Shown: one piece after another, positions 1 through 64,000 of the stretch
Position numbering within the stretch: the first letter of the stretch is position 1
Layout: each line of letters opens with the position of its first letter
Source: Spirochaetales bacterium
GTDB taxonomy: Bacteria > Spirochaetota > Spirochaetia > SZUA-6 > RPPD01
Reading direction: 5' to 3'
NCBI GenBank assembly: GCA_016930675.1
Contig: JAFGGG010000009.1
Coordinates: 62,001-126,000, forward strand
DNA length: 64,000 bases
Program-made: the position numbers and the translations under genes
The notes under the pieces: model-generated
Told to the model about the DNA's origin: nothing
What the model saw: the letters and a program-made list of their open reading frames with translations, nothing else
Database searches by the model: none

Positions 1-2
1 AT

Positions 3-488
3 GATGCCGCATCATTTGGGACAACAGAAAATGTTCTCCTGTTATTAGCAGCAGGTGCGGATATAAATGCTATAGCGGCCAGCAACTGTACCCCTCTCTA
101 TTATTGTATCGAAGGCAGACGGCTTAAAACAATCAAAGTGCTTGTAGAAAACGGTGCCGAGGTGGATATTGCCGATACCAGCGGCCGGACTCCTCTCACT
201 CTTGCCTCAACCTACGGATATCCGGAAATAGTGGGATATTTGGCCGAAAACGGTGCTAATGTGGATTATGAAGATGAGGACGGCTGGAGACCGCTCCACT
301 GGGCAGCTCAAAATGGTGAATTGGCCGTGATAAAGGCACTGGTAGAACATAACGCGGATGTAAATACCGTGATAAAGGCCGGCCGCAGAAAAGGCTTTTC
401 CGTGCTTGATATAGCCGTATTTTTTAAACACGCTGAGATAGTGGAATTCCTGATATTGCAGGGTGCCGTTACGGCAAAGGGCAGTTAA
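3..488 (+). CDS. Ankyrin-repeat protein, 5' end outside window
   Basis: The reading frame is open from the first full codon of the window, so the start lies upstream. About 160 residues are visible, with four to five ankyrin repeats of about 33 residues. Repeat signatures include ENVLLLLAAGADINA, GRTPLTLASTYGYPEIVGYL and GWRPLHWAAQNGELAVIKAL. It ends at TAA after VTAKGS. Ankyrin repeats make protein-protein contacts; the partner is not evident. A second ankyrin protein with a signal peptide lies at 35736-36638, so this one may also be secreted, but its N-terminus is not visible. A GTG at 138 could be read as a start but falls inside a repeat and has no ribosome site. Confidence 0.85.
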   Translation, partial: DAASFGTTENVLLLLAAGADINAIAASNCTPLYYCIEGRRLKTIKVLVENGAEVDIADTSGRTPLTLASTYGYPEIVGYLAENGANVDYEDEDGWRPLHWAAQNGELAVIKALVEHNADVNTVIKAGRRKGFSVLDIAVFFKHAEIVEFLILQGAVTAKGS

Positions 489-524
489 GGTAATAAAATC
501 TGAATCAATTTTAAAAAAGCCTTC

Positions 525-2597
525 ATGAAAGATAATACTGTTAAAAAAGGATATCAGACGCTTATAGACTCCAACGGAAATCTTATTTTTACGCAGCAGA
601 AAATAACTCCTTCATTAAAGCTGTTAACAGAACATGAAGAAGCTTTATTCACACTCACATCACTGAAAAGGGGAAAAGCTGGATTTGTTTTTTTCTGGTC
701 CGGAGGAGATTACGGTGAGTTAATCGAGGAATGGCAGATCAGCGAAGGCTCCCCGATTTTAAAAGCTCATTTTAAAGTAACGGCAAAATTTACAAAAAAT
801 CTGAAGGCCATTTTTATCCGGGAATGGGCTTTTCAAGCTGAAACTACTCCCTACTTCATGATTCCCGGACATTTGTACGGCAGCAATAATCTTAAAAATT
901 CAAAGGGTTTGCAGCCTCAATTAAATTACCGCGGTGATATCAGTTATCCAAAAACACCTGTTTTTAGGACCAGAGCCGACCGCTCCACTCATAACGCGGT
1001 CATTGCTCAATGGAGCAAGCTTATTCTGGCTGTGCAAATTCAAGAGGTTACCTCCGGTAATAAAAGTGAATACTACAACGGACTGTGCATCGATACCAGA
1101 AATTTTGATGTGTTCGACCGTATTGGTTTTACACTGGGATACCATCACTTTCCGGTACAGTATAAAGGCAAAATCTTCGGTCAAAGCCCTGTTACAGAAG
1201 AACCTGTTCTGAATTTCATACCATTTACCAAAGAAAAAACATATACTGCCCACGGACGCCTCTACCTGGCTGCCCGTACCGCACCTTTCGGATGGGAAAA
1301 GGCGGTACAATGGTTTTATGAACAGATTCATCAGCCCCCGGCTAATGACGTTCCAAGACAGGAAGCGGTTTCAGTATTAGCCCGTGCTCTGGTTGAAGAT
1401 GCTTACGATAAAGCATATAAATATTTCCCCACAGTTGTTTCAGGCTCCCATGCGGATACGTGCAATGCCGGCGACATGTCCTGGACCGGCGGCATGCAGG
1501 TCATTTATCCCCTTCTACGGGCCTCCGGCCGGGTTCCGCAGGCGAAATCCACCATTCTTGATTTTGTGAACAATCTTATTAATAACGGAATACATCCATC
1601 CTCCGGTTTTTTTTATGAGTCGCGTAAAGAGAACGCCTGGCGCATAAACGGCTGGTGGAGTGATCATGTTACTCTCTATGACCGCACCTTAAAAAGACTC
1701 TCTCACTTCCATTCCTCCTATATAAACGGCCAGGCTGTGTGCTATCTCCTGAAATCATATCAATACGCTCAAGCATCAGGGTGGGATCAAAAGGAGTATT
1801 CCGCCTGGCTTAAACCCTGTCTTAACATTCTCGCCAAAGTCATAGCCCAGCAGCGTTACGATGGAGCATTGGGTGTTTATTTCGATCCGAACGACGGTAC
1901 TGCCCTTTCCTACAACAGTTTTCAGAGCGCCTGGTTTTTCGCGGCACTGGCCGAAGCATATGACATTACCGGAGATCACGCATACCTTAAGGTTGCTGAG
2001 AACTCTGAAGGCTTCTATTTCGGATTATTGGAAAAAGGAGAGCTCTGGGGCACTCCCATGGACACGGGCGATGCGGTAGATGAAGAGGGAAACCTGGCTT
2101 ATGTTACGGGCCTCGCAACCCTGCATAAGGCCACCGGAAAAAAGAAATATCTGGACCACCTGCTGCATGCCTTGCATTATGAGTTTTCCTGGAAATTCGC
2201 CTATAACACCCGATTTGAAAACGAGCCGCTTAAAAGCCTGCACTGGTCCTCCTGCGGCGGAAGCATTACTTCCAGCCACAATCTGCATATCCATCAGATG
2301 GGCAATTTAATCGCGGAAGAGATGTATTACGCCTATCAGCAAACAAAGGATCCTTACATCTTAAGCAGGCTTAAAGATACCTTGAACTGGGGTTTGGGAA
2401 CTTTTAATCGACATGACGGCCAGTTCGGCTTCGGTAAAAAGGGCTGGGCCACGGAACAATTTTTCCATACCGACGCTGTTCAGGATGATCCCAACAGGAT
2501 TCCCGACGGCGGTATCTGGAAGGACTACCTAAGCTGGGCCGCGGCATGCGTGCTGCTGTCAAGCGTCGCCGATATTCCTGATGAGTATTATGGATAA
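525..2597 (+). CDS. Predicted six-hairpin glycosidase-like protein
   Basis: A 690-residue protein without a signal peptide, so probably cytoplasmic. Residues 1-265 look beta-rich. From about 270 the chain becomes helical with repeated aromatic and acidic motifs (GDMSWTGGMQ near 317, GWWSDHVTLY near 377, YNSFQSAWFFAALAEAY, WGTPMDTGDAVDEEGNLAYV, LHWSSCGGSITSSHN). This pattern, a beta-sandwich followed by an alpha/alpha toroid, is typical of six-hairpin glycoside hydrolases and related lyases. I cannot assign a GH family, substrate or catalytic pair. The start at 525 has only a weak ribosome site. It follows the ankyrin gene by 36 bases and may be co-transcribed. Confidence 0.6.
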   Translation: MKDNTVKKGYQTLIDSNGNLIFTQQKITPSLKLLTEHEEALFTLTSLKRGKAGFVFFWSGGDYGELIEEWQISEGSPILKAHFKVTAKFTKNLKAIFIREWAFQAETTPYFMIPGHLYGSNNLKNSKGLQPQLNYRGDISYPKTPVFRTRADRSTHNAVIAQWSKLILAVQIQEVTSGNKSEYYNGLCIDTRNFDVFDRIGFTLGYHHFPVQYKGKIFGQSPVTEEPVLNFIPFTKEKTYTAHGRLYLAARTAPFGWEKAVQWFYEQIHQPPANDVPRQEAVSVLARALVEDAYDKAYKYFPTVVSGSHADTCNAGDMSWTGGMQVIYPLLRASGRVPQAKSTILDFVNNLINNGIHPSSGFFYESRKENAWRINGWWSDHVTLYDRTLKRLSHFHSSYINGQAVCYLLKSYQYAQASGWDQKEYSAWLKPCLNILAKVIAQQRYDGALGVYFDPNDGTALSYNSFQSAWFFAALAEAYDITGDHAYLKVAENSEGFYFGLLEKGELWGTPMDTGDAVDEEGNLAYVTGLATLHKATGKKKYLDHLLHALHYEFSWKFAYNTRFENEPLKSLHWSSCGGSITSSHNLHIHQMGNLIAEEMYYAYQQTKDPYILSRLKDTLNWGLGTFNRHDGQFGFGKKGWATEQFFHTDAVQDDPNRIPDGGIWKDYLSWAAACVLLSSVADIPDEYYG

Positions 2598-2641
2598 AGA
2601 GCGTAGTATAAGAAATCCAACCAAATATTTTTAAAAAACAC

Positions 2642-2670
2642 TTGTCAAAACAAGGAAAAAGATATATATT
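2642..2670 (+). promoter_or_regulatory. Sigma-70 type promoter of the 2716 operon
   Basis: TTGTCA at 2642-2647 and TATATT at 2665-2670 are separated by 17 bases. The expected transcription start (about 2677) falls inside the palindromes at 2672-2696. Confidence 0.75.
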
Positions 2671-2671
2671 C

Positions 2672-2696
2672 TACTTTATTAGATAAAGTACTTTAT
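2672..2696 (+). promoter_or_regulatory. Operator with three alternating half-sites
   Basis: TACTTTAT (2672), three bases, then ATAAAGTA (2683-2690) form an inverted repeat. ATAAAGTACTTTAT (2683-2696) is itself a perfect palindrome sharing the middle half-site. The block sits at the transcription start of the operon encoding the winged-helix protein at 3287, so autoregulation is likely. This is an inference from position. Confidence 0.65.
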
Positions 2697-2715
2697 TTAT
2701 TTAAGAGGTGAAAAT

Positions 2716-3294
2716 ATGAGTAATAAATCAAATTTAAACGGGATTGCAGAAGACATCCTCTATCTAAAAAAAATGATAAAAACCTCAAGGGATATTTTTG
2801 CTCATTACAAAAAGATATTCGTCGTCTGGGGGTTTATTAATGTATTGGGAGGCACAGGATCTTTTCTATTGCTTATTTACTCTCTCGCTGCTTTTATTCC
2901 GCTGATATGGATACTATTGGTTCCTGTCGGAATTGTTTTTTCCTTTATCAGCGGCATGAATACCGCCCGTACTTTTAAAATAAACCCCTTGTTCACGAAA
3001 ATATTAATGGCGCTTTGGATGTGCTCCATAGCCGGAATTGCGATTATTTCTTTAACAGCCATATTTATACAAGATCTACAAGCACAATACATACCAGGCC
3101 TGTCATTTATCATTTTGGGTATCAGTATGATTTCGTCAGCTGTCCTATTCGAATCAAAAGCCGGCTTTTTGTTAGGTATCCTTTTCTTTCTGACAGCTGT
3201 CGTTACACTCCTCTTTCCCTTCTATGCCACATTGGCCCAAGGTATTGTCATTGGAGGAGGGCTCCTGTTTTTTGGAATAAAAAAGAATGTCTAA
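2716..3294 (+). CDS. Small integral membrane protein paired with a winged-helix regulator
   Basis: A 192-residue protein with a short charged N-terminus (residues 1-30) and about six hydrophobic segments from residue 33 to 188. No enzyme motif is visible. A strong ribosome site (AAGAGGTG) precedes the ATG. The stop overlaps the start of the winged-helix gene at 3287 by 8 bases, so the two are translationally coupled. Pairs of a small multi-helix protein and an HTH_34-type regulator are common in bacteria; the membrane partner's role is generally unknown. Transcription starts at the promoter and palindrome just upstream. Confidence 0.8.
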   Translation: MSNKSNLNGIAEDILYLKKMIKTSRDIFAHYKKIFVVWGFINVLGGTGSFLLLIYSLAAFIPLIWILLVPVGIVFSFISGMNTARTFKINPLFTKILMALWMCSIAGIAIISLTAIFIQDLQAQYIPGLSFIILGISMISSAVLFESKAGFLLGILFFLTAVVTLLFPFYATLAQGIVIGGGLLFFGIKKNV

Positions 3295-3583
3295 ACTTAA
3301 TATAGAGAATATAGATCCGATTATACACTCTAAGTACAGACTGGCGATTCTGGCTTTGCTGGCCGGAGGCGATGAGATCGATTTTAACTTTTTTAAAAGA
3401 GAACTGGATATTACTGACGGCAATCTTTCAATCCATTTAAAGAGATTGGAGGAGAAATCATTTATTACCATGAAAAAACAGTTTGTTAAAAGAAAACCTA
3501 AAACCTCCTACCGGATTACCGAGAATGGGCTGCAGCAGTACAAGCAGTATCTGGAGGAGATCAGCAAATTGTTTACCTTATAA
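3287..3583 (+). CDS. Winged-helix transcriptional regulator (HTH_34/ArsR-like)
   Basis: A 98-residue protein that is nearly all winged helix. The segment YRLAILALLAGGDEIDFN is helix 1, LDITDGNLSIHLKRLEE is the recognition region, and FVKRKPKTSYRITENGLQQY is the wing with the typical Y-x-I-T-x-x-G ending. No metal-binding cysteine pair is present, so it is not a classic metal-sensing ArsR. It is the second gene of the 2716 operon and a good candidate to bind the palindromes at 2672-2696. The inducing signal is unknown. Confidence 0.8.
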   Translation: MSKLNIENIDPIIHSKYRLAILALLAGGDEIDFNFFKRELDITDGNLSIHLKRLEEKSFITMKKQFVKRKPKTSYRITENGLQQYKQYLEEISKLFTL

Positions 3584-3626
3584 ATGAATTATTAACATCA
3601 AACAACAAAATCACAGGGAGGATTTT

Positions 3627-4733
3627 ATGAAAAAGAGAAATATTTTTAAAATGATATTACCCATCATGTGCTGCTTGCTTTTTTCCTGCTATGACTATGT
3701 CAAGGCGGAATACGATCCTGTAGCACTTTCCCAAGACATTATCGATGAGTTCCCGGAGAGTCATTTCATCGACGGCCTGACCTGGATTTCCAGCGAGAAG
3801 ACCTACTGCAATCCGACATGTTTGCAGATGATAGGCGAATGGAAGGGAATAAAAAAACCCGTATCCTACTACAACTGGCTTATGGGCAATACCTACGGCG
3901 CTTTTTATAAGGATTCCTTTACCAGTTTTATGCCTCTGGCCAATCCCATGAAAGGAATTATGTTCGCCAGTCAGTATATGGGTTTAAAACGCATGTTCTA
4001 TTCCACTGATGATAAAGAGCTGTGCGCAAAAGCCATCAAAACATTCATATCCGAAGGGTATCCCGTGTTCGTCATGATAGATTATAATGTGTTCACGGAT
4101 GACGATTTCTTCTTTCCCCATGCGGAGCTTCTGGTAGGATATGATAAGGATTCCTTCTATTATTACGAACCCGGGTTTTCGGATCGTTTTGAAAAGGGGC
4201 AAAAGGGATTAAAAGCTCCGATATCTACCATGCTAAACGGAATATACAGTTTAAGTACGTACAAGCAGGTTCCATCCAATAAATATTTTTTTATGGTTTT
4301 CGAAAATAGCGAACTAAAAACCAATGTTAATGAGGTCTGGAGACGTAACGCGAAACTTTTAAAAGGAAGCGAAATAGCAATTGTCAATTTAGCGGAAGGC
4401 GCAAAAGCGGTTAAGGCGCTTGCCAGGGATATTAAAAATAAAGCAGTCCCCGCATGGGGTTTTAAACACCTGCTGCCTCTGTGGTTCAAGGCGGGCAGCT
4501 ATTCAAGAAGCGACAACGCTCTTTTTATAAAGAATAACTTCCCGGACAATCAAACTCTGCAACAAGTTGCGGATTTATTCTTAGAAGCATCCCAATACTA
4601 TGATGAGATAGTGAAGCTTTTAGAAAATTTAAAAACAGCAGCTCCAGTTCCCGAACAGAAAATAGCAGAGACATTAGTCTCAATAGCAGAGAAGGAGCAG
4701 AAAATCGGTACATTACTGGAAAATATCAGATAA
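3627..4733 (+). CDS. Lipoprotein with a C39-like cysteine-peptidase fold
   Basis: A 368-residue exported protein. Residues 1-21 are a signal peptide ending in a lipobox (LLFSC, Cys21). A C39/BtrH-like core follows: a candidate nucleophile in TYCNPTCLQMIGEW (near residue 58), GYPVFVMIDYNVF, and a candidate histidine in FPHAELLVGYDKDSFYYYEPG (near 170). The last 110 residues are helical (YYDEIVKLLENLKTAAPVPE). These features suggest a papain-like protease or acyltransferase fold anchored in the envelope. No peptide substrate or transporter partner lies nearby, so the activity is unproven. A good ribosome site (AGGGAGG) precedes the ATG. Confidence 0.6.
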   Translation: MKKRNIFKMILPIMCCLLFSCYDYVKAEYDPVALSQDIIDEFPESHFIDGLTWISSEKTYCNPTCLQMIGEWKGIKKPVSYYNWLMGNTYGAFYKDSFTSFMPLANPMKGIMFASQYMGLKRMFYSTDDKELCAKAIKTFISEGYPVFVMIDYNVFTDDDFFFPHAELLVGYDKDSFYYYEPGFSDRFEKGQKGLKAPISTMLNGIYSLSTYKQVPSNKYFFMVFENSELKTNVNEVWRRNAKLLKGSEIAIVNLAEGAKAVKALARDIKNKAVPAWGFKHLLPLWFKAGSYSRSDNALFIKNNFPDNQTLQQVADLFLEASQYYDEIVKLLENLKTAAPVPEQKIAETLVSIAEKEQKIGTLLENIR

Positions 4734-4792
4734 AATATATGCAATGGGCAGCTACTGAAGATGCCTATTGTATGGATGTGGGCAGCGGCGTT

Positions 4793-5824
4793 TTACTGTC
4801 TTTTCTTACCCAGACAGCACTTCTTATATTTTTTGCCGCTGCCGCAGGGGCAGGGAGCATTGCGTCCTATTTTCTTACCGTAAGGCTTGAACATGGATTT
4901 TACCACAGATTGAAACATGCTTTTAGTGTCCTGTTTAAAAATCTTCTGCAAAATACCATAGAGTTCCGGATGCTCTTTTGCCATTACCGCGGGATTCTCA
5001 AAAAAGTATTCGCTTACCACGGCAAAGAACTCCGCCCTGCTTGTTAAAGCATAGGGATTGATATCCGATCTTCCCTCTTCAATCTCATGTGATTCCTTTT
5101 TTATGATGTTAAGCCACTGCCTTAATACGTTCCTGTCAGTGATCAGAGGTGGGACACCGTCGATATATCCGTCTTCACCGTCAACCTTATGGGCGAATTC
5201 ATGAAAGCCCACGTTTGTCTTATCACTGTCGATGCTGAAACCATGGTAAAGTGATGTTTTGGAAAGCACCATGGTTGAACCGCCCCTGGTAACCAACCCG
5301 AGGATATTTGCGCCTGAAGCGGAAAGATCATAATCCTTATCAAAATCATGCGGATATATTAATATTTCACCCAGCTCATCATACTCCCAATCCGGGTAAC
5401 TAAACGTGGGAATTATGGCGCTTGCCGCCACCAACACCCGGCACTTATCGTCCACCTCGGTTTCAATTCCGGTAAGTCGCTTTTCTCCCAGAAAGATCTG
5501 CACTTCCTGTTTAAACCGCTGTTTCTCATCATCATTTAATAAAGAATAATATGAAACCTGGGTGTTCAATATATGTTCCATTTCTGCGGGAAAGGGATTT
5601 TTTATTATTTTTTTTCGTTTCCGGTATTTTCTTATAAAAAATAAATAAAGCAGCAGCATCAGTATACAGCAGCCGACAGACGCCGCCATGATATACATAA
5701 AATTCGATTTATAGAGCCTTATTATAGGCAGCAGGCTTATGCCCATTACAGATGATGCGATAAAAAATGCGAACAGAAGAGAGTACAATACATGTAACCG
5801 GTATTTTTTAGTCGTAAAAATCAT
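4793..5824 (-). CDS. MtfA-like zinc peptidase with C-terminal SEC-C motif
   Basis: A 343-residue protein with two N-terminal membrane helices (about residues 10-65). An MtfA-type metallopeptidase domain follows, with zinc motif NVGFHEFAHKVDGEDG near residue 207. At the extreme C-terminus is a SEC-C zinc motif, GRNAPCPCGSGKKYKKCC. MtfA of Enterobacteria is a soluble aminopeptidase that binds the glucose-PTS regulator Mlc. Here the membrane anchor and SEC-C tail differ from that protein, so the Mlc role should not be carried over. It is convergent with the C39-like gene and divergent from the propeller lipoprotein. The ribosome site is weak. Confidence 0.8.
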   Translation of the reverse strand: MIFTTKKYRLHVLYSLLFAFFIASSVMGISLLPIIRLYKSNFMYIMAASVGCCILMLLLYLFFIRKYRKRKKIIKNPFPAEMEHILNTQVSYYSLLNDDEKQRFKQEVQIFLGEKRLTGIETEVDDKCRVLVAASAIIPTFSYPDWEYDELGEILIYPHDFDKDYDLSASGANILGLVTRGGSTMVLSKTSLYHGFSIDSDKTNVGFHEFAHKVDGEDGYIDGVPPLITDRNVLRQWLNIIKKESHEIEEGRSDINPYALTSRAEFFAVVSEYFFENPAVMAKEHPELYGILQKIFKQDTKSMFQSVVKSMFKPYGKKIGRNAPCPCGSGKKYKKCCLGKKRQ

Positions 5825-5963
5825 ATCTTTCGTTTAAAAATAATAGATCTGTTTGACGACAATAGTCAAGGAAATTGTTTCAACACTTATATATAAAACC
5901 GATATAGCTTTCTGGAAATCAATTGTGAAACAGGTTATATTTCTTTATATTGAGGTTTCAGGC

Positions 5964-6869
5964 ATGAAAAATAAATATTGTCGTATTATTTTGTTCCTCT
6001 GTGTTATTATATCCTACGGCTGTCCCATAAATGGTGCTCCGCATATAGAATATCCGGAATTCGTCAATGAAACCCAGGTCATCATCAATGGATATGATCT
6101 TGACGCCATGGAGCCGTTTATTACGAAAGACGGCAGCATCCTATTCTTCAACAGTCTGAATGACGAGGTTGACACAAGTTTATATTATGCAACCATGGCT
6201 GATGCCACTCATTTCAATTCTCAGGGCAAGATATCCGGCGTGAACGGAACGCCTTCTCATCTCGACGCGGTGGCAAGTATGGACACGTCCAATACCTTTT
6301 ATTTTATTTCAACAAGGAATTATCCCGCCGTATTTGAAAACCTGCAGTCAGGAACATTTAACAATGGGACAGTGCCTCTGGTCCAGCCGGTAACAGGAGA
6401 TTTTTACATTTACTCACCGAATTGGATTATTATGGACGCTGAAATAAGCGGGGACGGAAACCACTTGTATTACGTAAACGCCAGGTATGACGGACAGCAA
6501 TGGCCCGAAGAAGCGATGCTGGGCATTGCCGAGAAACAGGCTTTGGTGTTTATAAAATCAACTTTATCCGCTGAAATCTTTAAAAATGTGAACAATCCCG
6601 CTTATCTGGTTTACGCACCGTGCGTTTCAGCAGATGGAAAAGAGGTTTATTTTACCCGCTCGAAAAAGGGGACGGGCATAACTCAAATATGCGTGGCCGT
6701 GCGTTCAGATACAACAGCAAGCTTCAGCAGACCAAAAGTAATCACAATATCCGGAGAAAAGGTGGAAGCCCCTTCTCTTACAGCTGACGGAAGCAGACTG
6801 TATTATCATAAAAGAATTACCATAAACGCGGAAGAGGAATATCATATATATACAATGGAGAGGAAATAA
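5964..6869 (+). CDS. WD40-like (PD40) beta-propeller lipoprotein
   Basis: The start is placed at the ATG at 5964 and not at the upstream TTG at 5853, because a ribosome site (TGAGG) lies 8 bases before it. From there the protein begins MKNKYCRIILFLCVIISYGC, a signal peptide with a lipobox. The mature part of about 280 residues carries PD40-type blades: FITKDGSILFFNS, ISGDGNHLYYVNA, VSADGKEVYFTRSKKGTG and LTADGSRLYYHKR. Such propellers (TolB-like) act as binding platforms in the envelope. The ligand is unknown. Confidence 0.7.
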   Translation: MKNKYCRIILFLCVIISYGCPINGAPHIEYPEFVNETQVIINGYDLDAMEPFITKDGSILFFNSLNDEVDTSLYYATMADATHFNSQGKISGVNGTPSHLDAVASMDTSNTFYFISTRNYPAVFENLQSGTFNNGTVPLVQPVTGDFYIYSPNWIIMDAEISGDGNHLYYVNARYDGQQWPEEAMLGIAEKQALVFIKSTLSAEIFKNVNNPAYLVYAPCVSADGKEVYFTRSKKGTGITQICVAVRSDTTASFSRPKVITISGEKVEAPSLTADGSRLYYHKRITINAEEEYHIYTMERK

Positions 6870-6878
6870 GGCAGGAGC

Positions 6879-7532
6879 TTATCTTTCCGCCGCAGACCAG
6901 TTCACCGCGTTAATTACCATCTTTTGGAAATACTCATTAGTCAGCTGCTCGGTACTGTGTCCCAGGCTGGTGTAAAACACCCGGCCCATTCCATACGGTT
7001 TTATCCAGGTTATAGGTCGAGTGAAACCTTGAAAATCGCACGTCATCAGTGTTTCAAAGGGCGGATACAGTTCAAGCAGATACAATTCCTCAATCAGTGA
7101 AAAGTCTTTCAGGCCCGCCACAACAGGATGGCGCGGATTATTTATTTTAAATCTGTACCGCTCGCCCATTTTGGGATGGGCAAGCAGTCTGCAGCCCAGC
7201 ATTTTATGATACGCTTGAGATTCTTCAAAAGAGCAGCAGGCGATATGTATGCCTACAAAGCCTTTGGGCCTGCCCGTGCTTCCCCACGGTGATCCGATTA
7301 TACTCTGCAGCAATCCCTGCTCCTGTTTCTTGGTTATTTTTGTTTTATTCATGTAGCAGACGATGACATCAAAAATTTTTATGTTTTCCGGTAAAAACAG
7401 ATCGGGGTCTTCGGATAAGGTTATAGAAAAGCCTGCGGCTGTTAAAAAGCCTTCAAAAACCGGACCAAGTACTTTAAAATCATGATAGCCCGTTTCATCC
7501 CCGCCCATAACAAGCACATTATAACTTACCAT
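6879..7532 (-). CDS. ThuA-like protein (class I amidotransferase-like fold)
   Basis: A 217-residue cytoplasmic protein of the ThuA family. It starts MVSYNVLVMGGDETGYHDF and contains FVGIHIACCSFEE, the strand-turn before the family's central helix, then HPVVAGLKDFSLIEELYLLE and GMGRVFYTSLGHSTEQL, typical of ThuA. The family is linked to sugar catabolism (trehalose utilisation in rhizobia), but the chemistry is poorly defined. Its start overlaps the end of the SDR gene at 7526 by 7 bases, so they are co-translated and probably act on the same substrate. Confidence 0.8.
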   Translation of the reverse strand: MVSYNVLVMGGDETGYHDFKVLGPVFEGFLTAAGFSITLSEDPDLFLPENIKIFDVIVCYMNKTKITKKQEQGLLQSIIGSPWGSTGRPKGFVGIHIACCSFEESQAYHKMLGCRLLAHPKMGERYRFKINNPRHPVVAGLKDFSLIEELYLLELYPPFETLMTCDFQGFTRPITWIKPYGMGRVFYTSLGHSTEQLTNEYFQKMVINAVNWSAAER

Positions 7533-8236
7533 GGCATTTCTTTACCTTCTACATCAATATAAATACTTTTTTTATTGTGCCAATCCTTCAGCAATGTGCC
7601 CGCCACTTTGGCGGCCGCCTGTTCGGGCGTGATAGGGGCTTCGGCTCCGCCCATATCCGAGCTGAACCAGCCCGGATGCACGGCCAGCACCTTGATTCCC
7701 TCTTTTTTCAATCTGTTGTCCAATATTCTGGACGCCATATTCAACGCGGCCTTGGACATGCAGTAGGCGTATTCACGTTCACGCCAGGCATTTCCAATCG
7801 ATCCGGCTTCTGAAGATATGTTTACGATTAATTTTTTTTGTCCATTTTTGACAAGAGTAAGCAAATACTTCACCACCATTAAAGGAGCAAGAGCATTTAC
7901 AGTAAAGGTTGGTATATACACGGAAAAATCGATTTCTGAAAAATCCGGTTGTGCATGTTCAAGATGAATCCCGGCATTGTTTATAAGAATATCGATGCCT
8001 GCCGTTTGTGCTTTTATCTTTTCGGAGGTTTCTCGCAGCTGTTTTTCATCGGTTACATCCGCTGTGTATATAAAAAGGTTTTCCTGATGTTTATTCTTTA
8101 ACTCTGTAATTTCATTGCTTTGTTTTCTCAGCAGTGCGTATACCCGGCAGCCTTTTTCCAGAAAACGCTCGCATAAACAAAGACCCAGCCCCCGGTTGGC
8201 GCCCGTAACAAAAATGTTATATTTCTTTATTTTCAC
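7526..8236 (-). CDS. Short-chain dehydrogenase/reductase
   Basis: A 236-residue classical SDR. The nucleotide-binding motif TGANRGLGLCL is at residue 11, NNAG (NNAGIHLEH) is near 86, and a serine (NISSEAGSIG) precedes the catalytic YCMSKAALN pair. The C-terminal region WFSSDMGG matches the usual SDR loop. It should be an NAD(P)H-dependent oxidoreductase acting on a carbonyl or sugar; the substrate is not evident. It is coupled to the ThuA-like gene downstream and lies 16 bases after ychF. Confidence 0.85.
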   Translation of the reverse strand: MKIKKYNIFVTGANRGLGLCLCERFLEKGCRVYALLRKQSNEITELKNKHQENLFIYTADVTDEKQLRETSEKIKAQTAGIDILINNAGIHLEHAQPDFSEIDFSVYIPTFTVNALAPLMVVKYLLTLVKNGQKKLIVNISSEAGSIGNAWREREYAYCMSKAALNMASRILDNRLKKEGIKVLAVHPGWFSSDMGGAEAPITPEQAAAKVAGTLLKDWHNKKSIYIDVEGKEMPW

Positions 8237-8252
8237 AGATCATACTCCATAA

Positions 8253-9338
8253 TTATACATTAAACAGAAAGTGAATCACATCTCCGTCTTTTACCACATA
8301 CTCCTTGCCTTCGGAGCGGAGCAGTCCGCAATCACGCACTTTATGTTCGGAGCCTTGCGTTTGAATATCATTAAAGTGAAAAACTTCCGCCCTGATAAAT
8401 CCTTTTTCAAAATCCGTGTGTATTTCACCTGCTGCCTGAGGCGCTTTGGTCCCTGCCGTAATAGTCCAGGCCTGCAGATCGGTCGTGAGAGTGTAAAAAG
8501 TTATCAGGTTTAAAAGCTTATATGATTTTAGGATAAGCTTCTCCAGTCCCGAATGTTCAATACCCATAGCCTTAAGATACTCGGAACGTTCGGCAGCGGA
8601 AAGTTCGGAAATTTCCTCTTCGATCTTTCCGGCGATCGACAGACATTCACTACCGGTCTGCCTGGAATAGTCCTCTACCTGGTTGATTATTTTACTGTCG
8701 ACATTGTCTTCATCGGTATTCACAATATAGAGTACCGGTTTATGGGTGATAAGCCCCAATTCCTTTAATAGAATTTGGGTATCCCAACTTTGTTCAATAG
8801 TCTTAAGCATTTTTCCATGATTTAAATGCTCATGCAGGAGGTCAATATGGTCAAGACGCTTGAGGAGTTCTTTGTCATTCGACTTTGCCATTTTTCTTGT
8901 CTTGTCTCCCGCTTTTTCCAAAACCTGCATATCCGCGAGCATGAGTTCCGTGTTTATAATTTCAATATCAGAAAGAGGATTAATTCTGCCGGTAGGATGC
9001 ACCACATCCTGATTGTGAAATCCGCGCACAATATGGATAAGCGCATCAACAGTGCGTATGTTGTCTAAAAATTTATTGCCTAGTCCCTCGCCCTTAGATG
9101 CGCCTTTAATCAGGCCGGCCACATCCATAAAATCAATGCGAGTTGGAATGGGATTTTTTTTGGAAAGAAGCTCAGCAAGAATCTCAAGTCTTTGGTCAGG
9201 AACTGTAACAACTCCATGATTGGGATTGATTGTGCAAAACGCATACTCTGCCATCGGGGCGTGACCTCCGGTAAGAGCATTAAAAATCGTTGATTTTCCC
9301 ACATTGGGAAGGCCGATAATACCGCAGCTTGTTCCCAT
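8253..9338 (-). CDS. ychF: YchF/OLA1-family GTPase
   Basis: A 361-residue protein matching YchF end to end. The P-loop GLPNVGKSTIFNAL is at residue 9, DVAGLIKGASKGEGLGNKFL contains the G3 motif, and NTDE stands in the altered G4 position. The C-terminal TGS-like domain has the family motifs FFTLTTD-like (ITFYTLTTD), GTKAPQAAGEIHTDFEKGFI and RSEGKEYVVKDGDVIHFLFNV. YchF proteins are ribosome-associated ATPases. The start is ATG at 9338 after an AGGAG-like site. This is a normal single-copy housekeeping gene. Confidence 0.97.
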   Translation of the reverse strand: MGTSCGIIGLPNVGKSTIFNALTGGHAPMAEYAFCTINPNHGVVTVPDQRLEILAELLSKKNPIPTRIDFMDVAGLIKGASKGEGLGNKFLDNIRTVDALIHIVRGFHNQDVVHPTGRINPLSDIEIINTELMLADMQVLEKAGDKTRKMAKSNDKELLKRLDHIDLLHEHLNHGKMLKTIEQSWDTQILLKELGLITHKPVLYIVNTDEDNVDSKIINQVEDYSRQTGSECLSIAGKIEEEISELSAAERSEYLKAMGIEHSGLEKLILKSYKLLNLITFYTLTTDLQAWTITAGTKAPQAAGEIHTDFEKGFIRAEVFHFNDIQTQGSEHKVRDCGLLRSEGKEYVVKDGDVIHFLFNV

Positions 9339-9483
9339 ATTTAACTCCTGTGTACTTAACGCGTTCCGATTATAAGCGCGTTATAACAATCAATCATAAA
9401 TTTATAGTAATCAAGTGTCAATGCTGCGGATTAATTTAATGTACCGAGAGAGAAACATCTGCGGTCCCTCACATAACCGGGTG

Positions 9484-9520
9484 AAAAAAAGAGAAAATCC
9501 CGAATTATCAGGATTTTCTC
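9484..9520 (-). terminator. Rho-independent terminator of gdhA
   Basis: A perfect 10-bp inverted repeat GAGAAAATCC/GGATTTTCTC (9491-9520) encloses a 10-base loop. Read on the minus strand it is followed by seven T residues (9484-9490). It lies 36 bases past the gdhA stop. Confidence 0.9.
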
Positions 9521-9555
9521 TTGAGCCTTGTTTGTTTTTTTACGTAATATTTTTT

Positions 9556-10941
<1,386 letters not shown>

Positions 10942-10948
10942 TTATTAG

Positions 10949-10964
10949 CGGCAACTGATTGCCG
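10949..10964 (-). promoter_or_regulatory. Likely NrpR operator at gdhA
   Basis: CGGCAA-CTGA-TTGCCG is a perfect inverted repeat located about 10-25 bases downstream of the expected gdhA transcription start. The same half-site is at the centre of the long palindrome at 11096-11131. Archaeal NrpR binds short inverted repeats with spacers, so this is a plausible repressor site. The assignment is inferred from position and recurrence. Confidence 0.6.
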
Positions 10965-10979
10965 TTATAAGAATACAAT

Positions 10980-11008
10980 AATTTAACATTCCTGCTTATT
11001 TTTGTCAA
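10980..11008 (-). promoter_or_regulatory. gdhA promoter
   Basis: On the minus strand TTGACA (11003-11008) and TAAATT (10980-10985) are separated by exactly 17 bases. A TG precedes the -10 box, giving an extended -10. This is one of the strongest promoter matches in the window. Confidence 0.8.
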
Positions 11009-11095
11009 CATAATAATATATTTTCTGAAAAAATGCGAAAAAAGGTAGATAAGGTTAAAAAAATACATATTTTTACATACTTTTTGCCTGCGCAC

Positions 11096-11131
11096 TATTT
11101 CTTTAACGGCAATATTGCCGTTAAAGAAATA
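11096..11131. repeat. 36-bp perfect palindrome after nrpR
   Basis: Two 18-base arms with no loop meet at 11113/11114; the centre reads CGGCAATATTGCCG. It starts immediately after the nrpR stop codon and lies about 90 bases upstream of the gdhA -35 box. There is no T tract on either side, so a simple terminator is unlikely. The central half-sites match the operator at 10949. Confidence 0.85.
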
Positions 11132-12139
11132 TTAAATGAGTGAAGAGACCTTTTCTGATAATTCTTTGTAATGAAATAAGTTATTATACTCGATTAATCC
11201 GGAAAGAGCCCGTGAATAGACTTCGATTCCGTATTCCTCTAGAATTGCCACAGGATTTAAACCGCCGATTACTATAGCGCCGGCCCGACCCTCAGTAATG
11301 GGAATCTTAAGCAACTCTTCTCCCGGCCATCCTACCTTCATAAATCCGCCTAAACCCGCCAGATCAAGCTCTCTGGCCAGTTCAATAACCTTCTCTCTAC
11401 TGGAAGCCGGTATCTCTCGAAAACTTGCCCCGATAAGACCGTTTCCGTTATAGGTCGCACCTTTATAATCGGTCATACCGCTTTTAATAAATATCTCCAA
11501 TGGATCCAGAGTTGTTCCGTCATAGTTGATCAGAGCGGTAAATCTGCGCGGTTCGCTGTTTTGAATCTCAAGTAAACCGCCAAACCGGGAATACACCGGA
11601 ATGCCGTGTTTGAGCAGCACTCCGTTTAAGGTAATGGAACAGACCGTCCCCACTCCCACCATATCATTCGGAATGATCATATCACCGATCTGCTCCCCCG
11701 GCTGAATCAGCGTGATAAGCTGTCCCATACTGTAACCCGCTTCGAAAACTCGCGTCATATACAGAATAGCGCCTTTAATCTCACTCCGTTTAACCAGACT
11801 TACATTTACCACGACCGTGCCCTGTTTATTTTTTAAATCAAAGTTCATACTGTAGGACATCTCGTCAATTTTAGCCGCCAGGAAACCGACCTTTTCAAAA
11901 ACCCGCGCCTTGGATAGCTCCATCAGCCCTTTTGCGGTAATCCGCCTGCCCTGACGTCCGATACACTCGGTAAGACCGTCTTTATCCATGGCTTTAAGAT
12001 GAAACCGCACAGTGCGTTCGCTGATATCATATCTCAATGCTTCAAGCAGTTCGGTAATCTTCTGGCTGCCTACAGCTTCATTAGCATCTTTGAGAATTCG
12101 TAAAATTGCCAGGCGTTTGCGTTCAATTTTATCCAGCAT
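11132..12139 (-). CDS. nrpR: NrpR-family nitrogen repressor
   Basis: A 335-residue protein with an N-terminal winged helix (residues 1-75, with ISERTVRFHLKAMDKDGL as recognition region). One NrpR/DUF128 regulatory domain follows (about 85-325), with GVGTVCSITLNGVLLKHGIP, SRFGGLLEIQNSEPRRFTALINYDGTTLDPLEIFI and GLGGFMKVGWPGEELLKIPI. In methanogens NrpR represses nitrogen-assimilation genes and is released by 2-oxoglutarate. This copy has one regulatory domain and not two. It sits between hisF and gdhA on the same strand, 59 bases after hisF, and is probably transcribed from the promoter at 13001. Control of gdhA is strongly suggested by the matching inverted repeats. Confidence 0.88.
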   Translation of the reverse strand: MLDKIERKRLAILRILKDANEAVGSQKITELLEALRYDISERTVRFHLKAMDKDGLTECIGRQGRRITAKGLMELSKARVFEKVGFLAAKIDEMSYSMNFDLKNKQGTVVVNVSLVKRSEIKGAILYMTRVFEAGYSMGQLITLIQPGEQIGDMIIPNDMVGVGTVCSITLNGVLLKHGIPVYSRFGGLLEIQNSEPRRFTALINYDGTTLDPLEIFIKSGMTDYKGATYNGNGLIGASFREIPASSREKVIELARELDLAGLGGFMKVGWPGEELLKIPITEGRAGAIVIGGLNPVAILEEYGIEVYSRALSGLIEYNNLFHYKELSEKVSSLI

Positions 12140-12198
12140 AACAATCCGTCTTATAGTATTGCGGCGAGCAGCATATGGTAAAGTTTCTCAGGCGCGGT

Positions 12199-12969
12199 TC
12201 ATAAAACCTCTACTCCCTTGTCTTTAAGATACTGTTTTACCTCATTGGGAGTGTGCAGCTTGAAATGAAACACACTGGCCGCCATGAGCGCGGCGGCTTT
12301 ACCATTTGCTGCCGCATCGTAAAAATGCTCCAGCTTGCCCGCTCCTCCCGCTGCAATCACGGGGATGGTAACCGCTTCCGCTACAACCTTAGTCATTTCG
12401 AGATTGTAGCCTTGTTTTGTACCGTCTCTATTAGTAGCGGTAAGAATGATCTCACCTGCTCCCAATTCCTCAACTACATTGGCCCATTCCACGATTCCCA
12501 GGCCCGTGGCTTGATTACCGCCTTTAATCACAACTTCATATTCCAGAGCAGCTCCGCCCGCCGGATTTTCTTTGCCGTCTATGGCCACAATTATTTTTTC
12601 TTTACCGTATTTCTTTGCTGCCTGCCGGATAAGCTCAGGGTGCAATACAGCCGCCGTGTTTATGAATATTTTATCTACTCCCAGCTCAAACAACGCAGCC
12701 ATATCTTCCATATTATGAATTCCGCCGCCCGCGGTAAAAGGAACGGTTATCGCATCTTTGACCTGCTTCACCCATTCCAATCGGGTAGCGCGCTGTTCCA
12801 CGGTAGCGGTAATATCACGAAACACAAGTTCGTCCGCCCCCTGGCTGCAGAACGTCACAGCCGCTTCCACGGGATCACGTGTTTCAGTGATCACATTCAA
12901 AAACTGAGCGCCCTTTACCGCTTTGCCTTCTTTAATGTCCAAACAAGCTATTACCCTTACCGGCGCCAT
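12199..12969 (-). CDS. hisF: Imidazole glycerol phosphate synthase cyclase subunit
   Basis: A 256-residue HisF TIM barrel. The catalytic aspartates are in VIACLDIKEGKAVKG (Asp11) and IIVAIDGKENP (near 130). The phosphate-binding motifs FTAGGGIHN and VIAAGGAG are present, along with RDGTKQGYNL. HisF cyclises PRFAR with ammonia to imidazole glycerol phosphate and AICAR, normally using ammonia made by HisH. No hisH or other his gene is adjacent. The start is set by GGAG 8 bases before the ATG. It is the first gene after the promoter at 13001 and is followed by nrpR. Confidence 0.95.
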   Translation of the reverse strand: MAPVRVIACLDIKEGKAVKGAQFLNVITETRDPVEAAVTFCSQGADELVFRDITATVEQRATRLEWVKQVKDAITVPFTAGGGIHNMEDMAALFELGVDKIFINTAAVLHPELIRQAAKKYGKEKIIVAIDGKENPAGGAALEYEVVIKGGNQATGLGIVEWANVVEELGAGEIILTATNRDGTKQGYNLEMTKVVAEAVTIPVIAAGGAGKLEHFYDAAANGKAAALMAASVFHFKLHTPNEVKQYLKDKGVEVL

Positions 12970-13000
12970 CTATTTTCTCCATAAATTGTATTTCTCTGTA

Positions 13001-13029
13001 ACTAAAGCATGAAAGACCTGTGCTGTCAA
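13001..13029 (-). promoter_or_regulatory. Promoter of hisF-nrpR
   Basis: On the minus strand TTGACA (13024-13029), a 17-base spacer, then TTTAGT (13001-13006). It ends about 30 bases before the hisF start and lies after the end of the FecR-lectin gene. Confidence 0.7.
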
Positions 13030-13136
13030 GAAAAAGCTTTTTAGACCTGCTAAAAACGCAGCCCATATCTATGCATGGCTATTCAAAACAATGATTATAA
13101 CATGAGGTTGGTTTTAATTATGGTATCTACTATTCG

Positions 13137-14906
13137 TTACTCTATTTCCAACATGAATGAAAAAGGCATATCCATACAATCATTCCAACGATATTTCTGA
13201 GTCATATTGTCGTCGACCATTATAAGGAAAAACGCATAATGCTCCAGGTCACGCCAGTTATCAGGCTGCCTAAAATGCCAATATTGAAATTCTGATTTTT
13301 CTCCGGTAACCCATGTCCAGCTTCCTTCATGGCCTTTATCAGTATATCCGATCCAGACATTATCCTCTATTTTATGAGATTTTAACGCATTAATGATGGC
13401 CTGGTTTTCCTCAGCCGAGGTAACGGTAACCAGATGACCGCCGTTTTGCTCACAGATTTTCTTTGCTTCAGACCATGTTGCACTCTGTTTGGAAATATAG
13501 TATGTGTGCCCTCCGTACTTCAATAGCAAGTCGAAAGACGCTTTCAACTGCGGATTTTCCTCGGTCTTTGTGGTACTGACCTCCTTCTCCTCCGCCGGTG
13601 CTGTTTCCGGTTTCTTCTCCTCCGCAGGCTTATCTGTTAAAGCCGCGGTTTTATTCGGATCTTCGCCGGTTTCGGCCTGTTTTTTTGTATCCTTTTTCTC
13701 CTGCACCTTTTCCCCGCCCGCAAGCTCCTTCAGCACAATGGCATATTCCTTTTGAGTATCTTTGCCGGTTTCCACCGTGATACTCTTATCCGTGAAGCCG
13801 GGCTTCCTGACCGTAAAACGAATGGTTTTGCCCTCTTCATATAGTTTCTGAAACCTTCCTTTGCCTACCGCCATACCATCCAGATAAATATCCGCGTCTT
13901 TGGGTTCGGCGGTGATTTTTATTTTAATCAATACGGGAACTATTTTTATCAACCGGATATCATCCTTTTCTCCATCAGGCTTTTCCACTCCTGCTCTGAC
14001 CTCTTTAATCTCCATCTTATCCAGATCCTTAAGCTCATCCTCTCTTTCCGCCGAGATCTCCCGGGGCTGATTAATGCTCTTCTTAATCTTTCCCGCGGTT
14101 TCCGTAACCAGATCAGAAAGCGTATCCAGCTCTGCATCCGACAACTCTTTATCCCGATCCGCCTTTTTTATTTCCTCCACCATACCCTTGACCATCCGAT
14201 CCGCTTCCTCAGCCGCTTCTTGATTTACAATCACCTCCTGACGCGCCTTTACAACCAGGGCCGTGTCTTCCATTTTCCCGACCAACTCTTTTAGCTTTGT
14301 ATTATCAAGCTGAGTTTGCTTCTCTATCTTCTCCGCTTCCGCACTCTCGGGGACTATTGCCACCTCGCCTTCCTTCACGGCAAGGACGGTTTCTTTGACA
14401 TCTGTCACGCGTACTGAAAATTCAGTTCCGCGCACGCCGCATACAGCAGTACGCGTATGGACCTTGAAAGCTTCCGTACCGGTCAACCTGGATACTTTAC
14501 ATAAAACAGATCCCACAGCCAAATCGATATCCACCTTTGTCTGTTCAGGTTCCAGCCAAAAATCCTTGAGACAAATTTCGGTATTATCCTGAATTCTTAC
14601 CACAGCTTTCTGTCCAAACTGCAACTCACACAGTGAATCGGCTTCCACCTTGATGTTGTCACTCGGATGCACAATGTTGCCGATTTCCAGATACTCCCAA
14701 TCCGCCGTTCCTTTTACAAATACCTCTCCGGACACACATACAACCAACGCTTCTTCATACGTCAGTGCGGCCTTTCCCGACTCAAGGTCCTGATCGGATA
14801 ACGATTCGGCTCGCGAACCTGCCTGCTCGGGCTGCGGACATGCGTAAAATAAAGCACATACGCCTGCCGCAAAAAGCAAGAGTCCTAACACTATTGTTTT
14901 GCGCAT
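13137..14906 (-). CDS. FecR-PEGA-C-type lectin lipoprotein
   Basis: A 589-residue envelope protein, last gene of the three-gene operon. Residues 1-23 are a lipoprotein signal (ALFYAC, Cys23). Residues 58-185 are a FecR domain (VRIQDNTEICLKDFW, TAVCGVRGTEFSVRV). A charged coiled-coil region spans about 186-310. A PEGA domain (about 325-395, DADIYLDGMAVGKG, FTVRKPGFTDKSI) and a Pro/Glu/Lys linker follow. A C-type lectin-like domain occupies about 464-587, with WSEAKKICEQNGGHLVTV, VWIGYTDKGHEGSWTWVTGE, QPDN at 547-550 and WNDC at 574-577. QPD plus WND is the calcium/galactose-type binding pattern of animal lectins; binding of sugar here is inferred. The linker and lectin module closely match those in the upstream caspase gene. 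Confidence 0.85.
   Translation of the reverse strand: MRKTIVLGLLLFAAGVCALFYACPQPEQAGSRAESLSDQDLESGKAALTYEEALVVCVSGEVFVKGTADWEYLEIGNIVHPSDNIKVEADSLCELQFGQKAVVRIQDNTEICLKDFWLEPEQTKVDIDLAVGSVLCKVSRLTGTEAFKVHTRTAVCGVRGTEFSVRVTDVKETVLAVKEGEVAIVPESAEAEKIEKQTQLDNTKLKELVGKMEDTALVVKARQEVIVNQEAAEEADRMVKGMVEEIKKADRDKELSDAELDTLSDLVTETAGKIKKSINQPREISAEREDELKDLDKMEIKEVRAGVEKPDGEKDDIRLIKIVPVLIKIKITAEPKDADIYLDGMAVGKGRFQKLYEEGKTIRFTVRKPGFTDKSITVETGKDTQKEYAIVLKELAGGEKVQEKKDTKKQAETGEDPNKTAALTDKPAEEKKPETAPAEEKEVSTTKTEENPQLKASFDLLLKYGGHTYYISKQSATWSEAKKICEQNGGHLVTVTSAEENQAIINALKSHKIEDNVWIGYTDKGHEGSWTWVTGEKSEFQYWHFRQPDNWRDLEHYAFFLIMVDDNMTQKYRWNDCMDMPFSFMLEIE
13410..13600 (-). repeat. Lectin-module DNA repeat, copy A
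   Basis: This is the 5' half of the lectin module plus its Lys/Glu-rich linker. The stretch around 13438-13475 (ending TTTTCTTTGCTTC on the plus strand) and the linker CTGCGGATTTTCCTCGGT near 13548 recur almost unchanged in copies B and C. Bounds are approximate. Confidence 0.75.
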
Positions 14907-15008
14907 TTTTCCCCCTTTGAGTATTTCAATAGTTACTTATCGCTATCTGGTTTCTTAGCTTTAAGCAGAAAACAACAAATCAGTCTCCACATTATATTGT
15001 ATGTCTTC

Positions 15009-15033
15009 TCCTCGGTTTTATGGTGCTGACTGT
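15009..15033 (-). repeat. Orphan linker fragment after the caspase gene stop
   Basis: Directly after the stop of the caspase-lectin gene, about 25 bases (TCCTCGGTTTTATGGTGCTG on the plus strand) repeat the linker that starts each lectin module (15475-15500), with one base missing. It is untranslated in this position. This looks like the scar of a lost or recombined further module. Confidence 0.75.
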
Positions 15034-16791
15034 TTAATCTTGGATCCCGTCTATTTCCAAAATAAAATAAAACATCCTGTCTTCGGGAAAATCACCCCAA
15101 TGATAAGGCAACTTCCTCCAATGAGTTAACGTAGCAATCCAGATCATGGCGTAGTCTTCACTACGGTTGAAATTGTCTGGCTGCCCCTCATCCCAATATG
15201 AAAATGAGGACTCCTCTCCCGTAATCCAGATCCATTTGCCTTCCTTGTTTTCGTCCGTGTAACCGAGCCAAAGATCCTTGTCTATGTTTTTTGTTTTTAC
15301 CGCCTCAACAATGGCCTCGTTTTCCTCATCCGAGGTAATGGTAACCAGATGACCGCCGTTTTGCTCACAGATTTTCTTTGCTTCATGCCATGTTGCACCC
15401 TGTTTGGAAACATAGTATGTGTGCCCTCCGTACTTTAAAAGCAAATCGAACGGTGCTTTCAACTGCGAATTTTCCTCGGTTTTTATGGTGCTGACTGTCG
15501 TATTTTGGCTGTCTTCCATCTCTAAAATGAATAAATTCTTATCGTTAGCAGGAGCATCATTCCAACTATATATATTTTTCACCCAGTATTCTAAAATAAC
15601 CATGATAGCGGCACAATCCTCTTGATAATTACCTCCTCCATTATCAGGCTGATGCTGATCCCATTTGGTATATGAAGTTCTTTCTCCCGTAACCCATTTC
15701 CATCTTCCCTCACTGTCAATATCAGTAAATCCAATCCATATATTAGCATTCGGCTTATAAGATTTTATAACATTAATGATGGCGTTATTTTCCTCAGAGG
15801 ATGTAATCGTTACCAGATGACCGCCGTTTTGCTCACAGATTTTCTTTGCTTCCTGCCATGTCTCTCTCTGTTTGGAGATATAATAGGTATGCCCCCCGTA
15901 CTCCAAAAGCAAGTCGAATTTCTGTTTCAACTGCGGATTTTCCTCGGTTTTGATGGTGCTGGCCTTTTTCTCCTCAGCAGGTGTGGTTTCTGTTTTCTTT
16001 TCCGGGGGCGTTGCGGGCTTGCTTTCCGCGGGCTTGGCTTTAAAGGCGATGCTTTCGGTTAAGGACGAAGACGTCCACGGCACCTGCTCGTTTCCCGTCT
16101 CGGCCATCACATCCTTTCTCACGTTTCTCATAAACAGTTCGATATCCATGGACGGATTATCTTTTAGATTTTTCAATAACGCATCCGTAAACACACCGTT
16201 CCTGCCCTTGCCGTCCGCGGCCACCGAGCCGGGCGCGGTGGCATAGACGATAAGCGAGCCCTTGGGCGCTTCCACAACCGTCAATCCCCTGTTTCCCGAC
16301 CGGGAACTGCTGAAAGGATTGTCCCGGCACGCGTCCAGGATAAGGATGTTCACCCTGTTGCCGGCACTTTCCATCTTGGACAGTACGAATCCCACATCCA
16401 CGGCCTGGTACTCAACCTCATCCTCCGCCTTTATATCAGAACCCACCGGGATCAGATAGTTAATTCCTTTAACATTGCAGCCGTGACCGGCATAGTAGAA
16501 CATTCCCATGGTATTCCAGTCTTTCATCAATTCCCTGCCGAAATCCCTGATGGCTTCCTGCATTTTCTGTTTATTGGCATCGATCAGTTTGGTAACCGTA
16601 AATCCCAGCTTTTTCAGGTTGTCGCTTATGTCGGCCGCGTCGTTGGGCGGATTCTTCAGCCTGTTTGTTTTATATGCCCCGTTCCCGATCACCAGGGCCA
16701 CCTTTCGCGTCGGATTGGTTTCCGCGTTTATAATAAATAAAATTGAAAAAGCAATAGAAACAATGATAGACCAGAACAACAGCTTTTTCAT
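15034..16791 (-). CDS. Secreted caspase-family protease with two C-type lectin domains
   Basis: A 585-residue protein with a signal peptide (1-23, ending INA) and no lipobox. Residues 29-250 are a C14 caspase p20-like domain: RKVALVIGNGAY, catalytic His103 in YYAGHG and Cys155 in ILDACRDNPF, then GSLIVYATAPGSVAADG. After a Pro/Glu/Lys linker come two C-type lectin-like domains, about 299-425 (QPDN 381-384, WND 410-412) and 455-580 (QPDN 537-540, WGD in place of WND). Bacterial caspase homologues usually cleave after Arg or Lys. The architecture suggests a protease targeted to a glycan or surface partner, which is inferred. It is the middle gene of the operon, 17 bases after the CsgG-like/DUF4384 gene and 127 bases before the FecR-lectin gene. 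Confidence 0.88.
   Translation of the reverse strand: MKKLLFWSIIVSIAFSILFIINAETNPTRKVALVIGNGAYKTNRLKNPPNDAADISDNLKKLGFTVTKLIDANKQKMQEAIRDFGRELMKDWNTMGMFYYAGHGCNVKGINYLIPVGSDIKAEDEVEYQAVDVGFVLSKMESAGNRVNILILDACRDNPFSSSRSGNRGLTVVEAPKGSLIVYATAPGSVAADGKGRNGVFTDALLKNLKDNPSMDIELFMRNVRKDVMAETGNEQVPWTSSSLTESIAFKAKPAESKPATPPEKKTETTPAEEKKASTIKTEENPQLKQKFDLLLEYGGHTYYISKQRETWQEAKKICEQNGGHLVTITSSEENNAIINVIKSYKPNANIWIGFTDIDSEGRWKWVTGERTSYTKWDQHQPDNGGGNYQEDCAAIMVILEYWVKNIYSWNDAPANDKNLFILEMEDSQNTTVSTIKTEENSQLKAPFDLLLKYGGHTYYVSKQGATWHEAKKICEQNGGHLVTITSDEENEAIVEAVKTKNIDKDLWLGYTDENKEGKWIWITGEESSFSYWDEGQPDNFNRSEDYAMIWIATLTHWRKLPYHWGDFPEDRMFYFILEIDGIQD
15320..15505 (-). repeat. Lectin-module DNA repeat, copy B
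   Basis: Second lectin module of the caspase gene. From about 15350 it shares CAGATGACCGCCGTTTTGCT and the following 30 bases with copies A and C, then diverges more in the sugar-site half of the domain. Bounds are approximate. Confidence 0.75.
15790..15985 (-). repeat. Lectin-module DNA repeat, copy C
   Basis: First lectin module of the caspase gene, with the same conserved 5' half and linker (CTGCGGATTTTCCTCGGTTT near 15930). Together with copies A and B it shows recent duplication or gene conversion. Bounds are approximate. Confidence 0.75.
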
Positions 16792-16808
16792 TTACTGCTC
16801 CTCCTTTT

Positions 16809-17792
16809 TTATGGTTTTTCTATAATAGTGTAGCTGAACATCTCTTCGGCTACGCCCTCATTTTTCTGTGTTGTGGTGAGAGACTGGTATATTTTTTCAA
16901 AGGCCACATCGCCCAGATCTTCAAAAGCCGCTTCTATCTCCTCAAACTGACTCGGCGACGCAACCACTTTTATAAATTCCGTGCCGTAAGGACTCCCTAG
17001 CTGAAAGGCGAAACCGTAATAACTTTCGGGGATGGAATACACCCTGTGCTTGTGAATAAAATTATTGTGATGATAGGTATTGGGAAAGATCAATGTCATT
17101 TTACCGTGTACATCTATGTGATAGATCTTGATATAACAGTCCCGGTTTGCTTTGAAATGGATAACCAGATTTTCACCATTATAATATACTCCGCCCTCAC
17201 CCCGGTTGGGCCAGGCGCTTATGGTAAGATCCCCAGGACTCGCTTTATCTATCTCTTTCACCTTATCAACAACAGCGACCGCGTCATCGTAATTGTCCGG
17301 CCGCACCAGTACTGCCTGTGCTATTTCATCACCCGGAAATAAAAATGATGTTTTCCCGAAATATGTTCCCTTTACTATGTCAATCAGCTCTATAAACACC
17401 TTCACATCGCTTCCCTGACTGTAGAACCGTCCGGATAAAATGGCATTAACCCCTTTTAACTGTCCTATAATGGTCTCGGAAGGCTCCTCAAACAAATCGG
17501 AAAGATTGAGCGCCTGGGTCTCAAGAATTTCTTCCAGCTTATGTTTGGCAAATAATTGATACTGGGGGCATTGGGTTACTATTTCGCTGATGCAGTCTTC
17601 CAGATACTTAGAGAATTCAGAACCCATTTGATCGTCGGCATACGTAAAATTACCCAGGCTTACGACAAGTCTCTGCGATCCGGGAGCATAGATGTTATCC
17701 AGGCTTTGTCTTATATTCTGGTTTTTTACATCAGCAGTAAGCACACAGAGGCAAAGTAAGAGGATAAGCAGAAGAATATACTTTTTTTTCAC
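16809..17792 (-). CDS. CsgG/FlgO-like plus DUF4384 envelope protein
   Basis: First gene of the operon. Read from the GTG at 17792 it is 327 residues and starts with a signal peptide (KKKYILLLILLLCLCVLTAD). The next 130 residues resemble the CsgG/FlgO fold (APGSQRLVVSLGNFTYADDQ, FSKYLEDCISEIVTQCPQYQ, VNAILSGRFYSQGSDVKVFI, IVKGTYFGKTSF). The C-terminal half is DUF4384-like (GDLTISAWPNRGEGGVYYNG, IYHIDVHGKMTLIFPN). DUF4384 often occurs beside or fused to bacterial caspases. An in-frame ATG at 17840 would give 343 residues, but it lies in the -35 region of the predicted promoter, so GTG 17792 is preferred. The start remains uncertain. Confidence 0.7.
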   Translation of the reverse strand: MKKKYILLLILLLCLCVLTADVKNQNIRQSLDNIYAPGSQRLVVSLGNFTYADDQMGSEFSKYLEDCISEIVTQCPQYQLFAKHKLEEILETQALNLSDLFEEPSETIIGQLKGVNAILSGRFYSQGSDVKVFIELIDIVKGTYFGKTSFLFPGDEIAQAVLVRPDNYDDAVAVVDKVKEIDKASPGDLTISAWPNRGEGGVYYNGENLVIHFKANRDCYIKIYHIDVHGKMTLIFPNTYHHNNFIHKHRVYSIPESYYGFAFQLGSPYGTEFIKVVASPSQFEEIEAAFEDLGDVAFEKIYQSLTTTQKNEGVAEEMFSYTIIEKP

Positions 17793-17799
17793 TGTGATT

Positions 17800-17827
17800 A
17801 TTATAACCCTAATTTTGCCATTTTCAA
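17800..17827 (-). promoter_or_regulatory. Promoter of the caspase-lectin operon
   Basis: On the minus strand TTGAAA (17822-17827), 16 bases, TATAAT (17800-17805). The -10 box ends 7 bases before GTG 17792, so the transcript would be almost leaderless if this start is used. Confidence 0.65.
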
Positions 17828-17915
17828 GTGAAAAATTCATAAAAACACAGTTCCGCTTGACTTTGCTTTTCTATTTTATTACCTATGTATTATTCAATAA
17901 GAACAGGAGCGGGAC

Positions 17916-19166
17916 ATGGACGCACATACTATCCTCATTCTTTTTCTTGGTTTCTTTTCTCTTAAACTTATATGGGAATCTCTGTTAATTCTTCTTAATA
18001 TTAAAAGCAGCAGAGAGCATGCCGCTAAAATACCAGCCTTTGTAAAAAAAATTATCGACAAAGAATCATATACCCGATCCGTAGAATACAGTATTACAAA
18101 AGGGAAATTCTCTCTACTTAATGATGTCGCAGGAGCTTTTTTTTTGGTATTACTCATTTTAAGCGGTTTTTTAGGCATAGTGGATGACTATTTATATTCA
18201 CTCAATATTGGCACATATCTCCACGGCCTGCTCTTCCTCTTCAGTATTGGGCTTGTTTTTGCTTTTTTCTCACTTCCCTTTTCACTCTACGCTCAATTTG
18301 TGATAGAAGAACGCTTTGGTTTTAATAAAATGACTCCCGCGCTCTTTTTTTTTGACAGACTAAAAGCGCTCATCATCACTGTTATTATCGCCGCGCCGCT
18401 TTATTTTGTACTGTTATGGCTGCTTGAAGTTACAGGAAGCTGGTGGTGGTTGTTGGCTTTCGGCTTTTATACGCTTTTCCAATTATTCATTACCATTATC
18501 TACCCGGCAGTAATCGCTCCTCTTTTCAATAAATTTACTGCGATCGAAGACGGAAGCTTAAAACAAAAAATAAATGCTTTGTTGAAAAAAGTTCATTATA
18601 AATCAAAAGGTATCTTTATAATGGACGGAAGCAAACGCTCCAAACACAGCAATGCCTATTTTACCGGCATAGGTAAAACAAAACGCATCGTACTTTTTGA
18701 TACGCTGATCAATATTCTCAAGGAAAATGAAATTACCGCGGTTTTAGCCCATGAAATAGGCCATCAAAAGAAGAAACACATTATCAAGATGCTTATACTT
18801 TCGATTTTAAGCGTATTGCTTGCTTTTTTCCTTATCCAGCTCTTGCTGAATTATCATCCGCTGTATACTGCTTTTGGTTTTTCCCGTGTCAGTTTACATG
18901 CCGTGCTTATCCTTTTAAGTCTGTGTTCGGGCGCCTTTACATTCATGCTCACACCGCTTTTCTCTCTGCTGTCTCGCAAACACGAATACACGGCAGATAA
19001 ATATGCCGCGCAACAGGTGACCAAAGGGGCGATGCATCTTAAAAATGCCCTGCTCTCTCTTTCCAAAGACAATCTGTCCAATCTGACTCCTCATCCTCTT
19101 TACAGTTTCTACTACTATTCGCATCCCACCTTGGCGGAGAGAGTAAAAGCCTTGGAAAAACTATAG
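17916..19166 (+). CDS. M48 family CAAX-prenyl-protease-like (Ste24) membrane peptidase
   Basis: A 416-residue membrane zinc peptidase. It has an N-terminal hydrophobic region of about four to five helices (residues 1-200), FYTLFQLFITIIYPAVIAPL before the catalytic domain, and the zinc motif VLAHEIGHQKKKH near residue 280. A second helix pair follows, then the downstream glutamate region RKHEYTADKYAAQQV. The C-terminal LTPHPLYSFYYYSHPTLAER is typical of Ste24 homologues. Bacteria lack protein prenylation, so it more likely does membrane-protein quality control, as HtpX does. AGGAG lies 7 bases before the ATG. It is divergent from the caspase-lectin operon. Confidence 0.92.
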   Translation: MDAHTILILFLGFFSLKLIWESLLILLNIKSSREHAAKIPAFVKKIIDKESYTRSVEYSITKGKFSLLNDVAGAFFLVLLILSGFLGIVDDYLYSLNIGTYLHGLLFLFSIGLVFAFFSLPFSLYAQFVIEERFGFNKMTPALFFFDRLKALIITVIIAAPLYFVLLWLLEVTGSWWWLLAFGFYTLFQLFITIIYPAVIAPLFNKFTAIEDGSLKQKINALLKKVHYKSKGIFIMDGSKRSKHSNAYFTGIGKTKRIVLFDTLINILKENEITAVLAHEIGHQKKKHIIKMLILSILSVLLAFFLIQLLLNYHPLYTAFGFSRVSLHAVLILLSLCSGAFTFMLTPLFSLLSRKHEYTADKYAAQQVTKGAMHLKNALLSLSKDNLSNLTPHPLYSFYYYSHPTLAERVKALEKL

Positions 19167-19203
19167 AGTGTGTTCTAAAAATAGAAAACGAAATTTACTC
19201 TGT

Positions 19204-19638
19204 TTATTCATTTGCAAGAAAGTGAGCTGCCGCCCGATCTATCTTTTCGGAAACCACAGGCCTCCCGTTATAAAGGCAAGTGCAGATAACACGCGCACAA
19301 AGGATTTCTCGCTGCTCCGGCTGGGAATAAATATTCTGGATAAATATATAACGCAAGCGGCCCTTTTTCTTTAAATCAAGAGTCACTACAAAAAGATCCC
19401 CACTTTTAAGCGGGAATTTATAATCGATTTCAAGACGAGTTACTACCGCATCAATACCCTGCTTATGCAATGCAAAAAAATCCAGCCCGATGGACTTTAA
19501 AAACTCATGCCGAGTATGTTCCAGATAATGAAGATATTCGGCATTATTCACAATACCCTGCAGGTCACACTCATAATCTCTTACCGAGAAATCAAGTTCA
19601 AAATGATGTTTTTTATCCTTCATGGCAACAGTTCTCAT
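19204..19638 (-). CDS. Acyl-CoA thioesterase (4HBT hot-dog fold)
   Basis: A 144-residue hot-dog protein of the YbgC/4-hydroxybenzoyl-CoA thioesterase type. The segment VRDYECDLQGIVNNAEYLHYLEHTRHEFL holds the active-site loop (Asp in DLQGIVNN) and the long central helix. TRLEIDYKFPLKSGDLFVV is the typical dimer strand region. It should hydrolyse a short- or medium-chain acyl-CoA; the substrate is unknown. The ATG at 19638 is preceded by AGG at about 8 bases. It is convergent with the Ste24-like gene. Confidence 0.85.
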   Translation of the reverse strand: MRTVAMKDKKHHFELDFSVRDYECDLQGIVNNAEYLHYLEHTRHEFLKSIGLDFFALHKQGIDAVVTRLEIDYKFPLKSGDLFVVTLDLKKKGRLRYIFIQNIYSQPEQREILCARVICTCLYNGRPVVSEKIDRAAAHFLANE

Positions 19639-19753
19639 TTTTTACCTGTTTTTGCTTAAAAAAGCAACACCATAATAAAAACATTGTTTTGCAAAATTAT
19701 ACATTCTGCATAATAATATAATAAGTAATAACAATATACTAAGGAGTATTCTC

Positions 19754-22030
19754 GTGCCTCTATGGAAAAGGAGGAGTTGTTTATTCCGCTTCCTTATCTT
19801 AATTTCGCTCTTTTGCTCAGTTTACAGGCTTGGCGCGGAACCCATTGTAGTTCTTAACACCAACAAACAATCCATCTCATTAGGATCACGTTTAATGATA
19901 TTGGAAGACAAACAAAAAAATATGAGTTTCTCAGAGGTCAAACAAGCCAAGGACCAGGGTTTATTTAGGCGAAGTACTTCTTCAACACCCAGTTTCGGCT
20001 ATACAGCTTCCGCTTACTGGGTATATATAACAATTAAAAACGATCTTACCCAAGACAACAACTGCCTGCTTGAAATACTCAATATGGATGAGATCCTCTT
20101 GTATCTACCGGATAAGGAGGGCAGCTATAATCAGAAAAAAGCAGGTCATCTGGTAGAAAATCCGGCCGGTTTCTTAAAATACGGAAATGTGCTTTTTAAA
20201 ATTACTATTCCTGCTCAAAGCACTCAAGTCTTTTATATCCGTTTTGAAAATCAGGATCCGATGATATTTCGCCTTAATCTATGGAGTTTAGAGACATATT
20301 TTCTTTCCAATCAAACCAAACAGATTTTTTACGGCATCTATCTGGGCATCATTGCGGCCATGATCCTCTACAACCTGTTTATTTTCCTTACCCTAAAAGA
20401 TATTAGTTACCTTTACTATGTGCTTTATATTTTCAGTATTGGTTTTTACCACCTTTTTGCTGCTGATGTTATTCAGGAGTACTTTTTTAATATGCATCCC
20501 TGGCTTATGGATAATCTGGAAACCATTGCCACAGGTTTTGTCTTAATTTGGGCCGTGCAATTTTGCCGGCATTACCTGCTTACCAATAAAACCCTTCCCA
20601 ACTGGGATAAGGCTCTTCGTATAGGCATGTATTTTGGTGTTATCATAATTCTTACTCCCCTCTTCCTGCCCTTTACTATACGATCCATGGTCAGCAGCTT
20701 CGGGCTGCTTCTGGTCATTATTACTATTCTCATTACGGTAATTATTTGTTTAAAAAAAAGTTACCCCCCCGCTTTTTTCTATCTTTTCGCCTGGTCGATT
20801 GTAGCTATCGGAGCGGTCAGTTACATATTAAGAAACTTTGCCATACTGCCCAGCTTTTTTATCACCGATGAGAGTATCCTTCTAGGCTCGATATTAGAAG
20901 CGCTCTTACTGTCCTTCGGCCTTGCCTTTCGTATTGATATACTCCGCAAAGAGAAAGAACAGGCTAAAGCTCACGCCTTAGCAAGTTTAAAAAAAGCAAA
21001 TAAATTCGAGCATGATTACAGACAGCTGTTTATGCTTAATCCATTGGGTATCGCACTACTAAATGATAAAGGAATATATATCGCCGCTAATCCTGCGTAT
21101 TGTGCGACATATAAATATACATACAAGGAGATAATCGGTAATAATTTCATAGACCTTATAATACCCAAGAACGAACGTGCCAAAGAAAAACAAAAATTCA
21201 GTCAACTGTTCAATAAAAATCAAAAAAAACTTTCAGTATCAGAACAGCAACATATTAATAGGAAGGGCAATCTCATAACTACCCAATGTTATAGAGATTA
21301 TACTACCAACGAAAGCGGAGAAGTAACAGGCTTACTTTTATGTACCGCGGACATTACCGAGGGTAAAAAACAAGCAGACCGGATAAAGGCTTCTTTGGAA
21401 GAGAAAGAATACCTGCTCAAGGAAATACATCATAGGGTGAAAAACAATTTACAAATAGTCACCAGCCTTATTAATTTTAAAGTCCGGCATTTGCAGAATG
21501 CAGAACACATGGATATCTTTAAATCCATTCAAAACCGTATTAATTCTATTGCATTGGTGCATAACCGCTTATATCTCTCAAAAAATTTAGCTAAAATCTC
21601 ATTTAAAGAATATATTCAAGCGCTGGCAAGTCATCTGTTATCGGCTCTTAAGATAGAGTCACATAAAATATCAATAAAAATCGAGGCAAAAGATATTTAT
21701 TTGGGTATATCACTTGCCATTCCCTGTGGATTAATTATAAACGAACTGCTTACGAACGCATTAAAATATGCGTTCCCCAAGCCTTCCGGAGGTAATATCA
21801 AGATTTCCTTTTATAAAGAAAAAATTCATTTGGAAGATTCAAAAATACATTATATACTTGAAATAAGAGATAACGGTATCGGCTTTCCTGAAGGTTTTGA
21901 TTTTTACAATACCGAGACCTTCGGCTTGCAGTTGGTGATAACACTGGTTGAACAATTGGAAGGAAATATTGAAAAAATAGGACGCAAGGGAGTGGGATTT
22001 AAAATCAGGTTTTATTCCGAACAAGGATAA
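19754..22030 (+). CDS. 7TMR-DISM sensor histidine kinase with PAS domain
   Basis: A 758-residue membrane kinase. A signal peptide (1-28) is followed by a periplasmic 7TMR-DISM extracellular domain (about 35-180, YTASAYWVYITIKND, LLYLPDKEG), seven membrane helices (about 190-395), a PAS domain (about 425-535, LFMLNPLGIALLNDKG), a HisKA_2 phosphoacceptor (EKEYLLKEIHHRVKNNLQIV near 555-573) and an HATPase domain (GLIINELLTNALKYAFP, IRDNGIGFPEGFDF). The 7TMR-DISM family is thought to sense small, possibly carbohydrate, ligands. GTG start with AAGGAG 8 bases upstream. The HD-GYP regulator at 22047 follows after 16 bases and is the likely partner. Confidence 0.93.
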   Translation: MPLWKRRSCLFRFLILISLFCSVYRLGAEPIVVLNTNKQSISLGSRLMILEDKQKNMSFSEVKQAKDQGLFRRSTSSTPSFGYTASAYWVYITIKNDLTQDNNCLLEILNMDEILLYLPDKEGSYNQKKAGHLVENPAGFLKYGNVLFKITIPAQSTQVFYIRFENQDPMIFRLNLWSLETYFLSNQTKQIFYGIYLGIIAAMILYNLFIFLTLKDISYLYYVLYIFSIGFYHLFAADVIQEYFFNMHPWLMDNLETIATGFVLIWAVQFCRHYLLTNKTLPNWDKALRIGMYFGVIIILTPLFLPFTIRSMVSSFGLLLVIITILITVIICLKKSYPPAFFYLFAWSIVAIGAVSYILRNFAILPSFFITDESILLGSILEALLLSFGLAFRIDILRKEKEQAKAHALASLKKANKFEHDYRQLFMLNPLGIALLNDKGIYIAANPAYCATYKYTYKEIIGNNFIDLIIPKNERAKEKQKFSQLFNKNQKKLSVSEQQHINRKGNLITTQCYRDYTTNESGEVTGLLLCTADITEGKKQADRIKASLEEKEYLLKEIHHRVKNNLQIVTSLINFKVRHLQNAEHMDIFKSIQNRINSIALVHNRLYLSKNLAKISFKEYIQALASHLLSALKIESHKISIKIEAKDIYLGISLAIPCGLIINELLTNALKYAFPKPSGGNIKISFYKEKIHLEDSKIHYILEIRDNGIGFPEGFDFYNTETFGLQLVITLVEQLEGNIEKIGRKGVGFKIRFYSEQG

Positions 22031-22046
22031 GAGAGGTAGTCTTCAT

Positions 22047-23420
22047 ATGGACCAGAAGAAAATATTAATCGTAGAAGATGAACATATTATCGCCAAAGAT
22101 ATCAAAGAGAGTCTGAAAAATTTCGGTTATTCCGTAGTAGATATCGTATATACAGGGAACGACGCCATAAAAAAAGCGGAAAAACACCATCCTGATCTTG
22201 TTTTAATGGACATTATGCTCAAAGGAGACATGAACGGCATAGAAGTGGCCCAGTATATCAGGGATAACATACATATTCCGGTGGTTTTCCTTACTGCCTA
22301 TGCCGATGAAAAAACCCTACACGGCGCGAAAATAACCGAACCCTTCGGATATATTATAAAACCGTTTGAGGACGCGGAATTACACAGCACAATTCAGCTC
22401 GCGCTCTATAAATTTAAGATGGAAAGAAAGCTGGTAGAACGCGAACAATGGCTCACCACCATCCTCAAAAGTATAAGCGACGCGGTTATTGTAACAAATA
22501 AAGACGGAAAAATTACTTTTATAAATCCGATCGCTGAAATGCTCACGGGCTGGAAAAACAATGAAGCACTGGAAAAAGACCTGTTCGAGGTCTATAAAGT
22601 AATTGATGATAAAAATATCGGAACCACGGACGAAATGATATCGGACCTCTTAAGCCAGGATATGTTTATCGCACGTTCCAATCAACTCCTTATCTCAAAA
22701 GATAATACGATTATCCCCGTAGATACGGTCCTGACAAATCTTGCCGATGATGAGAGCGAGATAACCGGCTCCGTGGTTGTGATTCGCGATATTACCAAAC
22801 GTCTGGAGGCCGAAGAAAAAACTATTGAAAGTCTGGAAAAACTGCGTAAAGCCATGGGGGGAATTATCCAGGCAATGGCTTTTACCGTTGAAAAAAGAGA
22901 TCCGTATACAGCCGGCCATCAGCGCCGTGTCGCCGATTTAGCCCGCACCATTGCCAAAGAAATGAAGCTTACCCCGGATAAGATTGACGGCATCCGTCTG
23001 GCCGGTGTAATCCATGATATAGGCAAGATTGCAGTACCGTCGGAGATCTTGAGTAAGCCGGGAGCCTTGAATGAAATAGAGTTTAACCTTATAAAAAAAC
23101 ATCCGGAAGTGGGTTATGATATTTTGAAGAATATTGACTTTCCCTGGCCTATCGCCGAAATTGTACGTCAGCACCATGAACGAATGGACGGATCGGGTTA
23201 TCCTCGCGGAATGAAAGGAGATGAAATTACTTTGGAAGCCCGCATTCTTGCCGTTGCTGATGTGGTGGAAGCAATGGCCTCCCATCGACCTTATAGGGCT
23301 TCATTGGGTTTGGACAAGGCTTTGGAAGAGATAACTGTCAACACGGGGGTAAAATACGATAAAGATGTGGTAAACACGTGTATTTTACTATTTAATGAAA
23401 AAAAATATGAGTTCCGCTAA
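22047..23420 (+). CDS. Response regulator REC-PAS-HD-GYP (c-di-GMP phosphodiesterase)
   Basis: A 457-residue protein. REC occupies residues 4-120 with phosphoacceptor Asp55 (LVLMDIML) and Lys in YIIKPFEDAE. PAS is at about 130-250 (ILKSISDAVIVTNKDGKITF). HD-GYP is at about 262-445 with HDIGKIAVP near 323, HHERMDGSGYP near 376 and ILAVADVVEAMASHRPYR. All HD-GYP metal-ligand motifs are present, so it should hydrolyse cyclic di-GMP when activated by phosphorylation, probably from the kinase just upstream. It is convergent with nrdG. Confidence 0.94.
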   Translation: MDQKKILIVEDEHIIAKDIKESLKNFGYSVVDIVYTGNDAIKKAEKHHPDLVLMDIMLKGDMNGIEVAQYIRDNIHIPVVFLTAYADEKTLHGAKITEPFGYIIKPFEDAELHSTIQLALYKFKMERKLVEREQWLTTILKSISDAVIVTNKDGKITFINPIAEMLTGWKNNEALEKDLFEVYKVIDDKNIGTTDEMISDLLSQDMFIARSNQLLISKDNTIIPVDTVLTNLADDESEITGSVVVIRDITKRLEAEEKTIESLEKLRKAMGGIIQAMAFTVEKRDPYTAGHQRRVADLARTIAKEMKLTPDKIDGIRLAGVIHDIGKIAVPSEILSKPGALNEIEFNLIKKHPEVGYDILKNIDFPWPIAEIVRQHHERMDGSGYPRGMKGDEITLEARILAVADVVEAMASHRPYRASLGLDKALEEITVNTGVKYDKDVVNTCILLFNEKKYEFR

Positions 23421-23434
23421 AACACCGTACTTCT

Positions 23435-24133
23435 TTACCTTATTTCAAATTTAAGAGGCAATGCTTTCAGTTTATGCGTTAAATCATCAAGGTCGCTTTG
23501 ACTAAACGTCGTACTATCCATGAACCTGTGATCCAAGGTCTTGGAGGGAACAAAGTTTTGCAACACGTATTTTTTAGCGCCCGGTATTAACCCTGAGATA
23601 TTGAGGATATGCTCTTTAGATAACAAATCTTTTACTATAGTTGTTCTAAACTCATGCTCCACTTCCGAATTAATTATAAGGTCTATACTCTCACGTATTG
23701 CAGTATTCAGAGAACCGTTCTTGTACACCCCGCTTATTTTTCCGTAAAGATCAAGCGGAGCCTTTATATCCATGGCAATATAATCCAAAAGCTTGTTATC
23801 CAGTAACGCGGACAACACTTCCGGGCGGGACCCGTTCGTGTCCAATTTAACCAGGAAATCCAGCGCTTTTATCTTTCTGATGAATTCCGGTAAATCGCTT
23901 TGAATGGTCGGCTCTCCGCCCGTAATGACAACCGCGTCAATTTTTTTAATTCGTTTCTCTAAGAACGAAAAAAAAACCTGCGGCATAATCTTGGGCATAA
24001 AGAGTCTGGAGTCCACAAGCTCAGGATTATGACAGTACGGGCAGCGAAAATTACAACCTTGCGTAAATACGATGCAGCTGATTTTCCCCGGATAATCAAG
24101 CAGTGAAAATCTTTGTAAAGCCCCAATGAGCAT
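23435..24133 (-). CDS. nrdG: Anaerobic ribonucleotide reductase activating protein
   Basis: A 232-residue radical SAM protein. The 4Fe-4S motif CNFRCPYC is at residues 27-34 in FTQGCNFRCPYCHNPELVD, followed by VITGGEPTIQ and FLVKLDTNGSRPEVL. It is longer than E. coli NrdG and resembles the NrdG2/PflA-like type found with bacterial class III reductases. It generates the glycyl radical on NrdD using SAM and a reduced cluster. Its ATG overlaps the last base of nrdD, so the two are translationally coupled. Confidence 0.93.
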   Translation of the reverse strand: MLIGALQRFSLLDYPGKISCIVFTQGCNFRCPYCHNPELVDSRLFMPKIMPQVFFSFLEKRIKKIDAVVITGGEPTIQSDLPEFIRKIKALDFLVKLDTNGSRPEVLSALLDNKLLDYIAMDIKAPLDLYGKISGVYKNGSLNTAIRESIDLIINSEVEHEFRTTIVKDLLSKEHILNISGLIPGAKKYVLQNFVPSKTLDHRFMDSTTFSQSDLDDLTHKLKALPLKFEIR

Positions 24134-26229
24134 TAGAGCGCCTTTAATTTATAAGTCTTTCGCAGTTTAAACTCTTCGGCCTTGCCTTCATTCCATTGGT
24201 GGATCGGCCGCAAATAACCGACGATTCGTGAATAAACTTCGGTTTGCTTATTGCATTTGGGACATGTTATATGTTTACCGGCCAAATATCCGTGTGAAGT
24301 GCAGATGCTGAATGTGGGAGAAATCGTGAAATAGGGAAGATGATAGTTCTCACATATTTTTTTCACCAGGCGTTTAATGCTTTCACCCTGCTTGATTTCC
24401 TCCCCGACAAACAGATGCAGGACCGTCCCACCGGTGTATTTTGTCTGGAGTTCATCCTGCAGATCAAGGGCTTCGAAAATATCGTCAGTATAATTCACAG
24501 GCAGCTGAGAAGAATTCGTATAAAAAGGCTTAGCTCCGTGCTCGAGCTCTGCGAAATTGGCGCAGACAATATTCTTATACTTCTCTTTATCCATTTTTGC
24601 CAATCTGTAAGAAGTGCCTTCGGCCGGTGTGGCCTCCAAATTGTAGTGGTCTCCGGTTTCTTCCTGAAATTCCAACAGACGGTTGCGCATAAAGGTTAAC
24701 ACACGCGCCGAAAACTGCTTTCCGGTATCTTCAACAATCGAAGTGCCCAATAAATTGAGACAGGCTTCGTTCATCCCAACCAGACCGATTGTGGAAAAAT
24801 GATTTTTCCAATACTCGTCAAACCGCTCTTTCACATTTCTTAAATAAAACTTTGTATAAGGGTAAAGGTTTTTCTCGGTTAACTTTTCCAATACTTTTCG
24901 TTTGATCTCCAGACTTTTCTTGGCCATTACCATTAACTCATCCAGGCGAGCAATAAATTCATCTTCGTCCTTGGACAAATACCCTATTCTAGGCAGATTA
25001 ATAGTAACCACACCAATCGAACCTGTGAGGGGATTGGCGCCGAAAAGACCGCCTCCGCGCTTATCGAGTTTTCTTAAATCCAGCCGCAGTCTGCAGCACA
25101 TTGAGCGTGCGTCTTCCGGCGACATATCCGAATTTACAAAGTTTGAGAAATAGGGAATTCCGTATTTGGCGGTTGTTTTCCATAAGCTGTCCAATTGGGG
25201 ATCATCCCAATCAAAATCTTTGACAATATTGTATGTGGGAATGGGAAAGGTAAACACTCTGCCCTTGGCATCACCCCGACCCATAACCTCTAAAAATGCC
25301 AGATTTAAAATATTCATTTCCTCCTGAAAACCGGAGTAGGTTTCTTCTTTATATTCGCCGCCGATAATTACCGGTTTATCCTTAAACATTGAGGGTACCT
25401 TTAAATCCATGGTTATATTGGTAAAGGGAGTCTGGAATCCCACACGGGTGGGCACATTAATATTAAAAACGAATTCCTGCAGGGCCTGCTTTACCTCTTT
25501 TGGACTTAATCCGTCATAGCGGATAAAGGGAGCGAGCAGCGTATCAAAATTGGAAAACGCCTGCGCGCCCGCGGCTTCCCCCTGCAGGGTGTAAAAGAAA
25601 TTTACAATCTGACCCAAAGCGCTTCTGAAATGCTTGGCCGGTTTACTCTCTATTTTACCTGATGCCCCTTTAAAACCCTGCAGCAGCAGATCCTGCAGAT
25701 CCCAGCCCACGCAGTAAACAGAGATGATGCCCAGATCGTGCATATGGAAATCACCGCTGCTGTGTGCCTTTCTGATTTCAGGCGGATAAATTTTATTAAG
25801 CCAATAAATTTTACTGATTTCGGAGGAAATATAATTGTTCAAACCTTGTAATGAATAGGCCATATTGCTGTTTTCATTGACCTGCCAGTCAAGCTGGTCA
25901 AGGTAGGTATCGATCAGGTCCACATCCGCGTTTGAGACTATCTCACGGATTTTGGCGTGCTGATCACGATAAATAATATAGGCCTTTGCCGTTTTAATAT
26001 ATTGGGATGAAATAAGAACTTCTTCGACTATATCCTGGATTTCTTCTACGGTAGGCAGGCGATGAACAATAAGTTCATGGGCTAGATTTAAAACTCGGAG
26101 GGTAAGCCTTTTAGCTACGTCCTCATCGAACTCACCGGTAGCCTCCCCGGCCTTGGTGATGGCATTAGATATTTTCTCGGAAATAAACCTTACCTTATTG
26201 CCATCTCTTTTAATAATTAAATTAAACAT
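24133..26229 (-). CDS. nrdD: Anaerobic ribonucleoside-triphosphate reductase
   Basis: A 698-residue class III reductase. Residues 1-90 are an ATP-cone (IIKRDGNKVRFISEKISNAI) for allosteric control. The catalytic barrel includes FHMHDLGIISVYCVGWDLQ, FSNFVNSDMSPEDARSMCCR and TPAEGTSYRLAKMDKEKY. Near the C-terminus are a zinc site (ITCPKCNKQTE) and the glycyl-radical segment SRIVGYLRPIHQW. It makes deoxyribonucleotides without oxygen. The two direct repeats at 26320-26368 in the 420-base upstream gap could be NrdR boxes. Confidence 0.96.
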   Translation of the reverse strand: MFNLIIKRDGNKVRFISEKISNAITKAGEATGEFDEDVAKRLTLRVLNLAHELIVHRLPTVEEIQDIVEEVLISSQYIKTAKAYIIYRDQHAKIREIVSNADVDLIDTYLDQLDWQVNENSNMAYSLQGLNNYISSEISKIYWLNKIYPPEIRKAHSSGDFHMHDLGIISVYCVGWDLQDLLLQGFKGASGKIESKPAKHFRSALGQIVNFFYTLQGEAAGAQAFSNFDTLLAPFIRYDGLSPKEVKQALQEFVFNINVPTRVGFQTPFTNITMDLKVPSMFKDKPVIIGGEYKEETYSGFQEEMNILNLAFLEVMGRGDAKGRVFTFPIPTYNIVKDFDWDDPQLDSLWKTTAKYGIPYFSNFVNSDMSPEDARSMCCRLRLDLRKLDKRGGGLFGANPLTGSIGVVTINLPRIGYLSKDEDEFIARLDELMVMAKKSLEIKRKVLEKLTEKNLYPYTKFYLRNVKERFDEYWKNHFSTIGLVGMNEACLNLLGTSIVEDTGKQFSARVLTFMRNRLLEFQEETGDHYNLEATPAEGTSYRLAKMDKEKYKNIVCANFAELEHGAKPFYTNSSQLPVNYTDDIFEALDLQDELQTKYTGGTVLHLFVGEEIKQGESIKRLVKKICENYHLPYFTISPTFSICTSHGYLAGKHITCPKCNKQTEVYSRIVGYLRPIHQWNEGKAEEFKLRKTYKLKAL

Positions 26230-26578
26230 AGTCCCCCTCCTCTACTACTGTTATATAAAGGTAGAAGATTAAAATCAAGTAACTTTTATAAACTTTTTTT
26301 CTTTATATCCGCCCGAGTAGGCACTAGGTAATTTGTATTGATTAATTATTGGCACCTGGTAGTTGTATGCTCTCTCCGATATGCTATCCATCACCCTAAG
26401 GTAGCCTACAGATTATTTTTAAAAAAGTAAACATAAAATGTATTCAATTATTATTTTTATACTATTTTTTTTTCATTACTACTAATAATATTTTAGGTAG
26501 TTATAGATATTTATATATATAATTTTTTACATACTTTACAACAGACACATAATTATTAAAAGTCGCTTATGTTTCTGC
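26230..26578. other. AT-rich intergenic region between nrdD and the Rrf2 operon
   Basis: A gap between divergent genes, very rich in A and T, with no credible coding frame. It holds the nrdD promoter region, the tandem repeats at 26320-26368, and a long poly-A/T tract around 26410-26560. Confidence 0.7.
26320..26368 (-). promoter_or_regulatory. Tandem repeats upstream of nrdD, possible NrdR boxes
   Basis: GGCACTAGGTAATTTGTAT (26320-26338) and GGCACCTGGTAGTTGTAT (26351-26368) are imperfect direct repeats with a 31-base period. NrdR boxes occur as tandem pairs about 31-32 bases apart, and GCACTA resembles the ACACWA half-site. The second half-sites match poorly. Confidence 0.35.
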
Positions 26579-26607
26579 TTGACATAATATACTAGTTTTC
26601 ATATTAT
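26579..26607 (+). promoter_or_regulatory. Promoter of the Rrf2-cysK-metY-metA operon
   Basis: TTGACA (26579-26584), 17 bases, TATTAT (26602-26607). The transcription start (about 26614) lies inside the 33-bp operator. Confidence 0.85.
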
Positions 26608-26609
26608 TA

Positions 26610-26642
26610 CCTTAATTGCAAGTTAATTACTTGCAATTAAGG
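26610..26642 (+). promoter_or_regulatory. 33-bp Rrf2-type operator
   Basis: Perfect 14-base arms (CCTTAATTGCAAGT and ACTTGCAATTAAGG) around a 5-base centre. It covers the transcription start and reaches into the ribosome site of the Rrf2 gene, so binding would block the operon. Rrf2 regulators bind long interrupted palindromes of this kind. Confidence 0.8.
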
Positions 26643-26650
26643 AGCGGTTG

Positions 26651-27091
26651 ATGAGGTTATCCAAAAGAACGCGCTATGGAATCAGACTTGTAATCGAGCT
26701 CGCGGCCAACAATGACAAAGTGATGAATTTAACGGAAATTGCCAAGCGCCAGGATATATCAATGAAATATTTAAGTATGATCATCATTCCCCTAAAAAGA
26801 GCGGGGATAGTAATTTCCAGCCGCGGCGCGCATGGAGGATATAAACTGCTGAAACCCCCTACCCAGATCACTGTTGCGGATATCGTAAACCTGCTGGAAG
26901 GAGATCTGGAACCGGTTGAGTGCCTGGCTCATCCGGAAATCTGTAACCGAACTCCATTGTGCGCGGCCAAATCTTTATGGGAAAAATTATCGGCGACCGT
27001 GTCTGAGTTTTTTCATTCCGTTACGATCGCCGACCTATTAAAAGAGAAGAAGATAAAATTAAGGAATTCTAATTTTTCATATCAAATTTAA
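26651..27091 (+). CDS. Rrf2-family regulator of the sulfur operon
   Basis: A 146-residue Rrf2 protein. The winged helix spans residues 1-80 (MRLSKRTRYGIRLVIELA, DISMKYLSMIIIPLKRAGIV, SRGAHGGYKLLKPP). A three-cysteine segment VECLAHPEICNRTPLC follows, the pattern that binds an iron-sulfur cluster in IscR-like members. CymR, the classic cysteine-metabolism repressor, lacks these cysteines, so this may sense Fe-S state or sulfide, not O-acetylserine. The ATG at 26651 has GGAG 6 bases upstream. cysK follows after 11 bases. Confidence 0.9.
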   Translation: MRLSKRTRYGIRLVIELAANNDKVMNLTEIAKRQDISMKYLSMIIIPLKRAGIVISSRGAHGGYKLLKPPTQITVADIVNLLEGDLEPVECLAHPEICNRTPLCAAKSLWEKLSATVSEFFHSVTIADLLKEKKIKLRNSNFSYQI

Positions 27092-27102
27092 GGAGGTAAT
27101 AC

Positions 27103-28029
27103 ATGAAGATAGCGGAAAATATAACGGAGCTTACAGGAAATACCCCGTTGGTTAAAATAAATAAATTAGCGGAAGATATTAATGCCACAATTGTAGGCAA
27201 ACTTGAATTTTTTAATCCCTGCTCGAGCATCAAAGACAGAATCGGCGTCTCAATGATTATGGATGCGGAAAAAAAAGGCTTCATAAAAAAAGATACCGTC
27301 ATTATCGAACCGACCAGCGGAAATACAGGTATAGCGCTTGCCTTTGTCTGCGCTCAGCGCGGATACAAGCTCATACTCACCATGCCCGAAAGCATGTCGA
27401 TTGAGAGGCGCAAACTGCTCACCCTTCTGGGGGCTGAGATTGTGTTGACACCTGCCCAAGCCGGCATGAAGGGAGCTGTGCAGAAAGCCGAGGAATTGGC
27501 AAAAAAACATAAAAGCACATTCATCCCCCAGCAGTTTCAAAATCCGGCCAATCCGAACATTCATGCTGAAACCACTGCTGAAGAAATCTGGCGGGACACG
27601 GACGGAAAGATCGATATTTTTATCGCAGGAATAGGAACGGGCGGAACCATTACCGGAGCAGGCAAGGTGCTTAAACAGCGGAATCCGGCTATAAAAATTA
27701 TCGCCATTGAGCCGTTTGAATCCTCGATTCTCTCAGGAGAACAAGCGGGGCCTCATAAGATACAGGGAATAGGCGCCGGTTTTATACCGGATATTCTGGA
27801 AAGAAAATTAATTGATGAGATTATCCGTGTTGAAAGCGCGGCCGCCATTGAAACGGCAAAGCGTCTGGCAAGAGAAGAAGGCATTTTAGCGGGCATCTCA
27901 AGCGGCGCGGCGATCTTCGCGGCATTAAAAATCGGCGCCAGAAAGCAAAACCAAAACAAACTCATCGTAACCATTCTGCCTGATACAGGCGAAAGATATC
28001 TGTCCGTATGGATGGCGGAGAATAATTAA
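27103..28029 (+). CDS. cysK: Cysteine synthase A (O-acetylserine sulfhydrylase)
   Basis: A 308-residue PLP enzyme of the CysK type. The PLP lysine is in SSIKDRIG (near residue 45), the substrate loop is [18 protein letters not shown], the phosphate-binding loop is [17 protein letters not shown], and the C-terminal PDTGERYLS is present. It makes cysteine from O-acetylserine and sulfide. AAGGAGG lies just before the ATG. It is second in the operon behind the Rrf2 regulator. No cysE is seen in the window. Confidence 0.95.
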
Positions 28030-28052
28030 TCCACGCAACAAAGGAGAAAAAA

Positions 28053-29336
28053 ATGAGTAATAATTATAATGTGGAAACCATTGCTCTGCACGGCGGTCAG
28101 ATACCCGATGCGGCAACCTACAGCAGAGCTGTCCCGGTCTACAGAACCAGCTCCTATGTGTTTAAAAGTACCGAGCACGCGGCCAATCTGTTCGGACTTA
28201 AGGAGCCGGGCAATATCTATACCCGGATTATGAATCCCACGCAGGATGTACTGGAAAAGCGCATGGCTCTATTGGAAAACGGGGCGGCGGCCCTGGCCCT
28301 TGCGTCGGGAACCTCGGCTGTTTTTTACTCAATCATCAATGTATGCAGCGCGGGTGACGAGATTGTCTCGGCCAACAACCTTTACGGCGGTACATATACA
28401 ATGTTTGACAACATTTTACCGCAGTTTGGAATTAAAGCAAAATTCGTTAAACCTGATAATCCCGACAACTTTGCCCAGGCCATAACCGAAAAAACAAAAG
28501 CACTTTATATCGAAAGCATCGGTAATCCTGTACTGGATTTTACCGATATCAGCGCGGTCGCTGAAATAGCGCATAAAAATAATATTCCTCTTATTATCGA
28601 TTCGACCTTTACCACACCATATCTTTTGCGCCCGATCGAGCATGGAGCCGATATTGTAGTACACTCTCTGACCAAATGGCTGGGCGGTCACGGTGCCGGT
28701 ATCGGAGGGGTGGTTGTCGATTCGGGAAAATTCCCCTGGAAAAATAATGAAAAGTTCCCGCTCTATAATGACCCTGACGCAAGTTATCATGGTATACGGT
28801 GGGCGCACGATTTGGGCGACTTAAATCCGCTGGCCTTTATTTTTCGGATGCGGCTTATCCCTTTAAGAAATCTGGGCGCCTGTATCTCTCCAGATAATGC
28901 ATGGTTGTTTTTACAGGGAATAGAAACGCTTGCTTTACGCATGCAAAGGCACTCTGAAAACGCCTTAAAAGTAGCGGAGTATCTTAAGAAACACCCGAAA
29001 GTCGCATGGGTTCGCTATCCCGGTCTTAAAGACGATCCGTCTTACCCGGTGGCCGGCAAATACCTGAAAAAGGGCTTTGGAGGCATGGTTGTATTCGGAA
29101 TCAAAGGCGGTAAAGCCGCCGGTGAAAAGTTCATAAACAGTTTAAGCCTGATTTCTCATTTGGCTAATGTGGGTGATGCCAAGTCACTGGCTATCCACCC
29201 CTCAAGCACGACTCATTCGCAGCTGTCGGAAAAACAGCAGCTGGAGGGCGGTATTACGCCGGAACTCATAAGACTCTCGATCGGAATCGAAAACATAGAT
29301 GATATTATTAAGGATATTGAACATGCGCTTGAATAA
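28053..29336 (+). CDS. metY: O-acetylhomoserine sulfhydrylase
   Basis: A 427-residue Cys/Met-metabolism PLP enzyme. It has the MetY-type start NVETIALHGGQIPDAAT, then YTRIMNPTQDVLEKRMALLE, the PLP lysine in VVHSLTKWLGGHG (near 210), HLANVGDAKSLAIHPSSTTH and RLSIGIENIDDII. The length and LHGGQ start fit OAH sulfhydrylase better than cystathionine gamma-synthase (about 380 residues). With the acetyl-type MetA downstream this gives direct sulfhydrylation of O-acetylhomoserine to homocysteine. Confidence 0.92.
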   Translation: MSNNYNVETIALHGGQIPDAATYSRAVPVYRTSSYVFKSTEHAANLFGLKEPGNIYTRIMNPTQDVLEKRMALLENGAAALALASGTSAVFYSIINVCSAGDEIVSANNLYGGTYTMFDNILPQFGIKAKFVKPDNPDNFAQAITEKTKALYIESIGNPVLDFTDISAVAEIAHKNNIPLIIDSTFTTPYLLRPIEHGADIVVHSLTKWLGGHGAGIGGVVVDSGKFPWKNNEKFPLYNDPDASYHGIRWAHDLGDLNPLAFIFRMRLIPLRNLGACISPDNAWLFLQGIETLALRMQRHSENALKVAEYLKKHPKVAWVRYPGLKDDPSYPVAGKYLKKGFGGMVVFGIKGGKAAGEKFINSLSLISHLANVGDAKSLAIHPSSTTHSQLSEKQQLEGGITPELIRLSIGIENIDDIIKDIEHALE

Positions 29337-29366
29337 TGGATCAACAAACAAAAGGAGGAGCCCGTT

Positions 29367-30257
29367 GTGATTGTTGTGCCCAAAGATTATCACATCAAAA
29401 ATGAGCTGGAAGAGGCTCATATTCAGTGCATAACCCAGAGCGAGGCGTTGAAAGAAGACATCCGCGCCCTGCGCATAGGCATATTGAATATCATGCCCCA
29501 GGCCGAAAGTTACGAATACAGCCTACTTCAACCGTTAGGCCAATCTGTAATCCAGATAGAGCCGGTCTGGATACGCTTAAAAACCCATACCTATTCCAGC
29601 AGCGATAAAAAACATCTGGATTCTGTATATATTACCTTCGAAAAAGCCATTGAAAAGGCCTATCTGGACGGACTGCTGTTGACCGGCGCGCCGGTGGAAG
29701 AAATTCCCTTTACAGAAGTAACCTACTGGGATGAAATCATGCGGATCCTTAAATATGCAAGACATAATATTGCCTCCACCTTGGGCATCTGCTGGGGAGG
29801 TCTGGCCCTGGCCAAGTATGTGGGAATTGAAAAACAAGTTTCGCCAAAGAAAATATTCGGTGTGCTCGAAACCAGAAATCTTAATCTAAAACACCGCATA
29901 ACCGGCAATATGGACGATCTGTTCTTCTGCCCGCACAGCAGCCATTCAAGAATTCCGGATGAGGTTATGGAAAAAGAAAGAGACAGGGGGACAATCAATT
30001 TACTTGCCCATGCCGAAATCGCCGGGTATACCATATTCGAAAGCACGGATCAGCGTTTTTTAATGCATTTGGGACACCCCGAATACGAGCCGGAACGCCT
30101 GGTGTATGAGTACACACGCGATAAGGAAAAAGGCAGAACCGACGTGGAACCTCCCGTAAATCTGGACCTTGAACATCCTTTGAACAGATGGCGCGGGCAC
30201 AGAACAGAACTCTTTAACCAGTGGATAAAGTATATTCATGAGACCACACGGTATTAA
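29367..30257 (+). CDS. metA: Homoserine O-acetyltransferase, MetA type
   Basis: A 296-residue MetA-family acyltransferase. The nucleophile cysteine is in STLGICWGGLALAKY (near 143), and HPEYEP and PPVNLDLEHPLNRW match the family. The specificity loop reads LTGAPVEEIPF: a Glu after GAPV is the residue associated with acetyl-CoA use in Bacillus MetA, where E. coli has Gly and uses succinyl-CoA. Acetyl specificity also suits the neighbouring metY. GTG start with AAGGAGG 8 bases upstream. Last gene of the operon. Confidence 0.93.
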   Translation: MIVVPKDYHIKNELEEAHIQCITQSEALKEDIRALRIGILNIMPQAESYEYSLLQPLGQSVIQIEPVWIRLKTHTYSSSDKKHLDSVYITFEKAIEKAYLDGLLLTGAPVEEIPFTEVTYWDEIMRILKYARHNIASTLGICWGGLALAKYVGIEKQVSPKKIFGVLETRNLNLKHRITGNMDDLFFCPHSSHSRIPDEVMEKERDRGTINLLAHAEIAGYTIFESTDQRFLMHLGHPEYEPERLVYEYTRDKEKGRTDVEPPVNLDLEHPLNRWRGHRTELFNQWIKYIHETTRY

Positions 30258-30530
30258 CAACGCAGCGTTACGAATACGCCTCTTTCCAATAAAAAGAGAA
30301 CACCATTTATCTCTGCCTACTTTCTTAACTTCATTATTACTCCATTTTATTCTTTAAGGATTTCATCTTGTCCCGTATGGACGCGTTTTTATCTTTTCTG
30401 TGGTCGATTTTTATGACTTACAACTTCCTGTGTTTTTCTATAATAATACGTAAAAAGGTTTTACGGAATGTCAAATCACAGTATCGGGTGATTGTATTTT
30501 TTACCGCTTTCTGCTTGAATAAAAATCCAT

Positions 30531-31433
30531 ATGTTGATTATTGGAATTATTACGGGTCTGGGCATGGCCTTTTTTCAATCATGCTCCTATTTAGGCTCAC
30601 GCTTTTTTTACATAAAAAGCGGTAAGGGCGGTTTTCATCTGCTGGCGATTGCCCATGTACAGATGGGTATCGCAGCCGCACTGCTTTTATGGCTGGTCTG
30701 GCCCGCGAACTCCATACCTTTTGCTGGAATCGTCTGGATCATTATTATAAACAGTTTTGCCTATATGACAGGTCAGGCTTTTTTCCTGCTGGCTTTAAAA
30801 CATGCCAATCCTTCCCAGATTGCCTCGCTTCTGGCATTAAAGCTTATCGGGATTTCGACGGGCAGCCTGCTTGTTCTCCATATGAGTATTACCGCATTTC
30901 AAATCGCGGGCATTGTTTTAAGTCTGGCCGCCGTACTGCTGCTTAATTCCTCGCGCGACAGAATTCCCGTGGAAGGCCTTGTTTTTAGTCTGCTGGCCGT
31001 AATCGGTTACTCGGTCTCGGATATCTGTATTGCTGTTATCGTAAAAGATCTGGAGCTGGTACAGGTTGCAAACCCGTCCCTCGTCGGCATGGCTCTGGTC
31101 TATATCTGTACGGGTTTTATGGGTATGATTATGCTGCCCTTTTTAAAAGACTCTCTGAGAAAACCTGTTCTCTGGCTTTCCGCCCTGCCGTTTGCAGGAG
31201 CGTGGTTTATTGCCATGAATCTGCTTTTTTACGCTTTTCTGCTTTTAGGACCAGTGTTCGCTAATATTCTGCAAACAACCAGAGGTATGATTTCCGTACT
31301 GCTGGGTAAAATAATTTCAAAACGCGGCTGGATAAAACTTGAAGAAACAATGCCGCGGCACGCCTTTATACGCAGGCTGGGGGCGGCCATGCTGATGACC
31401 GCCGCAGTCTGTCTGTTCGTGGTAAGCACATGA
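30531..31433 (+). CDS. EamA/DMT-family transporter
   Basis: A 300-residue membrane protein with about ten hydrophobic helices in two halves of five, the layout of drug/metabolite exporters. The first half carries AFFLLALKHANPSQIASLLALKLIG and the second FYAFLLLGPVFANILQTTRGMISVLLGKI, the repeated EamA signature. The substrate is unknown. The gap before it (30258-30530) holds no clear gene or terminator. Confidence 0.85.
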   Translation: MLIIGIITGLGMAFFQSCSYLGSRFFYIKSGKGGFHLLAIAHVQMGIAAALLLWLVWPANSIPFAGIVWIIIINSFAYMTGQAFFLLALKHANPSQIASLLALKLIGISTGSLLVLHMSITAFQIAGIVLSLAAVLLLNSSRDRIPVEGLVFSLLAVIGYSVSDICIAVIVKDLELVQVANPSLVGMALVYICTGFMGMIMLPFLKDSLRKPVLWLSALPFAGAWFIAMNLLFYAFLLLGPVFANILQTTRGMISVLLGKIISKRGWIKLEETMPRHAFIRRLGAAMLMTAAVCLFVVST

Positions 31434-31438
31434 TTTTT

Positions 31439-32884
31439 TTATTGCAAAGGAGGAACAATAATGGTACTCCACGACATTTTTGGTAATGTTACTTTCAGCC
31501 AATAGTCTCCAAGATTTATCGAAACAGTACTCGGACTTGAAGCGTCATTCTCCACGACTATTACCAGTTCACCGCCGGGATTTAAGAATGCAATCGCGTT
31601 ATCCCATCCGTGAATAATACTTACATGATGTGCTCCCGGTTCCACAAAATAGCTGAAATGCTTAAACGCGAAAAACATGGGTGTGTAAATAACCTGTTTG
31701 GTATTCTTATCCACCACTATCGCCGCGTTCTGCGGCCAGGGCCTTTCGGAATCTATGCTCTTACCCTCTTCATCCAGTACAATATTCCATAACAGATATG
31801 AGTTTACTCCCTCATCGAAAAAGGCCTTTATTTTTTTCCATGTATAACTGCCGTATGCCCAATCGTTTTGGGGTTTGTCGGGATCGAAACCCGGTTTCCA
31901 ATGCCAGTTGCCGCACTCGGTTTCGGTCTGCATCAGTCTTTTATCCGGATACCTTTCGCGGGTCTGATCTACGGAATTAAGGCCTTCCCATTGAAAACCC
32001 ACAATCGAAACAATTTTATTCGCTTCCGGGTCATTCAATACGGTGAGAGGGAATTTACGGAAATCACGGTCCTGAACGGTACCCAGCATTATTTCGGCAT
32101 TCACGTTTCTTGCTTTAAAAAGGGGTCCCATATAATCACGAATAAAAACCAAGAACTGTCGCGGTGTCCAGAGGCAGCTTGGGTATTTCGTTTCGATGAG
32201 CGGTTCATTTTGTACCGCGACCGCGTATAAATTTACACCCTCTTTCTGGTACTCCTCCGCGAAACGGGCCAGGTACAGGGCAAAGGCCTCGTATATCTTG
32301 GGATCATCCTTCATGTTTCCGCCGTCAAACGCGCCGTTTGTTTTCATCCATGTCGGAGGAGTCCATACCGAACCCCACACCTTTAAGTCGGGCCTGTAGC
32401 GCATGGCCGCTTTTATGTATGGAAGAAGATATGTGCGATCTCGTTCAATGGAAAAATTTTTCATCTCAAAATCATTCTTTGTTTCATCGTGCGTATACCG
32501 GCTTATCGCGTAGTCACTGGCTCCGATAGGCACTCTGCATATATTGAACCTGGCGCCGTCTTTAGGATCAAACAATTCTTCTAGCACGGCATCTCTTTGT
32601 TGTGTTGTAAGGACGGAGAGGGCAACCCAGCCTTTTTCATTAAAGGCTCCGCCAAACCCGTCAATCTCCTGGTTAAGAGAAGCAAGATCGATTTCAATAT
32701 CAGCTCTGCCGCCTTGACCCTTCAATATAGTTATAGCTTCCATATCCTGCCACTGTTCACTCTGTGTACTTACTTTCCAGCTGGCGGCAACAGGCTGTTC
32801 CACAAGCTCATTTTTCTCCGCGCATGCAGCCAAAGAAAAAAGTAAAATAGCAGTTATAATAATTGAACTTATTTTTTGAATCAT
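31439..32884 (-). CDS. GH30 glycosidase lipoprotein (glucosylceramidase-like)
   Basis: A 481-residue lipoprotein (SLAAC lipobox, Cys21). The GH30 barrel is recognised by DGFGGAFNEKGWVAL, RVPIGASDYAISRYTHDE, WGSVWTPPTWMKTNG, the acid/base glutamate in AVQNEPLIETKYPSC (near 228) and the nucleophile in MQTETECGNWHW (near 320). The C-terminal beta-sandwich (HVSIIHGWDNAIAFLNPGGE) is typical. Family members act on beta-glucosides, beta-1,6-glucans or xylans. It is transcribed from a TTGACT-17-TAAAAT promoter whose -10 box lies inside a TGCTAA-N4-TTAGCA operator shared with two other genes. Confidence 0.93.
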   Translation of the reverse strand: MIQKISSIIITAILLFSLAACAEKNELVEQPVAASWKVSTQSEQWQDMEAITILKGQGGRADIEIDLASLNQEIDGFGGAFNEKGWVALSVLTTQQRDAVLEELFDPKDGARFNICRVPIGASDYAISRYTHDETKNDFEMKNFSIERDRTYLLPYIKAAMRYRPDLKVWGSVWTPPTWMKTNGAFDGGNMKDDPKIYEAFALYLARFAEEYQKEGVNLYAVAVQNEPLIETKYPSCLWTPRQFLVFIRDYMGPLFKARNVNAEIMLGTVQDRDFRKFPLTVLNDPEANKIVSIVGFQWEGLNSVDQTRERYPDKRLMQTETECGNWHWKPGFDPDKPQNDWAYGSYTWKKIKAFFDEGVNSYLLWNIVLDEEGKSIDSERPWPQNAAIVVDKNTKQVIYTPMFFAFKHFSYFVEPGAHHVSIIHGWDNAIAFLNPGGELVIVVENDASSPSTVSINLGDYWLKVTLPKMSWSTIIVPPLQ

Positions 32885-32947
32885 CCTGCCTCCTTAATAC
32901 ATATGTTTTAAATAAAACAAATTAAAAATGAATCTCTCATGTTCGTC

Positions 32948-32983
32948 TGCTAATATTTTAGCAATATTGGCATAAAAAGTCAA
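32948..32983 (-). promoter_or_regulatory. GH30 promoter with TGCTAA operator
   Basis: -35 TTGACT (32978-32983), 17 bases, -10 TAAAAT (32955-32960). The palindrome TGCTAATATTTTAGCA (32948-32963) covers the -10 box. Confidence 0.8.
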
Positions 32984-33001
32984 GCTTTATTATCATAATC
33001 G

Positions 33002-33760
33002 TCACGGCATCACGGGAGTTGGAAAAAGCACTTCCGTAGAATCGGGGCAGTTTGCTTTTATATAATCGATATCAGCCTGTTCTGTTTTAAGCCAATGCAC
33101 CGGGATGAGATATTTCGGTCCGAATGTTTGTACCGCTTGTACCGCTTCTTCACCGCTCATGCAATAAAAGCTGCGTATATTACAAAAAGCGATATCGATA
33201 TTTTTCAGTTCTTTCATCTCAGGGATAAAACTGGTATCACCTGAAACATAAAGCCGCACGCCCCTATAATTAAACACAAAGCCTACAAAGCCACTCTGTT
33301 TGGTATGCGGAGCGCTTTCATCAGTATTGTAGGCGGGAAACGCTGTGATTTCCATTCCTGCCGCGTTAAGCTTTTCTCCCGCTGCAACCACCTGTATATG
33401 CCAGTTTTCATCAGGCAATCGGGTTTCCAATACATCCTGACAGTCGATAATTGTCACAATCTGAGTTTCTTCCTTAAGCAGCTGTTTCACATTAGCCACC
33501 GAAAAATGATCGTTATGCGAATGAGTAATCAGAATCAGATCCGCCTTTGGCGTGGCGTCTGTTATTGTCAGAGCCGCCGGATCGATATAGATTACTTTTT
33601 CATCCATAATACGGATACAGGGACTGCCAAAAGCACTTGAGCTTTGCAGCCATTCTATGTTTTTAATAAGCGCAGATACATCCATCGGTTTAGCCGCTTG
33701 CTCACAGCTAAAAAGCGACAATCCAAGTGTGCCTATTAAAATAAGTAATAATTTTTTCAT
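33002..33760 (-). CDS. Metallo-beta-lactamase-fold lipoprotein (UlaG-like)
   Basis: The start is moved to ATG 33760 because GAGGAG lies 6 bases upstream of it; the ATG two codons earlier is too close. The protein has 252 residues with lipobox LSLFSC. Metal motifs are LITHSHNDHFSV, GFVFNYRGVRLYVSGDTSF and KYLIPVHW. The lack of a lactamase-type third motif and the PAALTITDATPKAD start resemble UlaG/MBL-fold hydrolases. As a lipoprotein it acts outside the cytoplasm; the substrate is unknown. It shares promoter architecture with the GH30 gene next to it, so the two may serve one glycan-related function. Confidence 0.85.
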   Translation of the reverse strand: MKKLLLILIGTLGLSLFSCEQAAKPMDVSALIKNIEWLQSSSAFGSPCIRIMDEKVIYIDPAALTITDATPKADLILITHSHNDHFSVANVKQLLKEETQIVTIIDCQDVLETRLPDENWHIQVVAAGEKLNAAGMEITAFPAYNTDESAPHTKQSGFVGFVFNYRGVRLYVSGDTSFIPEMKELKNIDIAFCNIRSFYCMSGEEAVQAVQTFGPKYLIPVHWLKTEQADIDYIKANCPDSTEVLFPTPVMP

Positions 33761-33806
33761 AGCCATCTCCTCTAAACAATGATTTCAAGCAATAATAACA
33801 TCTTAT

Positions 33807-33842
33807 TGCTAATTTTTTAGCATTATCCGCTAAAAGAGTCAA
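33807..33842 (-). promoter_or_regulatory. MBL-gene promoter with TGCTAA operator
   Basis: -35 TTGACT (33837-33842), 17 bases, -10 TAAAAA (33814-33819), covered by the palindrome TGCTAATTTTTTAGCA (33807-33822). A further half-site CGCTAA lies at 33829-33834. Confidence 0.8.
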
Positions 33843-33897
33843 GCCCCTCTTTTCAAATTCATAGTACATCCGGACGCACCCCTGCTCATATAAAAAA

Positions 33898-33926
33898 TTG
33901 ACTTCCCCATAGCAAGCAACTATAAT
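33898..33926 (+). promoter_or_regulatory. Promoter of the HD-GYP regulator at 33952
   Basis: TTGACT (33898-33903), 17 bases, TATAAT (33921-33926), a near-consensus sigma-70 promoter. Confidence 0.85.
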
Positions 33927-33951
33927 TTTATTATCATTCAAGGAAGCATTC

Positions 33952-34968
33952 ATGAAGATTTTAATCGCGGACGATGACCTGATTAGTCGCAAACAGCTGG
34001 ATACATTAACCCGAAGTCTGGGGTTTGATACTCTGGTTGCCGAAGACGGAAAGCAGGCCTGGAATATCTGGAAAAACAAGAGACCGCGCTTTGTTATAAC
34101 GGATTGGGTTATGCCGGAATTAACCGGACCGGAATTATGCAAAAAAATCCGCGTCGTCGAAGGCAGTCAGTATACATACATCATTATAGTCACTTCAAAA
34201 GATCATGTGGAAGATATTGTAACAGGGATGGCCGCCGGAGCCGATGACTTTATAAAAAAACCGTTTATTAAAGAGGAACTCGCAGTCCGCATAAGAGCCG
34301 GTGAACGGATTTTACTTTCTGAGACAAGAGATATCGTGATATTTTCCATGGCCAAACTGGCCGAGTCCCGCGATCCGGAAACAGGTAACCATCTGGAACG
34401 TATTCGCCATTATTCAAAAACACTGGCACAAACCATAATCCAATTAAATACTACCGGAAAGGAAATAAATGAATCAATAATCGATAATATTTTTCTTACC
34501 AGCCCTCTGCACGATATCGGGAAAATGGGTATTCCCGATTATATTTTACTTAAAACAGGCCGGCTTGATGATGTAGAATTTAAGATTATGAAAACCCACA
34601 GCGTTATAGGGTTCAATACACTGAACGCGGCCTTAAAAAAGTATCCCAAAGCCGATTATCTAAAAATAAGTGCTGAAATCGCGCTTTCCCACCATGAAAA
34701 GTATGACGGCACGGGATATCCCAATCAATTAAAGGGTGATGAGATTCCATTATCGGCGCAAATCGTTTCACTGGCCGATGTGTATGATGCCTTAGTCAAT
34801 AAAAGAGTATATAAAGAAGCATATCCTCATGACGTGGCCAAATCAATTATTATTGAGGAAAAAGCCACGCATTTTAATCCGCTTATAGTAGATGCTTTTC
34901 TGGCGTGTGAAAAAAACTTTGCCGAGATTTTTTATCGCTTTAAAAGCGAAGATGTGGAATACTATTGA
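33952..34968 (+). CDS. Response regulator REC-HD-GYP
   Basis: A 338-residue regulator. REC covers residues 1-118 (KILIADDDLISRKQL, Asp51 in FVITDWVMPELTG, Lys in FIKKPFIKEE). HD-GYP covers about 135-325 with NHLERIRHYS, HDIGKMGIPDYIL near 190, HHEKYDGTGYP near 245 and SLADVYDALVNKRVYKEAY. It should hydrolyse cyclic di-GMP. No sensor kinase is adjacent, so it is an orphan. This is the second HD-GYP protein in the window, simpler than the PAS-containing one at 22047. Confidence 0.93.
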   Translation: MKILIADDDLISRKQLDTLTRSLGFDTLVAEDGKQAWNIWKNKRPRFVITDWVMPELTGPELCKKIRVVEGSQYTYIIIVTSKDHVEDIVTGMAAGADDFIKKPFIKEELAVRIRAGERILLSETRDIVIFSMAKLAESRDPETGNHLERIRHYSKTLAQTIIQLNTTGKEINESIIDNIFLTSPLHDIGKMGIPDYILLKTGRLDDVEFKIMKTHSVIGFNTLNAALKKYPKADYLKISAEIALSHHEKYDGTGYPNQLKGDEIPLSAQIVSLADVYDALVNKRVYKEAYPHDVAKSIIIEEKATHFNPLIVDAFLACEKNFAEIFYRFKSEDVEYY

Positions 34969-34978
34969 CCCCGCAACA

Positions 34979-35629
34979 TCAGAAGCCGGCTGTTACATGA
35001 CAGCCCGCGTAATAAAACGAGAAAAACGAGTAATCAAATTCGACATGTAACGCAGAGACTTGCGTGATAATCAACAGCCTGTTTTTATAGGGAGATTCTA
35101 CAACGAAAGTAGCAATTATTTTTGAGAAGTTTCCGAAAACAGATATACAAGATATTTTTTTTTGCCTGTTTCCGCGAACAGCATATACATCATATTCCTC
35201 TGATCCAATCTCACGATATTCTATTGTCAGTGGCTGCATGTTTTCAGGTAAAGCATAAGGCAACTCGACCAATCTACCGGGATCATTTTTAATATTATGC
35301 TTCCGCATTGCTTTATCCAGTTCTGAATATATTAAAGGATCGTCCTCTTCGTAGTACAGATCTCTAAAGGCATCAAGAACCTCATCCGTCAATATGTTAA
35401 TAATAAGCCAGGCAGGAGAGTTATATGATCCTTCTTGTATAATGGCAACCTTTCCGTCAACAGACCAACCGGCGACAGCCACAAGGTTTATGCTGTTTGG
35501 TTCACTCTCTTCCCGGTTGTCAAAAACAATCAGGGTGTCGTCTATGTCGATCGATTACGCAGAAACAACCATAAAACTAAAACTGACAATTAACAAACCG
35601 TATAAAATCGTTAATAATTTTTTCATCAT
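34979..35629 (-). pseudogene. Secreted protein of unknown function, broken by an in-frame TAA
   Basis: A clear start exists at ATG 35629 with AGGA 6 bases upstream. It encodes a signal peptide (KKLLTILYGLLIVSFSFMVV, then SA) that runs straight into TAA at 35555-35557 (codon 25). The same frame then continues open for 191 codons, starting SIDIDDTLIVFDNREE, to the stop at 34979. The stop sits just after the expected cleavage site, where a CAA (Gln) would be natural, so a single C-to-T change explains it. An internal GTG at 35482 would give 167 residues without export. I do not recognise a domain. Confidence 0.75.
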
Positions 35630-35735
35630 GTATTTCCTTTTAATAGAAATATTATATTGTATATTAAGACTTTTTTATAAAAGGACCAATACTTTTAAAT
35701 TCGACCCAAAAACCACTTCTTCATGCTAATATTTA

Positions 35736-36638
35736 TTATTTAATCTCACTTCCCTTTTTGGCACCCGCCTTTTTAAGCAGGTTTGCGATCTCTTCATGTT
35801 TTTGTCTTTCCGCCCAATCCAATGCCGTATATCCCCAATCATCTCTCATATTCACCAAACAACCTTTTTGGATTAAAAGCTTTACGATATCCGCATATCC
35901 TCTCTCGGCAGCGACAATTAATAGGGTCTGCCCGCAATTGACGCACTCATATTTTTTATTTAACGCCGCGCCTCTTTCCAAAAGCAGTTTTACAATCTCA
36001 TAATTTCCGGAAACAGTCGCCACGTAAAGAGCATCCCAGCCATTATCCCCTTCAATACCAAGATCACTGCCCTTATCAAGAAGATAGTTCACTACGTCTA
36101 TGTGATTATACGAGGAATACATCAGAGCTGTCCAATCGTTGTTGTCTTGGGCATCGATAAAAGCGCTGTTTTCAATCAACACCTCTACGCTTTTAAGATC
36201 TCCTTTCATGGCCGCAAATATCAGGGCTGTTGACTGATAATTATCCCTTACGTTAACAGAAGCACCATATGTAATAAGGAGTTGTACTATTTTTGAATGC
36301 CCCATTCTGCAGGCATACATCAATGCGGTCCAGCCATTTTCATCAGCCGCGTCTGTATATGCGCCCTTTTCGATAACAAGCTTTGCAATATCAACATGGC
36401 CGTTATACGAAGCCCACATTAAGAGTGTTCCCTTTGTCGAATGCCCCATACCTTCATAAAGGTCTAATATAGTGAAATCAACCAGAATATTAATATCATC
36501 TAATTTATTGATAAGCTTTTTTACGAGTCGTACATTGTTATTTTTTACTGCTTGGAATAATTCATCATTTACATCAGATGCATGCAGGGCAGCCAGATGA
36601 AAAAATAAAACCGTAATAAAAATCACCTTTTTCAGCAT
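35736..36638 (-). CDS. Secreted ankyrin-repeat protein
   Basis: A 300-residue protein with a signal peptide (KKVIFITVLFFHLAALHA, residues 3-20). About seven ankyrin repeats fill the rest, for example GTLLMWASYNGHVDIAKLVI, GWTALMYACRMGHSKIVQLL, DWTALMYSSYNHIDVVNYLL and GYTALDWAERQKHEEIANLL. It probably mediates protein binding in the periplasm or outside the cell. Its promoter (TTGATA-17-TAAAAT) contains a 12-bp palindrome. The fragment at the left edge of the window is of the same type. Confidence 0.9.
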   Translation of the reverse strand: MLKKVIFITVLFFHLAALHASDVNDELFQAVKNNNVRLVKKLINKLDDINILVDFTILDLYEGMGHSTKGTLLMWASYNGHVDIAKLVIEKGAYTDAADENGWTALMYACRMGHSKIVQLLITYGASVNVRDNYQSTALIFAAMKGDLKSVEVLIENSAFIDAQDNNDWTALMYSSYNHIDVVNYLLDKGSDLGIEGDNGWDALYVATVSGNYEIVKLLLERGAALNKKYECVNCGQTLLIVAAERGYADIVKLLIQKGCLVNMRDDWGYTALDWAERQKHEEIANLLKKAGAKKGSEIK

Positions 36639-36665
36639 TGCGTTATCCTCCTGTCATCAAGGCTT

Positions 36666-36694
36666 ATTTTAGTTATGTATACATACAATATCAA
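36666..36694 (-). promoter_or_regulatory. Promoter of the secreted ankyrin gene, with internal palindrome
   Basis: -35 TTGATA (36689-36694), 17 bases, -10 TAAAAT (36666-36671). TATGTATACATA (36674-36685) in the spacer is a perfect 12-bp palindrome and a possible operator. Confidence 0.6.
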
Positions 36695-36709
36695 TCATAC
36701 TTTGGTATG

Positions 36710-36741
36710 AATAAAGGCCCCCTTATTTGGAGGCCTTTATT
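36710..36741 (-). terminator. Likely terminator of the ABC exporter operon
   Basis: AATAAAGGCC and GGCCTTTATT form a 10-bp outer stem, with one mismatch further in and a short TTATTT loop. It lies 24 bases past the stop of the downstream ABC gene. The A/T-rich stem base substitutes for a long T tract. Confidence 0.6.
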
Positions 36742-36764
36742 ATGATTTCGCTCAAAATATGCGG

Positions 36765-38549
36765 TTACGCCCGCAGCAGTTCATCCTCAAACTGCCGGGT
36801 ATATAGACTGTAATAATGGCCCTTCAATGCCATCAAATCCGCGTGAGCTCCCTGTTCCTTTATTTTACCGTCTTCAATAACCAAAATCCGGTCCGCGTTT
36901 CTGATTGTCGACAGCCTGTGCGCCACAATGATACTTGTTCTGTTCTTTAAAAGCTCCTGTAAACCCATCTGTATCAGGTGTTCGGTGAGGGTATCAATCG
37001 AGCTGGTGGCCTCATCGAGAATAATCACATCCGGATTATTTAAGATGGCTCTGGCGATGCTTACCAGCTGTCTTTGCCCAACAGAAAGCATGCCTCCTCC
37101 TTCTCCCACCTCCGAATCATACCTGTCCGCCAGTTTTACAATGAAGTCATGAGCATGGGCCTTTTTTGAAGCCGCAATAATCTCATTCTTTCTTGCATCA
37201 GGTCTTCCGTACCGGATATTTTCCATTACCGTGCCGGAAAACAAATGCGGTGTTTGCAGTACAATACCGATCTTGTCCTGTAAAGATCTCTGTGTAATCT
37301 TGCGATAGTCGACTCCGTCAATTAATATCTTCCCTTTTTGAGGTTCATAAAACCTGGGAATAATATTGGTAATTGTTGTTTTCCCTCCTCCGGTAGGACC
37401 TACCAGCGCAATCATTTCACCGGGATGTACCGTAAGATTGAGATTATTTAACACCTTTACATCCCTCCTATAGGAGAAATGGATATTCCTGAACTCGATC
37501 TTTCCCTTTATGCCTTTGATGCTTTGGGCTTTTTCCCCATCCACAATTTCCGCACGGCTGTCCAAAAGCGTAAATACGCGTTCGGCACTGGCCAAAGAGC
37601 GCTGCATATTGGCATAGACTCGCGCCAGATCCTGAATAGGCCAGAGCATAAATATGATATAGGAGATAAAGGCCTTGATACCGCCCACGGTAATAAATCC
37701 GGATTCAAACTGAAATCCACCGGACCACAGCACAATACACACTCCCAATGCCGTGGTTAATTGCACGGCCGGCAGGAACAGGGCCGACAAGAATCCGGCC
37801 TTAAATGACGCCTTGTACATGGAATCCGTAACGCCTCCGAAGATACCCGCGTTCTTTTCTTCGACCCCAAGGGATTTTATCACCTTTACACCCGAGATTG
37901 TTTCCGAGAATTTACTGGTGATCTGAGAATTAAGCGCTCGTACAGTCCTGTACTCCTTGATGATTAATCCTTTGAACTTCAACGCACTCACAATCAGGAT
38001 GGGAAGAATGATAAGCACGAGCAGAGCCAGCTGCCAGTTTATGATAAACATGAAAACCATGGCGGCCGTAACGTTCATGGTGCCCCATATGCCGTCCAGA
38101 AACATCCAGGTTAATAACTCGGTAATCCTGGAAGCGTCGGATGTCATTCGTGAAAGCAGCCAACCGCTTGAGGTTCTATCAAAATAAGAAAAGGACAGCG
38201 TCATAATATGATCAAACATCTTCTGTCTTAAGCCTTTAAGAGATTTTTCTCCCAAAAGCCCCGCGAAAAATATAAATCCGAAGACAAAAACCGCGTTGGC
38301 ACAGATCACACAAAAGTAGAGTGTCATATAATAGAAAACCGCATCCAGGTCCTTATTGGTGATACCGACGTCGATCACGTTCTTCAGCAAATATGTTTCT
38401 GATGCCTGGGCTATGGAAAAAAGTCCGATACATATCAGAAATCCGACCAGTAAGGGCCAGTTTTTTCCTGATAATTTGATTATTCTTATAAACAACGTAC
38501 TGGTTTTAAAATGCTTTAATCTCTCCTCTTTATATTCTCGCTTTTTCAT
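36765..38549 (-). CDS. ABC exporter half-transporter, consensus Walker B subunit
   Basis: The start is set at ATG 38549 (MKKREYKEERL) with AAGGAG 7 bases upstream. The protein has 594 residues. Six membrane helices (about 25-310) form a type IV exporter domain. The ATPase has Walker A GPTGGGKTT, a Q-loop (GIVLQTPHLFSG), signature LSVGQRQL, Walker B VIILDEATSSID with the catalytic Glu, and the switch histidine in IIVAHRLSTI. It pairs with the upstream gene, whose end it overlaps by 20 bases. Together they form a heterodimeric exporter like BmrCD or TM287/288, which exports drugs or lipids. The substrate is unknown. Confidence 0.93.
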   Translation of the reverse strand: MKKREYKEERLKHFKTSTLFIRIIKLSGKNWPLLVGFLICIGLFSIAQASETYLLKNVIDVGITNKDLDAVFYYMTLYFCVICANAVFVFGFIFFAGLLGEKSLKGLRQKMFDHIMTLSFSYFDRTSSGWLLSRMTSDASRITELLTWMFLDGIWGTMNVTAAMVFMFIINWQLALLVLIILPILIVSALKFKGLIIKEYRTVRALNSQITSKFSETISGVKVIKSLGVEEKNAGIFGGVTDSMYKASFKAGFLSALFLPAVQLTTALGVCIVLWSGGFQFESGFITVGGIKAFISYIIFMLWPIQDLARVYANMQRSLASAERVFTLLDSRAEIVDGEKAQSIKGIKGKIEFRNIHFSYRRDVKVLNNLNLTVHPGEMIALVGPTGGGKTTITNIIPRFYEPQKGKILIDGVDYRKITQRSLQDKIGIVLQTPHLFSGTVMENIRYGRPDARKNEIIAASKKAHAHDFIVKLADRYDSEVGEGGGMLSVGQRQLVSIARAILNNPDVIILDEATSSIDTLTEHLIQMGLQELLKNRTSIIVAHRLSTIRNADRILVIEDGKIKEQGAHADLMALKGHYYSLYTRQFEDELLRA

Positions 38550-40329
38550 ATTTATTCTCCTTACCGTTATCAGTCTGGATTTGAAATATCTTTTTGTAGA
38601 TACCGGGCCGTTCAATAAGTTCCTCATGCCTGCCTGTTTCTACAATCTTTCCTTTATCCATTACAATAATTTTATCCGCCTTCATCAGGGTTTCTATCCG
38701 GTGAGCGATAATGAAAGATGTTCTGTCCCGCATCAGATGATCCAGGGCCTGCTGTATTTTCTTTTCGGTTTTAGCGTCAATTGCCGAGGTGGAGTCATCC
38801 AGAATAAGTATTTTAGGATCTTTTAAAATCGTTCTCGCAATGGCAACGCGCTGTCGCTGCCCTCCGGACAGACTTACTCCCTTTTCTCCTATTAACGTGT
38901 CATAGCCTTCGGGAAATGAAAGGATGGTCCTGTGAATACAAGCCATTTTAGCTGCCTGTTCCATTTCCTTTTGGGTTATCTCCCGTTTCACACCGAACAG
39001 CAGGTTCTCTCTTATCGTTGTCGTGAACAGGAACGGCTCCTGTTCCACCATACCGATATTGTCACGCAGGTACTTCTTTGTTAATGAAGTAAGGGCGTAG
39101 TTATCGATATAGATCCGGCCTTTATCGAGATCATAGAATCGCGGCAGCAGGTTAACCAATGAAGTCTTTCCCGAACCCGTAAGCCCTAAAATTGCAATTT
39201 TTTCCCCGGCCCGAATTTGCAGGTTGATATCTTCAAGGATGGGAACTCCTTCATTATAAGAAAAACACACGTCCTTGAATGTGATATTACCTTTTAGCTT
39301 GTGCTTAAGCTCGAGTCCCAATTCAATATCCTCTCCCGCCACATTCAAAATTTCCTTAATTCGAAAAAAGGAGACCGAACTCTTGGAAAGCTCGATAATC
39401 ATTCTGCCCAGCTCCTGCAGCGGCCAGATAATGGAAGCCACCATGGCGGTAAAAGCCACATAGGTGCCGAAGGAAATATCCCCGGTTAGCGTTAAGTAAG
39501 CTCCTATAGTGGCAATGGCAATAAACTGTGTTCCGCACAGCAAGACAGACAAAGGCCAAAATGCGGCGTGCAGGAAAACCAATCTTTTACCGCGGCGGCA
39601 TTGCTCCGCGTTGATCTTATCGAAATGCCCGGCTTCCCATTGCTGTCTGGCAAAAGCCTTTACCACCCGAATACCGGACAGTGTTTCCTGGACCGAAGCT
39701 GAAAGCTTTCCTTCCTGATTCTGATACGCTTCAAAACCGTTTACGATTTTTCTGAAAAAGAACAATGATAACAGAATTATAAATGGAACGGCAATAATGG
39801 ATCCCAACGCCAGCTGCCAGTGTAAAAAAAGAATCGCCGCAAAATTAATTGTGAAAAGAAAAATAATCCGGATGACTCCCGGAATCTGCTCATAGTAAAA
39901 CTTTCTCACACTGTCCACATCGGATGTCGCCCTTTGCACCAACTCTCCCGTCTGCATCTTATCGTGATAGCTGAAAGGCAAAGCTTGAAAATGCATGAAT
40001 AAATCATTCCTGAATTTATAAGCTACTTTTTCCGCGCTTTTGGCGCAGCCTTTGCCCGAAAAAAAGGCGCTTAAACCCCTTAAAAGAGCGGTAATTAAAA
40101 ACAACAATGCAAATCCTATGATGGTAATTGCACCCACCTGTTTAGCTATAAGGAGGTCGACAGCCGCGCGGATTATAAAATTACCGGCTGTTGATAATCC
40201 CACTGCAATACCCAAAGCCGCCAGGGCGAGAATAAATGTTGTTTTATATGCGCCCAACACACTGTAAAGCGTTTTTAATACCAGCAAGGGACTCTTTCTT
40301 TTATCCCTGCCTGAATCATGCTCTCTCAT
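38530..40329 (-). CDS. ABC exporter half-transporter, degenerate Walker B subunit
   Basis: The start is set at ATG 40329 (MREHDSGRDKRK) with GAGGAG 5 bases upstream. The protein has 599 residues and six membrane helices (about 30-320). The ATPase has Walker A GLTGSGKTS, signature LSGGQRQR, and a Walker B ending ILILDDSTSAID: Asp replaces the catalytic Glu, the mark of the degenerate site in heterodimeric exporters. The two genes therefore form one transporter with one consensus and one degenerate ATP site. It is first in the operon, behind the leader ORF and tandem terminators at 40393-40598. Confidence 0.93.
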   Translation of the reverse strand: MREHDSGRDKRKSPLLVLKTLYSVLGAYKTTFILALAALGIAVGLSTAGNFIIRAAVDLLIAKQVGAITIIGFALLFLITALLRGLSAFFSGKGCAKSAEKVAYKFRNDLFMHFQALPFSYHDKMQTGELVQRATSDVDSVRKFYYEQIPGVIRIIFLFTINFAAILFLHWQLALGSIIAVPFIILLSLFFFRKIVNGFEAYQNQEGKLSASVQETLSGIRVVKAFARQQWEAGHFDKINAEQCRRGKRLVFLHAAFWPLSVLLCGTQFIAIATIGAYLTLTGDISFGTYVAFTAMVASIIWPLQELGRMIIELSKSSVSFFRIKEILNVAGEDIELGLELKHKLKGNITFKDVCFSYNEGVPILEDINLQIRAGEKIAILGLTGSGKTSLVNLLPRFYDLDKGRIYIDNYALTSLTKKYLRDNIGMVEQEPFLFTTTIRENLLFGVKREITQKEMEQAAKMACIHRTILSFPEGYDTLIGEKGVSLSGGQRQRVAIARTILKDPKILILDDSTSAIDAKTEKKIQQALDHLMRDRTSFIIAHRIETLMKADKIIVMDKGKIVETGRHEELIERPGIYKKIFQIQTDNGKENKYEKARI

Positions 40330-40392
40330 AAGCACTCCTCTTGTCTGTTGTTAAAGCATTCCAAAATACTCTGACTTTCACATCCAATGCAT

Positions 40393-40417
40393 AAAAAAAC
40401 CGCCCTCTTTAAGGCGG
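40393..40417 (-). terminator. Second leader terminator before the ABC operon
   Basis: CCGCC and GGCGG (40400-40417) form a GC-rich stem, followed on the minus strand by seven T residues (40393-40399). It lies 64 bases before the ABC start, with no gene to terminate except the leader transcript. Confidence 0.8.
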
Positions 40418-40450
40418 CCCTTTTTAAGCAATACGTTTTGCCTAATTAAC

Positions 40451-40487
40451 AAAAAAAAGGCCGCAAACCTTTACACGGTCTGCGGCC
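40451..40487 (-). terminator. First leader terminator (attenuator) before the ABC operon
   Basis: GGCCGCA and TGCGGCC (40459-40487) form a 7-bp GC stem, with ACC/GGT pairing inside, followed on the minus strand by eight T residues. Its 5' arm contains CCGCAGAC (40478-40485 on the opposite strand), which is fully complementary to GTCTGCGG inside the leader ORF (40529-40536). Confidence 0.88.
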
Positions 40488-40511
40488 GGAATATGCAAGC
40501 TCTTTTAAATT

Positions 40512-40598
40512 CTAGCGCCTATGCTCCCCCGCAGACACACCTCTCCCGTCAATTACGAGAGTAAATGTAATACGTGCTGCTTTATGGAACATTAACAT
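40512..40598 (-). CDS. 28-residue leader peptide of the ABC exporter operon
   Basis: A short ORF starting ATG at 40598 with AGGAG 8 bases upstream and ending TAG at 40512. It begins MLMFHKAARI and ends GEHRR. It sits 24 bases after the expected transcription start and 25 bases before the first terminator. Codons 21-24 contain the antiterminator strand GTCTGCGG. A ribosome that reaches the stop would cover that strand and allow termination; one stalled earlier would free it to pair with the terminator arm. This is the arrangement of ribosome-mediated attenuators such as bmrB upstream of B. subtilis bmrCD, though the peptide itself is unlike anything I recognise. Confidence 0.75.
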   Translation of the reverse strand: MLMFHKAARITFTLVIDGRGVSAGEHRR

Positions 40599-40629
40599 CA
40601 ACAATTCTCCTAAAATTTAAGTTGCACTA

Positions 40630-40658
40630 TTTTTAATGCAGAATCAGAATAATGTCAA
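40630..40658 (-). promoter_or_regulatory. Promoter of the leader-ABC transcript
   Basis: -35 TTGACA (40653-40658), 17 bases, -10 TAAAAA (40630-40635). Transcription should start near 40622, giving a leader of about 290 bases before the first ABC gene. Confidence 0.8.
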
Positions 40659-40676
40659 GGGTAAATGGAAAAAATA

Positions 40677-40705
40677 TTGAATTTAAATCAAGGATGAAAT
40701 ACAAT
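40677..40705 (+). promoter_or_regulatory. Promoter of the gene at 40736
   Basis: TTGAAT (40677-40682), 17 bases, TACAAT (40700-40705), divergent from the ABC leader promoter. Confidence 0.7.
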
Positions 40706-40735
40706 ATTTTTTAACACGCTGTTGAGGAGTTCCGT

Positions 40736-41806
40736 ATGAAAAAAACACTGCTTTGGGTAATTTTTCTTTTCATTTCCCTGGCATATATTTCCGCGGAAAT
40801 GATAAACGGAACCGTAGAAATATATAATACGGCGGACGGTAAAAAAATCGGAACTCTCTATGACGGAACAAAAATAAAATTGATTACAAAGCAGGGCTCC
40901 TGGTATAAAATTGCAGTGAGTTTTAAAAATCATAAAAATATGTATCAAGCATTAAAAGCGGGAAGCAAAGAGACTCATTTTCTATATGAAAATCTTTTAG
41001 GGAGAATCGGTTATATCAATAAGGATCTGCCTTTGCAGGCCATGCTGGCCGGTGATAAAATTACAATAGAAGTTTTTGTCAAAAATGAGTGTTTCAAAGA
41101 TACCGTCAAGTATTACCTGGAAGGAAAACGCGTGCTTACTTCGCCGCGGTCGGTTCATTTTTCTTTTTCAAAAGCGGTTCCGGAAACAGAGATAAAAAAG
41201 ATTATAAACAATGTTAAAAATATCGACTCCACCACCTACGATCAGGATGTCCTCTATATTGAAGTCGGTTATACAGACGATAAGCCCACTACCGTGTTAT
41301 GTTACAGCTTAATAGACGGTGCGTTCGCCATTAAGGAAAGATATCATTGTGATGAAAACGGAATGCCTGTAAAATATATTACCGGCTATGATCCTGTTGA
41401 ATCGCATGTTTTTACATATTATAACAACAATGCATATAAGGAATTTTACTGGTCCAAAAGCCCCCAGACCTCAATTTACAGTCAAAGCGGATATATTAAA
41501 TTCGTACTTTATACTGAGGAGTATGAATTTGAAATAAACATAACTCTATCGGTCGCTGAAAACGAATTCTATGATCCTTCGTTTTATGTGCTGGCAGATA
41601 CAGCGACCATCTTCAAAATAGACCGTATTTCCGGGCAGACAGTGCAAAAACAAGAATTTGAGTTCTACACGCGAACAGAAGAAACATTATGGAACATAGA
41701 GCACAACAAACTGTTTAAGGAACAGATCCTCAAAATACAGAGTGGCATTAATTTTAAAAAAGAGTTCGCACAGATAATAGAAGATTTGCTGATTTTTTAT
41801 AGATAA
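40736..41806 (+). CDS. Secreted protein with SH3-like N-terminal domain
   Basis: A 356-residue protein with a signal peptide (residues 1-20, KKTLLWVIFLFISLAYISA). Residues 21-65 look like a bacterial SH3 domain (NGTVEIYNTADGKKIGTLYD, TKQGSWYKIAVSF). The remaining 290 residues are mixed strand and charge (YYLEGKRVLTSPRSVHFSFS, YGYTDD-like turns, FEINITLSVAENEFYDPSFY) and match no family I know. The ribosome site GAGGAG lies 6 bases before the ATG. It overlaps the convergent adenosine deaminase gene by 10 bases. Location is probably periplasmic. Confidence 0.75.
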   Translation: MKKTLLWVIFLFISLAYISAEMINGTVEIYNTADGKKIGTLYDGTKIKLITKQGSWYKIAVSFKNHKNMYQALKAGSKETHFLYENLLGRIGYINKDLPLQAMLAGDKITIEVFVKNECFKDTVKYYLEGKRVLTSPRSVHFSFSKAVPETEIKKIINNVKNIDSTTYDQDVLYIEVGYTDDKPTTVLCYSLIDGAFAIKERYHCDENGMPVKYITGYDPVESHVFTYYNNNAYKEFYWSKSPQTSIYSQSGYIKFVLYTEEYEFEINITLSVAENEFYDPSFYVLADTATIFKIDRISGQTVQKQEFEFYTRTEETLWNIEHNKLFKEQILKIQSGINFKKEFAQIIEDLLIFYR

Positions 41807-42819
41807 TGATATTTATCATAAAAATCAGCTATTTCCGACTTCAACTGCCGCTTTTTTTTATCATCACACCAGGAAGCCGCGACCGCGTTATATAACAATA
41901 ATTTTATATCATCCAGACTAAAACCCAATTCATCAATCAGACACAGATAGTCCTGCTCCAGACTGTTGTTGAACATTTTGGGATCATCGGTATTGATGCA
42001 GATATTGAGCCCTTCTTTAAAATATGATTTCACAGGATGTTCCGTGACCGAGTTAACCACACCCGTGCGCACGTTGGAAAGCGGGCAAACTTCAATCGGC
42101 AGTTGTGTTTCTTTTAAGTACGCGACCAGGTCCTGATCTTCATAACTTCTTGTGCCGTGCCCTATTCGATCAACCTTTAACTCCCGAATCGCACCCCACA
42201 CACTGTCCGCGCCAGCCGCTTCGCCGGCATGAGCCGTGGTTCGGAAGCCGTAAGCGCGCGCTTTTTCATACACTTTTTTAAAAGGTTCGGGAGGATACAG
42301 CTGTTCGGAACCGCCAATCCCGATTCCTATTATGCCGTAACTTTTTAAATCTTTTATTTTTTCCAGCTGCTCCATACCTTTTTCAGGACCGAAATCCCTG
42401 CACAGATCATAAATAAGGCTGAGTTCGATTTCTTTTTCCCGTGCAGCCATGCCTTTTGCCACCGACTCAACAATCCTCCCCAGTTCCAGTCCCTTTTCGG
42501 TATGATCCCCGGGCGTAAAAAACAGTTCCGCATATCTGATATTCTGTCCGCTTAAATCTTTGGCCACACCGTGCGCGATAAACTCAAAATCCTCATATTC
42601 TTTTAAGAATTGATTTTTCCAAATCCATGTTTCAATAAAATGGGGAAAATCCTTAAACAAAAACCTTTTGTTTAAGTTTTCAATATTGTTGTCCAGTTCC
42701 TTATGACCGCCGTACTTTTTAATCAATTCCCATAGTGTTTCCAAGGGAATGGCGCCTTCAAGATGCAGGTGCAGCTCGATCTTGGGCAGCGTCTTCAAAA
42801 AGCTGTTATATTTTTCCAT
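41797..42819 (-). CDS. add: Adenosine deaminase
   Basis: A 340-residue metal-dependent deaminase. The zinc ligands and active-site motifs are KIELHLHLEGAIP (residues 14-26), TAHAGEAAGADSVW, VDRIGHGTRSY, LPIEVCPLSNVRTGVV and ICINTDDPKMFN. It converts adenosine to inosine, feeding purine salvage. The length (about 330-350) and HLHLEGA start match Add and the closely related adenine deaminase; adenosine is favoured but not certain. It ends inside the convergent secreted-protein gene by 10 bases. Confidence 0.92.
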   Translation of the reverse strand: MEKYNSFLKTLPKIELHLHLEGAIPLETLWELIKKYGGHKELDNNIENLNKRFLFKDFPHFIETWIWKNQFLKEYEDFEFIAHGVAKDLSGQNIRYAELFFTPGDHTEKGLELGRIVESVAKGMAAREKEIELSLIYDLCRDFGPEKGMEQLEKIKDLKSYGIIGIGIGGSEQLYPPEPFKKVYEKARAYGFRTTAHAGEAAGADSVWGAIRELKVDRIGHGTRSYEDQDLVAYLKETQLPIEVCPLSNVRTGVVNSVTEHPVKSYFKEGLNICINTDDPKMFNNSLEQDYLCLIDELGFSLDDIKLLLYNAVAASWCDDKKKRQLKSEIADFYDKYHYL

Positions 42820-43083
42820 TCCTTTTTATGGCATAAGATCAGATAAGGTTCAAGAAGGATTGATGAAGTATTGAATAAGTGAACTGTACAAATAGTCCCG
42901 CTTGTGAAAATAGGTATAAATAATAGCATCTAAAATTCAATGAATAACCACACCTGTTATAATTATCCGTACGGATCACATTGGAAATCAATACACATGT
43001 CGCAGCATAACTCATGACAGATCCTCGGCTTTATTCTCATTTGCTATATTATATAACACCTTATTAAAAGAAGTGTTACTTAC

Positions 43084-43860
43084 CTATTTCGTCACTCTAA
43101 TTATTAAAAAATAAGGCATCAGAGTGGCGTCTTTGAGTTTGGGATATTTTTTAACAGTACTGCTATCGGGAAAAGGCTCGGCAATCTCTTCAATGCTAAA
43201 TCCTGTGTTCACCAATATATTAATCCATTCGCTGATACGTTTGTTGAATCTGGGTATTTTAAATCTGTTATATTTAGGTTTTGATTCAGGCGGTACGGCA
43301 CTGAACATCCACTCGTCAATCTCTCCCTGCGGATTTTGAAAATAATTTTTTATAAGATATCCTTTTATTTCACCGTTCTCATACACCCATTCACTGTCGA
43401 TCCGATCATAAAAGGGATGCATTATGGAAAACTGAAAAAATCCGCCAGGTTTTAAAACTCGGTAAATTTCCCTTAAAGCCTTTTCCTGGTCAGGAAAATC
43501 CATAAAAACCATGGTGGAAACGCAGAAATCAAAATAATCCGCACCAAAGGGAATATCACAGGCGCTGGCCACCATGAATTTCAAGCTTTTGTTTTTTGAT
43601 TCGCGCCCCTTTGCATGCGCAATAAAGGTGTCAGAAATATCGATACCGGTTATTACGGCTCCTCTTTCAGCGACAAGCTGTGTGTTATGCCCCTCTCCGC
43701 AGCCCACATCCAATCCAACCATATTGGTTACCGGCGGCAGCATGTTTAAAAAAGCGGGCGTACCAATATGATCGCGGTAAAGATCGTAGCCCTGACGGGA
43801 CAGCTCTGTCCACGCTTGGGCGTTATTATTCCAGTATTTCTTTATATCATGTTCTTTCAT
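43084..43860 (-). CDS. Class I SAM-dependent methyltransferase
   Basis: A 258-residue methyltransferase. Motif I is VGLDVGCGEGHNTQLVAERG (near 48), followed by ITGIDISDTFIAHAKG, CVSTMVFMDFPDQEKALREI and RVLKPGGFFQFSIMHPFYDR. This is a UbiE/Methyltransf_11-type small-molecule enzyme. The substrate is unknown and no pathway gene is adjacent. The 264-base gap after it, up to the adenosine deaminase gene, shows only a 12-bp palindrome (ATCCGTACGGAT at 42965) and a weak promoter. Confidence 0.88.
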   Translation of the reverse strand: MKEHDIKKYWNNNAQAWTELSRQGYDLYRDHIGTPAFLNMLPPVTNMVGLDVGCGEGHNTQLVAERGAVITGIDISDTFIAHAKGRESKNKSLKFMVASACDIPFGADYFDFCVSTMVFMDFPDQEKALREIYRVLKPGGFFQFSIMHPFYDRIDSEWVYENGEIKGYLIKNYFQNPQGEIDEWMFSAVPPESKPKYNRFKIPRFNKRISEWINILVNTGFSIEEIAEPFPDSSTVKKYPKLKDATLMPYFLIIRVTK

Positions 43861-43954
43861 TTTCTTTTAAAGCCGGTTGCGCAGGCAGGATCATTGTATC
43901 CTCCCGTTTTCAAACCGTCGTCAAAACCAAAGGTTTTAATGCATACTGTATCTG

Positions 43955-44278
43955 TTATTCGATATACCTAATTACCGTTGCGGACATTCCGCCGGGGTAT
44001 GGTTCCAACTCCAATAAAGCATCCCCGCCGTTCTCCGCAGCTTCGGCCTTTAACTTTTCGGTTAAGCGTATTGTATCATTCGAGCCGGTCGCATTTACCA
44101 CCCCGATCTCAATATATTTTTTATCAGGTACTTTCGTTCTGTATACTTCAATCTCTTCCGCCGTTCTCCTCTGCTCAAATGTGTTACTCACGGCTGAGGG
44201 CACAAACTGCACACTGACGCAATTGTATAAAAGCACTGTCAAACCAATTAAAAATAGTACATAAAAGTTTTTTTTCAT
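43955..44278 (-). CDS. Small lipoprotein, paralogue of the next gene
   Basis: A 107-residue lipoprotein with signal and lipobox (KKNFYVLFLIGLTVLLYNC). The mature part shares VYR...KKYIEIGVV, a short spacer and DALLELEPYPGG with the lipoprotein at 44278. The pattern of a strand, YxEIG, then an amphipathic helix with GGD/GA near the end recalls DUF4156-like lipoproteins. Function unknown. Its ATG overlaps the last base of the upstream gene, so the pair is co-translated. Confidence 0.75.
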   Translation of the reverse strand: MKKNFYVLFLIGLTVLLYNCVSVQFVPSAVSNTFEQRRTAEEIEVYRTKVPDKKYIEIGVVNATGSNDTIRLTEKLKAEAAENGGDALLELEPYPGGMSATVIRYIE

Positions 44279-44700
44279 TATTTCCTCCTGCTTAATAATG
44301 TTCCGGTTGCCGTATATGCAATCACTTCATATGTCATAACACTCGTTGTCATACTGCCGTCGGGATTGAAATTGGTAACAACCATACTCCGCGTTTCCGG
44401 ATTGCATTTTAATTTAAAGTCAACTACATATACCGCACCCTGTTTAGCCGCCTCATCCCGAATGAGTTTAAATATTATGTCAAGCTCCGGATTATCTCCT
44501 CTTAAAACTACAATGCCGATTTCCAGATATCTGCTCATATCTCCCGGTTTCACGGATCTGTAAACAATAACGTCGGATGCCGCTATGGGCTCCGACATTA
44601 CGCCCTCAGATATTTTTATTTCGGCTGTGGGAATTGTCTGGATATTAACACAAGCTAAAAGAGTTAAAGGGAGTACACATAGCAGAAGATACTTGTACAT
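44278..44700 (-). CDS. Small lipoprotein, paralogue of the previous gene
   Basis: A 140-residue lipoprotein (KYLLLCVLPLTLLAC lipobox). The core DVIVYRSVKPGDMSRYLEIG and FKLIRDEAAKQGAVYVVDFK parallels the 43955 protein, and it carries an extra C-terminal strand region (NFNPDGSMTTSVMTYEVIAY). It follows DUF3795 by 11 bases, so these three genes are probably one operon. Function unknown. Confidence 0.75.
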   Translation of the reverse strand: MYKYLLLCVLPLTLLACVNIQTIPTAEIKISEGVMSEPIAASDVIVYRSVKPGDMSRYLEIGIVVLRGDNPELDIIFKLIRDEAAKQGAVYVVDFKLKCNPETRSMVVTNFNPDGSMTTSVMTYEVIAYTATGTLLSRRK

Positions 44701-44711
44701 TTATTCCTCCT

Positions 44712-45119
44712 TTATCCTTTTTTGGTAACTTTACCGTGTTTCAGCAGCTCCAGGACCTGCTTTGCATTCAGATCACCATAGCTTTCGATACCGTATTTTA
44801 TACCGGCTTTCATGTTTTGTACCAGATACTCGATGAATTTACGCTTTCCTTGTTCCTTTATACACGTACAAAAACCAAGTATTTCACCCTTGGTCTTTCC
44901 AATAAACATATCTCTTGCACACGGATATTCATCGCATTCCCAACAGCCGTCGATGTTCTTTTGCGTGCAGCAATCACGGTGATAGCAGCCCTCCTGGCTA
45001 AGATATTTACCGCAATTGGTTTCCGTTATTTTGCAGCCGTTGCAGGTCCCGGCCAAATGGCAGAGTTTACAGACAAGTCCGCAGTAGGCGATGCTGTTTT
45101 CCAATTCCCGGTTATTCAT
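44712..45119 (-). CDS. DUF3795 cysteine-rich protein
   Basis: A 135-residue cytoplasmic protein with a dense cysteine N-terminus (YCGLVCKLCHLAGTCNGC, TNCGKYLSQEGC, DGCWECDEYPC) and a helical C-terminal half (FIEYLVQNMKAGIKYGIESY, LLKHGKVTKKG). This is the DUF3795 signature, common in anaerobes and probably a zinc or iron-sulfur binding fold. The biochemical role is unknown. It is first in a likely operon with the two small lipoproteins. Confidence 0.88.
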   Translation of the reverse strand: MNNRELENSIAYCGLVCKLCHLAGTCNGCKITETNCGKYLSQEGCYHRDCCTQKNIDGCWECDEYPCARDMFIGKTKGEILGFCTCIKEQGKRKFIEYLVQNMKAGIKYGIESYGDLNAKQVLELLKHGKVTKKG

Positions 45120-45231
45120 GTGCCTTAAAATTTCCTTATTACTTGATTGTATATATTACCTATAAACTGTCAAGTTTAGTGATAATAATTACAACATTCA
45201 CTGTCCCTTAAAAATACTGTATATTTGGAAT

Positions 45232-46101
45232 ATGGCCCGACTCCGTATCGGCACGTGTCATTGGAAATATCCCTCATGGGTGGATCTTGTATATTCACAA
45301 GCCAAGGGTATCAATTACCTTGAGGAATACGCACGTACATACAACACGGTGGAAATCGATCAATGGTTCTGGTCTCTGTTTAAGGAGAATCGGGCGGTAC
45401 TGCCAGACCGTAATACCGCACGTGAATACGCGCAAAGCGTACCCCAAGATTTCATTTTTACCATCAAAGTTCCCAACAGTATCACGCTTACCCATTATTA
45501 TAAAAAAAGCAAACCCGATCCCCTTATCCGTAATCCTTACTTCTTATCCGCAGACCTGTTTAATCGGTTTCTGACAAGCATAGAACCTTTACATGGGCGC
45601 CTGGGACCGCTCATGCTGCAGTTCGAATATTTGAATAAATTGAAAATGGAAAATCTCTCCGTTTTTTTGGTTTTGCTTGAAGATTTTTTTAAACAAATTC
45701 CAAAGAATTTTATTTATGGAATTGAAATCCGTAATCCCAATTATCTACAGCCCGCGTACTTTGAATTCTTACAAAAACATAATATCCGTTGTGTTTTTCT
45801 GCAGGGATATTTCATGCCCGACATTATACCGATATATAATAAATTTAAAGATTATATAAAAGATTGTACGGTTATTCGTCTGCACGGGCCTCATCGGGGG
45901 GATATCGAAAAGCTGGCTCACAACCGCTGGGATAAAATACTCATTGCCAGAGATCAGGAACTTACCGCAATAGTGAACATGGTACGGCACATGCTGAGTC
46001 GCGGGATTGACGTTTTTTTAAACGTGAACAATCACTATGAAGGATCGTCTCCGCTTACTATCGAGCGCATACAAAAACTGTTGTTAGGTACGGCCGCTTG
46101 A
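45232..46101 (+). CDS. DUF72 family protein
   Basis: A 289-residue protein of the DUF72 (YecE) TIM-barrel family, seen in LRIGTCHWKYPSW at residue 3, YARTYNTVEIDQWFW, AQSVPQDFIFTIKVPNSITL, LGPLMLQFEYLNK, YGIEIRNPNY and DVFLNVNNHYEG. The last motif and the early WFW are usual. The enzymatic role of DUF72 is unproven. The gene stands alone between two minus-strand groups. Confidence 0.9.
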   Translation: MARLRIGTCHWKYPSWVDLVYSQAKGINYLEEYARTYNTVEIDQWFWSLFKENRAVLPDRNTAREYAQSVPQDFIFTIKVPNSITLTHYYKKSKPDPLIRNPYFLSADLFNRFLTSIEPLHGRLGPLMLQFEYLNKLKMENLSVFLVLLEDFFKQIPKNFIYGIEIRNPNYLQPAYFEFLQKHNIRCVFLQGYFMPDIIPIYNKFKDYIKDCTVIRLHGPHRGDIEKLAHNRWDKILIARDQELTAIVNMVRHMLSRGIDVFLNVNNHYEGSSPLTIERIQKLLLGTAA

Positions 46102-46110
46102 TTCAACTTC

Positions 46111-46602
46111 TTACTCGGGGCTTACGGCACGCTCTTTACCTGTCATTTCCTGCACCTGAAATTTAAACATGGCGGTATTTTGCCATGTGCTGCTTTTTGT
46201 ATTTACTTTTTTCATCATCCTGTCGGGGCTTTTTTCAAAATGATCGATTAGTACTTTAACCGCCTGTATCCTCTCGGCATCATCTTCAATTATTGTCATT
46301 TCCCCTTTCATCACAACCGATCTGTATGAGTGCCCGCATTCGTTTTCTATAAAACCCTTATCATCGATAACCGTCAGGTAAGCCTTTGAGTTTACTTTAA
46401 TGTAATCATATTTCCGGCCCTGTTTTGCGCCGTGAAAATACAAAGCTTTGTTTTTACTGTCATAACCGTAGCTTAATGTTACAATATAAGGCTGATTGTC
46501 TTTACAAAGAGCGATTACCGCGTATTTTCCTTTTTTAACAACCTGCTCTAATGCGTGGGGATCTTTAATCTCTCTGTCCGTTCTTCTTATATGATACGCC
46601 AT
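46111..46602 (-). CDS. Pyridoxamine 5'-phosphate oxidase-like (PPOX) flavin protein
   Basis: A 163-residue split-barrel protein of the nitroimidazole-resistance (NimA-like) group: YAVIALCKDNQPYIVTLSYG, ALYFHGAKQGRKYDYIKVNS, FIENECGHSYRSVVMKGEMT, then a C-terminal helix. Members bind FMN and reduce small molecules, including nitroimidazoles. The C-terminal FKFQVQEMTGKERA is the usual end strand. AAGGAAG lies before the ATG. It lies 20 bases downstream of the zinc-ribbon gene at 46623. Confidence 0.85.
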   Translation of the reverse strand: MAYHIRRTDREIKDPHALEQVVKKGKYAVIALCKDNQPYIVTLSYGYDSKNKALYFHGAKQGRKYDYIKVNSKAYLTVIDDKGFIENECGHSYRSVVMKGEMTIIEDDAERIQAVKVLIDHFEKSPDRMMKKVNTKSSTWQNTAMFKFQVQEMTGKERAVSPE

Positions 46603-46622
46603 GATTCTTCCTTAAAGCTCTT

Positions 46623-47051
46623 CTATGGCTTTGGCTCTCCGCATTTAAAACATTTTTCATCATCAAAGACGGCGTTTTGTGCGCCGCAGTTTTCACAGAT
46701 CCACTGCTCTTTGAAGGTTACGGTTGCCTTATGTGAGAATGCATTTCCGCTCTTTGAGGACGCGGCTGCGCCCTTTGAAGCCGCGGCTGCGTCGGCGGGC
46801 GCATTCTTACTCTGCAAATTATTGGTAATAATTACAGACGATACGGCGCCTATAATAGCACCCAGAATTCCGCACAATAAAATCGATCCCAACTCATCAC
46901 TCACTGAAAGACCAAGAACAACACCTATTACTTCCAAACCGACCCATAGTGCCACAGTCATAACAATAATCGGGACCTTGTCATATCCCTTTTCCGCAGC
47001 AACTCTGCCGTTTCGCCTTGACAAAAAAAATAATCCGATTATTTCCAGCAT
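46623..47051 (-). CDS. Small membrane protein with C-terminal zinc ribbon
   Basis: A 142-residue protein with two to three membrane helices in residues 25-75, an Ala/Ser/Lys-rich linker (ADAAAASKGAAASSKSG) and a four-cysteine zinc ribbon at the C-terminus (WICENCGAQNAVFDDEKCFK, then CGEPKP). The ribbon should face the cytoplasm. Such proteins are common in anaerobes but not functionally defined. GGAGG precedes the ATG. Confidence 0.7.
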   Translation of the reverse strand: MLEIIGLFFLSRRNGRVAAEKGYDKVPIIVMTVALWVGLEVIGVVLGLSVSDELGSILLCGILGAIIGAVSSVIITNNLQSKNAPADAAAASKGAAASSKSGNAFSHKATVTFKEQWICENCGAQNAVFDDEKCFKCGEPKP

Positions 47052-47139
47052 GCGGTTTACCTCCGCTTATGATTTTTTCCAGTCATCTGTACAGACTCCC
47101 ATCATAATGGATTAAGGGATGTTGCTCAATATAATCTGG

Positions 47140-48351
47140 TTAAAATCCATAGTACATACGCCATTCCCGCTCTATTGCGGAATACGACTTATTATAAAAA
47201 GCAATAAACCTTTCTTCGGAAAGCGGCGGATTGAAATAGAAATCAATAAATTTGTCTTTACCATATTTTTCTATTATAAAAGTCACCAGGCTTTGAAGCT
47301 CCGTGTACTGAAGCAGTCTTATTTTTCTATTCCAGGCGGCAGCCGGCCGTTTTAGAATGCGCGTGCGTATTTTTCTGCTTTGCCCGGTGGCATGCAGGCG
47401 CTCTTCCGGTTTCAGCACAAGGTCCCTGTAAAAAATGCTGAACTTAAACGACGTATATTCCGCGAATCCCTCACCGAGAGGGGTATCATGGGGAAAAATA
47501 TCTCTCAATATTGTGGTCCACCATTCGCGGAAACGCTTTTTCTGTTCATCTCCTTGTAAATACGAAAAGGATTCGGTCCGCCCAAGATCAATTTTAAACA
47601 GTAAATCCACCATATGGGTTATTTCATGCGTGAGCACCGCTGTGCTTAGGCTGTTATAATATGGAAGCGCAATGCCGATCTCAATTTTCAAACCCCGGTC
47701 ATCAAAACTGTAGCCGAAATTCATGCTGGCGGTCTTGTTAAAGCCTTTCCAGTATTTGGAATTCGGAGGCAGTGTTAAAGTTATTTTGTTATTATTCAAA
47801 TAGCTGAAGTTGTTTTCGAATCGTTTCAGAACAGTCCCGTCAGGATTGATAAATCCGGTAAGATCGGAAATATACTTTTCGCACAAATACATTATCTTTT
47901 CCATATCCTTTTGAGCCTGTGTATTTTTAAACACCCTGTATACATAGTGCTCACTCTCATATTCAAGAACATCGGCTTTATGTAATTCATAATCATAAGG
48001 CCTTGTCTCATCCCAATACAGAAAGGCATCCAGGCCCATTTCCATGGGAGTTTTTCGCAGTTTATGCAGCATGTAATCTTTTAGTTCCGCGATTGTCCGA
48101 ACTGTCTCCAATTCCGATAAACATGAGTCTGGTCCGGCCGTCACCACATAGGAGAGCAGTTCCTGTATTCCATCAGATATCAGTTCGTGTTCAAATGCCT
48201 GCTCCGTTTTAATCTGGCCGGCCAGTCTCCTGCTGATCTGCCTGATACTCTCCCGGTCCTCCGGGGTCAGGTCATAATATGAAACGCAGGAACAAAAATA
48301 TAATACCGAAACAATCAATAATAATTTCTTACAAATAACGTGTATTTTCAC
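47140..48351 (-). CDS. Lipoprotein metallopeptidase (HEXXH, gluzincin-like)
   Basis: A 403-residue lipoprotein (LYFCSC lipobox). The zinc motif is STAVLTHEITHMVDLLFKID (near 240) and a downstream glutamate ligand is in GEGFAEYTSFKFSIF. The C-terminus SLVTFIIEKYGKDKFIDFYF is typical of basic-membrane or peptidase-MA-like domains. It is probably an envelope protease; the substrate is unknown. GTG start at 48351 with AGGAG 9 bases upstream. The promoter region contains ATTGT-N8-ACAAT. Confidence 0.8.
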   Translation of the reverse strand: MKIHVICKKLLLIVSVLYFCSCVSYYDLTPEDRESIRQISRRLAGQIKTEQAFEHELISDGIQELLSYVVTAGPDSCLSELETVRTIAELKDYMLHKLRKTPMEMGLDAFLYWDETRPYDYELHKADVLEYESEHYVYRVFKNTQAQKDMEKIMYLCEKYISDLTGFINPDGTVLKRFENNFSYLNNNKITLTLPPNSKYWKGFNKTASMNFGYSFDDRGLKIEIGIALPYYNSLSTAVLTHEITHMVDLLFKIDLGRTESFSYLQGDEQKKRFREWWTTILRDIFPHDTPLGEGFAEYTSFKFSIFYRDLVLKPEERLHATGQSRKIRTRILKRPAAAWNRKIRLLQYTELQSLVTFIIEKYGKDKFIDFYFNPPLSEERFIAFYNKSYSAIEREWRMYYGF

Positions 48352-48491
48352 AATTTTTAACTCCTTTGGCTTATTTTTTTGGGTATTGTTTAATTGTCTA
48401 TATAAACAATATGAGGTGAGGATGATTACAAAATATTTTTTAAAACAGGGTAATCAGGCGGCTGTTCTTACGCAACAACGTCTTGTAAAAC

Positions 48492-50609
48492 CTAGTAATA
48501 ATACATGGTAAGCGACTCTTCCATCTGTTCCTGATCCAGCACTATATAATTGGAGTCAAACGTAGGCTCTCCTTGCAATCCATTGTCGGCGTTGGAAACA
48601 GCCATACCCTCGGCGGGAGGGGCGTTCTCCCTCATGTCCAGCAGGCCGTCACCGTTCTCATCATGAAACACAAAAATGTAGTACATATCTTTGGGAAGAT
48701 CGTTGAAGATGAACTCCGCCTGTTGAGCCGTGATGTCTTCACTTTTACTATGCAGCAGTTTTTCGTAAATGGCATTAAATTTATCTTTGTCACTTTCTAC
48801 AGGCTGTTTGGTCAGCTTATAGATCCCGTCATTTTCATCAAGAGTATAAAAACTCAGAAGATATTTTTTATCTTCGTCTGTAAGAAAATTGTTATTATTA
48901 AATAACTTGTCGAATACCGCCTGCTCAATCTGCTCCGGCAATGTGTTTTGCCAAAAATAATCCACGGATAATTCATACAACTCCCGACTGTAAATGGAAA
49001 TATTGGCCTTGCCCTGATTGTTTTTAAATCCGTTTACCGTTATTTTTAATTCTTTGATGTTTCCTTGAAACAGGGCCGATTCATCCAGCTTGTCGGCCGG
49101 ATCCGCGGAATATTCGGCAATTTCCAAATGCAGGAAAGAGTTGTCCTGGGAAAAGCGCCGGGGGAGAGCGGCCTTATAAAGATGCGCGGATTCTTCCAGC
49201 TCCCTTCCCGGAATAACGGGGAATTGGGGGAAATTATTTTTAAATCTGTTCACCAGCCATACACGCGACTTTCCTTTAATAAAATTACCGAAATAGTGTC
49301 CGGCCACACCGTTCGGCGCGAAAGCTTCATAGTTGCCGAAACCTGAAAAACCCTGTTTAAGTAAAAGGTAATGCTTATGCTCAGGATAATAATACGTGAA
49401 AATCCCGAACTGGTGTTCATCGCTGTGCAGGAACACATCATCCGGACCGACCTTATCCTGTAGATAGGCCCGAATCTCAGCAATGGGGCCGTTTCTCTGC
49501 ACGGTTTTAATATCGATTATCTGCGGAATAAAAAGGGCCAACAGCAGAACGGCACTTATAATTTTTAACACATCCTGTTTCAATATAAGAATGCCGTACA
49601 TCCAGACTATAATATACAAACCGATAACGCTGGTGAAATAGCGCGGCATTAAGATCGGTCTCACCAGATAAGAAAGTATAAAAACTCCCGCAAACGTAGC
49701 CACCGCAACAATAATACTTAAGAAGACGAGGTTTCCCGCTTTTTTACGATGTTTGACCGCGTTGATTATTCCCATCACAGTCAGCGCGCCTGACAAAAGA
49801 CAGGCGATGTTGACAAAAATGTGACTCATTGTCGAGCCGAACTCATGCTGAAAGGGAATAAAAAGGGTGCCCCACAGTATCCAGGGAGACGTGGGCGCGG
49901 GTATCCAGAAATCCTTGGCAACCTCCGAGGCCTGGCTTAAAACCACAAATATCCAGGGGAGGTATAACACTATGACGGAAGCAGCGATTATAAAATACGG
50001 TATGAGTTTTTTTCTGTCCTTAAAAAAAAGCCACACAAAAACAGCCGCATACACAATCAGGCATTCCAGCATAAGATACACATGCGTGTACAAACCGAGA
50101 ACAGTCACAATACCGAAAATAATCCAGTCTTTGCGCTTGCCCCCGGTTACCGCCAGATAAGCATAAAGCACACACGCCGTTGTAAAAAACGCGGCCCAGG
50201 TGTACATTCTGGCGTTAAGTGCCTGACCTACGAATGCCGGAGTAATTACCGTGATAAACGTAAACAGCATACTCGCTTTTTTGCCGAAAATCCTTTTCAC
50301 CGGACTTAAGCCCAGCGCGGCCAGAGCCAGGACGCCCAGGAGCGAAGCTGTTCTCAACGAAAAAGCGTTATTCCCGAAAATGAATGTGATTATTTTGGTA
50401 ATAAGAAAATAGAGGGGAGGATGATTATCTCCCGCCGATATTTTCACAATATCAACAAACGAATGGCGTACCAGACAGCCGGTAAAGGCTTCATCATACC
50501 AGATATTATTATTGGTTATACCAATAAATAAAAGCACCGCGCCTGCGACAAAAATGCCGATCCAGACAATGTAATATTTTTTTTGCTCGATCATCTGTTC
50601 AAAATTCAT
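48492..50609 (-). CDS. GT-C glycosyltransferase (GT39/ArnT-like) with C-terminal DUF2141-like domain
   Basis: A 705-residue membrane enzyme. Residues 1-430 hold about ten to eleven helices and the GT-C catalytic start NNNIWYDEAFTGCLVRHSF, NHPPLYFLITKII, typical of dolichyl- or undecaprenyl-phosphate-sugar glycosyltransferases. The soluble C-terminal part includes a DUF2141-like fold split by about 100 residues: ITVNGFKNNQGKANISIY near 530, and FHDENGDGLLDMRENAPPAE near 655, followed by GMAVSNADNGLQGEPTFD. DUF2141 proteins are usually free-standing, so the fusion is unusual. The promoter carries the TGCTAA palindrome shared with the GH30 and MBL genes. Confidence 0.8.
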   Translation of the reverse strand: MNFEQMIEQKKYYIVWIGIFVAGAVLLFIGITNNNIWYDEAFTGCLVRHSFVDIVKISAGDNHPPLYFLITKIITFIFGNNAFSLRTASLLGVLALAALGLSPVKRIFGKKASMLFTFITVITPAFVGQALNARMYTWAAFFTTACVLYAYLAVTGGKRKDWIIFGIVTVLGLYTHVYLMLECLIVYAAVFVWLFFKDRKKLIPYFIIAASVIVLYLPWIFVVLSQASEVAKDFWIPAPTSPWILWGTLFIPFQHEFGSTMSHIFVNIACLLSGALTVMGIINAVKHRKKAGNLVFLSIIVAVATFAGVFILSYLVRPILMPRYFTSVIGLYIIVWMYGILILKQDVLKIISAVLLLALFIPQIIDIKTVQRNGPIAEIRAYLQDKVGPDDVFLHSDEHQFGIFTYYYPEHKHYLLLKQGFSGFGNYEAFAPNGVAGHYFGNFIKGKSRVWLVNRFKNNFPQFPVIPGRELEESAHLYKAALPRRFSQDNSFLHLEIAEYSADPADKLDESALFQGNIKELKITVNGFKNNQGKANISIYSRELYELSVDYFWQNTLPEQIEQAVFDKLFNNNNFLTDEDKKYLLSFYTLDENDGIYKLTKQPVESDKDKFNAIYEKLLHSKSEDITAQQAEFIFNDLPKDMYYIFVFHDENGDGLLDMRENAPPAEGMAVSNADNGLQGEPTFDSNYIVLDQEQMEESLTMYYY

Positions 50610-50635
50610 ATCATGTCCCCTTTATTCACCATATT

Positions 50636-50659
50636 TGCTAAAATATTAGCATTTGTCAA
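50636..50659 (-). promoter_or_regulatory. Glycosyltransferase promoter with TGCTAA operator
   Basis: -35 TTGACA (50654-50659) is followed after two bases by TGCTAATATTTTAGCA on the minus strand (50636-50651), filling the spacer. The -10 (AAATAT, 50631-50636) is weak. Confidence 0.7.
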
Positions 50660-50684
50660 GGGAAAATGAATTGTTTTTTAAAAG

Positions 50685-50790
50685 AAAAAAACCCCACTAT
50701 CGCGCCGCAATTTAAACCGGGGGCTCGCGCTGCGGAACGCGCCATCCGTGCTCTGTATTGTTAAGGTTACACCTTGCAGACCGGCGCGAT
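50685..50790 (-). ncRNA. GC-rich structured element, possible small RNA
   Basis: A GC-rich island in an AT-rich gap. ATCGCGCCG (50699-50707) and CGGCGCGAT (50782-50790) form a perfect 9-bp closing stem. Inside are AAGGT-TAC-ACCTT (50763-50775) and GCGC/GCGC around 50727-50742. On the minus strand the closing stem is followed by GTGGGG and seven T residues (50685-50691), a terminator-like end. It does not match tRNA, SRP RNA or tmRNA motifs. It could also be a degraded dispersed repeat. Confidence 0.45.
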
Positions 50791-50808
50791 TTTCTCTAAA
50801 ATAATCCC

Positions 50809-51042
50809 ATGGTCGAATATGACGATATGACTCCCGAAGAAAGGGACAGGTTTATCTACCTCATTTTAAGTGAAGATGCGCTCAAAGCCATAGTTCTGAT
50901 TATGAAAAAAAAATACGGCCCCGATGTTACCACCGATAGAATAATGCGTTTTGCCTATAAGGTCGCGCGCAACAGAATGACTCCCGCGCATTTAAAAAAG
51001 AAGCGTAAAAAAAATAAAATCAAAAAAAATCCCAACGGCTGA
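50809..51042 (+). CDS. Small basic protein of unknown function
   Basis: A 77-residue protein. The first 50 residues are helical and acidic (MTPEERDRFIYLILSEDALK), and the last 20 are strongly basic (KKKRKKNKIKKNPNG). This polarity suggests nucleic-acid binding, but no family is recognised. No good ribosome site precedes the ATG. A small terminator follows 3 bases after the stop, which supports a real transcript. The GC-rich structured element lies just upstream. Confidence 0.5.
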   Translation: MVEYDDMTPEERDRFIYLILSEDALKAIVLIMKKKYGPDVTTDRIMRFAYKVARNRMTPAHLKKKRKKNKIKKNPNG

Positions 51043-51045
51043 TAC

Positions 51046-51066
51046 AGCCGCATAAACGGCCTTTTT
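51046..51066 (+). terminator. Terminator after the small basic protein
   Basis: AGCCG and CGGC(C)T form a short stem around CATAAA, followed by a T run at 51062-51066. Weak but well placed. Confidence 0.5.
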
Positions 51067-51094
51067 CCTCTTTAAAAGACCTCTGCGCGATATC

Positions 51095-52114
51095 CTAAAA
51101 CGGTGAACTCGTGATGACGGACTGCGCCTTGCTGTATCCCTGGTTCAGCCAGTCCGTCATCTGCTCCGGATCGAACTTAAGAGAATCGTCGGTTAGCTGA
51201 TGGTCGGGGCGAATTCCCTTTACGATATCAATCAGCCTCCTGTCACCTCCGAAAAGATCGGGATAGGCATTCAGTACCTGCTCGATTTTTTGCCACACCG
51301 AGGGATCTCCGGAAAACTCCTGTTTAAGTTTATCTTTTGTGTCCACGGCATAGTTGATAAGCTCTGCCCGTTCCACATCGTTTAAAAGCGTTTCATTTAC
51401 CAAAATATCGAGAGTGCGGAACAGCGTCTGATCCAGACGGTTGAATTTCGACTCGCTTACTCCGAACGTTTCGGGATCCAGAAACACCGGCAGGATCTTT
51501 TGCGCTCCGTTATCGATAGCCTGACGCAAAGGCAGAAGCTCCCGCACCCCGCCGTCATAACACACATTATTATTGATCTTCGTGCACTCCATAATCACCG
51601 GCACACTGGCCGAGGCCAGTACCGCCTGGCGAAATTCTTTGATATTAATAGGGCGATCTCCGGAGCCGTTCTCGTTGGGCACTCTGTCCTTGGGCGACAC
51701 AACATACGCCTGTCCTGTTTTATAATCCGCGTATACCACATAGCAGTAGGGAGCGTCATCACTCTGCAGGTAGGCAAAGCGTTCGGGTGTCAAATTGTTT
51801 TTTATGATCTTGCGCAGGGGTTTTGTGCCGTAGAGAGCATCAGGCTTAAAAATAAGAGACATGATGCAGCGTTTATCGAGAATATCCTTCGTGTGAACCG
51901 TGGTATAGCAGTTGATAAGCGTTTCCAGCGCGGATTCTGCCAAGGCGGGCTCCTTCAGCACACCCGCGATCGGTGTAATGAGCGCGCCGGTTGACGTGCC
52001 TCCTATTATTTCAAACCAGCCGTCATCGTGGTACGCTTCATAAATATATTTTACCACACCGGCGGCAAAAGCCCCTTTGGCTCCGCCGCCGGAAATCACT
52101 AATGCGGTTTTCAT
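51095..52114 (-). CDS. Patatin-like phospholipase
   Basis: The start is set at ATG 52114 (MKTALVISGGG) with AAGGAGG 7 bases upstream. The protein has 339 residues. It has the oxyanion loop SGGGAKGAFAAGV, the nucleophile serine in GGTSTGALITP (near 44) and the catalytic Asp in VCYDGGVRELLPL (near 190), so the Ser-Asp dyad is complete. It should hydrolyse phospholipid or other lipid esters in the cytoplasm or at the membrane. No signal peptide. The neighbouring genes give no clear pathway. Confidence 0.92.
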   Translation of the reverse strand: MKTALVISGGGAKGAFAAGVVKYIYEAYHDDGWFEIIGGTSTGALITPIAGVLKEPALAESALETLINCYTTVHTKDILDKRCIMSLIFKPDALYGTKPLRKIIKNNLTPERFAYLQSDDAPYCYVVYADYKTGQAYVVSPKDRVPNENGSGDRPINIKEFRQAVLASASVPVIMECTKINNNVCYDGGVRELLPLRQAIDNGAQKILPVFLDPETFGVSESKFNRLDQTLFRTLDILVNETLLNDVERAELINYAVDTKDKLKQEFSGDPSVWQKIEQVLNAYPDLFGGDRRLIDIVKGIRPDHQLTDDSLKFDPEQMTDWLNQGYSKAQSVITSSPF

Positions 52115-52188
52115 TTCAGACCTCCTTTTTTTATAGTTTTCATTATCGTTCAACTCAAGGAGGTGTCAAGAAAAATATTATTTGCTAT

Positions 52189-52839
52189 TTACATTATCCA
52201 GTTACCCTTTATTTTCTTCCAATTAATCACAAGCATAACTAAACCAGATACGCCAACAATAAGCATAACTCCATCCTCAAACACTCCGAATTTAGGTATT
52301 TGAATGAGGATGGGAAACGGAATCGCCCAGAACAGAAGCAATATGTAAGACAGTTTTGTAACATGGGGCAAAGCCATGATTAAAAATATGAGGGCTAACG
52401 CCGCTGTGGGACAGGGGAAACTTCCGGGAAGCAGCATGTTAGGATAGTTATGCCCGGCCAGCAATCCGAACAGCGGGTAAAGAAAAACAAGAATAAGACC
52501 TGTCACAGTCAAAGCCCTTATACTCTTTTTTTCGGGAAGCTTATATACAATTCGTTTTCGAAAAATATCAATAAAAAACAGTACGGCAAGACTCATAAAG
52601 AGAATTACCTGCGGAATATAGAGTTTGAATTCTTTTCCCAATAGGAAAAATAATACCACCCCGATCCAGCTGAAGCTTAATGTAAAATAAATCTTCATTG
52701 CTACGTTGGCTGTCTTCCCCGGTTTAATAAAAAAGTAACCAGTTAGTATAAGAGAAACCAAATACAATATAATCTGCACAGGGAAAATCGTAAAATTATA
52801 ATTTGCTATTACAGACCACCAGTTTTCCGCTGATACCAT
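52189..52839 (-). CDS. DUF6064-like membrane protein
   Basis: A 216-residue protein from ATG 52839 (MVSAENWWSV), behind a GGGGAG site that is close to the start. Seven hydrophobic segments fill the chain. The segment LAGHNYPNMLLPGSFPCPTA resembles the GHxYP...PCPT signature of DUF6064 proteins. The start lies inside the upstream gene (about 44-base overlap), so the two are translationally coupled. Controlled by the TetR regulator at 53161. Function unknown. Confidence 0.65.
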   Translation of the reverse strand: MVSAENWWSVIANYNFTIFPVQIILYLVSLILTGYFFIKPGKTANVAMKIYFTLSFSWIGVVLFFLLGKEFKLYIPQVILFMSLAVLFFIDIFRKRIVYKLPEKKSIRALTVTGLILVFLYPLFGLLAGHNYPNMLLPGSFPCPTAALALIFLIMALPHVTKLSYILLLFWAIPFPILIQIPKFGVFEDGVMLIVGVSGLVMLVINWKKIKGNWIM

Positions 52840-53101
52840 ATCTCCCCCCGGCAACATCTTTGAAAATAAAACCTATACGCGAATCCGTGTCATCTACCCG
52901 AATAATCTGCTTTCGTATGCCTGTTAACGGAACGCTGAATGTTTCTTCATCAACAAGATAAACATACAGTGTTCCCTGTTCGCGGCACCGTATCGTACCG
53001 CCAATGGTATAGCCTTCTCCTGCAAAAACCACATAAGCGGCCAAGACTGCCAGAATGCAATATACAATAACCTTTTTGAAATAGTGATTGGTGATTTTCA
53101 T
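52796..53101 (-). CDS. Small exported protein under TetR control
   Basis: The start is set at ATG 53101 (MKITNHYFKKV) with AAGGAG 7 bases upstream. The protein has 101 residues: a signal-anchor (VIVYCILAVLAAYVVFA), then a beta-rich domain (YTIGGTIRCREQGTLYVYLV, FKDVAGGRYGISGKLVV) that vaguely resembles a shortened DUF2141 fold. It is the first gene after the TetR operator at 53118 and overlaps the DUF6064-like gene. Confidence 0.6.
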   Translation of the reverse strand: MKITNHYFKKVIVYCILAVLAAYVVFAGEGYTIGGTIRCREQGTLYVYLVDEETFSVPLTGIRKQIIRVDDTDSRIGFIFKDVAGGRYGISGKLVVCNSKL

Positions 53102-53117
53102 AATAGACTCCTTCCTT

Positions 53118-53142
53118 AAATTGACTGACAATCAGTCAATTT
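53118..53142. promoter_or_regulatory. TetR operator 1
   Basis: AAATTGACTGA-CAA-TCAGTCAATTT is a perfect 25-bp palindrome, 17 bases upstream of the start at 53101 and just after the TetR gene. Confidence 0.8.
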
Positions 53143-53160
53143 AATCAATAAAAAAATTAT

Positions 53161-53799
53161 TCACTCCCCTTTAATCTCTCTCCCACCCGTCATCAACTTT
53201 TTATAAAAAGAAAAACTTCCTTTTCGGACACCAAAAGTTGATTCCATTAACTCTATTAAGATATCGACTCTTGTTTCCAGTTCACTTTTATTCCAATTGA
53301 AGATGCCCGGATCAAAAAGCATATTCCCGGCAACCATAAATATTTCCGTAGCCACCAGCGGGTATTTGACATTGAATACTCCTGCTTTCGCGCCCTCGCT
53401 CACAATATCTGCCATTATGGGAACAATCTTTTTAACCACCTGCGCGATTAACCTTTCATGGATATCCACGCCTTTTATACTGTGCAGATTCATATTGAAA
53501 CGCTGATTTACCCGCAGCTGAGCATAAGAAATCTGCTCCAGCTTCTCTAAGGCGGTAAGATTTTTATCACCTGCCACGGTTTCGATCTCATCTAAGATAG
53601 ATGTAATATATGTCTCTATAATTGCATCCAGAATATCTTCCTTGGATTTAAAATAATGATAGAAGGTTCCCTGAGCCACATTAATATTTTTCACGATTTC
53701 GCTTACCGCTGTATGAGCATAGCCTTTTTTTAAGAATAGCTTTAAAGCGGTTTGTATTATCTCTTTTCTTCTTTCTTCAGGATCTTTGGTTATTCGCAT
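53161..53799 (-). CDS. TetR-family repressor
   Basis: A 212-residue TetR protein. The N-terminal HTH (residues 10-60) reads RRKEIIQTALKLFLKKGYAH, TAVSEIVKNINVAQGTFYHY, FKSKEDILDAII. The C-terminal ligand domain is helical and unassigned. Palindromes with the same core (ATTGACTGAC) lie before its own start (53819) and before the downstream operon (53118), so it very likely represses itself and the membrane-protein pair. The inducer is unknown. Confidence 0.92.
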   Translation of the reverse strand: MRITKDPEERRKEIIQTALKLFLKKGYAHTAVSEIVKNINVAQGTFYHYFKSKEDILDAIIETYITSILDEIETVAGDKNLTALEKLEQISYAQLRVNQRFNMNLHSIKGVDIHERLIAQVVKKIVPIMADIVSEGAKAGVFNVKYPLVATEIFMVAGNMLFDPGIFNWNKSELETRVDILIELMESTFGVRKGSFSFYKKLMTGGREIKGE

Positions 53800-53818
53800 A
53801 TTAAAAGTATAACATTAT

Positions 53819-53839
53819 ATTGACTGACTGTCAATCATT
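53819..53839. promoter_or_regulatory. TetR operator 2 (autoregulation)
   Basis: ATTGAC-TGACT-GTCAAT (53819-53835), sharing ATTGACTGAC with operator 1, lies 20 bases upstream of the TetR start. Confidence 0.7.
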
Positions 53840-53911
53840 TTTAAAATAAATTCTTCACTTTATTGATTACTTGCCTTAAACTTTGATTTCATTTAACATA
53901 TTAAGTAAAAA

Positions 53912-55855
53912 ATGAAAGCCAAAGAAAATGCAAAATCACTTAAAAATATCATAATTTTAGCTTTATTTCTCTACCCATTATTTTTTATATTGGATCTTAT
54001 TGTATATTTCCAATATAAATTTGAGTTACTCACTATAAGAATAATTGTATCTATAATTCTTTTATTATTTCTATTACTTATTAATAAAGTGAAGAATTTA
54101 TTTTTTTTAACTTTTTCAACTCATTTAATTGCAGCAATGGGGATCTCATTTATGTGTGTTATTGTAAAAAAAGGATTTGCATCTCCATATTATGCTGGAA
54201 TATTTCTTGTAATAATTGCTGCATCGGCCTTCTTAAGATTCACTCCAAGATTATTTAATATTTTATTATTATCTATATTAAGTCAGCATTTCATAATGCT
54301 TTCATTTCTACCCTTTAGATTAATGGATTTAATGAACAATATATTTTTTTTAGGTTCCGCTACTCTTATAGCAATAATGATTCACTATACCATATTTAAA
54401 CTATCACAAGAAATAAAAACTCTGGAAGAAAACAAAACCTCCTATTTCATCAATCTGGCCCATGAAACCAAAACACCGTTAACCCTCATTACCAACTATT
54501 TAAACAAGTATATCCGGAAGAAGGGAACGGACCCGGATTTAACAATAATAAAAGACAATATCGGAAAACTTAAGAAAGACATGATGAATTTTCTGGATTA
54601 TGAAAAACTGGAAAAGGGCCAGGAATTTTACGATCATACACTCATAACCGATCTTTCGGAAGTCGTAGATAATTCAGCAAACCTTTTCAAAGAGCTGGCC
54701 GCATATAAAAAAATCAGCATAAAAACGGATCTGCAGCATGATATTGCCGTGGCGGCCGATCCTGCCGCGGTTGACCGTGTTGTCAACAATCTGCTGGATA
54801 ACGCGGTAAAATACACCGGTAAAGGCGGCAGTATATACATAAAACTACATGCCAAAAAGCATGAAATAGAGTTAACCGTAAAGGATTCGGGAATCGGTAT
54901 TTCCGGGGAACAGCTCCAGCATATTTTTAAAGCTTATCATCAGATATCACATAAGAAACGAAACATCCAAGGCATGGGTATGGGCCTGAATATCGTAAAA
55001 AAGATTGTCGACGATATTGAGTGCAGAATTGAAGTTGAAAGCACCCCGTCAAAAGGATCCGAGTTCAAAGTATATTTCCCGGCACACAAAAAGGGGGAAG
55101 GGCAATCAGTGCCCGCTGCGCCGGAGCAAAGCGAATACCCTGTAAAATCCCTCTATAATGAAATAACCGCAGATACTGTATACGAACCCGGCAGATATAC
55201 GCTACTCATTATCGAAGATAATCCCGACATGCTGTTATATCTGAAGCATGCCTTAGGTGAGTCGTATAACGTACAATGCGCGGAGAACGGAAAGCAGGCG
55301 CTGGAAAAGCTTTCTGCCATACCCGTACCGCATCTTGTAGTATCGGACATCATGATGGATACCATGGACGGATATCAGTTTTATGAGGAGTTTAAGAAAG
55401 ATAAAACATATAAAGCAGTACCCGTTATCTTTCTCACCGCAAAAAACACTCAGATTGAAAAGATCAAAGCCCTGCAAAAGGGTGCGGTCGATTTCATCCG
55501 TAAACCCTTCGAGATTGAAGAGCTGAAAGCCAAAATCAGTTCCGTAATAAATGTAACCCAAGCCCAGCAGGAAAGCAGTAAACAAAAACTCATAAAACAG
55601 GTTATGAAAACATTAAACGGTGCTTCGGAACAAGACGACTTCTCATTGCTGTTTGAAAAAAGATGCAGAGAGATTGAAATATCACCGCGAGAGAAACAGA
55701 TTATTTTTTTACTGTTAAAAGGGAACCAGTATAAAGAGATCGCCGACCAACTGCATATATCCATGAATACCGTAAACAGTCATATCCGCAAAATCTATAA
55801 AAAATGTAGCGTGAACAATAAATTAGAGCTGCTCAATCTGTTTAAAACCACATAA
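53912..55855 (+). CDS. Membrane hybrid kinase with receiver and LuxR-type HTH
   Basis: A 647-residue single-chain two-component system. Six membrane helices (about 12-160) form the sensor. HisKA has His184 in FINLAHETKTPLTLI. The HATPase has NNLLDNAVKYTGKGG and KDSGIGISGEQLQHIF. A receiver (about 430-545) has Asp479 (VVSDIMMD) and Lys in FIRKPFEIEE. A LuxR/GerE HTH (about 588-645, SPREKQIIFLLLKGNQYKEI) ends the protein. Sensing and DNA binding in one membrane protein recalls the HTCS regulators of Bacteroides, which carry AraC domains instead. The first 500 bases are far richer in A+T than the rest. Confidence 0.92.
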   Translation: MKAKENAKSLKNIIILALFLYPLFFILDLIVYFQYKFELLTIRIIVSIILLLFLLLINKVKNLFFLTFSTHLIAAMGISFMCVIVKKGFASPYYAGIFLVIIAASAFLRFTPRLFNILLLSILSQHFIMLSFLPFRLMDLMNNIFFLGSATLIAIMIHYTIFKLSQEIKTLEENKTSYFINLAHETKTPLTLITNYLNKYIRKKGTDPDLTIIKDNIGKLKKDMMNFLDYEKLEKGQEFYDHTLITDLSEVVDNSANLFKELAAYKKISIKTDLQHDIAVAADPAAVDRVVNNLLDNAVKYTGKGGSIYIKLHAKKHEIELTVKDSGIGISGEQLQHIFKAYHQISHKKRNIQGMGMGLNIVKKIVDDIECRIEVESTPSKGSEFKVYFPAHKKGEGQSVPAAPEQSEYPVKSLYNEITADTVYEPGRYTLLIIEDNPDMLLYLKHALGESYNVQCAENGKQALEKLSAIPVPHLVVSDIMMDTMDGYQFYEEFKKDKTYKAVPVIFLTAKNTQIEKIKALQKGAVDFIRKPFEIEELKAKISSVINVTQAQQESSKQKLIKQVMKTLNGASEQDDFSLLFEKRCREIEISPREKQIIFLLLKGNQYKEIADQLHISMNTVNSHIRKIYKKCSVNNKLELLNLFKTT

Positions 55856-55858
55856 ATT

Positions 55859-55874
55859 AGTGATAAAAATCACA
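55859..55874 (+). promoter_or_regulatory. CRP/FNR-like site between the kinase and the transposase-like gene
   Basis: AGTGATAAAAATCACA fits TGTGA-N6-TCACA with one mismatch. It lies 85-100 bases before the start at 55959. There is no T tract, so it is not a terminator of the kinase gene. Confidence 0.4.
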
Positions 55875-55958
55875 TAAAAACATTATTTACACAACATGCG
55901 AAAATAAGGTAAAAGACCTATGTTTGACAGTACTCATTCTTTTAAAAAGGAGAGAAAC

Positions 55959-57104
55959 ATGCTTATGACAAGCAAGATTATTCATCGAAGCAGAGTGCTG
56001 GAAATGGTTGATCAAAATTCTATTACACTCAAAGAAGCCTCCCAGCTTATTAATCTAAGTTACCGCCATTTAAGAAGATTATATCAACGATATAAACAAA
56101 AAGGGTACTCTGGATTAATCCACGGACTGCATGGCAGAACATCAAACAGGAAAATTAAAGAAAATATACACAACAATATTTTAACTTATTATAAAAAAAA
56201 CTTCCCCGGTTGCTGTCCCACTCAAGCCGCACAAAAACTTTCCTGCTTGGGCTATGCCGTAAGCCGTGAAACATTAAAGCGCTGGCTGTTGAAAGCGGGT
56301 ATATGGAGTCAAAAACAAAAACAGAGTGCTAACCGGTCAAATAGAAATAGCAATATGAATTTCGGCGAAACCATACTGCTTTTTAGTCGAACCGCCGACT
56401 GGTTGGGGAAAAAAATTGACGAATCATGCCTACTGAGTCTTGTGGATAAAGCGACAGGCACAATCCTCAGCTTGATGGCGGAACAAGAGACAGTACAAGC
56501 GGCCATGCAAATATTATGGTTATGGACGAAAAAATACGGAATACCCATGAACATCTGCTGTGAAGGTAAATATATTTATAAGGCGGATTATAAACCTGCA
56601 ACCGGACATAATATTTTTGATGAAAAGCCAAAGACAGGTTTTTTCGCTTCATGCAACACATTGGGACCGGAGATTATTGTCATGCGCAGGTCTCAGATAA
56701 AGCAACATCTGCCTGAGAACTTTAGTATCTATACCAAAAAATTATTGAAGCAATTACGATCAGCAAAAATAAACAACATACAGGAAGCAAACAAACTGAT
56801 GAGTAACGGATTTTTAAACAATTTTAATAAACCTTTTGCGGAAAATTATAACTACTTTCAGGACTTTCATGTGCGTTTAAGGGAAGAAAATAATCTAAGC
56901 GAGATAATCTGCTTCAGTTCTAAAAAACCTGTTTCAGGAAAGCGTACTATCGAGTATGAAAACAGATTATTCCGTATTACTGAAGATAATCCACTGATTC
57001 CCCGTCCGCATTCAGAAGTAGTGGTAAAGGAATGGTTAAACGGTTCCGTTCATATTTTGTATAAAAAATATGAACTAAAGGTAAAAGAAATAATTAATAA
57101 ATAA
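55959..57104 (+). CDS. ISNCY-type transposase homologue lacking catalytic acids
   Basis: The start is set at ATG 55959 because AAAAGGAGAG lies just upstream. The protein has 381 residues. The N-terminus is a pair of helix-turn-helix units (TLKEASQLINLSYRHLRRLY, VSRETLKRWLLKAGIWS) as in ISNCY/IS481-like transposases. In the RNase H core the usual first Asp (QIDGS) is replaced by LLFSRTADW. SLVDKATG keeps an Asp, and the later acidic position reads NICCEGKYIY. The C-terminal domain LFRITEDNPLIPRPHSEVVV is complete. The frame is intact over full length but catalysis looks lost. No inverted repeats or target duplication were found around it. Confidence 0.7.
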   Translation: MLMTSKIIHRSRVLEMVDQNSITLKEASQLINLSYRHLRRLYQRYKQKGYSGLIHGLHGRTSNRKIKENIHNNILTYYKKNFPGCCPTQAAQKLSCLGYAVSRETLKRWLLKAGIWSQKQKQSANRSNRNSNMNFGETILLFSRTADWLGKKIDESCLLSLVDKATGTILSLMAEQETVQAAMQILWLWTKKYGIPMNICCEGKYIYKADYKPATGHNIFDEKPKTGFFASCNTLGPEIIVMRRSQIKQHLPENFSIYTKKLLKQLRSAKINNIQEANKLMSNGFLNNFNKPFAENYNYFQDFHVRLREENNLSEIICFSSKKPVSGKRTIEYENRLFRITEDNPLIPRPHSEVVVKEWLNGSVHILYKKYELKVKEIINK

Positions 57105-57147
57105 CTGCATATAATAGTCTTATCTAAAAAAGTGATTTTAACTTTTT

Positions 57148-59370
57148 CTAATTCTGCTTATTTTGTGTAGCAAGAATAGTCTGCACGCTCTTGATTAATT
57201 CTTCTTCATTAACGGGTTTCTGAAAAACCGCGGTGGCGTTTAGCGACTTGAGCTTGTCTTCATAATAGGCCCGGTCCGAACCGGAAACAACTACCACGGG
57301 AATTTCTCCTTCTTTTTTTCCCATCAGCTCGAAAAGCAGTTCCTCACCTTTATTTATTCCCAAATCAAGATCAAGGATTATGATATCCGGCTTATCGTAC
57401 TCGTGATATATCTTATCGCGAGCCTCACTTAAATTGGATGCAAAAAGCACGGTAAGGCCAGCGCTTTTTAAAATAAGTCCCAGTTCCTCGCGTATAGACT
57501 GGGTGTCATCGATAATCAAAGCACGCTTGTTCTTTAAAAGCAGTTCGGTCTCCGGCTCCTGTTTTAAATACGAGCTTAACGGTTTGGGCGCTGCTTTTAT
57601 TAGTTCATGCACATATTTATTAATTCTGATAACAAAATCGGCCCCTTCTCCGGTTATGCCCTGTTCTGCTATGGTGCCGCCCATTTCTTCAATACGCTTT
57701 TTTATGGTACTTAGGCCCACCCCGTGTTCCATAAGACCTTGGCCGTCTATAGACTTTCTCGCCGTTCGCTTGGTTGAATATCCTTCAAAAACAGCCAGCT
57801 TCTTTTCCTCCGGTATACCCGGTCCGTTATCTTTAAAGTGGATAACAAAAAACTCACTGTTATCTTTATCTTTTTCCGAATACACTTCGATCCAGATTTT
57901 TTTATCTTTTCGTATGTTATCATGATCGCTTTCCAGAAGCGCCCTGAATGAGTTTAAAAATAAATTCCTGATGATATCCTCTTCCAGAATAAAGTCATAC
58001 ACCGGCAGCACAACCACTTCGTCCGTATGATTTTCATACCCAAATTCAATATGATACGCATCCAGCTCTTTTTCATAGGTATCCAAAATATTGTAATACA
58101 CCCTTTTTAAGGTGGCGTTTACATGCGATTTGATGTCGATGTCTTTTCCTCTTTGATAAGAAATAATCGCGTAAATATAATCGATAATACTGTTCATATT
58201 GAGATATAATTCATCAAGTGAAGTAATTGCTTCATTTGAATAGTGCTCGATTTTTTTACTGATGAACTGTTTAATCTTATCCAGATTTTTTCTTTCAAAA
58301 CTGCTGGAAATAGTTCTTTTTACCTCATCAAAAAACTTCTTATATTCACTGATTGCAAAAGATACATTGTCTTTTTGCATTTTTAACAGCGTGGTGTTTT
58401 CAAAATAATCCATAATATGGGTGATGGATTTATTAAAGGCCTCCGGGATCTTTTTCTCAAGCTCCTGTACCGCGTCTTTCAGCAGCAGCATTTTTTTAGA
58501 AAGCTTTTTACTCATACCTTTTTGTACCGCGTGCTTGTTCATGATGGTATGCGATATGTTCCTTAAACCCGCGTCGGTTTCCTGCTCCATTGAATGTAGT
58601 GTGGACTGGGTTAAGCTCAGTTCTTGTTTGGTTTTGGCTAACTCATCTTTTGTTTTCTCTATTTCCAATTCTTCTTCATATTGAATACGCTTTCTTAATA
58701 GAAAAGTTTGTCTGATATAAAACTCGATAAAATATCCGGCAATCATTCCCATAATATTAGCGGATACAAGAAAAAAGTTATTGTTTAAGAATATTGGTAT
58801 TCTTTCTGGAAACGAAAGCATATTATTAAAAAATATAGCAACAAATTCATAAGCTAATACAAGAATCAAACCAACTATACTCGCATACATAATACGGATA
58901 CGCAGTAAGGTGTAAACGGCAATTATTACAAGTATTATTCCCACATAATATAAATAAAATCCTTGTTCTGATTCCTGAGTGATTGCAACCATAGCTGCAA
59001 TTCCAAATCCTGCTATCAAGGCAGAAATACTTAACGATAATTGCATTATTTTTTTAAATAGATTAAATAAAGATAAAAATAAACATAGAATAATTGCTGG
59101 ACAAATAAAAGCATATCTTATAAACCATACATTGTGTTTATTTATTGGAACAATCCATATATCTAATATTCCAAAAACAGCTACTAAAATAACACTTAGT
59201 AAAAGAGCGACACGTATAACACCTAAAGAACTTACATAATAATCATTAAAGAATTCAGATTCTAGCTCTTTGTTGAATTTTGAAATAATATGTCTAAAAT
59301 GCAATTGAGGTAGATCACTGATTTTTTTTTCATAGTATATTTGTTTTTCTGTTTTTTGGTTATTTTTCAT
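57148..59370 (-). CDS. Six-helix hybrid histidine kinase with C-terminal receiver
   Basis: A 740-residue kinase. Six membrane helices (about 50-220) form the sensor, including YYVGIILVIIAVYTLLR, which resembles YYAGIFLVIIAASAFLR in the 53912 kinase. A coiled coil (225-265) and a dimerisation helix with candidate His274 (RNISHTIMNKH) follow. The HATPase has IIRNLFLNSFRALLES, KDNGPGIPEE and GVGLSTIKKRIEEMGG. The receiver (about 625-735) has ALIIDDTQSI, the acceptor Asp in IIILDLDLGINKG, and FQKPVNEEE. The layout parallels quorum-sensing kinases such as CqsS. Its start overlaps the methyltransferase gene by 4 bases (ATGA). Confidence 0.88.
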   Translation of the reverse strand: MKNNQKTEKQIYYEKKISDLPQLHFRHIISKFNKELESEFFNDYYVSSLGVIRVALLLSVILVAVFGILDIWIVPINKHNVWFIRYAFICPAIILCLFLSLFNLFKKIMQLSLSISALIAGFGIAAMVAITQESEQGFYLYYVGIILVIIAVYTLLRIRIMYASIVGLILVLAYEFVAIFFNNMLSFPERIPIFLNNNFFLVSANIMGMIAGYFIEFYIRQTFLLRKRIQYEEELEIEKTKDELAKTKQELSLTQSTLHSMEQETDAGLRNISHTIMNKHAVQKGMSKKLSKKMLLLKDAVQELEKKIPEAFNKSITHIMDYFENTTLLKMQKDNVSFAISEYKKFFDEVKRTISSSFERKNLDKIKQFISKKIEHYSNEAITSLDELYLNMNSIIDYIYAIISYQRGKDIDIKSHVNATLKRVYYNILDTYEKELDAYHIEFGYENHTDEVVVLPVYDFILEEDIIRNLFLNSFRALLESDHDNIRKDKKIWIEVYSEKDKDNSEFFVIHFKDNGPGIPEEKKLAVFEGYSTKRTARKSIDGQGLMEHGVGLSTIKKRIEEMGGTIAEQGITGEGADFVIRINKYVHELIKAAPKPLSSYLKQEPETELLLKNKRALIIDDTQSIREELGLILKSAGLTVLFASNLSEARDKIYHEYDKPDIIILDLDLGINKGEELLFELMGKKEGEIPVVVVSGSDRAYYEDKLKSLNATAVFQKPVNEEELIKSVQTILATQNKQN

Positions 59371-60305
59371 TTTTTTGTTATTTCAACATATTGATATACA
59401 TTCTGCTGATCTTTACTGAAATTTACATTTTCCATACTATCTAGATCATCTATAATTGTATGAATTTCTTGTTCATCTTTATAATTGAGATACCACTCGC
59501 CAACATACTCCATCCATAACTTTGTTGGATTATCAGGATGAGCATTCGTAAAAAAAAGTTTTCCTCCGGTATCTATGTTTTCCCATAAAGTGTTTAAAAT
59601 TTTTTTTGCACTTTTTACTGAGAAATAATCTAATAAACCAACTATATAAATAAAATCTCTTTTTCCTATCAAATTACATTTTTTATTTTTAATAATAAAT
59701 CTAATAATATTTTCTCTCATAAAAGTAGTATTATTAATTGTCTTTTTTTTCAGTTTTTGTTTTATACGCTCTAGTGCCAATTTATCCTGATCTAAAAGAA
59801 AAATATCTTTTTCTTCTAGTGTATTTTTATTTAAATGCCAAAACTCAATACAAGAACCACATCCTATACTAGCAATTCTTTTTCCAGATAATTTTACTTT
59901 TTCTTTTATAAGATTCATACGATCAACAGTTGCATGAGGATTTTCCATACTAAATGTAAGTGAGGAAATTAATTTGCCAAGTTCTGTTTCCCCTAGATAA
60001 CGATAAGAACCTCCTTTTGTTATAGCAAACCAAATCATCTCTAAATTTTTAAAATCACCGGCATAGCCTCTTGGTTTATCATAACTATATTTACAATAGT
60101 ATGATTCATGTGCAATGCTTAAGAGTAATTCTTGAAATATTTTCTTTTGCTTTTTATCCTGTTCTTCATTGAACGATTTACGATATTCTGTAAGCTCCTT
60201 CAGTTTTTCCTGTAAGATTCTTGAAGCTTCTTCTTCGCCCTGTTCCCGGGCGGTATGAGGTAATGAGAGAAGTATGTCCTTCAATTCCAAATATCGCTTT
60301 TTCAT
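59367..60305 (-). CDS. Class I methyltransferase coupled to the hybrid kinase
   Basis: A 312-residue protein. The N-terminal helical part ends in ESYYCKYSYDKPRGYAGDFK, a motif of a methyltransferase subgroup often linked to signalling genes. The SAM fold follows with motif I IASIGCGSCIEFWHLN (near 148), IFLLDQDKLALERIKQKL, FIYIVGLLDYFSVKSAKKIL and GGKLFFTNAHPDNPTKLWMEYVGE (the last as two blocks). The 4-base overlap with the kinase implies joint function. Autoinducer synthesis is one possibility by analogy with phcB next to phcS, but the substrate is unknown. A+T-rich compared with neighbours. Confidence 0.75.
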   Translation of the reverse strand: MKKRYLELKDILLSLPHTAREQGEEEASRILQEKLKELTEYRKSFNEEQDKKQKKIFQELLLSIAHESYYCKYSYDKPRGYAGDFKNLEMIWFAITKGGSYRYLGETELGKLISSLTFSMENPHATVDRMNLIKEKVKLSGKRIASIGCGSCIEFWHLNKNTLEEKDIFLLDQDKLALERIKQKLKKKTINNTTFMRENIIRFIIKNKKCNLIGKRDFIYIVGLLDYFSVKSAKKILNTLWENIDTGGKLFFTNAHPDNPTKLWMEYVGEWYLNYKDEQEIHTIIDDLDSMENVNFSKDQQNVYQYVEITKK

Positions 60306-60548
60306 TGTTGTGCCTTATTTTTCAAACTTCTTTAGATGTGCTTTTTAGAATTGATTTTTTTCTCTATTTTTTTGTACCCAAAATCGCTGTCTCTGTCCAG
60401 CACAATTTATTTTTTTTACTGGATTCATGGTGGTTGACACGCGAATTTATTGCTTGGTGCTGCGAAACTTTCATCAGTCGCCAGGTGTTACAGGTTGTAT
60501 TTATTGCTGTAAGTCGTTGAATTTGCACATGGCGGACCAGGCTTGCCG
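60306..60548. other. Non-coding stretch upstream of the methyltransferase
   Basis: The region between the methyltransferase start and the hicB remnant has no convincing coding frame. It contains CGTTGT-TGG-ACAACG just beyond its right end (60555-60569), which marks the break in hicB. It may be inserted or cassette-derived DNA. Confidence 0.5.
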
Positions 60549-60668
60549 CTAATCCGTTGTTGGACAACGTTTCTTATCTTTTACTGTTGCAACACAACCA
60601 GGGAGATCGGGGACATAAGCACTGTACCCTGTATTAGTCTTTTCAAAAACAACTAAATATCTATGCAT
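60549..60668 (-). pseudogene. hicB: Truncated hicB antitoxin remnant
   Basis: ATG 60668 starts MHRYLVVFEKTNTGYSAYVP, then DLPGCVATVKDKK, a clear HicB N-terminus. Similarity ends at about 60570, where the sequence becomes CGTTGTCCAACAACG, and a TAG follows at 60549. Only 39 residues remain, without the C-terminal dimerisation and DNA-binding part. It lies 9 bases after the hicA stop. Confidence 0.75.
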
Positions 60669-60677
60669 AAAAACTCC

Positions 60678-60875
60678 TTAATCCTTAAGCTTTGCTTGTT
60701 TTAAGATACTATTTAATGTTCCTGGAGCTATCTCATCAGACAATTTATAAAAAGCAACTGTAACCAATCCCCTTTTCGTAGAATGTTTAAATTGTTTATG
60801 GCTACCTTTTTGGCGCACATCAAATCACCCATCATTAATTAATTTTTTTATGATATCTTTACCTGTAATAGGCAT
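60678..60875 (-). pseudogene. hicA: hicA toxin with an in-frame TGA
   Basis: ATG 60875 begins MPITGKDIIKKLINDG and is cut by TGA at 60825-60827 (codon 17), where HicA proteins have Trp (DGW). The frame continues FDVRQKGSHKQFKHSTKRG and ends LNSILKQAKLKD at TAA 60678. The RNA-binding histidine segment (KGSHKQFKH) is intact, so a single TGG-to-TGA change inactivated an otherwise complete toxin of 65 residues. Confidence 0.8.
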
Positions 60876-60967
60876 AAATAAGTCTACTAAAAATCAATGT
60901 AGTTTGCAATATTTTGATCATTTTCAAAATGTCATCTAATCCCCGAATGCACACCCTGCCACAACTC

Positions 60968-61555
60968 CTACATCATACCCGGCTTGATATTTTGCCGTAA
61001 ACGCTCCACCACCTTCCGTATCCTTCCGGCCCGTGTTTCCGGGCGTTTCGCGTCCTTTATCCAGCCGATATACATGGTCTGGTAGCTGTTGGCAAACGCA
61101 TTAAAATTTTTCCAGGCCGGGGGTGCCTTCCGCAGGGCTTTTTCAAGATCTGCCGGCAGCGGCGGTTTTTCTTTTGACGAATAGGCCGCCTGCCAGCGGC
61201 CGTTGGCCTTTGCCTGCTTAATTGTCTCCAGTCCAGCTTCTGTCATCTGCCCGGAGTTTATGAGTGCCTGGGCCCTGTTCCTGTTTAACTTTGACCAGAT
61301 ACTGTTTTTCCTGCGCGGGGAAAAGCGCAGGATGTAGGTGGCGGCATCCACGCTTTGCATCTTGCCGTCAATCCAGCCGGAACAGATCGCTTCTTCCACG
61401 GCATCGTCATAATACACTCCCCCGGCATCCGCCCCTTTCTTGCGGATCACCAGCCACGCACTGGCCGCCGAATTATGATTGGAAGCCAGCCATGCGCGCC
61501 ATTCGGACCTGCCCTCAAATAATAATGGTTTGTTTATTGTATCATTATTCTTCAT
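60968..61555 (-). CDS. YdeI/OmpD-associated family protein
   Basis: A 195-residue protein of the YdeI/OmpD-associated family (bacteriocin-protection-like): EGRSEWRAWLASNHNSAASA, VYYDDAVEEAICSGWIDGKM, RFSPRRKNSIWSKLNRNRAQ, then a C-terminal domain with LPADLEKALRKAPPAWKNFN and KRPETRAGRIRKVVERL. The family is widespread and cytoplasmic; its activity is not settled. G+C content is higher than in the hicAB remnant next to it. Confidence 0.88.
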   Translation of the reverse strand: MKNNDTINKPLLFEGRSEWRAWLASNHNSAASAWLVIRKKGADAGGVYYDDAVEEAICSGWIDGKMQSVDAATYILRFSPRRKNSIWSKLNRNRAQALINSGQMTEAGLETIKQAKANGRWQAAYSSKEKPPLPADLEKALRKAPPAWKNFNAFANSYQTMYIGWIKDAKRPETRAGRIRKVVERLRQNIKPGMM

Positions 61556-61589
61556 AACCGCTTCGCCATCCCAATCTGACTTTAACTCC

Positions 61590-62823
61590 TTATCCGTCCG
61601 TCACTTTCTTCCTCAAAAAAAGCGAACCTACCGCGCCAAGTAAAGCCGCACCTCCGGCGGCAATAAAGACCGGACCGTACGAACCGCCTGCCTGGGCGAT
61701 CCGTCCGGCCGCGAACGGGCCCGCGACCTGTCCGATACCGAAAAATAAAGTGATAAAACCGATAGCCGCGGGAGCCAGGCGTGAGCCCAGAATATCGCCT
61801 GCCGTGGCGGCCATTACCGCGGGGATACTGAACGAGGTAAGGGCAAACAGCGCTGCGGAAAAATAAAAACCGAAGGGTGTCTTAAAAAGGCCGAAGCTCG
61901 CGTAGCATACAAACTGAATAAAGTAGATAATTACGAGCACGTACTTTCTGCCGATTTTATCCGAAATCCATCCCCAGCAAAAACCGCTTACGATGCTCAC
62001 CACACCTACTCCGAACCAGAGGGTGCCCGCGTGCTCCATGGAAAAACCGCCCTCTCCCTGCAGGTAGCGCGCGAAAAACATCGTGTAGATAATATACGAA
62101 AATCCATACATCACGTATATGAGGGCCAACTACCACACGGTCGGGTTTTTATAGACCATGTTCCAGGCGGGCACGGCAGGTTTTATGTGTTTTTTTGCCG
62201 CTGTCTGCGGGCTGTTGCGTAAAAACAGCGTGCTGAGAATAAAAGACAAGACACAGATCGCTGCGTAAGCGAACCAGCAGTAGCGCCAGCCGTCCGTATT
62301 ATAATTCGCAAGGATAAAGGGAACCAGCAGGCCGGATATCACCAATCCCAGGCTGGAGCCGCTTACCACTATTCCCGTGGCCAGTCCTCTGCGCTTTGTC
62401 AGGAACCAGGCGGCTATCAGTCCCATCACGGGAATATTCACTCCCCCGGTTCCCATACCGGTAAGGGCGCGCATAATACCCGCGCCCCAAAAATCATCGG
62501 TAATTCCTGTAAGAAATATGGAGACGGCTAATAAAGCACTCGACATTAAAATGATTATCTTCGGACCGAAGCGGGAGGATAATATGCCTCCCGCAATCGA
62601 TAACAAAAGGTAGCCTATCATATTGGCGGTCGCGATATCGCCCACTTCAGCGTCGCTTAGGCTTAATCCGCTTTGCATATCGGGCAGAACCATGGTATAA
62701 CCCAGACGGCCCAAGCCAATGGCGGCAGTGGTGGCGAGCAGACACACCGCGAGTACAATCCAGGCGTAATTTGTATGCTGTACTTCAGCCGATTTAGCGT
62801 TTAACAGAAACGTATCCTTTCAT
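61590..62823 (-). pseudogene. MFS transporter broken by a stop and a likely frameshift
   Basis: Two adjacent same-frame segments make one 12-helix MFS transporter: 62130-62747 (GLGRLGYTMVLPDMQSGLSL, FLTKRRGLATGIVVSGSSLG) and 61590-62129 (WGWISDKIGRKYVLVIIYF). They are separated only by TAG at 62130-62132, after NPTVW. The frame also stays open upstream of 62747 (NYAWIVLAVCLLATT) without a start. Removing one G from the AAAGG near 62816 would join it to ATG 62823 and give MKDTFLLNAKSAEVQHTNYA. Two lesions make this a pseudogene, unless they are assembly errors. Confidence 0.8.
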
Positions 62824-62895
62824 TCCGGGCCCGTTCTCACCTCGCCGCAGCCCGGCCCGGAAAACAGAGATATTTCACTCACCAGTTCATGCCGA

Positions 62896-63327
62896 TTAGT
62901 TTCTTCTTTTGGAGAACGTGTATTTTTTTGTATAATTATTGCGGCCGCTGTTGTCCGTAAAGCGCGTGTAAACCTCTACCTGTAATTTATTGCCGCTCAA
63001 TAAACGAATCACCAAAACCGTCTCACTGAAATTGGTATTGTAGACAGCGGAAACCACCTGCGTTTGGTTAATCATACTCTGGGAAACACTGTTCGCATAG
63101 GGAAAAGCCTTGACCACGCCCCAGTCGCAATCTTCCGGGTGACATTTGCCCCAGACATGCACAAAAACATTACTGCCGCTTTTTGTAATCTCTATTCTGG
63201 TAATCCCTCCGGTGTCGGCATCTACGTTTTTCCAGCTTGCCAGATACTGGTTCAGATCCGCAAAACAGAATGAACCGGCAAAAAAAACAAAACAGAATAG
63301 TATGAAACCGATTTTTGATATTTTCAC
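62896..63327 (-). CDS. Small secreted protein with WKN...GKCHPEDCDWG motif
   Basis: The start is set at GTG 63327, 6 bases after AAGGAG; the ATG at 63333 directly abuts that site. The protein has 143 residues: a signal peptide (KISKIGFILFCFVFFAGSFC, then FA) and a beta-rich domain with ASWKNVDADTGGITRIEITK, FVHVWGKCHPEDCDWG and SETVLVIRLLSGNKLQVEVY. The same W-N-D-T-GI-R and GKCxPxDCDWG pattern occurs in uncharacterised exported proteins elsewhere. The two cysteines probably form a disulfide. Promoter TTGACC-17-TTTAAT lies upstream. Confidence 0.7.
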   Translation of the reverse strand: MKISKIGFILFCFVFFAGSFCFADLNQYLASWKNVDADTGGITRIEITKSGSNVFVHVWGKCHPEDCDWGVVKAFPYANSVSQSMINQTQVVSAVYNTNFSETVLVIRLLSGNKLQVEVYTRFTDNSGRNNYTKKYTFSKRRN

Positions 63328-63424
63328 AATCATCTCCTTGCTAAAAAGAATTAATATGGGTAATATCATTAAAATTGAATTGACACAATCGGTCAATAGT
63401 AATGCATGTAATTCCTAAATAATC

Positions 63425-64000
63425 ATGAAAAAAAAGAGTCTTTTACCGCAGATTTTTCGCATCTCTCTTCCCATCACCTTAAACATGCTCACTCAATTCG
63501 CACTTCAATTTACCGATATGGCCTTTGTGGGTCATTACAACAAGGACGGGTTGTCGGCCATCCTCAACGCCATGATCCCGGTTTTTGTGTGTTATACTTT
63601 TTTCTTTGCCTTTTCCAAAGGAACAACCATCCTTATCGCCCAGAATATCGGCGCCAAAAAGTATCAAAAAGCCAAACGCTTCTGTGAAATTTCATTTCTG
63701 GGAAATCAATCCATCTCCTTTGTGTTTTTTATTGTATGGATAGTATTCGGCAGAGACATCCTTGTCTTGATCGGCACACACGAAAGTATATTAGCGTTAA
63801 GCACCGGCTACCTGCAGATTATCTGTTTTTATTTTCTGTTTTTCGGCATCGAAAATGCCATGCGTTCTTTTTTCGAGGGCATTGGTTTTACTCTGCCCAT
63901 ATTTCTGGCCACGATTATTCGAATAAGCCTTAATATAATTTTAGACTGGTTATTAATATTCGGAAACATGGGATTCCCCGAACTCGGTGTGGAAGGGGCC
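63425..64000 (+). CDS. MATE-family efflux transporter, 3' end outside window
   Basis: Open from ATG 63425 to the window edge, 192 codons visible. It begins MKKKSLLPQIFRISLPITLN, followed by MLTQFALQFTDMAFVGHYNK, the first-helix signature of MATE transporters. FSKGTTILIAQNIGAKKYQK and FEGIGFTLPIFLATIIRISL mark helices 2 and 5-6. MATE proteins export drugs or metabolites using Na+ or H+ gradients. Four to five of the expected twelve helices are present. Confidence 0.9.
   Translation, partial: MKKKSLLPQIFRISLPITLNMLTQFALQFTDMAFVGHYNKDGLSAILNAMIPVFVCYTFFFAFSKGTTILIAQNIGAKKYQKAKRFCEISFLGNQSISFVFFIVWIVFGRDILVLIGTHESILALSTGYLQIICFYFLFFGIENAMRSFFEGIGFTLPIFLATIIRISLNIILDWLLIFGNMGFPELGVEGA

Follow-up and report, generated by a model that had tools for sequence, protein, structure and literature searches.

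Why should the operon for a two-gene ABC exporter be preceded by a short open reading frame (ORF) and two consecutive intrinsic terminators? This arrangement occurs in the 64,000-nucleotide stretch of spirochaetal DNA analysed here, hereafter the window, and an earlier sequence-only reading had seen in it a ribosome-mediated attenuator. The ribosomal proteins uL2 and uS3 of this genome have their best match in PDB entry 8fmw, the Borrelia ribosome (424 against 365 bits for uL2, 261 against 243 for uS3), which makes Spirochaetota the most likely phylum and Spirochaetia a probable class. The conserved position of the ORF, a conserved RNA motif and the complementarity of that motif to a terminator arm support this reading, and we put at roughly 80% the probability that the region is a ribosome-mediated transcription attenuator sensing blocked translation.

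The exporter operon and its leader

Operon and leader lie on the minus strand. The first gene (38530–40329) encodes an ABC half-exporter with a degenerate Walker B motif (LILDD) and a canonical signature (LSGGQ), and the second (36765–38558, 5' end approximate) a half-exporter with the signature LSVGQ and the Walker B motif LDE. The same pattern is known from TM287/288, BmrCD and other asymmetric heterodimeric exporters and, judged by these motif differences between its genes, the two-gene exporter is an asymmetric heterodimer, as the sequence-only reading had held. Its first gene likely starts at the ATG at 40329 behind the Shine-Dalgarno sequence GAGGAG (40335–40340), rather than at the mechanically assigned GTG at 40335.

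The leader begins with a promoter-like site (40629–40658, 10/12 matches) composed of a -35 element, TTGACA (40658–40653), and a weak -10 element, for which the promoter scan offers AAAAAT at 40634–40629 with a spacing of 18 nt or TAAAAA with a spacing of 17. With its weak -10 and about 1.4 sites of this kind expected by chance in the scan, the promoter is a weak part of the leader assignment. Downstream, the Shine-Dalgarno sequence AGGAG (40607–40611) precedes the 28-codon leader ORF MLMFHKAARITFTLVIDGRGVSAGEHRR, which runs from an ATG at 40598 to a stop at 40512 (40512–40598) and was delimited from the sequence and by alignment with the leaders of relatives. Near its end lies a conserved RNA motif, GACGGGAGAGGTGTGTCTGCGGGG (40527–40550), which includes the 5' strand of a predicted antiterminator, GTCTGCGG (40536–40529). 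Terminator 1 (T1, 40451–40487) starts 24 nt past the ORF stop codon and consists of an 11-bp stem with a loop of 7 (40487–40459) followed by T8, and terminator 2 (T2, about 40393–40424) of a stem of about 14 bp (about 40424–40399) with a T7 tract that runs to 40393. The neighbouring gene (40736–41806, plus strand) is divergent; both terminators thus lie within the operon's leader and cannot serve another gene. ORF, ribosome site and both terminators were located as the sequence-only reading had described them.

The whole leader folds better than all of 200 shuffled sequences (z -5.0). A further stem noted earlier, CTCTC/GAGAG, does exist in the window but is not seen consistently in relatives. 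No Rfam family matches at its gathering score; RNAI and SdsR were considered as identities and rejected, their scores being far below the respective cut-offs.

Terminator 1 and a predicted antiterminator

The segment GTCTGCGG is an exact 8-nt complement of CCGCAGAC (40485–40478), which would form the 3' strand of the antiterminator and doubles as the 5' arm of T1. By its sequence and by comparison with relatives, the leader ORF has a good ribosome site and closes with an RNA motif able to pair with the 5' arm of T1. This complementarity, already remarked upon in the sequence-only reading, was confirmed; of dinucleotide-shuffled ORFs, 0.43% contain an 8-mer that exactly complements the T1 arm. 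By energy, the duplex between ORF and arm is unremarkable relative to shuffles (p 0.16–0.21) because the arms are GC-rich; the strong evidence for the antiterminator comes from relatives instead.

Homologous leaders precede same-order exporter orthologs of 40–50% identity at seven loci (L029, L031, L032, L033, L055, L057, and L062). They share a short ORF, a GGTGYGCC-type motif at its end (in L032, just past the stop codon), and a GCCGC-type terminator, usually with a second in tandem. In the order-level alignment, the antiterminator pairs survive in 87% of cells and include 3 compensatory pairs, while the share of paired cells falls to 27–64% if the pairing is slid by 1–3 columns, and the terminator pairs are held in 96% of cells with 6 compensatory pairs. 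Over 19 leaders, the ORF-to-arm duplexes exceed those of shuffles with a combined Fisher probability of 1e-10, a figure that ignores kinship among the leaders, and L032, L019, and L110 show a weak antiterminator or none in this test. Other members of the class (L007, L011, L012, L066, L009, L010, and L015) have different peptides and an ORF whose second half is complementary to the terminator arm. In L007, L011, and L012, the antiterminator strand ACGTCTGCG has a further complement in the Shine-Dalgarno region GGAGACGT, and this pairing possibly acts as an anti-antiterminator.

Such a leader is missing from about half of the inspected exporter orthologs and from most of those at about 40% identity. 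One exporter ortholog (L006) has a similar CCGC-rich terminator directly after a promoter-like site, without a matching leader ORF. At three loci (L077, L078, and L083), other exporter matches are preceded, at a distance of about 260 nt, by similar ORFs of about 35 codons (e.g. MKHGTPIVVASGAGSARAEFGSCLPELRRMPGHPV) with AGGAGG, and no terminator was found there.

How the choice between the two structures might depend on translation was addressed by folding nascent RNAs that end shortly after the terminator 5' arm, with a ribosome footprint masked, for 23 leaders. In most of them, the antiterminator has a probability of about 0.6–1.0 for a ribosome held within the first half of the ORF and about 0 for one held late, the exceptions being L032, L019, L011, and L101; on the L009 and L015 leaders, a ribosome at termination would already lie beyond the motif. 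In the window, the probability is 0.7–0.8 for ribosomes at codons 0–15, 0.35–0.40 at codon 20 for two transcript lengths, and 0–0.2 near the end over most transcript lengths; with no ribosome, it is 0.6–0.7 until 22 nt after the start of the arm. The early-stall value is matched by 6% of shuffled ORFs. Once T1 is complete, it wins over the antiterminator in every case (probability 0 at full length in the window), so the switch must be kinetic. This folding, which had been suggested as a check together with the sequence-only reading, thus yields an antiterminator with the ribosome absent or early and a terminator with the ribosome near the end. Structure, covariation, and footprint folding in silico together show T1 and the predicted antiterminator to be mutually exclusive and both conserved, which bears out the alternative structures that the same reading had drawn.

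The RNA motif, its peptides, and ABC-F genes

A covariance model built from the exporter leaders, the window included (R1), also finds the element upstream of genes for ABC-F proteins in several families of the class, at L093–L101 with E-values of 3e-9 to 1e-5 and at L110 with 6e-4. The window motif GACGGGAGAGGTGTGTCTGCGGG and the motif upstream of the ABC-F gene at L101 are identical over 23 nt. A second model, R2, adds ABC-F leaders in one family (L116, L117, L120, L131, L138, and L139), as well as L118, which shares the leader at a locus that ends before the downstream gene. A weak R2 match (E 5e-6) precedes an orthologous exporter pair in another class (L119/L148). The E-values of all these R2 matches span 6e-8 to 3e-4, and their assignment leans on context as much as on score. 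The E-values of both models are rough, and the genomes of some relatives are incomplete; most of the weak matches, those with an E-value beyond about 1e-4, are generic GCCGC terminators and were rejected. Full-length ABC-F proteins from these loci score best with the NCBIfam model for ribosomal-protection-like ABC-F proteins, reaching 352–362 bits, just short of its cut-off of 380 and more than the housekeeping ABC-F models give, and a resistance function is likely from these scores. Some known ABC-F members are ribosome-protection proteins, and the presence of the element before ABC-F genes therefore makes ribosome-targeting drugs more credible as the signal.

The sequence-only reading had expected the ORF and the complementary arms to recur in related genomes. 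Their architecture is indeed kept across the order and in further families of the class, with weak evidence from one other class, but the peptide is not. Used as a query, the 28-residue peptide has no relative in 395 genomes of the class, and a match within the family, at chance level only, was set aside; the peptide is thus not the conserved part. The AGGTG motif, by comparison, occurs in all three reading frames across the leader ORFs and is therefore conserved and acts as RNA. The ABC-F leaders nevertheless share a peptide motif, R-(R/K)-(S/T) with an optional middle residue, whose arginine codon lies 31–35 nt before the RNA motif. An arginine at this spacing is found in 12 of 13 non-redundant ABC-F leaders and the full motif in 11 of 13, with peptide lengths that differ; as the motif was picked post hoc, its shuffle probabilities (3e-9 and below) are too small, and what matters is the constant spacing. 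In the window, codon 9 (CGT, 40572–40574) encodes an arginine at -32, but the rest of the motif is lacking; by comparison with the ABC-F leaders, this codon is a candidate stall position. A frame-independent motif together with R-(S/T) at a fixed distance in ABC-F leaders separates the RNA part of the sensor from its peptide part.

Fourteen of 17 ABC-F leader ORFs (L093, L095–L101, L110, L116–L118, L120, and L139) start 6–8 nt past a -10-like hexamer, picked by best score, and have no Shine-Dalgarno sequence, features from which their transcripts are probably leaderless mRNAs. Attenuator-like leaders with a short ORF and a GCCGC-type, often tandem, terminator were also seen before small genes at L103, L104, L113, and L129; no Pfam or NCBIfam family was found for the encoded proteins of the first three, which are up to 90 aa long.

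A proposed switch for blocked translation and its known counterparts

According to the mechanism we propose, a ribosome translating freely to the end of the ORF would cover the motif while T1 forms, and transcription would stop. A ribosome held at the start or within roughly the first 16 codons, or no ribosome at all, would leave the motif free to trap the T1 arm, and the exporter operon would be transcribed; the leader is accordingly predicted to be on by default when untranslated. The signal would be a block of translation by ribosome-targeting antibiotics; the switch would answer it with drug export here, and with ribosome protection where an ABC-F gene follows the element. We infer, as the sequence-only reading did, that such drugs turn on the exporter.

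After readthrough past T1, T2 would still stop the polymerase unless it too were controlled. It is enticing to speculate that T2 is disarmed in turn, by pairing of the freed 3' arm and U-tract of T1 with the A-rich 5' side of T2, a duplex calculated at -18.8 kcal/mol in the window. T1 and T2 share GCCGC cores, through which such pairing becomes possible, and it can also be drawn in other tandem leaders. A special match of the two is weakly supported, as the T1 3' arm pairs nearly equally with the T2 of its own genome and those of other genomes (means of -16.5 and -15.7 kcal/mol). Among 55 collected terminators, 9–24% pair as well or better, and the 9% that do so in the window case keep T2 disarming a conjecture.

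The same parts might be read in other ways. That the tandem terminators constitutively set a low level of expression, as an attenuator or insulator in which the ORF is incidental, is improbable: tandem terminators alone would suffice for this, and the exporter ortholog L006 has a terminator without a matching ORF, yet the position of the ORF, the RNA motif that it contains, and the covariation of this motif with the terminator arm are conserved, and the same motif recurs before ABC-F genes. Even less probable is a leader sensing amino-acid starvation. The same phylum does contain a leader of the same architecture at L127, a classical trp-type attenuator that encodes a WWW peptide and has two terminators ahead of a trpE-like gene, but the leader peptides studied here show no standout run of a single amino acid and the genes downstream encode exporters and ABC-F proteins rather than biosynthetic enzymes.

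The conservation of GACGGGAGAGGTGTG beyond what pairing needs, and in three frames, could also be explained by a binding site for a metabolite or protein, i.e. a riboswitch or the target of an RNA-binding protein, over which an ORF lies by chance. We consider this just as improbable as starvation sensing, since no Rfam family matches, the inspected ABC-F and order-level exporter leaders have an ORF that runs into or up to the motif with a Shine-Dalgarno sequence or a probable leaderless start, and the R-(S/T) motif stands at a fixed distance in the ABC-F leaders.

Under the favoured ribosome-mediated mechanism, the element has the look of an antibiotic alarm common to this group, and it apparently ties together export and ribosome protection, which are unrelated strategies of resistance. 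A bolder and so far doubtful extension is a Spirochaetota-wide translation alarm in which one RNA motif, usable in any frame and read by Shine-Dalgarno-led or leaderless ORFs, would control ABC exporters and ABC-F ribosome-protection genes, stand on by default when untranslated, and disarm two serial terminators. The element can also serve as a sequence handle in the search for inducible resistance genes of Spirochaetota, and its signal is testable in one reporter.

Our search of the open-access literature, which was not exhaustive, found antibiotic-responsive ribosome attenuators in Firmicutes and Proteobacteria and none for spirochaetes. By its layout, the window leader would be a device of the trp attenuator kind and can be regarded as analogous to the bmrB and vmlR leaders of B. 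subtilis. With bmrB, which precedes bmrCD (PMC4191407), it shares a short ORF, a choice between antiterminator and terminator, a heterodimeric ABC exporter downstream, and translation as the sensor. The bmrB terminator, however, lies inside the ORF, whereas T1 follows 24 nt after the stop codon and is, unlike in bmrB, one of two terminators. Removal of the bmrB start codon lowers readthrough (PMC4191407), the opposite of the readthrough predicted for an untranslated window leader. The leader of the ABC-F gene vmlR (PMC9226507) likewise combines an ORF with an intrinsic terminator, forms its antiterminator on drug-stalled ribosomes, and controls the kind of target found at L093–L101; it differs in having a three-codon ORF inside an anti-antiterminator, a device not consistent among the present leaders, and one terminator. 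In toiL of E. coli (PMC12121999), a single ORF responds to several classes of ribosome-targeting drugs according to where the ribosome stalls, a likeness to the window leader, although toiL acts on a ribosome-binding site and Rho rather than on an intrinsic terminator. The predicted default-on behaviour sets the window leader apart from vmlR and brings it closer to the DUF1127 leader of Sinorhizobium meliloti (PMC12218461). That leader serves another target gene and has a C-rich element at the start of its ORF, but the gene stays off only if the ORF is translated, just as predicted here.
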